The notes under the pieces were generated by a model, which searched no databases, was not told the origin of the DNA, and saw only the letters and a list, made by a program, of their open reading frames with translations. The translations under genes and the position numbers were made by a program. Positions 1 through 33,155 of a stretch of 33,155 nucleotides of DNA are shown here, in pieces. Each line of letters begins with the position of its first letter. Position 1 is the stretch's first letter. This stretch comes from an uncultured Erysipelotrichaceae bacterium (GTDB lineage: Bacteria > Bacillota_I > Bacilli_A > RF39 > UBA660), in assembly GCA_902803685.1 (NCBI GenBank), contig CADCQR010000064.1, positions 1 to 33,155 on the forward strand, read 5' to 3'.

Positions 1-220
1 ATTTTTTTTAGTGTTCATCAACAAATAAAAGCATTCACAGCAATGGTAATTATTTCCCGGGAAATATTTTTTTTAGTGTTCATCAACAAATAAAAGCATT
101 CACAGCAATGGTAATTATTTCCCAGGAAATAATTTTTTGAGTATTTATCAACAAATGAAATTATTCACAATAAGTGTGATTATTTTCCAGGAAATAATTT
201 TTGAGTGTTCATCAAAAAAT
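1..220. repeat. Tandem array of about 65-bp units carrying Noc-binding-site palindromes
   Basis: Units lie at 1-65, 66-130, 131-195 and a degenerate partial one from 196 to about 220. Units 1 and 2 differ at a single base (59 versus 124), and unit 3 is diverged. Each full unit ends in a palindrome: ATTTCCCGGGAAAT at 52-65, ATTTCCCAGGAAAT at 117-130 and ATTTTCCAGGAAAT at 182-195. The first equals the published B. subtilis Noc binding site. Each unit also carries DnaA-box-like words; those in unit 3 are TTATCAACA (145-153) and TTATTCACA (161-169, which fits TTATNCACA). Base 1 corresponds in phase to base 66, so the array probably continues upstream of the window. Confidence 0.85.
52..65. promoter_or_regulatory. 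Noc binding site (NBS), perfect palindrome
   Basis: ATTTCCCGGGAAAT is a 14-bp perfect palindrome identical to the known consensus for the nucleoid occlusion protein Noc, a ParB-family CTPase clamp. Variant copies with one and two changes follow at 117-130 and 182-195, at exactly 65-bp spacing. Confidence 0.75.
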
Positions 221-381
221 AGAAAAACACACACAGAAAGTCTATTTTTTTCTAAGCGATATTTTTAAGTATGTATGAGTAAGCAAAGTATACTCAGGAT
301 AAATATGATTAGTCCAAAAATTTAAAGTGTGCGGATTCAAAAATCAGCCATTTTAATTTTTGTTACATTTTAATCACTAGA

Positions 382-397
382 TGTTCCACGTGAAACA
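382..397. promoter_or_regulatory. parS: parS centromere site 1
   Basis: TGTTCCACGTGAAACA matches the bacterial parS consensus TGTTNCACGTGAAACA at every position. parS is the loading site of ParB/Spo0J, which slides on DNA as a CTP-dependent clamp and recruits SMC for origin segregation. Its presence places this window close to the replication origin. Confidence 0.92.
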
Positions 398-440
398 TCA
401 CTATGTAATATTAAAAACATATTTTTGTTTTTTGCATTTA

Positions 441-456
441 TGTTCCACGTGGAACA
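441..456. promoter_or_regulatory. parS: parS centromere site 2
   Basis: TGTTCCACGTGGAACA is a perfect 16-bp palindrome one base from the parS consensus. It lies 59 bp downstream of the first parS site and just before the SRP RNA promoter. A pair this close supports a real segregation locus rather than chance. Confidence 0.88.
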
Positions 457-466
457 TAAAAAAACA

Positions 467-495
467 TTTACAAAAAAGCAATAATGTTATAAAAT
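467..495 (+). promoter_or_regulatory. SRP RNA promoter
   Basis: A -35 TTTACA (467-472) is followed by a 17-nt spacer and a -10 TAAAAT (490-495). This predicts a start near 502, exactly where the 5' arm of the SRP RNA helix begins. Confidence 0.75.
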
Positions 496-500
496 TAATT

Positions 501-579
501 TGTGCAATAAAAGTGATTGAAATTGGTCAGGATTGGAAAATAGCAGCCATAAGGTCCAACTTTTATGTGCACTTTTTTT
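501..579 (+). ncRNA. ffs: Small bacterial signal recognition particle RNA (4.5S-like)
   Basis: This is the RNA component of the signal recognition particle, which binds Ffh and targets ribosomes to the membrane. The universally conserved domain IV is readable: GGTCAGG (525-531), GGAA (535-538) and AGCAGCC (542-548), flanked by pairing arms. A long closing helix joins GTGCA (502-506) plus ATAAAAGT (507-514) with ACTTTTAT (559-566) plus TGCAC (568-572), with one bulged G. A run of seven T (573-579) follows directly, so the closing stem also serves as terminator. The transcript is about 75-78 nt, a short SRP RNA lacking the Alu domain found in B. subtilis. In B. subtilis the gene lies between tadA and dnaX, whereas here it precedes tadA. 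Confidence 0.94.
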
Positions 580-599
580 ATTTTATAGGCAGGTGTTTT

Positions 600-1049
600 A
601 TGAATAATAAATTATTTTTTGACGTGGCTTTTAAAGAAGCAGAAAAAGCTTTTAATATATTAGAAGTGCCGATTGGTGCTGTAATTGTACAAAATGGAAA
701 AATAATTTCCACAGGCCACAACCAAAAGGAGTTGAAAAATTGTGCTTTAGAACATGCTGAATTAATTGCTATTCGGAAAGCAAGCCAAAAAGCAAAAAAT
801 TGGAGACTGACTGATTGCGATATATTCGTTACCATGGAGCCTTGTGAGATGTGTGCAGCAGCTATAAAGAGTGCGAGAATAAGAAATATATATTCAGCTC
901 TTGCTAATGATGATGAAAATATCCACAATAATGTTTTGAATATATTGAAACAAGATAAATCTAATCCGCAAGTGAATTTAATTAATAATTTAGATATAAA
1001 GCGTGGTAAAGAAATGATAGAAAAATTTTTTTATCAACAAAGGCATTAA
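600..1049 (+). CDS. tadA: tRNA-specific adenosine deaminase TadA
   Basis: TadA converts A34 to inosine in the anticodon of tRNA-Arg(ACG), allowing decoding of CGU/CGC/CGA codons. The 149-residue product has the usual family length. The zinc site of the cytidine/deoxycytidylate deaminase fold is visible: H52-A-E54 (E54 is the proton shuttle) and P81-C82-E83-M84-C85. I chose ATG 600 because AGGCAGGTG (587-595) is a good Shine-Dalgarno and because homology starts here. An in-frame upstream extension to 381 would run through the SRP RNA and a parS site. No clear promoter lies between the SRP RNA terminator and this gene, so it may depend on read-through. tadA next to dnaX is the normal Bacilli order. 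Confidence 0.95.
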   Translation: MNNKLFFDVAFKEAEKAFNILEVPIGAVIVQNGKIISTGHNQKELKNCALEHAELIAIRKASQKAKNWRLTDCDIFVTMEPCEMCAAAIKSARIRNIYSALANDDENIHNNVLNILKQDKSNPQVNLINNLDIKRGKEMIEKFFYQQRH

Positions 1050-1060
1050 TTAATATTATA

Positions 1061-1069
1061 TGATATAAT
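1061..1069 (+). promoter_or_regulatory. Extended -10 promoter of the dnaX operon
   Basis: TGATATAAT is a perfect TGnTATAAT extended -10 with no clear -35. A start near 1076 would leave only a few bases before the GGAGGT Shine-Dalgarno of dnaX. Confidence 0.6.
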
Positions 1070-1091
1070 ACTTTTGTTTGGAGGTAATACA

Positions 1092-2786
1092 ATGCATAAA
1101 GCCTTATATAGACAATATCGTCCTAAAATATTTGATGATGTATACGGACAAGATGTTATTGTAAAGACATTAAAAAATTCTATTACGAATCACTCTTTTG
1201 GACATGCTTATATTTTTTTTGGACCACGTGGCACTGGTAAAACAAGTGTTGCTAAAATATTTGCAAGATCACTTAATTGTCTGAATTCCAAAGCCGGAAA
1301 TGCATGCGGAGAGTGCTTAGCATGTCAAAACTCTTATAATAACGAGTGTTTGGATATTATTGAAATAGATGCAGCGTCTAATAATGGTGTTGATGAAATA
1401 AGGGAATTAAAAAACAAAGTTTCTTTAGTTCCGTCTGTTTTAAAATATAAAGTATATATTATTGATGAAGTACATATGTTATCTATTGGTGCCTTTAATG
1501 CATTACTTAAGACGTTAGAAGAACCTCCTGAACATGCTGTTTTTATATTGGCTACTACAGATCCACAAAAAGTTCCTGAAACTATTATTTCTAGGTGCCA
1601 ATGTTTTTCATTTAAAAGGATTTCAGTAGAAAATATTGAATCTAACCTTGATACTATATGTAAGAAAGAAAAAATTGAGATAGATATTGATGTTTTGAAC
1701 GAAATTGCGTGTGTTGCTGCTGGAGGTATGAGAGATGCGTTAAGTTTACTTGATCAATTGCGCTCTTTTTCAAATGAAAAGATAACTTTGAAAGAGTTTG
1801 CTGATGTAAATGGGACACTAACAAATCAAGAGTTGGAAGAATTTTATAATGCTATATTTAATAGTGAATTTTCAGTTGTGTTAACTCTAATTAAAAAATA
1901 TAACGATTTAGGCAAAAATGTTGTCTTAATTATTGAAAAGTTGATGCGTATGGCACGCGATAAAATTGTTAATTTTTATTTAAAAAAAGAGAAAACTGCG
2001 TACCCTTTAGAAAATATTAATAAATTTGTTTTGTTAATAAATGATGAATTGAATAATATAAAGAAAAGTAGCAGTCCGATAATATATATTGAAATGCTTT
2101 TACTAAATTTTATGAACAACATCAAAATGGATTTACAGCCATTTAAATCTGAAGAGACCATGGACTATACATCTAAAACACTCTCAATTGATTTAAAAAA
2201 TGACCATAATATTAATAAAAGTGTTGCTACAAAACAGAAAAATGGCAGTAATGAAAGTTATAAAAATGACGAAAATAAATCTATTGAAGAGAAAGAAAAT
2301 GAAAATGAAAAAATAATTGTAAATCTTCCAGAAATATTGAGTGTTCGAATTAATAATACATTGGCAAAAGCTGATAAAAAATTATTATTGGATGAAATTG
2401 ATAAGTTGAAGTTGTTTAACGATTATACGTTTGATTCTAATTTTGGATACATAGCTTGTATTATTTTGGATTCGAAAATTAGAGCTGTAAGTGATGAAAA
2501 TATCATTATTAGTTATGAATATGATTCTGTTGTTAAACAAAATCTTTCGGAAATTGATAAGATAATTGACGTTTATAATAGAATAACTAGTTCTAATAAA
2601 AAAATTGCTATTGTTTCTGATAAAGATTGGAATGAAATAAAATCCCAATATATTAGTGATATAAAAAATGGTGTCACATATGAAGTGAAAAAAGAGCCAG
2701 AGGAACACTTTTTAGAAAATAAAAAAAGTGATATAATAAATGAAACTGCGATTAAGTTATTTGGCGATATCGTAGAGATAGATTAG
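1092..2786 (+). CDS. dnaX: DNA polymerase III subunit gamma/tau (clamp loader ATPase)
   Basis: DnaX is the ATPase core of the sliding-clamp loader, which loads DnaN onto primed DNA; tau also tethers polymerase and helicase. The 564-residue protein has a Walker A GPRGTGKT (44-51), four zinc cysteines (C63, C72, C75, C78), a Walker B ending in D125-E126-V-H, and the sensor/arginine-finger ISRC motif near residue 173. The N-terminal two thirds are the AAA+ and collar domains. The C-terminal part after about residue 370 is low-complexity, Asn/Lys/Glu-rich, then globular, as expected for tau. ATG 1092 is preceded by GGAGGT (1079-1084); an upstream in-frame TTG (1074) has no Shine-Dalgarno. It leads the operon dnaX-ybaB-recR. 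No programmed frameshift signal was convincing. Confidence 0.97.
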   Translation: MHKALYRQYRPKIFDDVYGQDVIVKTLKNSITNHSFGHAYIFFGPRGTGKTSVAKIFARSLNCLNSKAGNACGECLACQNSYNNECLDIIEIDAASNNGVDEIRELKNKVSLVPSVLKYKVYIIDEVHMLSIGAFNALLKTLEEPPEHAVFILATTDPQKVPETIISRCQCFSFKRISVENIESNLDTICKKEKIEIDIDVLNEIACVAAGGMRDALSLLDQLRSFSNEKITLKEFADVNGTLTNQELEEFYNAIFNSEFSVVLTLIKKYNDLGKNVVLIIEKLMRMARDKIVNFYLKKEKTAYPLENINKFVLLINDELNNIKKSSSPIIYIEMLLLNFMNNIKMDLQPFKSEETMDYTSKTLSIDLKNDHNINKSVATKQKNGSNESYKNDENKSIEEKENENEKIIVNLPEILSVRINNTLAKADKKLLLDEIDKLKLFNDYTFDSNFGYIACIILDSKIRAVSDENIIISYEYDSVVKQNLSEIDKIIDVYNRITSSNKKIAIVSDKDWNEIKSQYISDIKNGVTYEVKKEPEEHFLENKKSDIINETAIKLFGDIVEID

Positions 2787-2797
2787 GAGGAATTAAT

Positions 2798-3094
2798 ATG
2801 AATATACAAGCAATGATGAAGCAGGCTCAAGCTTTGCAGAAAGATATGTTAAAAATTAAGTCAGAAATAGATAATTCTGAGTTTGTCGGTGAAAATGCAA
2901 TGATTAAGATTGTTATAAAGGGTACAAAAGAAATTGTTGATGTAATTTTAAAAGTGAATGATGCATTAGATAAGGATGATTTGGAAATGTTACAAGATAT
3001 GATTAAGAGTGCCTATAATGAAGCTGCAAAGAAAGTTGATGAGGTTACCGAAAAGAAAATGGGTAAATTTGGTAATATTCCAGGGTTATTTTAG
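2798..3094 (+). CDS. ybaB: YbaB/EbfC family nucleoid-associated protein
   Basis: This small (98 aa) DNA-binding protein of the YbaB/EbfC family (YaaK in B. subtilis) forms homodimers shaped like tweezers and binds DNA non-specifically. Its position between dnaX and recR is conserved across bacteria and is strong evidence. The N-terminus (MNIQAMMKQAQALQKDM) is the typical first helix, the centre has the family's beta segments, and the protein ends with the usual Gly/Pro-rich tail (FGNIPGLF). A strong AGGAGG at 2786-2791 lies just before ATG 2798, only 11 bases after the dnaX stop, so the two genes are co-transcribed. Confidence 0.95.
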   Translation: MNIQAMMKQAQALQKDMLKIKSEIDNSEFVGENAMIKIVIKGTKEIVDVILKVNDALDKDDLEMLQDMIKSAYNEAAKKVDEVTEKKMGKFGNIPGLF

Positions 3095-3099
3095 TTTTT

Positions 3100-3696
3100 A
3101 TGTATCCTCAAAGTATAAAAGATTTGATTGAATCATTTAAATTGTTACCTGGTATTGGGCGAAAAACAGCAGAAAGATTAGCTTTTTCTGTGTTGGATTT
3201 AGAGGATGAGCAAATAGATTTTTTTTCTGATAGTATATCAAACATAAAAACAAACGTTCGCAGGTGTCGAATTTGCAATTGTATTACTGATAAAGATGTG
3301 TGTGATATTTGCCACGATAACAATCGTAATTTTGATATGTTGTGTGTGGTGGATGATAGTAAAAATGTTTTTTTGTTTGAAAAATTGGCTATTTATAGAG
3401 GCACTTACCACGTTTTAGATGGTCTTATTTCTCCTTTGGATGGTATAAATCCTGAGGATATTGGTATTCATAAGTTGATTGAAAGAATAAAAAGTGGTAA
3501 TTATGAAGAAATAATCTTTGCGTTTAAGCCAAGTATTGAAGGGGAGACAACAGCGCTTTATATAAAAAGAATACTTAGTGGTATTGATATTAGGGTAAGC
3601 AAGTTAGCTAGTGGTATACCGATTGGTGCAGATATGGAATATCTTGATGGTCTTACCTTGGAACAAGCATTAAATGGCAGAAAAATAATTGAATAA
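3100..3696 (+). CDS. recR: Recombination mediator RecR
   Basis: RecR works with RecO (and RecF) to load RecA onto SSB-coated gaps. The 198-aa protein matches the family length. A helix-hairpin-helix near residues 16-29 reads LPGIGRKTAERLAF. The four-cysteine zinc finger is intact (C56, C59, C68, C71), and a Toprim domain starts near residue 80. The acidic residue of the first Toprim strand is Asp (VVDD, 83-86) where most RecR proteins have Glu, a conservative change. It starts 6 bases after the ybaB stop with no strong Shine-Dalgarno, so translation may be coupled to ybaB. Confidence 0.96.
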   Translation: MYPQSIKDLIESFKLLPGIGRKTAERLAFSVLDLEDEQIDFFSDSISNIKTNVRRCRICNCITDKDVCDICHDNNRNFDMLCVVDDSKNVFLFEKLAIYRGTYHVLDGLISPLDGINPEDIGIHKLIERIKSGNYEEIIFAFKPSIEGETTALYIKRILSGIDIRVSKLASGIPIGADMEYLDGLTLEQALNGRKIIE

Positions 3697-3734
3697 TTTT
3701 TTGTAATCATCATATTTTCTATTGGGTGATTTTT

Positions 3735-3908
3735 ATGAAAAAGATAATTAAGCGTTTTATAATGAGCTCTATTTTGATTTATAGTTATAATTTGCTTGCT
3801 GCCAATTTAAATATGATAGTACCTATAAATTTAATTACTTTGCTAATTGTTAGTTTTTTGGGTATTCCGGGATTTTTTATGTTAGTGTTTTTTAGAATTT
3901 TTGTGTAG
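3735..3908 (+). CDS. bofA: BofA-like protein (pro-sigma-K processing inhibitor family), short form
   Basis: BofA in B. subtilis is a membrane protein of the engulfed forespore that holds the SpoIVFB protease inactive until the signal to process pro-sigma-K arrives. This 57-aa protein keeps the diagnostic C-terminal family segment (PINLITLLIVSFLGIPG around residues 29-46) and a final hydrophobic helix. It is about 30 residues shorter than BofA (87 aa); most or all of the first transmembrane segment is reduced to a hydrophobic stretch at 8-22. ATG 3735 is preceded by GGGTGAT (3724-3730). The position after recR is the same as in B. subtilis, which supports the call. Whether the short form still inhibits a SpoIVFB homologue cannot be told from here. 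Confidence 0.8.
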   Translation: MKKIIKRFIMSSILIYSYNLLAANLNMIVPINLITLLIVSFLGIPGFFMLVFFRIFV

Positions 3909-3918
3909 GTGGTATAAA

Positions 3919-4788
3919 TTGAATGATTTTATATTAAAAAAAATGGTCAAATTAACTAATGTAATTTCTAAAGATATGTTATCTCATGCTATATTAATCG
4001 AAACTGATAATACACAGGAAGGGATTATGATTGCTAAATCTATTGCTAAGCTGCTGCTTTGTAATCGCAATGATCGAGATGCTTCTTCATTAGATTGTGG
4101 AATGTGTAGTACTTGCTATTTGATTGAAAACAATAGCTGTCCGGATTTTAAAATCATTGAGACAGACTCTAATTTTATTAAAAAACAACAGTTGGTAGAC
4201 TTAAAAGATGATTTTGGTAATCACTCTTTATTTAATAGTAAACGGATTTATATTATAAAAGAAGCAGAAAAGTTAAATGCTTCTTCTTCTAATTCATTAT
4301 TGAAATTTTTAGAAGAGCCTGAGGACGGAGTATTTGCTATCCTACTGACTAATAATAGATATTTACTGTTGGATACTATTATTTCTCGTTGTCAAATATT
4401 TAATTTTAAAAATCAAGATTTTTTATTGGATGATGAATTTCTTGATGATGTTCAGGTGATATTAAGTTATTTAGTAAAAAAAAGAAACTTTTTTTTAGAT
4501 TATAAATATCTATTGGAAGATGTGTTTAAAGATAAAAATAATTCTAAAAATTTACTGCTTAATGTAGAAAAGTACTTATTGAATACTTTGTATATTTCGG
4601 ACGGCAGTGAAAAAGAACAAAAAGATAAAAATGTTTTATCTTTAGAAGAAGTAATTCAATATATTAAAATAATAGAATTGGAAATTCATAAATTGGAATT
4701 TAATGTTAATTATAAGCTTTGGCTAGATAATTTTTTTTCATGTATTATAGGAGATGTTTATGAAAGAAATAGTTGTTGCAATAATTGA
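3919..4788 (+). CDS. holB: DNA polymerase III subunit delta' (HolB)
   Basis: This is a clamp-loader subunit partnering DnaX. The 289-aa product has an N-terminal AAA+ fold with the family's SHAIL opening (22-26). The Walker A is degenerate, with no GxxGxGK: residues 29-40 read TDNTQEGIMIAK. This is expected because delta' does not hydrolyse ATP. Zinc cysteines C48, C60, C63 and C66 and the ISRC arginine-finger motif are present. I chose TTG 3919 because AGGTGG (3907-3912) sits 6 bases upstream; ATG 3943 is the alternative start. The 3' end overlaps ricT by 29 bases, indicating coupled translation. The usual tmk and yaaQ-yaaR genes of this cluster are absent. Confidence 0.93.
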   Translation: MNDFILKKMVKLTNVISKDMLSHAILIETDNTQEGIMIAKSIAKLLLCNRNDRDASSLDCGMCSTCYLIENNSCPDFKIIETDSNFIKKQQLVDLKDDFGNHSLFNSKRIYIIKEAEKLNASSSNSLLKFLEEPEDGVFAILLTNNRYLLLDTIISRCQIFNFKNQDFLLDDEFLDDVQVILSYLVKKRNFFLDYKYLLEDVFKDKNNSKNLLLNVEKYLLNTLYISDGSEKEQKDKNVLSLEEVIQYIKIIELEIHKLEFNVNYKLWLDNFFSCIIGDVYERNSCCNN

Positions 4789-5563
4789 TAATAGTAGGAC
4801 AATATGTCATCTTTTTGCTAATGGATATAAATTAAAAAAAGATGATAAAGTTGTAATTGAAACAGATTTTGGTTTTTTTATTGCCAGGATAATTAAGGAA
4901 AATTATGTTATTTCTGATGATTTGTTATTTAATGATTTAAAAAATGTTTTTAGGATAGCGACTGAAGAAGATATGAAAAATTATCGTAACAATTATAATG
5001 ATTGTGATTCTGTTTTAAATTATGCAAAGAGAATAAGTGCCGATTTGGGTTTATGTATGTGCTTTGTAGATGCAATTTTTAATCTAGATAAATCCGTTTT
5101 ACTTATTTCTTATGTTTCTGATAATAGAATTGATTTTAGAGAATTAGCAAAAAAATTAGCACAAAAATATCATACGCGTATAGAGTTAAGACAAATCGGC
5201 GTTAGAGATAAGGCAAAAAAAGTTGGCGGAATAGGTCCGTGTGGTTTATTTTTGTGTTGTAATACTTTTTTGTCTGATTTTAATAGTGTATCCATAAATA
5301 TGGCAAAAAATCAGTCATTGGCATTAACTCCGTCTAAAATTAACGGTGTATGTGGTAGACTTTTATGTTGTTTGGGATATGAGGATGAGTGCTATAAGGA
5401 ATTGAAATCAGGGTTTCCAAAAATAGGTTCTATGATAAAGCACACTAACGGAGTTGGTAAAGTAGTTTCTTTTGATATTTTTTTAAAAACAATCACAGTC
5501 GATTTTGGTGATAATGGCATAATATCGATTGGCAAGGAAGATGTCTATGAAGGTGTTAAATGA
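4760..5563 (+). CDS. ricT: PSP1-domain protein RicT (YaaT)
   Basis: In B. subtilis RicT (YaaT) forms a complex with RicA and RicF that binds Fe-S clusters, promotes maturation of certain mRNAs by RNase Y, and affects sporulation and competence. The 267-aa protein has the PSP1 C-terminal domain with its cysteine-rich signature (GPCGLFLCC and GVCGRLLCCLGYE, near residues 156-215), consistent with metal or Fe-S ligation. ATG 4760 lies six bases after AGGAG (4749-4753); the ATG at 4754 abuts the Shine-Dalgarno and is unlikely. It lies between holB and trmN6, as in B. subtilis, but yabA, the initiation regulator normally downstream, is missing. It overlaps trmN6 by 17 bases. Confidence 0.93.
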   Translation: MKEIVVAIIDNSRTICHLFANGYKLKKDDKVVIETDFGFFIARIIKENYVISDDLLFNDLKNVFRIATEEDMKNYRNNYNDCDSVLNYAKRISADLGLCMCFVDAIFNLDKSVLLISYVSDNRIDFRELAKKLAQKYHTRIELRQIGVRDKAKKVGGIGPCGLFLCCNTFLSDFNSVSINMAKNQSLALTPSKINGVCGRLLCCLGYEDECYKELKSGFPKIGSMIKHTNGVGKVVSFDIFLKTITVDFGDNGIISIGKEDVYEGVK

Positions 5564-6278
5564 TATTTTAGGTTATAAAGATTTGATGATTTATCAAAAT
5601 CCCGATTTTTTTTGTTTTTCTTTAGATAGTGTTATCTTAGCTAATTTTGCAACAATAAGATTAAGAGATGATAAAATATGTGATTTAGGTACAGGTAATG
5701 GTGTGATACCATTGATTTTTACGAAACGTACAGATAAGGATATTTTTTGTGTAGAAATACAAAAAAAGTTATATGATTTAGCTGTTGAGTCTTTTAAGTA
5801 TAATAAAGTTGAGGATAGAATTAGTGTTTTTAATTGTGATATAAGTGATGATTCGAAGTTTAGTTATGTTGACTTTTTTGATTTGGTTGTTTGTAATCCT
5901 CCCTACTTTTCTGTGGAAGAGAAATCTTTAATTAACATATCTAAAGAAAAACAGATTGCGAGACATGAACTTAAGATGGATTTAGATAAATTATTTTCCA
6001 CTTCATTTAGAATTTTAAAAACTGGAGGTAATTTGTGTATAGTGCATAGACCTGATAGGTTAATGGAAATACTTAATAAAATGCAAAAATATAATCTTGA
6101 ACCAAAGAGAATAAAATTTATTTATCAAAATATTGAAACACCGTCAAAATTAGTTTTAATCGAGGCTCAAAAATATGGAAAATTAGGTATGAAAGTTGAT
6201 GCACCTTTGATTATGTATAATATTGATGGTACTATGACTAATGAGTATTTAAATATTACTCAGGAGGTGAGAAGATGA
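5547..6278 (+). CDS. trmN6: tRNA1(Val) A37 N6-methyltransferase family (TrmN6/YabB)
   Basis: This SAM-dependent N6-adenine methyltransferase of the TrmN6/YfiC family is predicted to modify A37 of a tRNA. The 243-aa protein has the SAM-binding motif DLGTGNG (46-52) and the catalytic NPPY motif (117-120) that marks N6-adenine or N5-glutamine methylation. ATG 5547 is six bases after AAGGAAG (5534-5540); ATG 5541 and an upstream TTG are less likely. It overlaps the ricT stop and ends in an ATGA overlap with rsmI, so the three genes form a tightly coupled unit. The exact tRNA target is inferred from the family only. Confidence 0.9.
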   Translation: MKVLNDILGYKDLMIYQNPDFFCFSLDSVILANFATIRLRDDKICDLGTGNGVIPLIFTKRTDKDIFCVEIQKKLYDLAVESFKYNKVEDRISVFNCDISDDSKFSYVDFFDLVVCNPPYFSVEEKSLINISKEKQIARHELKMDLDKLFSTSFRILKTGGNLCIVHRPDRLMEILNKMQKYNLEPKRIKFIYQNIETPSKLVLIEAQKYGKLGMKVDAPLIMYNIDGTMTNEYLNITQEVRR

Positions 6279-7114
6279 TTCAAAAAAGTTATAATGGTAA
6301 CCCTTCATTATATTTAATACCAACGCCAATAGGTAATATGGATGATATTACAGTAAGGGCTTTAAATGTTATTAAAAGTGTTGATTTTATTTTATGTGAG
6401 GATACGCGTGAGACAAGTAAATTGTTGAATTTCTTTGATATAAAGAAGAAACTTATTTCGTGTCATGAATTTAATCAAGAAAAAGTTAAGTTTAATGTTA
6501 TAGAAAAACTAAAAAGTGGTTTTAATATTGGACTTGTGACAGATCAAGGTACTCCAATTATTAGCGATCCTGGGTATATTATTGTTAAATATGTTATTGA
6601 ATGTGGGTTTAATGTAATAAGTTTGCCTGGTCCTACAGCCTTTGTACCAGCTCTTATAAATTCTGGTATAACGCCTTCACCTTTTTTGTTTTATGGATTT
6701 TTAAATAGTAAAAGTCAAAAACAAAGAAAGGAACTTCAATTATTAAAAAGTTTACCATACACTTTAATTTTTTATGAGGCTCCACATAGATTGAAGGTTA
6801 CTTTATCTAATATGCTAGAAATTTTTGGCGATAGATTAATTTGTTTGGAAAGAGAAATATCTAAGGTTCATGAAGAAGTTAGGCGCGATAATATAAGTAT
6901 AGTTTTAAAAGAGGCTGATAATTTAAAAGGTGAATTTGTTATAGTTGTTGATGGTAATCATCAAAAAATAAATTTTGATGATTTGACTATAAAAGAACAT
7001 GTTGATTTATTTGTGAATGATGGCATCAGTACTAATGAGGCTATGAAGATTGTTGCAAAGGAAAGAGGCGTTTCTAAATCTATAATATATAAAGAATATC
7101 ATATGGGAGAGTGA
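6275..7114 (+). CDS. rsmI: 16S rRNA (cytidine-1402-2'-O)-methyltransferase RsmI
   Basis: RsmI methylates the ribose of C1402 in the 16S rRNA decoding centre. The 279-aa protein shows the tetrapyrrole-methylase fold: N-terminal LYLIPTPIGNMDDIT, then CEDTRETSKLL, GLVTDQGTPIISDPGY and LPGPTAFVPAL, all typical of the family. It starts within an ATGA overlap with trmN6 behind a strong AGGAGGTGA (6262-6270). The C-terminal segment after about residue 235 is a small helical domain common in RsmI. The trmN6-rsmI order is conserved with B. subtilis, minus yazA. Confidence 0.96.
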   Translation: MIQKSYNGNPSLYLIPTPIGNMDDITVRALNVIKSVDFILCEDTRETSKLLNFFDIKKKLISCHEFNQEKVKFNVIEKLKSGFNIGLVTDQGTPIISDPGYIIVKYVIECGFNVISLPGPTAFVPALINSGITPSPFLFYGFLNSKSQKQRKELQLLKSLPYTLIFYEAPHRLKVTLSNMLEIFGDRLICLEREISKVHEEVRRDNISIVLKEADNLKGEFVIVVDGNHQKINFDDLTIKEHVDLFVNDGISTNEAMKIVAKERGVSKSIIYKEYHMGE

Positions 7115-7118
7115 AATA

Positions 7119-7688
7119 ATGAAATTAATTGTTGGCTTAGGTAATCCTGGAAAAAACTACGATTTTACTAGACATAATATTGGATTTATGTTAATTGATT
7201 ACTATTTTTCTAAAAAAAGTGTTCAGGCTAATTGGATTTCAAAATTTGATGGCTTATACTCTCAAACAACGATAAATGGCGAAAAGGTTATTTTTTTGAA
7301 ACCTCAATCATATATGAATTTGAGTGGTACAGTCGTAAAAAAGTATGTTGATTACTTTAAAATAGATGTAGATAATATTTTGGTTATATCTGATGATTTA
7401 GATTTGAATTTTGCTTGCTATAAGCTTAAGAGTAATGGTTCTTCTGGTGGACATAATGGTTTAAAAAATATTGAAAGTTTGTTAGGTACACAATCATATA
7501 AAAGATTGAAGATTGGAATTTCAAATAATAAAAAAATTGATACAAAAGATTATGTGCTAGGTAAATTTTCTGCTGAAGATATAGCTTTATTGGATGAAGT
7601 GTTTAATCAATTAGTAGATGTATTGGATGATTATTTTGCAATTAATTTTAATATGCTTATGAATAAGTATAATAGGAAAAACAGGTGA
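7119..7688 (+). CDS. pth: Peptidyl-tRNA hydrolase
   Basis: Pth releases tRNA from peptidyl-tRNAs that drop off ribosomes. The 189-aa protein has all expected active-site residues: N9, catalytic H19 (FTRHNIGF), N67 (SYMNLSG) and D92 (SDDLDL), plus the GSSGGHNGL loop. A Shine-Dalgarno (GGGAGAG) precedes ATG 7119, and the gap to rsmI is 4 bases. In B. subtilis pth (spoVC) lies further along, next to mfd. Here pth and mfd keep their partnership but have been joined directly to rsmI, a local compaction of the ancestral order. Confidence 0.97.
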   Translation: MKLIVGLGNPGKNYDFTRHNIGFMLIDYYFSKKSVQANWISKFDGLYSQTTINGEKVIFLKPQSYMNLSGTVVKKYVDYFKIDVDNILVISDDLDLNFACYKLKSNGSSGGHNGLKNIESLLGTQSYKRLKIGISNNKKIDTKDYVLGKFSAEDIALLDEVFNQLVDVLDDYFAINFNMLMNKYNRKNR

Positions 7689-7692
7689 TATT

Positions 7693-10600
7693 GTGAGCTT
7701 TTTTGATTTATTAAGTTTAAATTACGATAGAAATATTAATATCATTGGTGTAAATGATAATTTTTTTGCTATATATTTAACTTATGTTCAAAAAAAGACT
7801 AATAATTCAATTTTAGTTGTGGTTAATTCTTTGTATGATGCTAATAAATTATATTCTATTATTATGAATTATACTGATAAAGTAAATTTATTTCCTATGG
7901 ATGACTTTCTTACTAGCGAAGCTTTGGCTATTAGTCCTGATTTAACTATTTCTAGATTGGAGACATTAAATAAAATTTTAGATAATCCTGGTAGAATTGT
8001 TATAACGAATTTGATGGGTTATTTACGTTATTTGCCTACTGTTAAGAATTATTGTCTTCATCAATTATCTTTTAAAGTTGGTGATACTATTGACAGAAAC
8101 AAGTTTATTAATAATCTATTGGCTTCAGGTTATTCCAAGAATGCCGTAGTGAGTAAAACAGGTGAGTTTGCCGTTAGGGGATTTATTATAGATGTGTTTC
8201 CTTTAGGGCGTGATTTTCCTATAAGAATAGAACTATTTGATGATGAAATTGAATCTATTAGAGTGTTTGAGGTAGAGAGTCAAAAGTCTATAGAGAGTAT
8301 AAAAAATGTCTTAATATCGCCTTTTTCTGAATTTATTACAGATAAAGAAGTTATAAATGGTGAGTATGGGAAACAAAAATATTTATCTAGTTATGAGGGT
8401 GTCATATCAATAAAAGAATATCTTGGAGATTGTATTACTGTTTTCAAAGATTATAATCAACTGGTACTAAATTATAATGATCTGACCAGTAAAATTTTTG
8501 ATTACAAAAGTAGTGTAGATACTAATTTTGATGCTGATTATATGTTTTCTTTTTATGATATAAAAAATAATTACTCAATATACTATTCTGAAATTAATAA
8601 TTATTCTACTATTGATAGTAGCTATAACATAAATTATAAAATACAGAATATTAAAAACTTTAACGAAGATATTGATGCCATAAAATATTTTATTGATGAA
8701 AAGCTATCTGCTGGTTATACTGTTTTTGTTTGTCTTAAAGATTATCAGTTAAAAAAGTTTGCATCAAATTTAAAGAGAAATTATTATAAATCTACTTTTG
8801 GTAATATAACGGTTAATGCATTAAATCTTATTGAGTCATCTTTGCCTCAAGGTTTTATATTTGATAAAGTTGTTGTTTTGACGGCAAAAGAGTTATTTAA
8901 TGAAGTAGAAACAAATAAAAAATATAATACACATTTTAAGTATAGTACGGGCATTAATGATATTTCTAAACTGAATATTGGTGATTATATTGTTCATCAT
9001 GTTCATGGAATAGGGATATATAATGGATTAAAGACTTTAAGTAACAATGGTATAAAGAAAGATTATATAGAATTATCATATCAAGGAAATGATAAGATTT
9101 ATGTCCCTGTTGAGAAAATTGATTCTATATTTAAGTATTCTAGTAACGATGGCGCTAAGCCTAAAGTTAGTAAGTTAGGTGGTAATGATTGGCAAAAAAC
9201 TAAAGCTAGAGTTAAGAAGAAAATAAATGATATGGCCGATAAGCTTCTTAAACTATATGCAGAGAGGGAGCAAAAAAAAGGTTATGCTTTTTCAAAGGAT
9301 AATGAATTAAATTTATGCTTTGAGAATGCTTTTCCATATGAACTGACAAAGGATCAAAAAATAGCAATTGAGCAGATAAAGAATGATATGGAATCTTCTA
9401 TACCTATGGATAGATTATTATGCGGAGATGTTGGTTTTGGTAAAACTGAAGTTGCCTTTGTTGCAGCTTTTAAAGCTGTTATGGATTCTAAACAAGTTTT
9501 CTTATTATGTCCTACCACTATTTTATCCAATCAACATTATGATAATGCATTAATAAGATTTCAGGGCTTTCCAGTAAATATTGCCTTATTAAACAGATTT
9601 ACTTCTACAAAAGAATATAATAATATATTAGAAGGTATAAAAAATGGTACTATTGATATGGTAATTGGAACACATAGGCTGTTAAATGATAATATTGTAC
9701 CAAAAGATTTAGGATTATTAATTATCGATGAAGAGCAGCGATTTGGTGTTGCTCATAAGGAGAAAATTAAGCAGTATAAGGTTAATGTTGATGTTTTGAC
9801 CTTGACTGCAACACCTATTCCAAGGACTTTGCAGATGTCTTTAGTTGGGATTAGAAGTTTATCATTAATTGAGACACCGCCAGTTAACAGATATCCTGTA
9901 CAGACGTATGTTATAGAGGAAAATTTGCAATTAATTAAGGATGCCATATATAAGGAAATGGCTAGAGACGGTCAAGTTTTTATTTTATATAATCGTGTCG
10001 AATCAATAGAAGATGAATATACAAAGATAAAACAGTTAGTACCAGATTCAAAGATTACTATTGTTCATGGTCGGATGACAAAAAGTGAATTGGAAGAAAG
10101 ACTGTATAGTTTTATTAATAAGCAGTATGATGTTTTGATTTGTACAACAATCATTGAAACTGGTATTGATATACCTAATGTTAATACATTAATAATTATT
10201 GATGCTGATAGATTTGGGCTTGGTCAATTATATCAAATTCGTGGAAGAGTTGGTAGAAGTGATAAATTTGCTTATGCTTATTTGATGTATAAACCATTTA
10301 AGACTTTAACTGATAGTGCTGTAAAGAGACTTAATGTCATAAAGGAATTTACTGAATTGGGTAGTGGTTTTTCTATTGCAACAAGAGATTTATCTATACG
10401 TGGTGCCGGTGATTTATTAGGAAGTGAGCAAGCTGGATTTATAGATTCTGTAGGAATAGATTTATACTTAAAAATGTTGAATGATGCTGTGAAAAATAAA
10501 ACAGTTTGTGAAGATGATGAAATAGAAAAAAATAATCAGCCATTAGTTAACGTATCTACGCATATAAATGATAATTATGTGTTTGATGATGAATTAAAGA

Positions 10601-10986
10601 TTCAAATTCATAAGAAAATTAATGAAATAGATTCGTATGAGAAAATGGAGGAGGTTAAAACGGAATTAGAGGATAGATTTGGTCGTGTTGATGAAGAATT
10701 GGTTATTTATATGTACGAAGAGTGGTTTGAAAAATTAGCTGCTAAGGTACATATAGAACAGGTAAAGCAAACAAAAAATTCTATTGAATTAATATTTGGT
10801 TCTGATTTTGTTAAAAAAATTAAGGTTGATGAATTATTTATTTCTACTTATGAAATTACTAATATGTTTAGGTTTTACTCCAAAAATGATAAGTTAAGTA
10901 TTATTTTAGATATTATAAAGCTAGATAAACATCCTATTTATTACTTAGTTAAATTGTTAAATAAAATTTTAGACATTTTAAGTTAA
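7693..10986 (+). CDS. mfd: Transcription-repair coupling factor Mfd
   Basis: Mfd displaces RNA polymerase stalled at DNA lesions and recruits UvrA. The 1097-aa protein is slightly shorter than B. subtilis Mfd (1177 aa). Domains in order are: UvrB-like N-terminal modules (about 1-380); the CarD-like RNA-polymerase-interacting domain (about 427-490, IGDYIVHHVHGIGIY); the RecG-like translocase with Walker A GDVGFGKTE (578-586) and DEEQ box (679-682) followed by TLTATPIPRT; and the C-terminal TRCF domain (about 970-1070). GTG 7693 is the start, behind AGGTGAT (7683-7689), five bases after the pth stop. It ends the dnaX-mfd run. No terminator is evident after it. Confidence 0.97.
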   Translation: MSFFDLLSLNYDRNINIIGVNDNFFAIYLTYVQKKTNNSILVVVNSLYDANKLYSIIMNYTDKVNLFPMDDFLTSEALAISPDLTISRLETLNKILDNPGRIVITNLMGYLRYLPTVKNYCLHQLSFKVGDTIDRNKFINNLLASGYSKNAVVSKTGEFAVRGFIIDVFPLGRDFPIRIELFDDEIESIRVFEVESQKSIESIKNVLISPFSEFITDKEVINGEYGKQKYLSSYEGVISIKEYLGDCITVFKDYNQLVLNYNDLTSKIFDYKSSVDTNFDADYMFSFYDIKNNYSIYYSEINNYSTIDSSYNINYKIQNIKNFNEDIDAIKYFIDEKLSAGYTVFVCLKDYQLKKFASNLKRNYYKSTFGNITVNALNLIESSLPQGFIFDKVVVLTAKELFNEVETNKKYNTHFKYSTGINDISKLNIGDYIVHHVHGIGIYNGLKTLSNNGIKKDYIELSYQGNDKIYVPVEKIDSIFKYSSNDGAKPKVSKLGGNDWQKTKARVKKKINDMADKLLKLYAEREQKKGYAFSKDNELNLCFENAFPYELTKDQKIAIEQIKNDMESSIPMDRLLCGDVGFGKTEVAFVAAFKAVMDSKQVFLLCPTTILSNQHYDNALIRFQGFPVNIALLNRFTSTKEYNNILEGIKNGTIDMVIGTHRLLNDNIVPKDLGLLIIDEEQRFGVAHKEKIKQYKVNVDVLTLTATPIPRTLQMSLVGIRSLSLIETPPVNRYPVQTYVIEENLQLIKDAIYKEMARDGQVFILYNRVESIEDEYTKIKQLVPDSKITIVHGRMTKSELEERLYSFINKQYDVLICTTIIETGIDIPNVNTLIIIDADRFGLGQLYQIRGRVGRSDKFAYAYLMYKPFKTLTDSAVKRLNVIKEFTELGSGFSIATRDLSIRGAGDLLGSEQAGFIDSVGIDLYLKMLNDAVKNKTVCEDDEIEKNNQPLVNVSTHINDNYVFDDELKIQIHKKINEIDSYEKMEEVKTELEDRFGRVDEELVIYMYEEWFEKLAAKVHIEQVKQTKNSIELIFGSDFVKKIKVDELFISTYEITNMFRFYSKNDKLSIILDIIKLDKHPIYYLVKLLNKILDILS

Positions 10987-11041
10987 TTCTATTGACTAAT
11001 TATTTATAAATAGTTAAATTAATTATGCTAGGAGTTATGAT

Positions 11042-11692
11042 ATGCAAGGTACTATTCAAGATTTTAAGATTGAACATTTTAATAAATATAAGAATGCCAT
11101 TATAGAAATTGTTAAAAATAATACGGCGGCTTTAGTCGATGAAGATATAATTTCTTTATTGAAGACACCGCCTCTTGATTCTATGGATATTATTAAGACT
11201 AGGATTTTGACATTGACAAAAAAGAATAATATAATATTGGATACGGAAATACTTAGTAGCTTGATGTTGAAATATAGAAAAAATTTACAAAAATGTATTA
11301 AAGATATACGTAATTTAAGAAGTGATAAATTAATAGAAATTATTAATAGATTTGATAATTATGATTCTATCATTAAATTGATGAAAAAAGACTTTATTGC
11401 AATTAATAATCTAATAAGAAAAATAGTGAAAGAAACAATAGAATCTTCAGCTGATGATTTTTTGTTAAAGATATGCGATGTGTTTTTGCCCGACACGGAT
11501 GAATTTGTTAAATCTAGAATTATTCAGGATTTTGCTAAATACATGAATGGTCAATATAAGAGGCAATTACTCGAGAATATTGACATAAAAATATTGGTTA
11601 AAGATACAACTTTGATTAATTTGATAAAAGAGCAAACCGAACGATATTTATTTACTTTGGCAAATTCAAGATTGTTTAAAGAAAATATTTAA
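11042..11692 (+). CDS. Unknown helical protein
   Basis: I do not recognise this 216-aa protein. It is predicted to be almost entirely alpha-helical, rich in Lys, Ile, Asn and Asp, with no transmembrane segment, signal peptide, cysteine cluster or nucleotide-binding motif. Charged residues alternate with Ile/Leu in a way that suggests helical bundles or partial coiled coil. A good Shine-Dalgarno (AGGAG, 11030-11034) precedes ATG 11042. A TTGACT at 10992 with a weak TTAAAT 16 bases later might be its promoter. It lies between mfd and the metS T-box, a place where B. subtilis has spoVT/yabM-type genes, but there is no visible similarity to these. Confidence 0.75.
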   Translation: MQGTIQDFKIEHFNKYKNAIIEIVKNNTAALVDEDIISLLKTPPLDSMDIIKTRILTLTKKNNIILDTEILSSLMLKYRKNLQKCIKDIRNLRSDKLIEIINRFDNYDSIIKLMKKDFIAINNLIRKIVKETIESSADDFLLKICDVFLPDTDEFVKSRIIQDFAKYMNGQYKRQLLENIDIKILVKDTTLINLIKEQTERYLFTLANSRLFKENI

Positions 11693-11734
11693 TTATTGAT
11701 TTATTTGTTTATTTATGCTAAATTACAATTGATA

Positions 11735-11965
11735 ATTTAAAAGTTTTGATGGAAAGCTTTATTTGATATGTTTTTAGAGAACTTGTGTTGGGTGAAAACA
11801 AGTACATGTTTTATAATAGTATGGTTCCTGAACTGCTTAGTTGATATGTAAGCTAAGACGTTATTGGGCGTTAACCAAAATTGAGTGTAATATAATATTA
11901 TTAATTAAGGTGGTACCGCGTTTGTGATATGACGCCCTTATGAGATAGTATTTTTTTTATTTAAG
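11735..11965 (+). promoter_or_regulatory. Met T-box leader of metS
   Basis: T-boxes sense uncharged tRNA and control aminoacyl-tRNA synthetase genes. The conserved T-box sequence AAGGTGGTACCGCG lies at 11907-11920; its ACC-containing bulge pairs with the tRNA acceptor end. The Stem I distal part (ACTTGT...ACAAGT, 11781-11802) encloses GGGTGAAA. The likely specifier codon is ATG at 11821-11823, just before the usual GAACTGC context, matching tRNA-Met and the downstream gene. CTTAG/CTAAG (around 11836-11858) forms a further stem. The 3' antiterminator arm is CGCCCTT (11933-11939). No strong terminator hairpin follows: a T8 run exists (11951-11958) but lacks a GC stem. CCTTA (11936-11940) can instead pair with TAAGG (11962-11966), which overlaps the metS Shine-Dalgarno. 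Confidence 0.9.
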
Positions 11966-11976
11966 GAGGAGATTTT

Positions 11977-13497
11977 ATGGAAAAATTTTATATAACAACA
12001 CCAATTTATTATCCAAGTGCTAACTTTCACATTGGTCATTGCTATACTACGATTATTGCTGATGCAATAGCTAGATATAAGAGACTGAAGGGTTATGATG
12101 TGTTTTTTCAAACAGGTACTGATGAGCACGGTCAAAAAATTCAAAAAAAGGCAGAAGAAGCTGGTAAGACGCCTAAAGAGTATGTCGATGAAATTGTAGA
12201 AGATGCAAAAAAATTATGGAAATCTTTAAATATTAGTTATGATAAATTTATTCGTACTACAGATCAAGAACATATAGAGTGTGTTCAAAAGATATTTAAA
12301 AAATTGTATGATAAAGGGGATATATATAAGGGAGAATATAAAGGATTATATTGTACGCCATGTGAGTCTTTTTGGACTGACAGTCAGTTAGTTGACGGAA
12401 AGTGCCCTGATTGTGGGCGTGATGTTTATGAAGTAAGTGAGGAGGCATATTTCTTTAAACTGTCTAAATACCAAGATAAATTGATAGAATATTATGAGAC
12501 ACATCCAGAATTTATTGAACCGGTATCTAGGAAAAATGAGATGCTAAATAATTTTATAAAACCTGGTCTTGAAGATTTATGTGTTTCTAGAACCAGTTTT
12601 GATTGGGGTATCCCTGTTACTTTTGACGATAAACATGTTGTCTATGTTTGGTTGGATGCATTGACTAATTATATAAGTGGTTTAGGATATCTTACATCTG
12701 ATGATTCAATGATGAAAGAATATTGGCCTGCGGATTTGCATATTGTTGGAAAAGAAATTGTTAGATTTCATACTATAATTTGGCCAATTATGCTAATGGC
12801 TTTAGATTTAGATATCCCTAAAAAGGTATTCGGTCATGGATGGTTAATTGTTAATGGAGGAAAAATATCAAAATCTCTGGGAAATTATAAAGACCCTAGG
12901 GAATATATAGATTCGTACGGAGTTGATGCAGTTAGGTATTTTGCTTTGCGTGAAGTTCCATTTGGTAGTGATGGCAATTTTTCTGAGGAAGCATTAATTT
13001 CTAGAATTAACGGAGATTTAGCGAATGTTTTAGGTAATTTAGTTCAAAGAACTATTTCTATGGGAAATAAGTACTTTGATGGAAATGTTGAAGATAAAGG
13101 TCATTCAGATGAATTATCTCAAAAATTTATTACAGAAATTAATGAATTACAGAATTTGGTAGATGAAAAAATGTATAAATTAGAGATAAGTTCAGCAATA
13201 GGTGCAATCTTTAATGTCTTAAGGGCTAGCAATAAGTATATAGATGATACAACTCCTTGGATTTTAGCTAAAGATGAATCAAATAAAGATAAATTAGAAA
13301 CAGTTATTTATAATTTGTTGGAGTCAATTAGAGTTTGTGCGTTGTTATTAAGTCCTTTTATTCCTGATACGAGTGCAAATATAATAAAGCAGATTGCTAA
13401 TGATTGTACGAAGTGTATTAGAGTTAATGACAATGTTTACAAATTAGGAGTTCCTACTATATTGTTTCAACGAATAGATACTAATACTAAAGAATAA
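11977..13497 (+). CDS. metS: Methionyl-tRNA synthetase (short form)
   Basis: This class I synthetase charges tRNA-Met. The 506-aa protein has the HIGH motif (18-21), the KMSKS loop as KISKS (296-300), and a zinc knuckle in the connective peptide (C126, C129, C143, C146). The anticodon-binding helical domain extends to the end. It lacks the C-terminal EMAP/Trbp111-like tRNA-binding domain of B. subtilis MetS (664 aa), so it is a short, probably monomeric form. ATG 11977 follows AAGGAGGA (11963-11970). It is controlled by the upstream T-box. tatD follows, as in B. subtilis (metS-yabD). Confidence 0.97.
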   Translation: MEKFYITTPIYYPSANFHIGHCYTTIIADAIARYKRLKGYDVFFQTGTDEHGQKIQKKAEEAGKTPKEYVDEIVEDAKKLWKSLNISYDKFIRTTDQEHIECVQKIFKKLYDKGDIYKGEYKGLYCTPCESFWTDSQLVDGKCPDCGRDVYEVSEEAYFFKLSKYQDKLIEYYETHPEFIEPVSRKNEMLNNFIKPGLEDLCVSRTSFDWGIPVTFDDKHVVYVWLDALTNYISGLGYLTSDDSMMKEYWPADLHIVGKEIVRFHTIIWPIMLMALDLDIPKKVFGHGWLIVNGGKISKSLGNYKDPREYIDSYGVDAVRYFALREVPFGSDGNFSEEALISRINGDLANVLGNLVQRTISMGNKYFDGNVEDKGHSDELSQKFITEINELQNLVDEKMYKLEISSAIGAIFNVLRASNKYIDDTTPWILAKDESNKDKLETVIYNLLESIRVCALLLSPFIPDTSANIIKQIANDCTKCIRVNDNVYKLGVPTILFQRIDTNTKE

Positions 13498-13511
13498 TAT
13501 ATAGGAGGATA

Positions 13512-13550
13512 ATGATTTATTGTATATGCTTTGTATATAATTTATCATAA
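13512..13550 (+). CDS. Possible 12-codon leader ORF before tatD
   Basis: A perfect AGGAGG (13504-13509, immediately after the metS stop) precedes an ATG opening a 12-codon frame (MIYCICFVYNLS) that ends in two consecutive TAA codons. It is in frame with tatD, whose own ATG follows 10 bases after the first stop and has no Shine-Dalgarno. This may be a translational relay, or a decayed tatD start with a strong relic Shine-Dalgarno. No homology is available for so short a peptide. Confidence 0.25.
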   Translation: MIYCICFVYNLS

Positions 13551-13559
13551 TAATTAATT

Positions 13560-14309
13560 ATGTATGTTGATACTCATTGTCACATATCTAGTGATGATTA
13601 TGAAAATATTGATGAATTAATAAGTAATAATAGAAATGCTAATGTAGAAAAAATTATAATATCTGGGTGTACAAAGGATTCTATTGTTGAGTCAATTGAA
13701 ATTTCAAAAAAACACAATGATGTTTACTTAAGTATAGGATATCATCCAAGTGAAGCAAGTGTAGTAGGTCCTGGTGATTTAAAGTTTTTAGAAATTGCTA
13801 TATCAGATGATAAAGTAGTAGCTATAGGAGAAATAGGTTTAGATTACCACTATGGAGCGGATAATAAGGCATTACAAATTGACTTGTTTGAAAAACAATT
13901 AGCACTTGCCGAGAAATATAATTTACCTGTTGTAATACATTCAAGAGATGCTACGGTAGATACTATTAATATTTTGAAAAAGTATAAATTAAGGGGGGAT
14001 ATTCATTGCTTTTCTGGTAGTCTTGAAACTGCTAAAATTTATATAAATATGGGTTATTATTTAGGAATAGGTGGCGTTGTAACATTTAAAAATAGTAATT
14101 TGTCTAAAGTAATTAAAGAAATTGGAATTAATAATATTTTGTTGGAGACTGATAGCCCATATTTGGCTCCAGAACCAGTAAGAGGTACTAAGAATTCTTC
14201 TAGAAATTTAGTTTACATATCAAAAAAAATTGCCGAGATATTGAATATCAGTGAAGAAAAAGTTGCTGATATTACAACTTCAAATGCTTCTAATTTGTTT
14301 GACTTGTAG
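13560..14309 (+). CDS. tatD: TatD-family metal-dependent hydrolase
   Basis: This TIM-barrel metal-dependent nuclease belongs to the TatD family (YabD in B. subtilis); family members have 3'-5' exonuclease activity. The 249-aa protein has all metal ligands in context: the N-terminal HxH in DTHCHIS, Glu in GEIGLDY, His in VIHSRDA, His in DIHCFSG, and Asp in LETDSPYLAP. ATG 13560 is the only in-frame start near the homology, yet no Shine-Dalgarno precedes it. TATAAT at 13536-13541 could give a leader of about 10 bases, or translation could be relayed from the small upstream frame at 13512. It is paired with metS as in B. subtilis. Confidence 0.95.
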   Translation: MYVDTHCHISSDDYENIDELISNNRNANVEKIIISGCTKDSIVESIEISKKHNDVYLSIGYHPSEASVVGPGDLKFLEIAISDDKVVAIGEIGLDYHYGADNKALQIDLFEKQLALAEKYNLPVVIHSRDATVDTINILKKYKLRGDIHCFSGSLETAKIYINMGYYLGIGGVVTFKNSNLSKVIKEIGINNILLETDSPYLAPEPVRGTKNSSRNLVYISKKIAEILNISEEKVADITTSNASNLFDL

Positions 14310-14327
14310 TATATATAATGCTAAAAT
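14299..14327 (+). promoter_or_regulatory. Promoter of the TasA-like/SipW module
   Basis: TTGACT (14299-14304), a 17-nt spacer and TAAAAT (14322-14327) form a good sigma-A promoter overlapping the tatD stop codon. Two further TATAAT words at 14333-14338 and 14346-14351 lie just before the Shine-Dalgarno of the next gene. Confidence 0.6.
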
Positions 14328-14363
14328 TTAGTTATAATATGGGGGTATAATGGGAGTGTTGGT

Positions 14364-14939
14364 ATGCAAAAAGAAGAGATTATCAGAAATTTAATTTTAT
14401 TATCTTTGATTATTCTTTGTATAATTTTTCTTGTTATTTTTCTTAAATATAGAAACTCTAATCAGCTGTTTAAATCTGATAGTGGAGCTGTGGAACTTAT
14501 AAGTAGTAAGGGTAATGCGATAGAGATAGTTGATAATCATCCGATGAGTGATGAATTTGGAAAGAAAATATCAGATGATACGCTTTCAGTTCAATCATAC
14601 TATGCTTTTGAAGTTAAATCTATTTCTAACGTAGGAACTAATTTTGAAGTATATGTTACAGATTACGATTATAAAAATGATATTCAAACTAATTTTATAA
14701 AATTATATTTAACTGATGAAAATGATGAGCCAGTCAATGGATATGTTAATGCTTATGCTCCTACTTATTATAATTTGAGGGTATCTGCGTTTAATCCCGT
14801 AGGTAGAAGAATCTATTATGGCTATATTGGACCTCACGAAAGCAAAAAATTTATTTTAAGAGTTTGGGTTGGAGATGCTTATACCATAAAGGTAGATTCT
14901 AATAAATTTGGAATGAAGATTTATGCGGAGGCTGAATAA
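14364..14939 (+). CDS. Membrane-anchored TasA/camelysin-like surface protein 1
   Basis: This 191-aa protein has a short basic N-terminus, one hydrophobic segment (residues 9-28) and an extracytoplasmic beta-rich domain. The shape and sequence pattern resemble the TasA/camelysin fold exported through SipW-type signal peptidases: an alternating central block ending in IKLYL, then KFILRVWVGD, and a C-terminal strand MKIYAEAE. This closely parallels the next gene (shared NHP..., IKxYL, RxWV and I/VYxxA end). No Ala-x-Ala cleavage site is obvious, so the protein may remain anchored. GGGAGTG (14352-14358) precedes ATG 14364. It is followed two bases later by its paralogue. Family assignment is by pattern, not proven. 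Confidence 0.6.
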   Translation: MQKEEIIRNLILLSLIILCIIFLVIFLKYRNSNQLFKSDSGAVELISSKGNAIEIVDNHPMSDEFGKKISDDTLSVQSYYAFEVKSISNVGTNFEVYVTDYDYKNDIQTNFIKLYLTDENDEPVNGYVNAYAPTYYNLRVSAFNPVGRRIYYGYIGPHESKKFILRVWVGDAYTIKVDSNKFGMKIYAEAE

Positions 14940-14940
14940 A

Positions 14941-15546
14941 ATGGAAAGCAGAAATGATAAGATATCTAAATCTTTTATTATTACAATTGTTTTTTTAACA
15001 GTGGTGCTTGCTTCAATACTTGGCTATTCTTTGTATTCTTATTTTAATGTTCCTAGTAGAGTCGATGTATTGGAGATAGATGGCGGTAGTATTAATTTAA
15101 CTTATTCTGATGATGTAAGCGCTTTAACTATTAATCATCCTAAAAAAATTGGTGATGTTGAAGCAAAAAAAATTAATAGTGCAGATATGTATTTTGATTT
15201 TAGTATTTTTACTGAGTTAAGTGAGGCCACAAAAATATCATATGATGTTATTGTAACGCCTAATAAGAAAAATACTATTAAACCAGAATATATTAAAGTA
15301 TATTTGGAAAAGGTTGATAGCGGTGCATTTACTTCTGTTATTGAACCTTTAAGTTTAAAGAATGTAATAAAGTCAAATAAATCTGAATTAAGTAAAGACG
15401 CAGTAGTAATTTATAAAAATACATTGCAAAGAACTAAAAACGATACTTATAGACTAAGGGCTTGGGTTGATAGTAATTGTGATTATCAGTTAAAGGATAA
15501 TGATTTAATATCTTTAGATATTGATGTTTATGGAAAGGCAATTTAA
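14941..15546 (+). CDS. Membrane-anchored TasA/camelysin-like surface protein 2
   Basis: This paralogue of the preceding gene has 201 aa from ATG 14941, with GGAGG at 14927-14931; an in-frame ATG at 14923 is inside the previous gene and less likely. There is one N-terminal transmembrane segment (about 12-33), then a beta-rich domain with ISYDVIVTP, YIKVYLEK, RLRAWVDS and a final strand LDIDVYGKA, the typical TasA-like ending. It shares the order of motifs with its neighbour, indicating tandem duplication followed by divergence. A likely terminator spans its stop codon. The SipW-type peptidase starts 88 bases downstream. A role as a surface fibre or matrix component is inference. Confidence 0.6.
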   Translation: MESRNDKISKSFIITIVFLTVVLASILGYSLYSYFNVPSRVDVLEIDGGSINLTYSDDVSALTINHPKKIGDVEAKKINSADMYFDFSIFTELSEATKISYDVIVTPNKKNTIKPEYIKVYLEKVDSGAFTSVIEPLSLKNVIKSNKSELSKDAVVIYKNTLQRTKNDTYRLRAWVDSNCDYQLKDNDLISLDIDVYGKAI

Positions 15547-15558
15547 GTGTCCTTTTTT
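15533..15558 (+). terminator. Rho-independent terminator spanning a stop codon
   Basis: GAAAGG (15533-15538) pairs with CCTTTT (15551-15556, outermost pair G-T), with a 12-base loop that contains the TAA stop, followed by T residues. The stem is short, so this is moderate evidence. Confidence 0.5.
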
Positions 15559-15634
15559 GTATAGTAATATTTTTTTATTGATTTTTTTATAGACTTTTGT
15601 CTTGTAAATATTATAATTATAATTAGGTGGTAAA

Positions 15635-16246
15635 ATGCAAATACATGCTTTGAAAAATTGTGAGTTATGTGATGATTATAATACAAAAGACACAATGAAA
15701 TATTTAATGGGTTTTGTTGCTAAGTCAATGTTTATTTCAATCATATCTATTTTGACTGTAATTATGATTGTAGCTTTACTATTCTTTGGCGATATATTAT
15801 ATAATTCACGCAAAGGCAATAATGTTGTGCCATTGTTTGGTGGGTATATAATAGTTACTCCAAGTATGGTTCCCACGTTACAAATTCAAGATGCCGTAGT
15901 CGTAAAGAGAAGTAGTGTAGATGACTTAAAAATCGGTGATATTATTACTTTTAAATCGAGTGATATAAGATATAATAATTTAGTTATTACTCATCGAATT
16001 GTTGGAGCACAGAAAATTTCTACAGGTGATTTAGTATATAGGACAAAAGGTGATAATAATAAACTAGAAGATTCTGCTTTAGTTACTTATAATAGTGTCT
16101 ATGGGAAGGTTGTTCTAAAAATACCAAGATTAGGATTTGTAAAGGTTTTTCTTAATAAGCCAGTTGGTTTTATTACGTTGGTTATTATGCCAATTATATT
16201 GTTAATTTTGTTAAATTTAAAGGGTATGCGTAAAGAAATTATTTGA
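15635..16246 (+). CDS. sipW: SipW-type (ER-type) signal peptidase I
   Basis: This 203-aa signal peptidase of the S26B class removes signal peptides on the outer membrane face. The nucleophile serine is S77 in TPSMVPTL. The position that is Lys in ordinary bacterial type I peptidases is H120 (ITHRIVG), which defines the archaeal/ER/SipW class, and the D box is KGDNN...D with D140 and D146. Transmembrane segments lie at about 28-52 and 175-195; the second follows the catalytic domain, as in SipW. AGGTGG (15624-15629) precedes ATG 15635, with TATAAT words at 15612 and 15618. In B. subtilis SipW processes TapA and TasA, and the two TasA-like genes immediately upstream suggest the same partnership here. 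Confidence 0.92.
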   Translation: MQIHALKNCELCDDYNTKDTMKYLMGFVAKSMFISIISILTVIMIVALLFFGDILYNSRKGNNVVPLFGGYIIVTPSMVPTLQIQDAVVVKRSSVDDLKIGDIITFKSSDIRYNNLVITHRIVGAQKISTGDLVYRTKGDNNKLEDSALVTYNSVYGKVVLKIPRLGFVKVFLNKPVGFITLVIMPIILLILLNLKGMRKEII

Positions 16247-16271
16247 TTTAATAGAGTGTATTCTTTTTTTA

Positions 16272-16280
16272 TGTTATAAT
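16272..16280 (+). promoter_or_regulatory. Extended -10 promoter of rsmA
   Basis: TGTTATAAT is a perfect extended -10. The predicted start (about 16287) lies almost on the Shine-Dalgarno of rsmA, so the leader would be around 10 bases. Confidence 0.6.
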
Positions 16281-16296
16281 TTTGGCGGTGATTATT

Positions 16297-17097
16297 TTGG
16301 AAAAATATGATGTACAATTTAAAAAAAAATATGGGCAGAACTTTTTAAAAGACATAAATATTGTTAAAAAAATAGTTAGAGTGGCCAATATTGAAGGAAA
16401 TTCTTTGGTAATTGAGGTTGGTCCTGGTGGGGCTATAATGACTCGTGAGTTGGCACAGGTTGCTAAAAACGTAGTTGCTTATGAGATTGACGGGGAGTTA
16501 AAAAACGAGCTATATAAAAGACTTGCTGAAACTAATAATGTAAAGATATTTTTTTGTGATTTTCTATTATCAGATTTATGTAAAGATTTGTACAATTATA
16601 AGTATGATAATTTATATTTTGTTAGTAACGTGCCTTATTATATAACAACACCTATTATCATGAAGTTAATTGATCAGAGATTATCTTTTAAAAAAATTGT
16701 TATGATGGTACAAAAAGAAGTTGGAGAACGTTTAACTACAGAGTGTGGTAATAGGATGTATGGCGCATTAACAGTTATCTTAAATTACCATTTTACTATA
16801 AAGAAAGAATTTGTTGTTTCACGTAGAGAATTTGTTCCTCAGCCTAATGTTGATAGTGTTGTTGTATCTTTTCAACCTAAGGAAAATTGCTTATATTTAA
16901 GAGATTATTCTACTTTTAAAAAATTGGTATATGATAGTTTTCAGTTTAAAAGAAAGACATTAAGAAATAATTTAAAGTCTTATAATTTAGATAAGATTTC
17001 TTCTGTACTGAAAGAATATGGTTATGATCTTAATGTTAGGGCAGAACAGCTAAGGTTAGAAGTATTTGTTGATATGGCTAATATAATTTATGAATAA
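16297..17097 (+). CDS. rsmA: 16S rRNA (adenine1518/1519-N6)-dimethyltransferase RsmA (KsgA)
   Basis: RsmA dimethylates two adjacent adenines in helix 45 of 16S rRNA late in small-subunit assembly. The 266-aa protein starts with the family signature KKYGQNFLKD, has the SAM motif VIEVGPGGAIMT, the catalytic NVPY motif (SNVPYYITTPI) and the C-terminal helical domain with RREFVPQPNVDS. I chose TTG 16297, five bases after GGTGA; GTG 16288 is an alternative, and upstream TTG 16282 would overlap the predicted transcription start. The B. subtilis neighbours rnmV and yabE, normally just upstream, are replaced by the TasA-like/SipW genes. yabG follows, as in B. subtilis. Confidence 0.96.
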   Translation: MEKYDVQFKKKYGQNFLKDINIVKKIVRVANIEGNSLVIEVGPGGAIMTRELAQVAKNVVAYEIDGELKNELYKRLAETNNVKIFFCDFLLSDLCKDLYNYKYDNLYFVSNVPYYITTPIIMKLIDQRLSFKKIVMMVQKEVGERLTTECGNRMYGALTVILNYHFTIKKEFVVSRREFVPQPNVDSVVVSFQPKENCLYLRDYSTFKKLVYDSFQFKRKTLRNNLKSYNLDKISSVLKEYGYDLNVRAEQLRLEVFVDMANIIYE

Positions 17098-17134
17098 AAA
17101 AAGATAATTGACATATATTTTAGTGGTGATGTCA

Positions 17135-17902
17135 ATGGTTTTTAAGAAAGGTGATTATGTTACTAGATCATCTCACAATAATGATATACTTTTTAAAATA
17201 ACTAGTATTAGCAATGATATTGCTGAGTTAAAAGGAGTCAATGTTAGATTATGTGCAGATTCTAAATTAACGGATCTTGTTAATGCAACTAATGTTATTA
17301 TCAGTGATGAAGAGGTGGTAAGCAATAAATTTGATGATTTGGCACTAGATAGAGGGCGATTTTTTTACTTACCAGGAAGTATTTTACATATTGATGGAGA
17401 TGAAGAATATTTAGCAAGATGTATGAAATTTTATAAAAAAATGAATGTAAAGGCTAATGGATTTTATTTGCCAGAACCAGAGATGCGTATAAAAGTTCAA
17501 AGTTTATTGGAAAAATTTCATCCTGATATTTTAATATTGACTGGTCATGATGCATATTATAATAAGGTCAATCGAAGTGATTATCAAAATTCATCAAATT
17601 ATATAGAAGCTGTTAGAGAAGCTAGAAGATATGAAAAAAATCAGGATAAATTGATAGTTATTGCCGGCGCATGTCAGTCTAATTATGAGGAATTAATCAA
17701 ATCTGGTGCTAATTTTGCTTCTAGTCCAAAAAGGATAAATATACATGCCTTGGATCCTGCTATTATTGCTGTTGCTCTTGCATTTTCTGACAGAAATAAG
17801 AGTATAGATTTAATGTCTTTAATTAATAAAACAAAATATGGTAGTGATGGCATTGGTGGTATTATTACTAATGGTACTATGTATGTGGGGTTTCCAAGAT
17901 GA
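17135..17902 (+). CDS. yabG: Sporulation-specific cysteine protease YabG
   Basis: YabG is a spore-coat-modifying protease made in the mother cell late in sporulation. The 255-aa protein (B. subtilis 290 aa) shows the family blocks DRGRFFYLPGSILHIDGD (72-89), ILTGHDAYYNK with H138, and IAGACQSNYEELI with C180, the likely catalytic Cys/His pair. SSPKRINIHALDP follows, and the protein ends in GIGGIITNG. ATG 17135 follows GGTGAT (17124-17129); in-frame ATG 17129 and TTG 17108 are alternatives. No sigma-K promoter was convincing upstream. The stop overlaps the start of the veg-like gene. This is one of the clearest sporulation markers in the window. Confidence 0.95.
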   Translation: MVFKKGDYVTRSSHNNDILFKITSISNDIAELKGVNVRLCADSKLTDLVNATNVIISDEEVVSNKFDDLALDRGRFFYLPGSILHIDGDEEYLARCMKFYKKMNVKANGFYLPEPEMRIKVQSLLEKFHPDILILTGHDAYYNKVNRSDYQNSSNYIEAVREARRYEKNQDKLIVIAGACQSNYEELIKSGANFASSPKRINIHALDPAIIAVALAFSDRNKSIDLMSLINKTKYGSDGIGGIITNGTMYVGFPR

Positions 17903-18111
17903 TGATTGATAGTATAAAGAATAAAATTAGCAAATTAGTTGGTACAAAACATAATTTTGTATTTAAGGGTACTAGAAATCAAGAGGAAAAATTTCAAGGT
18001 ATTATAAGTAATTCATATAATGCTATATTTACAATTGTTTCTGATAATCACATTACAAAATCTTTTTCTTATAATGATTTATTAGTTGGTAATATTGAAA
18101 TCGTTGATTAG
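17899..18111 (+). CDS. veg: Veg-like protein
   Basis: Veg is a small, abundant protein of Firmicutes; in B. subtilis it stimulates biofilm matrix gene expression and affects spore outgrowth. This 70-aa protein begins IDSIKNKISKLVGTKHNF, followed by KGTRNQEEKFQGIISNSYNAIFTI and a final SFSYNDLLVGNIEIVD, which match the Veg pattern (an SM-like beta barrel ending in a YSYADxLT-like block). Its place directly after yabG is as in B. subtilis. ATG 17899 overlaps the yabG stop by four bases; ATG 17902 is possible. No strong Shine-Dalgarno is present, so translation is probably coupled. It is shorter than B. subtilis Veg (86 aa), missing the C-terminal tail. Confidence 0.85.
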   Translation: MMIDSIKNKISKLVGTKHNFVFKGTRNQEEKFQGIISNSYNAIFTIVSDNHITKSFSYNDLLVGNIEIVD

Positions 18112-18149
18112 TATATTGATATTTCTTAATTTTTGAGTGTAAATATATG

Positions 18150-18178
18150 TTGCATTTTGTTTTTTTATATATTAAAAT
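18150..18178 (+). promoter_or_regulatory. spoVG promoter
   Basis: TTGCAT (18150-18155), a 17-nt spacer and TAAAAT (18173-18178) form a sigma-A-type promoter. No sigma-H-type signal, which drives spoVG in B. subtilis, was recognised. Confidence 0.6.
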
Positions 18179-18186
18179 GAAGGTAT

Positions 18187-18203
18187 AAAGTATTAGATAC
18201 TTT
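18187..18203 (+). promoter_or_regulatory. 5' stem-loop in the spoVG leader
   Basis: AAAGTAT and ATACTTT form a perfect 7-bp hairpin with a TAG loop, two or so bases from the predicted transcript start and just before the GGGAGG Shine-Dalgarno. It resembles the 5' stabiliser hairpins of other Gram-positive mRNAs; a regulatory role is inferred. Confidence 0.45.
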
Positions 18204-18221
18204 AGAGGGAGGAAATATTAC

Positions 18222-18503
18222 ATGAAAATAACATCAGTAAACGTACGAAAGATTGAAAAAGATGGTTCTCGGATGAAGGGGATTGCATCAGTTTTAATAG
18301 ATGAAAGTTTCGCAGTACATGATATTCGTATAATTGAAGGAGATAATGGTTTGTTCATTGCTATGCCTAGTCGTAAAACTGCTACTGGAAGTTATCGTGA
18401 CATCGCTCATCCTATAAATCCAGAAGTTCGTTCTATGTTTGAAGAGGCTATTCTTGAGGCATATAAAAATGCTCCTGATGTATCTGATAGCGAAGAAGAG
18501 TAA
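18222..18503 (+). CDS. spoVG: RNA-binding regulator SpoVG
   Basis: SpoVG is a conserved nucleic-acid-binding protein that affects cell division at the onset of sporulation and many regulons in Firmicutes. The 93-aa protein is typical throughout: MKITSVNVRKIE at the start, ASVLIDESFAVHDIRII, GLFIAMPSRK, and YRDIAHPINPEVR. An acidic tail ends the protein. The gene has its own promoter and a clear terminator, so it is monocistronic. GAGGGAGGAAA (18205-18215) precedes ATG 18222. Its position after yabG-veg matches B. subtilis, with ispE and purR missing. Confidence 0.98.
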   Translation: MKITSVNVRKIEKDGSRMKGIASVLIDESFAVHDIRIIEGDNGLFIAMPSRKTATGSYRDIAHPINPEVRSMFEEAILEAYKNAPDVSDSEEE

Positions 18504-18514
18504 TTTGTATTATG

Positions 18515-18541
18515 AAAAAGGAACATATTTGTTCTTTTTTT
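18515..18541 (+). terminator. spoVG terminator
   Basis: A 10-bp stem (18516-18525 with 18530-18539, one G-T pair) with a TATT loop, ending in a T-run. Confidence 0.85.
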
Positions 18542-18626
18542 GTTTGGTATATTTTGTAATTAAAGTTCATATGTTTTATTGGAAGTATAATTTATGAGAG
18601 AAATATAATGGAAAGAATTTTGAAAG

Positions 18627-18667
18627 ATTAGTTTGTTATTGTAAAATCTCTCTTACATAAAACTAAT
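18627..18667 (+). promoter_or_regulatory. Possible sporulation promoter region of yabP-yabQ
   Basis: TGTTATT (18634-18640) and CATAAAAC (18656-18663), 15 bases apart, weakly resemble a sigma-E promoter. The same stretch is bracketed by a perfect 8-bp inverted repeat, ATTAGTTT (18627-18634) and AAACTAAT (18660-18667). Neither signal is strong alone. Confidence 0.25.
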
Positions 18668-18686
18668 AGTTCTTTGATTTTTTAAT

Positions 18687-18980
18687 ATGGATAAGCAAGA
18701 TAATACAATGAGTAACTATAATCATAGTATACAGTTACTAGAAAGAAAAAATTTAGTTGTTTCTGGAGTGAAAAAGGTAGATAATTTTGATAATAAGCAA
18801 TTTATAATTGAAACAATTTTAGGATTCATGGTAATAAAAGGTGAGGATTTGGAGCTTCTAAAATTAGATACTATACAAGGTATTGTTTCTATTAAGGGTT
18901 TAGTTAATAGTATAGTTTATGCTGAAGATTCACATAAAAAAGATAAAGATGATAGTATAATTAGTAGGTTATTTAAATAA
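18687..18980 (+). CDS. yabP: Spore cortex/coat protein YabP
   Basis: YabP is made in the mother cell during sporulation and is needed for spore maturation in B. subtilis. The 97-aa protein matches the family pattern: a polar N-terminus (HSIQLLERKNLVVSGVKKVD), DNKQFIIETILGFMVIKGEDL, then a block ending in VSIKGLVNSIVY, and a basic, aromatic ISRLFK end. The start may be ATG 18687 or ATG 18708; neither has a strong Shine-Dalgarno. The stop codon overlaps the yabQ ATG by one base. The order yabP-yabQ-divIC is conserved with B. subtilis; yabO and yabN are missing. Confidence 0.9.
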   Translation: MDKQDNTMSNYNHSIQLLERKNLVVSGVKKVDNFDNKQFIIETILGFMVIKGEDLELLKLDTIQGIVSIKGLVNSIVYAEDSHKKDKDDSIISRLFK

Positions 18981-19240
18981 TGGGATTAAATGTTCAGTTA
19001 TTAACTATATTAATAGCTTTTCTGTTTGGCTTTTTTTACTGTGTTTTATTTAAATATTATAAAAAATATATTAGAAGTTTTAGATTTTATGTGATAACTG
19101 ATTTTTTATATAATTTTATATTTTTTGCTATTTATTGTTTTGTTTTTTATAAGTTGAATAATTTATATTTAAATTACTATATGTTTATTTTCTTTTTTAT
19201 AGGTTTCTTAATTGCCTATTTAACTGTAAATATCTTTTAA
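18980..19240 (+). CDS. yabQ: Spore cortex membrane protein YabQ
   Basis: YabQ is a mother-cell membrane protein required for spore cortex formation in B. subtilis. This 86-aa protein, shorter than the B. subtilis one, has three predicted transmembrane helices (about 4-22, 38-57, 63-84) and the family's N-terminal NVQLLTILIAFLFGFFYCVLF. It contains very few polar residues and many Phe/Tyr. ATG 18980 overlaps the yabP TAA, so translation is coupled. Identification rests on the N-terminal pattern and on its position between yabP and divIC. Confidence 0.85.
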   Translation: MGLNVQLLTILIAFLFGFFYCVLFKYYKKYIRSFRFYVITDFLYNFIFFAIYCFVFYKLNNLYLNYYMFIFFFIGFLIAYLTVNIF

Positions 19241-19255
19241 AGTAGGAAACTTTTA

Positions 19256-19284
19256 TTGAATTACTAATGACAATAATTTATAAT
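19256..19284 (+). promoter_or_regulatory. divIC promoter
   Basis: TTGAAT (19256-19261), a 17-nt spacer and TATAAT (19279-19284) form one of the best sigma-A promoters in the window, just before the divIC Shine-Dalgarno. Confidence 0.75.
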
Positions 19285-19308
19285 TATGTTGTCATGGCAG
19301 GTGATAAT

Positions 19309-19614
19309 ATGACTAAAGTTTCTTCAAGTAAGAAAAAGTTGAGAAGAAGAATGGTATTCTTAGGATTTGGTTCAATGTTAGTTATTGTTACAATGATATT
19401 TACAATGACAAGATATTGGGTTCTCATCATTGAAAAGTATCAAGAGAAGAAAAAATTAGAAGATGAATTACTTGCCTTGAAGGATAAGGAAAAGGAATTG
19501 GAATTAGATGCTAAAAAGTTGCAAGATTCTGAGTATATAGCAAGGTATGCAAGAGAAAAATATTTGTTTTCTAAAAATGGTGAATTTGTTATTAAGATGC
19601 CAGAGGATGAATAA
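19309..19614 (+). CDS. divIC: Cell division protein DivIC (FtsB-like)
   Basis: DivIC/FtsB is a bitopic septum protein that joins FtsL and DivIB in the divisome. The 101-aa protein has a basic cytoplasmic N-terminus, one transmembrane helix (about 16-36), a Lys/Glu-rich coiled coil (about 38-72), and the conserved extracellular DSEYIARYAREKYLFSKNGE segment. I chose ATG 19309 because GGCAGGTGAT sits just upstream and because the basic start is typical; the in-frame ATG at 19267 lies upstream of the promoter's -10. The unit is monocistronic, with a terminator overlapping the stop codon. It is preceded by yabP-yabQ as in B. subtilis. Confidence 0.92.
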   Translation: MTKVSSSKKKLRRRMVFLGFGSMLVIVTMIFTMTRYWVLIIEKYQEKKKLEDELLALKDKEKELELDAKKLQDSEYIARYAREKYLFSKNGEFVIKMPEDE

Positions 19615-19628
19615 ATTTCCTCTTTTTT
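19602..19628 (+). terminator. divIC terminator spanning the stop codon
   Basis: AGAGGA (19602-19607) pairs with TCCTCT (19618-19623). The 10-base loop includes the divIC TAA, and six T follow. Confidence 0.75.
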
Positions 19629-19640
19629 ACTGTATTTGTA

Positions 19641-19649
19641 TGTTATAAT
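19641..19649 (+). promoter_or_regulatory. Extended -10 promoter of tilS
   Basis: TGTTATAAT is a perfect extended -10, 10 bases before the GGGAGG Shine-Dalgarno of tilS. Confidence 0.6.
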
Positions 19650-19671
19650 ATGTTTGACGGGAGGTACTTCT

Positions 19672-20985
19672 GTGATTAAAATTGATAATTGTTTTACTTT
19701 TATGAAAAATGATATTATTGTCGTTGGTTGTTCTACTGGACCTGATTCTATGGCTTTAATTGATATGTTAATTAAAATTAGAAAAAAGTATAATTTAGCT
19801 TTAATTGTTGCACATGTAAACCATAATTTGAGGGAGCAAAGTTCTGAGGAAGCAGAGTATATGAAAGAATATTGCCGACTTAATAATATAGAGTGTGAAA
19901 CTATGGTTATAGAGCAGTATGGTGATGATAATTTTCATAATGAAGCTCATAATATTAGATATAACTTTTTTGAAAGTGTTGTTGAAAAATATGGTGCTAA
20001 TTATCTTATGACAGCGCACCATGGAGATGACTTAATAGAAACTATATTGATGAGAATTGCTAGAGGTTCTAATTTGAAAGGGTATAGTGGATTTAAAAAA
20101 GTTGTGGATATGGGGACTTATAAAATCGTAAGGCCTTTAATTGAATTTACAAAAAATCAATTAGAGCAGTACGATAAAGAAAATGGCGTAAAATATTATA
20201 TAGATGATTCTAATGATAAGGATAAATATACTAGAAATAGATATAGAAAATATATTTTACCGTTTTTGAAATCTGAGGATAAGAATGTTCATTTAAAGTT
20301 TTTAAAATTTAGTAGTACATTAAATGATGTTAATAGATATTTGGAAAGAGAAAGAAATAAGGTTATTAAAAGAACCATTTTAGATAATAAGATTATTATT
20401 GATCAATTTTTAAATGAAGATATATTTATGCAAAAAGAAGTTCTTTATTATTTGCTTGAATTATATTATAGTGATGATTTAATTTTGGTTAACGACAGGC
20501 ATATTAATTTGATATTAAAAATAGTTTCTAGTAAGAAATCTAATTGCTTTGTTAATCTTCCTAATGGTGTGATTGCGGTTAAAAGTTATAATATATTGGA
20601 ATTACACAGAGTTGCTGATATAATAGGAAGTTATGAAATTGAATTTGATAACTGTGTTACTCTTCCCAATAATCACATTATAGAGAGGGTAGATGCTGAG
20701 TCCAGTAACAGTAACTGTGTTTGCCGTTTAAATTCTAAAGACATAGTTTTACCGTTGATTGTTAGAACTAGATGTGATGGTGACAAGATGTTGGTTAAGG
20801 GTATGAATAAGTCTAAAAAACTGAAGGATATATTTATTGATAATAAAATATCTTTGTCAAGTCGAGATACATGGCCTGTTGTTGTTGATTCCGTTGGAAA
20901 GATTGTGTGGATTCCCGGAATAAAAAAATCAATATTTGACAAAAACAAAGATGATATTTATGATATAATATTGAAATACAGTTAA
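19672..20985 (+). CDS. tilS: tRNA(Ile)-lysidine synthetase TilS
   Basis: TilS makes lysidine at C34 of tRNA-Ile(CAU), switching its identity from Met to Ile. The 437-aa protein starts with an N-type ATP pyrophosphatase domain; the PP-loop is S21-T-G-P-D-S26, where most TilS have SGGxDS. The next block HVNHNLREQSSEEAEY and HHGDDLIETILMR are typical. The middle and C-terminal substrate-binding domains follow. GTG 19672 is the start, behind GGGAGGT (19659-19665). An upstream frame extension to 19636 passes through the promoter. ftsH follows 10 bases later with no hpt in between, which in B. subtilis separates the two. Confidence 0.95.
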   Translation: MIKIDNCFTFMKNDIIVVGCSTGPDSMALIDMLIKIRKKYNLALIVAHVNHNLREQSSEEAEYMKEYCRLNNIECETMVIEQYGDDNFHNEAHNIRYNFFESVVEKYGANYLMTAHHGDDLIETILMRIARGSNLKGYSGFKKVVDMGTYKIVRPLIEFTKNQLEQYDKENGVKYYIDDSNDKDKYTRNRYRKYILPFLKSEDKNVHLKFLKFSSTLNDVNRYLERERNKVIKRTILDNKIIIDQFLNEDIFMQKEVLYYLLELYYSDDLILVNDRHINLILKIVSSKKSNCFVNLPNGVIAVKSYNILELHRVADIIGSYEIEFDNCVTLPNNHIIERVDAESSNSNCVCRLNSKDIVLPLIVRTRCDGDKMLVKGMNKSKKLKDIFIDNKISLSSRDTWPVVVDSVGKIVWIPGIKKSIFDKNKDDIYDIILKYS

Positions 20986-20995
20986 GGAGGAATGT

Positions 20996-22966
20996 ATGAA
21001 TAATAGTATAGATAGAAAAAATGTTAAGAAAGGTCTTCTGCCATATTTGTTTATTGCATTTGTTATAGTTGCTATATTTTATTTTGTTAATGTAATGAAT
21101 AAAAATGTCAATGTTTTAACATATGATGAATTCATGAATGAGCTTTCTAAAAAAAATGTTACTGAAGTGGAAATTGTTACTAGAGGTGGGGCATATACAT
21201 ATGAAGTACGTGGTGTACTAAAAGGTTATAAAGAAAATGAGACTTTTTTTGCCCGTTTGCCTTTTAGCGAACATGTTATGAAAAAGATTATTGAGGCTGG
21301 AGATAATAACAAGCTTAAGATTGTTGTCAAGTCTGATCCTGAGTCATCAGCCTGGGTGGTAATTGCCGTTAATGTGTTGCCGTTGGTTATATTTGTTGGT
21401 GCTGCTGTGTTCTTATTTAGTAGGCAATTGTCAGGTAATAAGAGTTCTTTAGACTTTGGTAAAAGTAGAGCTAAGCTAAATCCTGATAATAATAAGGTTA
21501 CATTTAATGACGTGGCAGGCTTAAAAGAAGAAAAAGAAGAGTTAAAGGAATTAATAGATTTTCTAAAGAATCCTAAGAAGTTTCAAAAATTAGGTGCTAG
21601 AATTCCAAAGGGCGTTTTATTGTTTGGGCCTCCAGGAACTGGTAAAACTTTACTTGCAAAGGCAGTAGCTGGTGAAGCAGATGTACCATTTTACTTTATT
21701 AGTGGTTCTGATTTCGTAGAGTTGTTTGTAGGTGTTGGTGCAAGTCGTGTAAGAGATATGTTTCAACAAGCAAAGAGAAATGCTCCTTGTTTAATATTTA
21801 TAGATGAAATTGATGCAGTTGGTCGCCAAAGAGGAACCGGTTTAGGTGGTGGACATGATGAAAGAGAGCAAACCTTGAATCAGTTATTAACTGAAATGGA
21901 TGGTTTTGGTGCTAATGAAGGTATAATAATTATTGCTGCAACTAATAGACCAGATGTTTTGGACCCTGCTCTTCTAAGACCAGGTCGTTTTGATAGACAA
22001 GTGACTGTTAATTTGCCAGATGTAAGAGGTAGAGAAGAAATACTTGCCGTTCATGCTAGGAATAAGCAATTGGCTGATGGCATTACTCTTGCTAATTTAG
22101 CTAAAAGAACTCCAGGATTTAGTGGAGCTGATTTGGAAAATCTGTTAAACGAGGCTGCACTATTGGCGGTAAGAAGAAATAAGAATAAAATTACAATGAG
22201 TGAAATTGACGAAGCAACAGATAGAGTTTTGATGGGGCCTGCTAAAGTTTCTCATAAGTATAGTGAAAATGATAGAAAATTAGTTGCATATCATGAAGCT
22301 GGTCATGCTGTTATTGGTTTGAAGTTGGCCAATGCAAGTGATGTACAAAAAGTTACTATTATACCTCGTGGCTCTGCTGGTGGATATAATATGATGGTTC
22401 CAACGGAAGAGAAAATGTGTTCGACAAAGAAAGACTTGCTAGAAGAAGTTATCGGTTTGTTAGGTGGTAGAAGTGCTGAGGAAGTTGTTTTTGGAGAAAT
22501 TACAACTGGTGCACATAATGACTTCGAGAAGGCAACTAAGATTGTTAGAAGTATGGTCACTGAATATGGTATGAGTGATTTAGGGCCTTTACAATTTGAA
22601 CAACAAACAGGTAGTGTCTTTTTAGGAAGAGACTATAATAAATCTCATAATTTTTCGAATGAAGTAGCTAATGAAATTGATATGGAAATGCGAAAAATAA
22701 TTAATGAGTGTCACAGTAAAGCAAAGGAAATAATTAAAAAGAATAGAAATTTACTAAATTTGATTGCTGAGACATTGTTGGAGTACGAGACTTTAACAAA
22801 AGAACAGATTGATTATTTAGTTAGTAATGGTAAGATGCCTGAAGAAGAAACTGATAATTACGAATCTATGTCAATAACAAAGTTGAGAGAGATTGCTAAA
22901 GAAAAGGGTATAGCTAATTACTCAAATATGTCTAAGGGTGAATTATTAAAAGAATTAAGCGATTAG
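20996..22966 (+). CDS. ftsH: ATP-dependent zinc metalloprotease FtsH with a C-terminal SAP/Rho_N-like tail
   Basis: FtsH is a hexameric membrane AAA+ protease that degrades misfolded membrane proteins and short-lived regulators. The 656-aa protein has transmembrane helices at about 13-34 and 119-142, an extracytoplasmic domain between them, Walker A GPPGTGKT (211-218), Walker B with D270-E271, the second region of homology around 315-335, and the zinc site HEAGH (433-437). The normal FtsH ends near residue 620. Here about 35 further residues follow ([10 protein letters not shown], then a turn, [14 protein letters not shown]), which look like a SAP/Rho_N helix-turn-helix nucleic-acid-binding tail. 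AAGGAGG (20984-20990) precedes ATG 20996, ten bases after tilS. A hairpin spanning the stop codon ends the unit. Confidence 0.97.
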
Positions 22967-22980
22967 TTTGATTCTTTTTT
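22948..22980 (+). terminator. ftsH terminator spanning the stop codon
   Basis: The 5' arm (22948-22958) pairs with 22968-22978 in 11 bp (one G-T). The nine-base loop contains the TAG of ftsH, and the T-run ends at 22980. The mscL promoter starts two bases later. Confidence 0.75.
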
Positions 22981-22981
22981 C

Positions 22982-23009
22982 TTGCAATTGTTATAAAAAA
23001 TATTATAAT
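22982..23009 (+). promoter_or_regulatory. mscL promoter
   Basis: TTGCAA (22982-22987), a 16-nt spacer and TATAAT (23004-23009). Confidence 0.65.
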
Positions 23010-23033
23010 AAAAACAGTGAAGGAGAGGTTGTT

Positions 23034-23492
23034 ATGGCTAATAAAATAGTTGATTCAGAAAAAATAAAAGAAATAAGAAAAAAAAGTACCGGTTTTTTTA
23101 ATGAGTTTAAAGAATTTATTTTAAGAGGAAATGTTATGGATATGGCAGTAGGTGTTATTATAGGAAGTGCATTTTCCGATATAGTGGCTGCACTTACTAA
23201 AGACTTTATTAATCCCCTTATTAATGGAATTGGCGGTGCTGAGGTAGGAGGATCAATAAAAATATATGGTGGTCAAAAAATTTTATATGGTGATTTTATA
23301 ACTTCTGTTATAAACTTTGTAATAATGGCATTTGTTCTTTTTATGCTTTTAAAATCTGTTAATGCAATAATGTCTCTTGGTAAGAAAAAAGTAGCTAAAA
23401 ATGTTGAATCAGATGCTACTCCTGAAGTTAAAAAGAGTGATGAAGTTATTTTGTTGGAAGAAATTCGAGATTTGTTAAAAAAGAAAAAGTAA
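23034..23492 (+). CDS. mscL: Large-conductance mechanosensitive channel MscL
   Basis: MscL is a pressure-release pore opened by membrane tension during osmotic downshock. The 152-aa protein has the family's first helix block (FILRGNVMDMAVGVIIGSAF then SDIVAALTKDFINPLI, about 28-63), a periplasmic loop and a second helix (about 88-108), then a charged C-terminal helix with EVILLEEIRDLLKKKK. The N-terminus is about 18 residues longer than in E. coli and rich in Lys/Glu. ATG 23034 follows AAGGAGAGG (23020-23028); an in-frame TTG at 22968 would read through the promoter. mscL is not part of the B. subtilis cluster, so this is a local insertion between ftsH and dusB. Confidence 0.96.
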   Translation: MANKIVDSEKIKEIRKKSTGFFNEFKEFILRGNVMDMAVGVIIGSAFSDIVAALTKDFINPLINGIGGAEVGGSIKIYGGQKILYGDFITSVINFVIMAFVLFMLLKSVNAIMSLGKKKVAKNVESDATPEVKKSDEVILLEEIRDLLKKKK

Positions 23493-23503
23493 TTTGGTGA
23501 TTT

Positions 23504-24487
23504 ATGAAATGGAAAATAGGCGATATTACTATTGATAATCAAGTGGTTTTAGCACCTATGGCTGGAATTTGTAATTCTGCGTATAGAAGAATATGTAAGG
23601 AAATGGGGTGTGGACTTATATATGCAGAGATGGTTAGTGACAAGGCTATATCTTATGGTAATCAGAAGACTTTAGATATGTTGTATATGACAGATGAAGA
23701 AAGACCAATAGTACAGCAGATTTTTGGCTGTGATTTAGATTCATTTGTTGTAGCTGCTAAATATATATATCAAAATATGCATCCTGACATTATAGATATT
23801 AATATGGGGTGTCCCGTGCCAAAGGTTGCTGTTAGAGCTCAGGCGGGCTCTGCACTCCTAAAAAATCCTAATAAGGTCTATGAAATTGTTAAGGCTGTAG
23901 TGGAAGCTGTTCCTATTCCAGTAACTGTAAAAATTAGAAGTGGGTGGGACAGTAATTCTATAAATGCTGTAGAGATAGCAAAGATGATTGAAAGTGCTGG
24001 CGCTAGTGCCATTTGTGTTCATCCTAGGACGCGTAGTCAAGGGTATTCTGGAAAAGCAGATTGGAGTATAATTAAAAGCGTTAAAGCGGCTGTTAATATA
24101 CCTGTTATTGGTAATGGTGATATTCGTCGGCCAGAGGATGCAGTAGATATGCTTCAGCAGACTGGATGTGATGCTGTTATGATTGGGCGCGGGGCATTAG
24201 GTAATCCTTGGCTAATTCGAGATACCATTAATGTTTTATCAGGCTTGAATGTTATTTCTACTACTGTTGATGACAAGATTGATATTTGTTTAAAACACTT
24301 GAATTATTTGCTTGAATTAAAAAATGATAAAATTGCTTGTTTGGAGATAAGAAATCATATTGCTTGGTATTTTAGGGGGGTTGAAGGGTCAACCGAATTG
24401 AAGCAATCTGTTAACAAATGTAGTTCAGTTGCTGAAATTAGATCTTTATTAATAGAGTTTAAGGAGAAATACAATGAAAAAAAATAA
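23504..24487 (+). CDS. dusB: tRNA-dihydrouridine synthase (DusB-like)
   Basis: Dus enzymes reduce uridine to dihydrouridine in tRNA using FMN and NADPH. The 327-aa protein is a TIM-barrel Dus: APMAGICNSAYRRI at the start, YAEMVSDKAI, INMGCPVPK with catalytic C103, VTVKIRSGWD and VHPRTRSQGYSGKADW, then IGNGDIRRPEDA and MIGRGALGNPW for FMN binding. A GGTGATTT lies just before ATG 23504. It overlaps the next gene by 14 bases. Position before lysS matches B. subtilis dusB (yacF) and supports the DusB assignment. Which U is modified is not visible. Confidence 0.94.
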   Translation: MKWKIGDITIDNQVVLAPMAGICNSAYRRICKEMGCGLIYAEMVSDKAISYGNQKTLDMLYMTDEERPIVQQIFGCDLDSFVVAAKYIYQNMHPDIIDINMGCPVPKVAVRAQAGSALLKNPNKVYEIVKAVVEAVPIPVTVKIRSGWDSNSINAVEIAKMIESAGASAICVHPRTRSQGYSGKADWSIIKSVKAAVNIPVIGNGDIRRPEDAVDMLQQTGCDAVMIGRGALGNPWLIRDTINVLSGLNVISTTVDDKIDICLKHLNYLLELKNDKIACLEIRNHIAWYFRGVEGSTELKQSVNKCSSVAEIRSLLIEFKEKYNEKK

Positions 24488-25073
24488 AAATGCACTTTTT
24501 TTACAGAGACTTTTTGCTTATTTAATTGATGTGATTATAGTTGCTGTTTTAGCAGGAATGTTAAGTTCACCTCTTATAAACAAAACTTCTACGGAAAAAA
24601 TAAATAAAGAACTAACATCAGTATTACAGAAATATCAAAAACAGGAGATAACCTTTGACACGTATTTAAAGGAATATAGCGTGCTTGCCCTCGAATCATC
24701 TAAGCAGAGCGGAATTGTTAACGTTTTTAGTGTTTTTGTAAGTATTTTGTATTTTATTGTTTTTCAATTATATAATAAAGGGCAAACACTGGGGAAAAAA
24801 ATTTTGCGAATTAAAGTTGTTTCTGATAGTGGTGAGTTGACGATGAATCAGATGATTTTTCGTAGTTTGTTAATAAATTCAATTTTATTAAATATGATAA
24901 CTATTGCGGTAATTTCTTTTATAAGTGATTCAATGACATATTTCTATGTAGTTGGTTTTTTAGAATTATTGCAGTATATATTTTTTATAACTTGTTTGTT
25001 TATGGTAATGTTTTCGAAAGAAAAAATATCTTTGCATGATAAAATTACTAAAACACGTGTAGTAAATATTTAA
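24474..25073 (+). CDS. RDD-family membrane protein
   Basis: This 199-aa membrane protein has about four transmembrane segments (about 10-31, 75-97, 123-145 and 158-181). It has the RDD-family N-terminal block FLQRLFAYLIDVIIVAVLAG, the central NKGQTLGKKILRIKV, and the RSLLINSI region. RDD proteins are poorly characterised; some act in ion or solute transport. A polar stretch (about 40-70) between the first two helices is longer than in small RDD proteins. AAGGAGAAAT precedes ATG 24474, which lies inside the dusB 3' end, so translation is coupled. lysS follows 11 bases later, so dusB, this gene and lysS are one transcription unit. Confidence 0.85.
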   Translation: MKKNKNALFLQRLFAYLIDVIIVAVLAGMLSSPLINKTSTEKINKELTSVLQKYQKQEITFDTYLKEYSVLALESSKQSGIVNVFSVFVSILYFIVFQLYNKGQTLGKKILRIKVVSDSGELTMNQMIFRSLLINSILLNMITIAVISFISDSMTYFYVVGFLELLQYIFFITCLFMVMFSKEKISLHDKITKTRVVNI

Positions 25074-25084
25074 GGAGAGTTAGT

Positions 25085-26560
25085 ATGAGAAATTTTAGTG
25101 AACAAGAATTAGTAAGAAGAGAGAAATTGTCTAAAATCAGCAATCCGTATCCAGATAGGTTTGAAGTAAATTATGAATTATGTGATGCTGCAAAACTTGA
25201 AGATGGTACTAATAATGTAAACATTGCTGGTAGGATTATCTTAATGAGAAAAATGGGAAAAATGAGTTTTTTAACTATAGGTGATATAAGCGGCAAAATT
25301 CAAATTTCTGTTAAAGTAGACATGATTGGTGATGAAGCTTATCAGAAATTTAAGTCTGATTTTGATATTGGAGATTTTATAGGTGTAAGTGGGGAGATTT
25401 TTACTACTCATACAGGTGAAAAGACAGTACGTGCTAGTAAAATTACATTTTTAGGAAAAGCATTGAAGCCATTACCAGAAAAATTCCATGGAGTCGAAGA
25501 TATAGAGAAAATATACAGAGAGAGATATATTGATTTAATAACGAATGATGAAAGTAAAATGAAATTTATATTTAGAAGTAGATTTATTCGTGAGTTAAGA
25601 AATTATCTTGATAAAAAAGGATATTTGGAAGTTGAAACTCCGATTTTAAATAATAAAGCTAGTGGCGCTTTGGCTAAGCCATTCATTACTCATCATAATG
25701 CTTTAGATATAGATTTGTTTTTAAGAATAGCACCAGAGACATATTTGAAAAGAGCTATAGTTGGTGGATTTACAAAGGTTTTTGAAATAGCAAGGTGCTT
25801 TAGAAATGAAGGTATCGATGCTACTCATTTGCAAGACTTTACTATGATAGAGGGATATTGTGCTTATTATAATTATAAGGATAATATGAAGTTTTTGCGT
25901 GAGATGCTACAAGAAGTAATTTACAAATTATTTGGTACGCTTAATATTTCTGTTGGAGATAAAGAAGTCGATTTAAGTGGAGAATGGGAAGTTGTAAGTT
26001 TTAGAGATTTATTATTAAGATATAGTGATATTGATTTGAAAGTTTATGATACGAAAGAAAAACTTTTGAAGAAAATTTTGGATGATAAGTTGGAAATAGA
26101 TTCTGATACTCCGCTTGAAAATTTAGGTTATGGCAATTTAGTTGATCAATTATATAAGAAAGTTGCTAGGGTTAATGTAATTAATCCATTGTTTTTGACT
26201 GAACATCCAATTGAGTTGAGTCCATTAGCACGTGCTAATGATGATAATCCAGAGATTACAGATAGATTCCAATTGGTTATAAATGGTGCTGAAATTATTA
26301 ATGGTTACTCAGAACTTGTTGATCCACAGGAACAGGAAAGACGATTATTAGAGCAAGCCAAATTAAAAGCTGGTGGTGATGATGAAGCAATGCCAATGGA
26401 TTATGACTATATTTCAGCCATGGAATGTGGTATGCCTCCAATTAGTGGTTGGGGAATGGGAATTGATAGGATTGTTCAATTATTAACTAACTCTCCTAAT
26501 ATAAAAGATGGAATATTATTTCCTTTGATGCGTCCTATAAATGATGAAAAAGAAGTTTAG
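25085..26560 (+). CDS. lysS: Lysyl-tRNA synthetase (class II)
   Basis: Class II LysRS charges tRNA-Lys. The 491-aa protein has an N-terminal OB-fold anticodon-binding domain (about 45-135, VNIAGRIILMRKMGKMSF), motif 1 (RDL-like YIDLITND, then VETPILNNKASGALAKPF), motif 2 (FEIARCFRNEGID), and motif 3 (GWGMGIDRIVQLLTN). It has the usual class II LysRS length. AAGGAGAG (25072-25079) precedes ATG 25085. There is no T-box or other leader. The operon ends at a strong hairpin that includes the lysS stop codon in its loop. The dusB-lysS order matches B. subtilis. Confidence 0.97.
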   Translation: MRNFSEQELVRREKLSKISNPYPDRFEVNYELCDAAKLEDGTNNVNIAGRIILMRKMGKMSFLTIGDISGKIQISVKVDMIGDEAYQKFKSDFDIGDFIGVSGEIFTTHTGEKTVRASKITFLGKALKPLPEKFHGVEDIEKIYRERYIDLITNDESKMKFIFRSRFIRELRNYLDKKGYLEVETPILNNKASGALAKPFITHHNALDIDLFLRIAPETYLKRAIVGGFTKVFEIARCFRNEGIDATHLQDFTMIEGYCAYYNYKDNMKFLREMLQEVIYKLFGTLNISVGDKEVDLSGEWEVVSFRDLLLRYSDIDLKVYDTKEKLLKKILDDKLEIDSDTPLENLGYGNLVDQLYKKVARVNVINPLFLTEHPIELSPLARANDDNPEITDRFQLVINGAEIINGYSELVDPQEQERRLLEQAKLKAGGDDEAMPMDYDYISAMECGMPPISGWGMGIDRIVQLLTNSPNIKDGILFPLMRPINDEKEV

Positions 26561-26574
26561 ACTAACTTCTTTTT
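26547..26574 (+). terminator. lysS terminator spanning the stop codon
   Basis: AAAAAGAAGTT (26547-26557) pairs perfectly over 11 bp with AACTTCTTTTT (26564-26574). The six-base loop contains the TAG stop of lysS. Confidence 0.85.
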
Positions 26575-26607
26575 CATTAAAATTTCAGATAAAATATAGG
26601 CTAATGC

Positions 26608-26636
26608 TTGTAAATTAAATTTGTAGTAGTTATAAT
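26608..26636 (+). promoter_or_regulatory. Promoter of the permease gene
   Basis: TTGTAA (26608-26613), a 17-nt spacer and TATAAT (26631-26636), with a GGGAGG Shine-Dalgarno following closely. Confidence 0.6.
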
Positions 26637-26654
26637 TATAGTGGGAGGTTAATT

Positions 26655-28283
26655 ATGAAAAAACATAATATATTTAAGGTTATCCTTATCACAATAATGA
26701 CTTGTTTTGTTTTTACATGGATTTTAAAATCGGCAAGTTATCAATATGAATTTGTTGATCAAGGAAGAGTTCAGATGGGGTTATTTGACCTGTTTAGTTA
26801 TCCATTAACGTCACTTTCTTATTTTGGATATATTTCATTATATCTTATAGTGATTGGTGGATTTTATGGAATTTTGTATAAGATTCCAGCGTATCGTAGT
26901 TTGTTGGAAGGTCTCGCTAACAAATTAAAGAAAAAAGCTGTTCTTAGTATTGCTGTTATTGTAATATTGTTTGCACTTTTGACATCAATTTGTGGGCTTC
27001 AATTAGGATTATTTTTATTTTTCCCTTTTGTAGCTTCATTAATCTTATTGATGGGATATGATAAGATTGTTGTTGCATTAACTTTAGTAGGTTCTACTAT
27101 GGTTGGTATGATAGGGTCAACTTATGCATATAATAATACGTATATTTTAGATTCATATTTGGGAACTTCTATTAAAGATAATATTGCATTAAAGTTTGCT
27201 TTATTAATTGTTGGCGTTGCATTGTTGTTATTCAATATTGTTATGTATATTAAAAAAAGTAATAATTTAGTTGAATTAGTTTCACCCGATGATGGTGTGA
27301 AAAATTCAGAAAGCAAAGTTGTTGATGTAGTTGAATCAGATGACGAAGAACCAGTAAAGAAAGAAGTGAAGAAAACTTCTTCTTCAAAGGTTGTTGGTAA
27401 AAAATCACAAAAAACTAGTAAGGCAACCACGGCAAAGAAGACAACAAAAAAATCAAAAAGCAATAATAAAGCTGCTGCTTTATATGATGATGTTATTATC
27501 GATAAAGACGATAATGATGACAGTTATTTAGTTCCACAGATGAATAAGGGATCTAAATCAAAATTACCTCTAATAATAGGTTTTGCTATTTTGTTTGTAA
27601 TAATGGTATTAGCTTTTATACCTTGGGAGAATTCTTTTGGATTGAAGGTAATGAGCGATGCATCAACTGCTGTTAAAGGCTTTAAGGTATTTGGTTTTGA
27701 ATTATTTGGCAAACTTTTAGGTGGATTTAATACGTTTGGTGAATGGATGGTTGCTGATATGATATTGCCGATAATACTTATTGCATTACTACTATCTTAT
27801 ATTTACCGTGTTAAATTTGATGATGTTATTGATGGCTTTGTTGCTGGTGCCAAAAAAGCAATGGGACCTGCTGTTGTGTCTTTGTTAATATATGTAGTAT
27901 TAATAATAAGTACTTATCATCCATTCCAGTTAACTATTTATAAGTGGTTATTAGGAAAGGGTACAAAATTAAATATAGTTACTACATCTATTATTGCCAT
28001 GTTGTCTAGTGTTCTTAATGTTGATTCTGTTTATGCATTCCAGGCATCAGTACCATATTTAATTAGCGTGGTTACAGATCAAGATGTTTATCCAATTATC
28101 GGTGTAATATATCAATCTATTTATGGAATTACAATGTTGTTTGCGCCTACTAGTGTTGTGTTAATGACTACTTTATCTTATTTGAATGTAACGTACAAAG
28201 AGTGGTTCAAGAGTATTTGGAAATTGTTGCTTGAACTAGTTGTTGTGGCTTTGATAATATTTACTATTTTACTATTCATATAA
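26655..28283 (+). CDS. YfcC-like membrane permease with a charged central linker
   Basis: This 542-aa integral membrane protein is monocistronic, with its own promoter and terminator. Its two hydrophobic halves are joined by a 100-residue hydrophilic linker. The N-terminal half has about six transmembrane helices (about 8-26, 55-75, 94-130 as two, 137-158, 178-199), with LIVIGGFYGIL, LLTSICGLQLGLFLFFP and LMGYDKIVVALTLVGSTM resembling YfcC/C4-dicarboxylate-type transporters of the IT superfamily. The linker (200-303) is rich in Lys, Ser, Thr, Asp and Glu. The C-terminal half (304-542) has further helices. The substrate cannot be assigned from this; a basic amino acid or peptide transporter is possible. 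No neighbour helps. Confidence 0.6.
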   Translation: MKKHNIFKVILITIMTCFVFTWILKSASYQYEFVDQGRVQMGLFDLFSYPLTSLSYFGYISLYLIVIGGFYGILYKIPAYRSLLEGLANKLKKKAVLSIAVIVILFALLTSICGLQLGLFLFFPFVASLILLMGYDKIVVALTLVGSTMVGMIGSTYAYNNTYILDSYLGTSIKDNIALKFALLIVGVALLLFNIVMYIKKSNNLVELVSPDDGVKNSESKVVDVVESDDEEPVKKEVKKTSSSKVVGKKSQKTSKATTAKKTTKKSKSNNKAAALYDDVIIDKDDNDDSYLVPQMNKGSKSKLPLIIGFAILFVIMVLAFIPWENSFGLKVMSDASTAVKGFKVFGFELFGKLLGGFNTFGEWMVADMILPIILIALLLSYIYRVKFDDVIDGFVAGAKKAMGPAVVSLLIYVVLIISTYHPFQLTIYKWLLGKGTKLNIVTTSIIAMLSSVLNVDSVYAFQASVPYLISVVTDQDVYPIIGVIYQSIYGITMLFAPTSVVLMTTLSYLNVTYKEWFKSIWKLLLELVVVALIIFTILLFI

Positions 28284-28302
28284 GGTATTTTATAAATAAT
28301 TG

Positions 28303-28330
28303 AAGATGATGTGAATCATCTTTTTATTTT
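28303..28330 (+). terminator. Permease gene terminator
   Basis: AAGATGAT (28303-28310), loop GTGA and ATCATCTT (28315-28322), an 8-bp stem followed by a T-rich tract. Confidence 0.85.
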
Positions 28331-28346
28331 TATTTTATTTTATTTA

Positions 28347-28355
28347 TGTTATACT
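28347..28355 (+). promoter_or_regulatory. Extended -10 promoter of the cysS operon
   Basis: TGTTATACT is a one-mismatch extended -10, six bases before the AGGTGATT Shine-Dalgarno of cysS, so the leader would be very short. Confidence 0.5.
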
Positions 28356-28371
28356 CTTTACAGGTGATTTT

Positions 28372-29769
28372 ATGAGATTATATAACAGTTTAACAAGGAA
28401 AATAGAAGATTTTGTTCCGCATGATGGTAATATTGTGAAACTTTATACTTGTGGACCTACAGTTTATCATTATGCTCATATTGGAAATATAAGGAATTAT
28501 ATTGGTCATGATATTTTAGAGAAAACACTTAAATATTTAGGTTATGATGTGCAACGTGCTATGAATATAACTGATGTTGGACATTTAACAAGTGATTCTG
28601 ATTCTGGTGAGGATAAAATGGAAGTTGCACGAAAGAGAGAAGGTAAATCTGCTTATGATATTGCAAAATATTATACAGATGCTTTCTTCGAAGATTATAG
28701 AAAAGTGAATTGTGCTATGCCAAAGATTATTTCTCCTGCTACTCAGAATGTTGATTTTTATATAGAAATTATAGAAAAATTGTTAAAAGATCAATATGCT
28801 TATATTTCTGAGGGAAATATTTACTTTGATATTTCAATGGTAAAAAACTATTATTCATTAACAAATAATTCAGAAGATGATATGGTTGTTGGCGCGCGCG
28901 AAAGTGTTGAATATGACGATAAGAAGAAAAATCAAGCAGACTTTGCGTTATGGTTTACTGTCAGCAAATTTGAAAATCACGAGATGTTATGGGATTCTCC
29001 ATGGGGACGTGGATATCCAGGGTGGCATATTGAATGTACTGGTATAGCTATAAAATATCTTGGTGAGTATTTAGATATTCACGCTGGCGGTGTAGATAAT
29101 ATTTTTCCGCATCATACTAATGAAATTGCTCAATCCGAAGCTTTTTTGGGCCATAAATGGTGTAATTATTGGTTTCATAATGAGCATTTGATTGATGAGT
29201 CCGGAAAAATGAGTAAGTCCAAGGGTGATATCTTGCGTGTAACATCATTAGAGGAAAAAGGATATAATCCTTTGGCATTTAGACTAATGGTTTTGAATTC
29301 TCATTATAGAAAGCAACTTTTGTTTTCTTATGATGCTTTGGATCAAGCTCAAAATATTTTAGATAAATTATATAGGCGTATTTCTTCAATTAAAAATGAT
29401 GGTGATTTGCAAGTTGAGGCTTTTGAAACATATAAAAAGCACTTTATTGCAGAAATTAGTGAGGATTTGAATACGTCTAATGCTTTAACTATTGTTTATG
29501 ATATTTTAAAAGATGATAGTTTGAATGGTAAGACTAAGCTTGAATTATTGGGTGATTTTGATAATGTTTTGTCATTAAATCTTATTAGGAAAGACAAGAT
29601 AATAGATGGGGAATTGCTTGAATTTATAAATAATAAGATAGACGAAAGAAATTTAGCTAAAAAGGCCGGCAATTATGCGTTGGCTGATAGTATACGGGAT
29701 GAGTTGAAAGAAAAAGGTGTAAGACTTATAGATACTCGTAGTGGTACAAATTACGAAATAGATAATTAG
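28372..29769 (+). CDS. cysS: Cysteinyl-tRNA synthetase
   Basis: This class I synthetase charges tRNA-Cys. The 465-aa protein has the usual CGPTVYHYAHIGN start, including zinc ligand C27 and the HIGH-equivalent HIGN (36-39), the remaining zinc ligands C222, H247 and E251, and KMSKS (279-283). The C-terminal anticodon-binding and DALR-like helices complete the length. AGGTGATT (28362-28369) precedes ATG 28372. It leads the operon cysS-mrnC-rlmB-sigH, the same order as in B. subtilis; gltX and cysE, which normally precede it, are absent. No cysteine T-box leader is visible. Confidence 0.97.
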   Translation: MRLYNSLTRKIEDFVPHDGNIVKLYTCGPTVYHYAHIGNIRNYIGHDILEKTLKYLGYDVQRAMNITDVGHLTSDSDSGEDKMEVARKREGKSAYDIAKYYTDAFFEDYRKVNCAMPKIISPATQNVDFYIEIIEKLLKDQYAYISEGNIYFDISMVKNYYSLTNNSEDDMVVGARESVEYDDKKKNQADFALWFTVSKFENHEMLWDSPWGRGYPGWHIECTGIAIKYLGEYLDIHAGGVDNIFPHHTNEIAQSEAFLGHKWCNYWFHNEHLIDESGKMSKSKGDILRVTSLEEKGYNPLAFRLMVLNSHYRKQLLFSYDALDQAQNILDKLYRRISSIKNDGDLQVEAFETYKKHFIAEISEDLNTSNALTIVYDILKDDSLNGKTKLELLGDFDNVLSLNLIRKDKIIDGELLEFINNKIDERNLAKKAGNYALADSIRDELKEKGVRLIDTRSGTNYEIDN

Positions 29770-29777
29770 GAGTTTTT

Positions 29778-30161
29778 ATGCAAGTTAATCAGATTAATAG
29801 TTTGGTTTTAGCTTATATAGGTGATAGTATATATGAAAACTATATACGCCATTATTTAGTGTTCAAAGGATATGCTTCTGTTAATGAGCTACAGAAAGCT
29901 GCAATAAATTATGTTAGTGCTATGGCACAAGCTAAATTTGTCAAGCAGATGATTGCTAGCAAGTTTTTGAGTGAAGATGAAATTTCAGTTGTTAATAGAA
30001 TACGAAATAATAAGAATCATGGGCATCCTAAAAATTGTGATATTGTTACTTATAAGTGGGCTACTGGCTTAGAAGGTTTGATTGGTTATTTGGATTTAAT
30101 ATCTAATAGTGAGAGAATTGTAGCAATTATGGAATATATTGTTGGAGAAAAAGTATGTTAG
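29778..30161 (+). CDS. mrnC: Mini-ribonuclease III (MrnC)
   Basis: Mini-RNase III trims 23S rRNA precursor ends in Bacilli. It is an RNase III catalytic domain without the dsRNA-binding domain. The 127-aa protein shows the signature LVLAYIGDSIYENYIRHYL (8-26), with the catalytic GD. The second acidic cluster near residues 66-77 (FLSEDEISVVNRIRN) is in the usual place, and LEGLIGYLDL follows. AGGAG just after the cysS stop precedes ATG 29778. Its 3' end overlaps rlmB by 7 bases. The cysS-mrnC-rlmB triad is strongly conserved in Firmicutes. Confidence 0.96.
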   Translation: MQVNQINSLVLAYIGDSIYENYIRHYLVFKGYASVNELQKAAINYVSAMAQAKFVKQMIASKFLSEDEISVVNRIRNNKNHGHPKNCDIVTYKWATGLEGLIGYLDLISNSERIVAIMEYIVGEKVC

Positions 30162-30853
30162 TTTATGGTAGAAATGTTGCGAAAGATATTTTAAAAAAAA
30201 ATAAAAAGGTAAGAAAAGTTATTTTACAAGAAAACTTCGATGATAAAGAAATAAATTCTTTACTTGAAAATGGGAAATTTGATATTAGTTTTTTAACAAA
30301 AAACAAAATGGATAATTTGTCTAATGGTAATCATCAAGGTATAATCTTAGATATTCCGGATTATAAATATAAACAGCTGCCAGAAATAATGAGGAATAAT
30401 CCACGCTTTTTTGTTATTTTAGATCATCTAGAAGACCCGCATAATCTCGGAGCAATTATTAGGACTTGTGAAGCTGCTGGTGTTGATGCTATTCTAATAC
30501 CGAAAGATAGACAAGTTCAGATAAATTCGACTGTTATGAAAACCAGTGTTGGTACTTTGGATAACGTAGATATTGTTAGTGTTTCAAATATTGTTAATGC
30601 TATAAATCAGCTAAAAGCTAATGGCTTTTGGATAGTTGGAACATCATTAGATTGTGAGTGTGATTATAGGACTGTAAATTATGATGGAAAAATAGCTTTA
30701 GTTATAGGAAATGAAAATAGTGGGATTTCAAGACTGGTAGAAAAATCTTGTGATTTTGTGGTAAAAATACCAATGTATGGTATGACGAACAGTTTGAATG
30801 CTTCTGTGGCAGCTGGCATTATGATTTATGAAATTATCCGTAATAGAAAGTAG
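30155..30853 (+). CDS. rlmB: 23S rRNA (guanosine-2'-O)-methyltransferase RlmB family (TrmH-type SPOUT)
   Basis: This SPOUT-class methyltransferase methylates a ribose in 23S rRNA (family target G2251). The 232-aa protein has an N-terminal RNA-binding substrate domain starting with VYGRNVAKDIL and the SPOUT core: LDHLEDPHNLGAIIRTCEAA (motif 1), LVIGNENSGIS (motif 2) and IPMYGMTNSLNASVAAGI (motif 3), the trefoil-knot SAM site. ATG 30155 lies inside the end of mrnC and has a GGAG upstream, so translation is coupled. It is followed seven bases later by the sigma factor gene. yacP (rae1), which usually separates rlmB and sigH in B. subtilis, is absent. Confidence 0.96.
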   Translation: MLVYGRNVAKDILKKNKKVRKVILQENFDDKEINSLLENGKFDISFLTKNKMDNLSNGNHQGIILDIPDYKYKQLPEIMRNNPRFFVILDHLEDPHNLGAIIRTCEAAGVDAILIPKDRQVQINSTVMKTSVGTLDNVDIVSVSNIVNAINQLKANGFWIVGTSLDCECDYRTVNYDGKIALVIGNENSGISRLVEKSCDFVVKIPMYGMTNSLNASVAAGIMIYEIIRNRK

Positions 30854-30859
30854 GATATT

Positions 30860-31417
30860 TTGAATTTAAATAAAGATAATGATTATGAATTGATTTATTA
30901 TATTAGTCAAGGTGACGATGAAGCCTTTTGTCAATTACTAAAAAAATATAATAATTTGTTGCTACATAGTGCAACATTTTATTTTCAAAAGTATCGATAT
31001 ATAGGTGTCTCTTTTGAGGATTTGTATCAGGAATCTCAAATTGGATTTGTTAACGCTTTAAAAAGCTTTAATGATGATATTTCTTTGTTTCCTAGCTATG
31101 CTAAACTATGTATTGAAAATAATTTAAAAACGTATTGCAGAAATTATAATAATCTAAAGAATTATCCGTTGAATTTTAGCGTTTGTGAAGAAAGTGTAGA
31201 TTATTGTGTTGGATATTATGATGAAAACATTTTAGAGGAAAATGAACGTTTTTTTGAAAGTAAAAATTTATTGAATTTCAAATTAAGTATTGTATATGAA
31301 TTGCGCTATAATGGTTTTTCTTATAAGGAAATATCAAAGTTGCTAGATTTGGCATTTTCTACTGTTGATGGAAGAATATCTATGATAAAGAAAATATTAA
31401 AGGATGCTAAGCTTTAA
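30860..31417 (+). CDS. sigH: SigH-like sigma-70 family factor
   Basis: This is a 185-aa alternative sigma factor. Region 2 is readable (DDEAFCQLLKKYNNLL ... FEDLYQESQIGFVNALKSF), including the -10 recognition helix area, and region 4 ends the protein (YNGFSYKEISKLLDLAFSTVDGRI), with the HTH that contacts the -35 element. It is smaller than B. subtilis SigH (218 aa) and its intervening region is short and Asn/Tyr-rich, so target specificity may have drifted. Position after cysS-mrnC-rlmB matches sigH, which starts the sporulation programme and fits the other sporulation genes here. TTG 30860 is the start behind TAGGAT. rpmG and secE-nusG, which usually follow, do not continue on this strand. 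Confidence 0.85.
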   Translation: MNLNKDNDYELIYYISQGDDEAFCQLLKKYNNLLLHSATFYFQKYRYIGVSFEDLYQESQIGFVNALKSFNDDISLFPSYAKLCIENNLKTYCRNYNNLKNYPLNFSVCEESVDYCVGYYDENILEENERFFESKNLLNFKLSIVYELRYNGFSYKEISKLLDLAFSTVDGRISMIKKILKDAKL

Positions 31418-31455
31418 CGTAATTAAAAGTATTATGCTCTAAGGTCAATATTTTC

Positions 31456-31562
31456 TGTTATAAATCTATTATTTGGAGACTATTTAATCTTGAAATATAT
31501 TAATTGTGTGGCTTGAAAAATAATTAACTAATATTAAAAGATAATTTGAATTGTCTTTTTTT
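31456..31562 (+). ncRNA. Candidate small transcript between sigH and the next gene
   Basis: An extended -10 TGTTATAAA (31456-31464) would start an RNA near 31471. A rho-independent hairpin (31538-31546 with 31549-31557, one T-G pair, tight loop) followed by seven T ends it near 31562, giving a transcript of about 90 nt with no ORF. It could equally be the leader and attenuator of the gene at 31607, or the terminator of the cysS-sigH operon with a chance -10. Confidence 0.3.
31536..31562 (+). terminator. Terminator after sigH
   Basis: A nine-pair AT-rich stem (AAGATAATT / AATTGTCTT with a T-G pair) with the innermost pair probably open, followed by a T-run. It lies about 120 bases after the sigH stop. 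Confidence 0.7.
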
Positions 31563-31606
31563 ATATTTTGTTTTAAAATTATTTATATGATAGGGAGTGT
31601 TGATAT

Positions 31607-32230
31607 ATGGTACTACAATCTCATCCTTTGGATCAAAAAGCTAAAGATGGAGTAACTGTTAAGTCTTGGTTTAAAGATAAGCATAGTGAAGATGATGTGA
31701 GAGAACTATTTATTAATATAGATAAGACTATGAAGTATGCTCATGAAAATGGTTGTTTTATTAAGTCTTTTGATCCTGATGAAATAACGATATTAGATGA
31801 TTCGGTTGGTAACATTAACATTATCTTTAGTACCTTACTAAGACTTCCAGAAAACGATTATCGATTTAAGTCTGAGCTTATAAAAGAAGATATTTTTAAT
31901 TCAAGTGTTCTTCAGATTTTGCTGTATTCTAAATTTCCTTTAACAACTCCACCAGATTTTATACGTGACAATTTTGATGCCTTTTGCATCTTTTTGCCTC
32001 AGAGCGATATACCTTATTATAGAGGTGTAATTATGAGAGGGGCATCTGTTTATTTTATTGAATATGATACTAGTAGGGTTGAAAGAGAAATAAAAGCCCT
32101 AGAAAAGGCAACTTCCGAAATTGGAGAAGCTGCATTCCTAAATGTATTGATATACCCGACAATATTTATTGTGTTAATATTAATTTTTACTTTTATATGT
32201 TTCATATTAAAATACTTTGTATTTTTTTAA
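31607..32230 (+). CDS. Unknown tail-anchored membrane protein
   Basis: I do not recognise this 207-aa protein with confidence. It has no signal peptide, a cytoplasmic globular domain and a single C-terminal hydrophobic helix (about 181-205) that would anchor it to the membrane. Residues 43-62 (MKYAHENGCFIKSFDPDEIT) resemble the region around the catalytic loop of eukaryotic-like kinases, with the HRD/DxKxxN residues replaced, so a degenerate kinase-like fold is conceivable. This is a weak, pattern-based idea. GGGAGTG precedes ATG 31607. It is convergent with nusG across a shared bidirectional terminator. No Bacillus gene occupies this slot. Confidence 0.7.
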   Translation: MVLQSHPLDQKAKDGVTVKSWFKDKHSEDDVRELFINIDKTMKYAHENGCFIKSFDPDEITILDDSVGNINIIFSTLLRLPENDYRFKSELIKEDIFNSSVLQILLYSKFPLTTPPDFIRDNFDAFCIFLPQSDIPYYRGVIMRGASVYFIEYDTSRVEREIKALEKATSEIGEAAFLNVLIYPTIFIVLILIFTFICFILKYFVFF

Positions 32231-32242
32231 TATCCTTGCATA

Positions 32243-32279
32243 AAAAAATCAAGATTAAACATCAAAATCTTGATTTTTT
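32243..32279. terminator. Bidirectional terminator between the tail-anchored gene and nusG
   Basis: A perfect 14-bp stem (32243-32256 with 32266-32279) with a nine-base loop and A/T tracts at both ends. It can end both the plus-strand gene and the minus-strand secE-nusG unit. Confidence 0.92.
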
Positions 32280-32284
32280 AATAT

Positions 32285-32821
32285 TTAGTTAGCGCTTTCA
32301 ATTTGATTTAATTCTACTTCTACGGATGTTTCTTGGCCAAATAAGTCGACTAATAGTGTAACTTTTTGGTTTGTTGTATCAAGTGTATCCACTTTACCAA
32401 ACATTCCGTTGAATGGACCATCAATTATTTTTACTGTAGCTCCTGCTGTTAATTCCGTATCAATATCCATACGACTAATTCCCATACCATTTAAAATTTT
32501 GTCTACTTCTGCCGGTTGCAAAGGTGTTGGTTTTGCACCTTTTCCGCTAGACCCAATAAAACCAGTTACTCCCGGGGTGTTACGAACGACGTACCAAGCT
32601 TCGTCGGTCATTACCATTTCAACTAGTATATATCCAGGGAACATCTTCTTTATTTTTTCTTTTGTTACGCCATCTTTAACTTCAACTATTTTTTCCTCTG
32701 GAACAACAACCCTAAAGATGTTGTTCTTCATATCCATTGATTCGGCTCTCATTTCTAGTTTTTCTTTAACTTTATTTTCATGTCCTGAATATGTATTAAC
32801 TACAAACCATTGCTTTTCCAT
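32285..32821 (-). CDS. nusG: Transcription termination/antitermination factor NusG
   Basis: NusG binds RNA polymerase and modulates pausing, termination and coupling to ribosomes. The 178-aa protein has an NGN domain (WFVVNTYSGHENKVKEKL, PGYILVEM, VRNTPGVTGFIG) and a C-terminal KOW domain (GATVKIIDGPFNGMFGKV). AAGGAAG (minus strand, just upstream of ATG 32821) is the Shine-Dalgarno. It follows secE in the usual order, but both are inverted relative to the rest of the window, and rplK does not follow. The unit ends at the bidirectional terminator. Confidence 0.97.
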   Translation of the reverse strand: MEKQWFVVNTYSGHENKVKEKLEMRAESMDMKNNIFRVVVPEEKIVEVKDGVTKEKIKKMFPGYILVEMVMTDEAWYVVRNTPGVTGFIGSSGKGAKPTPLQPAEVDKILNGMGISRMDIDTELTAGATVKIIDGPFNGMFGKVDTLDTTNQKVTLLVDLFGQETSVEVELNQIESAN

Positions 32822-32835
32822 TTTTATCTTCCTTT

Positions 32836-33072
32836 CTAAAATAATGATTGGATGACTGCAAATAATATATCAATTAGATAAAAGAAAGTTGCAGAAAATA
32901 CTAAAAAGAAAATTGTTGCAATAGAGTACTTTATTAAATCTTTTTTCTTAGTCCAGTGCACTTTTACAAATTCACTTTTTACTCCTCTAACAAACATCTT
33001 CATTTTAAATATTATATTTTCTTTCTTCTTATTATCATTATTTTTTTTGTTTACAGCTTTTGCTTTTGACAT
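32836..33072 (-). CDS. secE: Preprotein translocase subunit SecE
   Basis: SecE is the essential clamp of the SecYEG channel. The 78-aa protein has a polar, Lys/Asn-rich N-terminus, the conserved cytosolic amphipathic helix FVRGVKSEFVKVHWTKKKDL (27-46), and one transmembrane helix (about 49-73), as in single-span SecE. ATG 33072 follows AAGGTGAT (33084-33077). The in-frame GTG at 33081 lies inside that Shine-Dalgarno and is rejected. It is 14 bases from nusG, as in most bacteria. The usual partner rpmG is not seen upstream within the window. Confidence 0.95.
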   Translation of the reverse strand: MSKAKAVNKKNNDNKKKENIIFKMKMFVRGVKSEFVKVHWTKKKDLIKYSIATIFFLVFSATFFYLIDILFAVIQSLF

Positions 33073-33120
33073 ATAAATCACCTTTTCTGAATTAATTCAA
33101 AATAAAAACACTTTGCGTGT

Positions 33121-33148
33121 CATATAAAAAGTATCATAAAAACCTCAA
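33121..33148 (-). promoter_or_regulatory. Possible secE-nusG promoter
   Basis: On the minus strand, TTGAGG (33148-33143), a 16-nt spacer and TATATG (33126-33121). The -10 is weak, so this is a tentative call. Confidence 0.3.
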
Positions 33149-33155
33149 TTAGTCA

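Follow-up and report, generated by a model that had tools for sequence, protein, structure and literature searches.

Organization of the locus

The DNA analysed here (33,155 nucleotides from an uncultured Erysipelotrichaceae bacterium, hereafter "the window") opens within a tandem array of candidate Noc-binding sites (NBS), which is followed by two parS-like palindromes, the gene of a small SRP RNA and a run of genes headed by tadA and dnaX. The features relevant to the present analysis are the following, parS mismatches being scored against TGTTTCACGTGAAACA, which we take to be the parS consensus.

1–65, unstranded: tandem unit 1 (repeat comparison and Tandem Repeats Finder); the window begins here and further units may lie upstream
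52–65, unstranded: candidate NBS palindrome, exact ATTTCCCGGGAAAT, 0 mismatches (motif scan)
66–130, unstranded: tandem unit 2, 98% identity to unit 1
117–130, unstranded: candidate NBS palindrome, 1 mismatch (motif scan)
131–195, unstranded: tandem unit 3, 78% identity to unit 1
182–195, unstranded: candidate NBS palindrome, 2 mismatches (motif scan)
198–233, unstranded: partial fourth unit, palindrome-free (without NBS); Tandem Repeats Finder places the array end at 221
382–397, unstranded: parS-like palindrome TGTTCCACGTGAAACA, 1 mismatch to TGTTTCACGTGAAACA (motif scan)
441–456, unstranded: parS-like palindrome TGTTCCACGTGGAACA, 2 mismatches to the consensus and itself a perfect palindrome (motif scan)
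493–586, plus strand: bacterial small SRP RNA (Rfam RF00169, 53.2 bits against a gathering score of 40)
600–1049, plus strand: tadA, right flank of the site-bearing interval in relatives (internal ATG at 600 in ORF 381–1049)
1092–2786, plus strand: dnaX, the marker for the position of the window among its relatives
2798–3094, plus strand: ebfC-like ORF (named from reading; order as in relatives)
3100–3696, plus strand: recR (TIGR00615, 240.6 bits against a cut-off of 162.55; order as in relatives)

Tandem Repeats Finder delimits the array to positions 1–221, with a period of 65 and 3.4 copies; the full units step by exactly 65 bp and every one of them is closed by an NBS palindrome. The first-pass annotation had described three such palindromes, one exact and the others with one and two changes, in a 65-bp tandem array having base 1 in phase with base 66, and both the array (by unit comparison, motif scan and Tandem Repeats Finder) and the phase are borne out. 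Inasmuch as the window opens within the array, three units represent a lower bound. The flanks of the exact site at 52 match a longer consensus found in the relatives, approximately AAATTATTTCCCGGGAAATAATTT, and the sole additional NBS match of the window at up to 3 mismatches is located at 13904 (3 mismatches). A shuffle test is weak when taken alone, with a mean of 1.37 matches at 3 mismatches and with four matches being reached in 6 of 100 shuffles. From the rate of the reversed motif in 40 related genomes (84 per 47.7 Mb), 0.0003 sites with at most 2 mismatches would be expected in 195 bp, an estimate in which the copies, being tandem duplicates, do not count as three independent events.

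The nearest NBS–parS distance in the window is ~200 bp, so that these sites are not of the tightly paired type described below. The name of tadA comes from sequence reading and gene order; in the relatives, tblastn matches to this gene fall in the stretch from gyrA to dnaX. The gyrA and dnaA genes of this genome would lie beyond the end of the window and the near-oriC position of the array is read from the relatives.

Farther into the window, a T-box leader (11737–11942; RF00230, 102.2 bits) precedes an ORF (11977–13497) reading as methionyl-tRNA synthetase. Two small secreted-looking ORFs (14364–14939 and 14923–15546) are followed by a signal-peptidase-like ORF (15635–16246), all three named from reading only, and sporulation-type genes occur in this small-genome lineage, namely yabG (17108–17902; 262.7, just under the cut-off of 270.4), spoVG (18222–18503) and yabP (18687–18980).

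The gyrA–tadA interval in related genomes

By DnaX identity the nearest relatives of the window are the genomes G602 (61%), G565 (58%), G042 (57%) and G021 (56%), all of which belong to the family sample of G021. Viral contigs were also scanned with DnaX and gave 13 loci, uninformative for the array. In the relatives in which the flanks are present the gene order is rsmG-mnmG-mnmE-jag-yidC-rnpA, diverging from dnaA-dnaN-recF-gyrB-gyrA-[sites]-tadA-dnaX, and the interval holding the sites is that between gyrA and tadA, ~9 kb from dnaA.

Sixty loci were fetched by DnaX similarity or by a listed NBS and, after 18 without complete flanks had been dropped, 42 complete intervals remained. NBS (at most 1 mismatch) are present in 31 of them, a number that is not a frequency estimate since the loci were partly selected for NBS, and parS (at most 2 mismatches) in 35; both types occur together in 27 intervals and neither in three, NBS being missing from 11 and parS from seven. 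Altogether, these 34.9 kb contain 64 NBS and 135 parS sites, as against 0 and 0 for the reversed motifs.

The two types of site remain distinct, side by side, within single genomes, and their centre-to-centre spacing peaks at 26–28 and at 44–47 bp. Within a genome this spacing is often constant; one genome (G552) has eight parS–NBS pairs at 45–47 bp, start to start, in which a common sequence spans both sites and the spacers differ; this shared sequence could be explained either by duplication or by constraint. Five NBS–parS pairs at 26–27 bp are found in G034 and four alternating pairs within 126-bp units in G089. Tandem NBS units recur with lengths of 71–74 bp in G032 and of 138 bp in G163, and in G030 NBS with 1 mismatch are spaced by ~103–105 bp between tadA and dnaX. 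The first-pass annotation had offered a dedicated loading centre or a recent amplification as readings of the array, and both fit near-identical tandem NBS units that have other lengths in other genomes. Several contigs of the relatives begin or end in or near the interval (e.g., G032:C51, G089:C16, G042:C1 and G583:C45), as repeats would cause.

A DnaA-box sequence, TTATNCACA, occurs 20 times in 57 intervals, compared with 3.9 in Markov shuffles and 5 for the reversed motif; in some genomes it sits between NBS and parS. Unit 3 of the window carries TTATTCACA at 161 (161–169), and units 1 and 2 have diverged from the box, with 2 mismatches at positions 15 and 80.

An NBS is found also inside a gene. 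Fourteen of the 109 exact NBS of the 40-genome set defined below lie within dnaX, 1015–1158 nt from the match start, in a variable region (about nt 1015–1173) that holds an NBS in many genomes and a parS-like site in others; in G576, for instance, parS takes the place of the NBS. Among the 29 dnaX genes read, sites with at most 1 mismatch are mostly in frame 0, where they bring in CGG, a rare codon (20 of the 450 for Arg across these genes), and are in frame 1 in two, and the occurrence of the same site in another frame points to selection acting on the DNA. In the dnaX of the window itself the motif scan found neither NBS nor parS.

Near-confinement of the NBS to the origin region

Of the 193 genomes that make up the order sample, 155 contain the exact NBS and 2 its reversed control; in the family sample, likewise of 193 genomes, the numbers are 158 and 0. 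The two samples overlap, and among the matches listed for the family sample the number per genome ranges from 1 to 20. Genomes of the two lists for which every site was listed, G095 being left out for its incomplete list, form a set of 40 (~47.7 Mb) with 109 exact NBS. Ninety-nine of these sites are on a contig that also carries dnaX or dnaA, 98 being at most 15 kb from one of these genes and one ~102 kb away; the other 10 are on contigs having neither gene.

The count of exact sites is insufficient as a proof of confinement, since the positive control failed: just 3 of 13 other Bacilli contain the exact NBS, with 5 sites in all. Because the exact pattern would miss scattered, degenerate sites, a comparison was made at up to 2 mismatches with the reversed motif as control. 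The 40 genomes gave 218 sites against 84 for the control (109 exact), whereas the 13 other Bacilli (50.9 Mb), which serve as a control for scattered NBS-like sites by analogy only, gave 446 against 176 (5 exact). The excess in the order is thus 134 which, minus the 109 exact sites, leaves ~25 across 40 genomes, compared with ~21 per genome in the other Bacilli, two of which show little or no excess (10 versus 5 and 9 versus 9). Three large contigs, totalling 800 kb of which 144,000 bases read N and could hide scattered sites, have 7 sites with at most 2 mismatches within 20 kb of dnaA and 1 farther away, the reversed motif giving none within that distance and 1 beyond it. When 3 mismatches are allowed, 8 distant sites compare with 10 for the control.

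In this order of relatives the NBS are near-confined to the origin region, and scattered sites, at least of this sequence, are apparently lacking. A random density of the motif throughout the genome, named by the first-pass annotation as an observation that would speak against a special array, is contradicted in the relatives by this clustering. The origin location, the order-wide clustering, the apparent absence of scattered sites, the two adjoining parS sites and the SRP RNA had not been mentioned in that annotation.

The Noc homologue and its predicted specificity

A profile built from four homologues separates long proteins (at least 245 bits, open frames of 328–724 aa) from ParB (at most 220 bits). 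By profile search a Noc homologue is present in 39 of the 40 NBS-bearing genomes, the search having found none in the remaining one (G164), and also in 27 of 35 genomes lacking the exact NBS (Fisher p 0.01). Among these 27, sites with 1 mismatch occur in 10 and are missing from 17, and in three genomes having a 1-mismatch site (G590, G094 and G077) the search found no Noc match. A strict one-to-one link between noc and the exact NBS was therefore rejected: the noc genes of genomes lacking the exact site are a real weakness of such a reading, to which incomplete assemblies may contribute.

All three Noc homologues tested have the ParB_N and HTH_ParB domains, and the best PDB matches are the Noc structures 7ng0, 7nfu and 7ol9. 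Their TIGR04285 scores (286.2, 295.3 and 272.5) are under the cut-off of 315, ParB controls scoring 243.3 and 238.9. According to PMC7383237, the residues that switch ParB to NBS are Q173, K at 179 or 184, one permissive lysine sufficing, and R201. Q173, K179 and R201 are present in all 30 homologues read (QKNR in 23, QKSR in 4, QKTR in 2 and QKKR in 1). The homologues of G602 and G572 also carry the NBS-type set and that of G576 reads QKQH, with H at 201 (by position count). The specificity residues of the 30 homologues thus predict NBS binding. The ParBs of G602, G572 and G576 read RMNG, RMTG and RMSA, so that R occupies 173 and the Noc set is absent; in the same genomes ParB has a ParA motif and a ParA-like gene is present. 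In G576 noc adjoins rsmG and precedes parA-parB, and the order noc-parA-parB is found also in G602 and G572.

The ascription of the palindromes to Noc and the significance of their clustering, both put forward in the first-pass annotation, are well supported through the relatives, in which the NBS sequence is found again close to the origin and NBS-type residues accompany the sites.

The N-terminal region of these proteins is short. The conserved PNR[FY]QPR begins at residue 16–22 in 26 of 30 homologues, at 27–29 in two and at 35–37 in two, these last four being counted from the first possible start, whereas in the solved Nocs ~38–40 residues precede this motif. As reported in PMC8429893 (see also PMC4331003), the membrane helix of Geobacillus Noc is in the N-terminal region; 26 of the 30 proteins being too short before the domain, most would be without the region that holds the N-terminal amphipathic membrane helix, and we class the protein as a homologue of Noc rather than as a putative membrane-binding Noc. 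The proteins (335–634 aa) have a linker of 59–370 residues by the cut used here. The motif FF..[LFIVM] is found in 16 of 33 linkers, compared with 2.7 in shuffles, and could be a candidate partner or membrane motif. The linkers (e.g., L182–L211) share also short motifs, approximately I..I...A.DI and [NG][KR]FFN.

Interpretation

The sites, their neighbourhood in the relatives, their near-confinement to the origin and the presence of a Noc homologue with NBS-type residues make it likely that the array is a Noc loading centre that is restricted to the origin and combined with the ParB centromere, placed in the gyrA–tadA interval beside parS. The Noc homologue of the order would load almost exclusively in the origin domain, and the bacterium of the window presumably encodes such a protein, which would bind the array. 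NBS and parS would constitute a single composite loading zone, with ParB nucleating at parS and Noc at the NBS, and, if the behaviour of B. subtilis Noc as a CTP clamp is taken as a guide, both proteins probably slide outward over the same origin-proximal DNA. The purpose of such an arrangement would be to mark or organize the origin, and not to cover the nucleoid in its entirety. More tentatively, Noc may have become a second centromere protein, taken out of nucleoid occlusion, so that two related CTP clamps of separate DNA specificity are loaded from a composite parS–NBS zone, the long linker of Noc, in place of a membrane helix, serving to bridge or anchor the origin; the latter proposal is a serious possibility which we hold with somewhat less than even confidence.

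A centromere-like or origin-organizing role is favoured over both replication control and an occlusion focused on the origin. In the latter case nucleoid occlusion would operate in its classical form from few sites, Noc still attaching DNA to the membrane and inhibiting division and the origin sites being enough for a genome of 1–1.5 Mb. This would agree with the homology to the Nocs of B. subtilis and Geobacillus and with the frequent position of noc beside parA-parB, and the enriched FF..[LFIVM] motif could be a relocated membrane anchor. On the other hand, the region of the N-terminal helix is missing in most homologues and sites no farther than 15 kb from the origin genes would label nothing but the origin, so that we regard this explanation as unlikely, albeit to be reckoned with. 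A replication-control element, at which Noc would restrain initiation and which may also bind DnaA, is rather unlikely too: S. aureus Noc controls initiation, according to PMC5540599, the interval is close to dnaA and the DnaA-box sequence is enriched in it and occurs in unit 3 of the window, but the boxes are found in only 10 of the 57 intervals, several of which come from a few related genomes, and units 1 and 2 of the window depart from the box.

Two further explanations dispense with Noc. The palindromes could be satellite-like or transcriptional sequence, a tandem-duplicated palindrome such as a terminator after gyrA, as might be suggested by the T-run that follows them and by unit lengths (65, about 72, 126 and 138 bp) that vary among genomes as expected of tandem-repeat turnover. 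This is highly improbable, because the palindrome core is kept whereas the rest of the unit varies, because the same site recurs inside dnaX of many genomes, in two of them in a different frame, and because the sites are associated with Noc and with parS. Finally, that ParB itself binds the palindromes as degenerate parS is the reading to which we give least credence; NBS and parS do differ at few positions and the site in dnaX takes either a parS-like or an NBS form, depending on the genome, but the three ParBs read have R at 173 without the Noc set, and parS and NBS keep apart within one and the same genome. The alternation at the dnaX site looks like a natural record of the specificity switch that is studied by mutagenesis in PMC7383237.

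Comparison with known systems

In the current understanding, Noc conveys the position of the nucleoid to the division machinery through its scattered sites. A lineage whose NBS are almost exclusively those of the parS centromere and whose Noc is seemingly helix-less would show that the Noc–NBS pair has been put to another use, and would represent a natural test of the action of a ParB-type clamp when confined to the origin. A literature search at the level of titles and abstract beginnings, with subscription papers mostly outside its scope, found no description of NBS clustered with parS.

The palindrome ATTTCCCGGGAAAT is the same as that of the B. subtilis NBS and has the same core as that of S. 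aureus. The known NBS are bound by a ParB paralogue and are biased to the origin side (PMC5540599); about 70 of them are distributed around most of the B. subtilis chromosome (PMC4331003), and S. aureus has 41, which with one exception fall between −700 and +700 kb. Unlike these, 98 of the 109 sites checked here are at most 15 kb from dnaX or dnaA, are mixed with parS and are sometimes in tandem. The protein resembles Noc (7nfu, 7ng0, 7ol9; TIGR04285) in its ParB_N and HTH_ParB domains, in its NBS-type residues, in the position of its gene by rsmG and parA-parB and in that the ParA motif was not found in the homologue N-terminus read; it differs from the known Nocs in that the helix region is absent in 26 of 30, the linker spans 59–370 residues and the TIGR04285 scores of the three tested are 272–295 versus 315. 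As in a ParABS centromere, parS-like sites are clustered near dnaA in the relatives and parA-parB is present in three of these (G602, G572 and G576) but, unlike in such a centromere, a second type of site is interleaved with parS, at NBS–parS spacings that peak at 26–28 and 44–47 bp.
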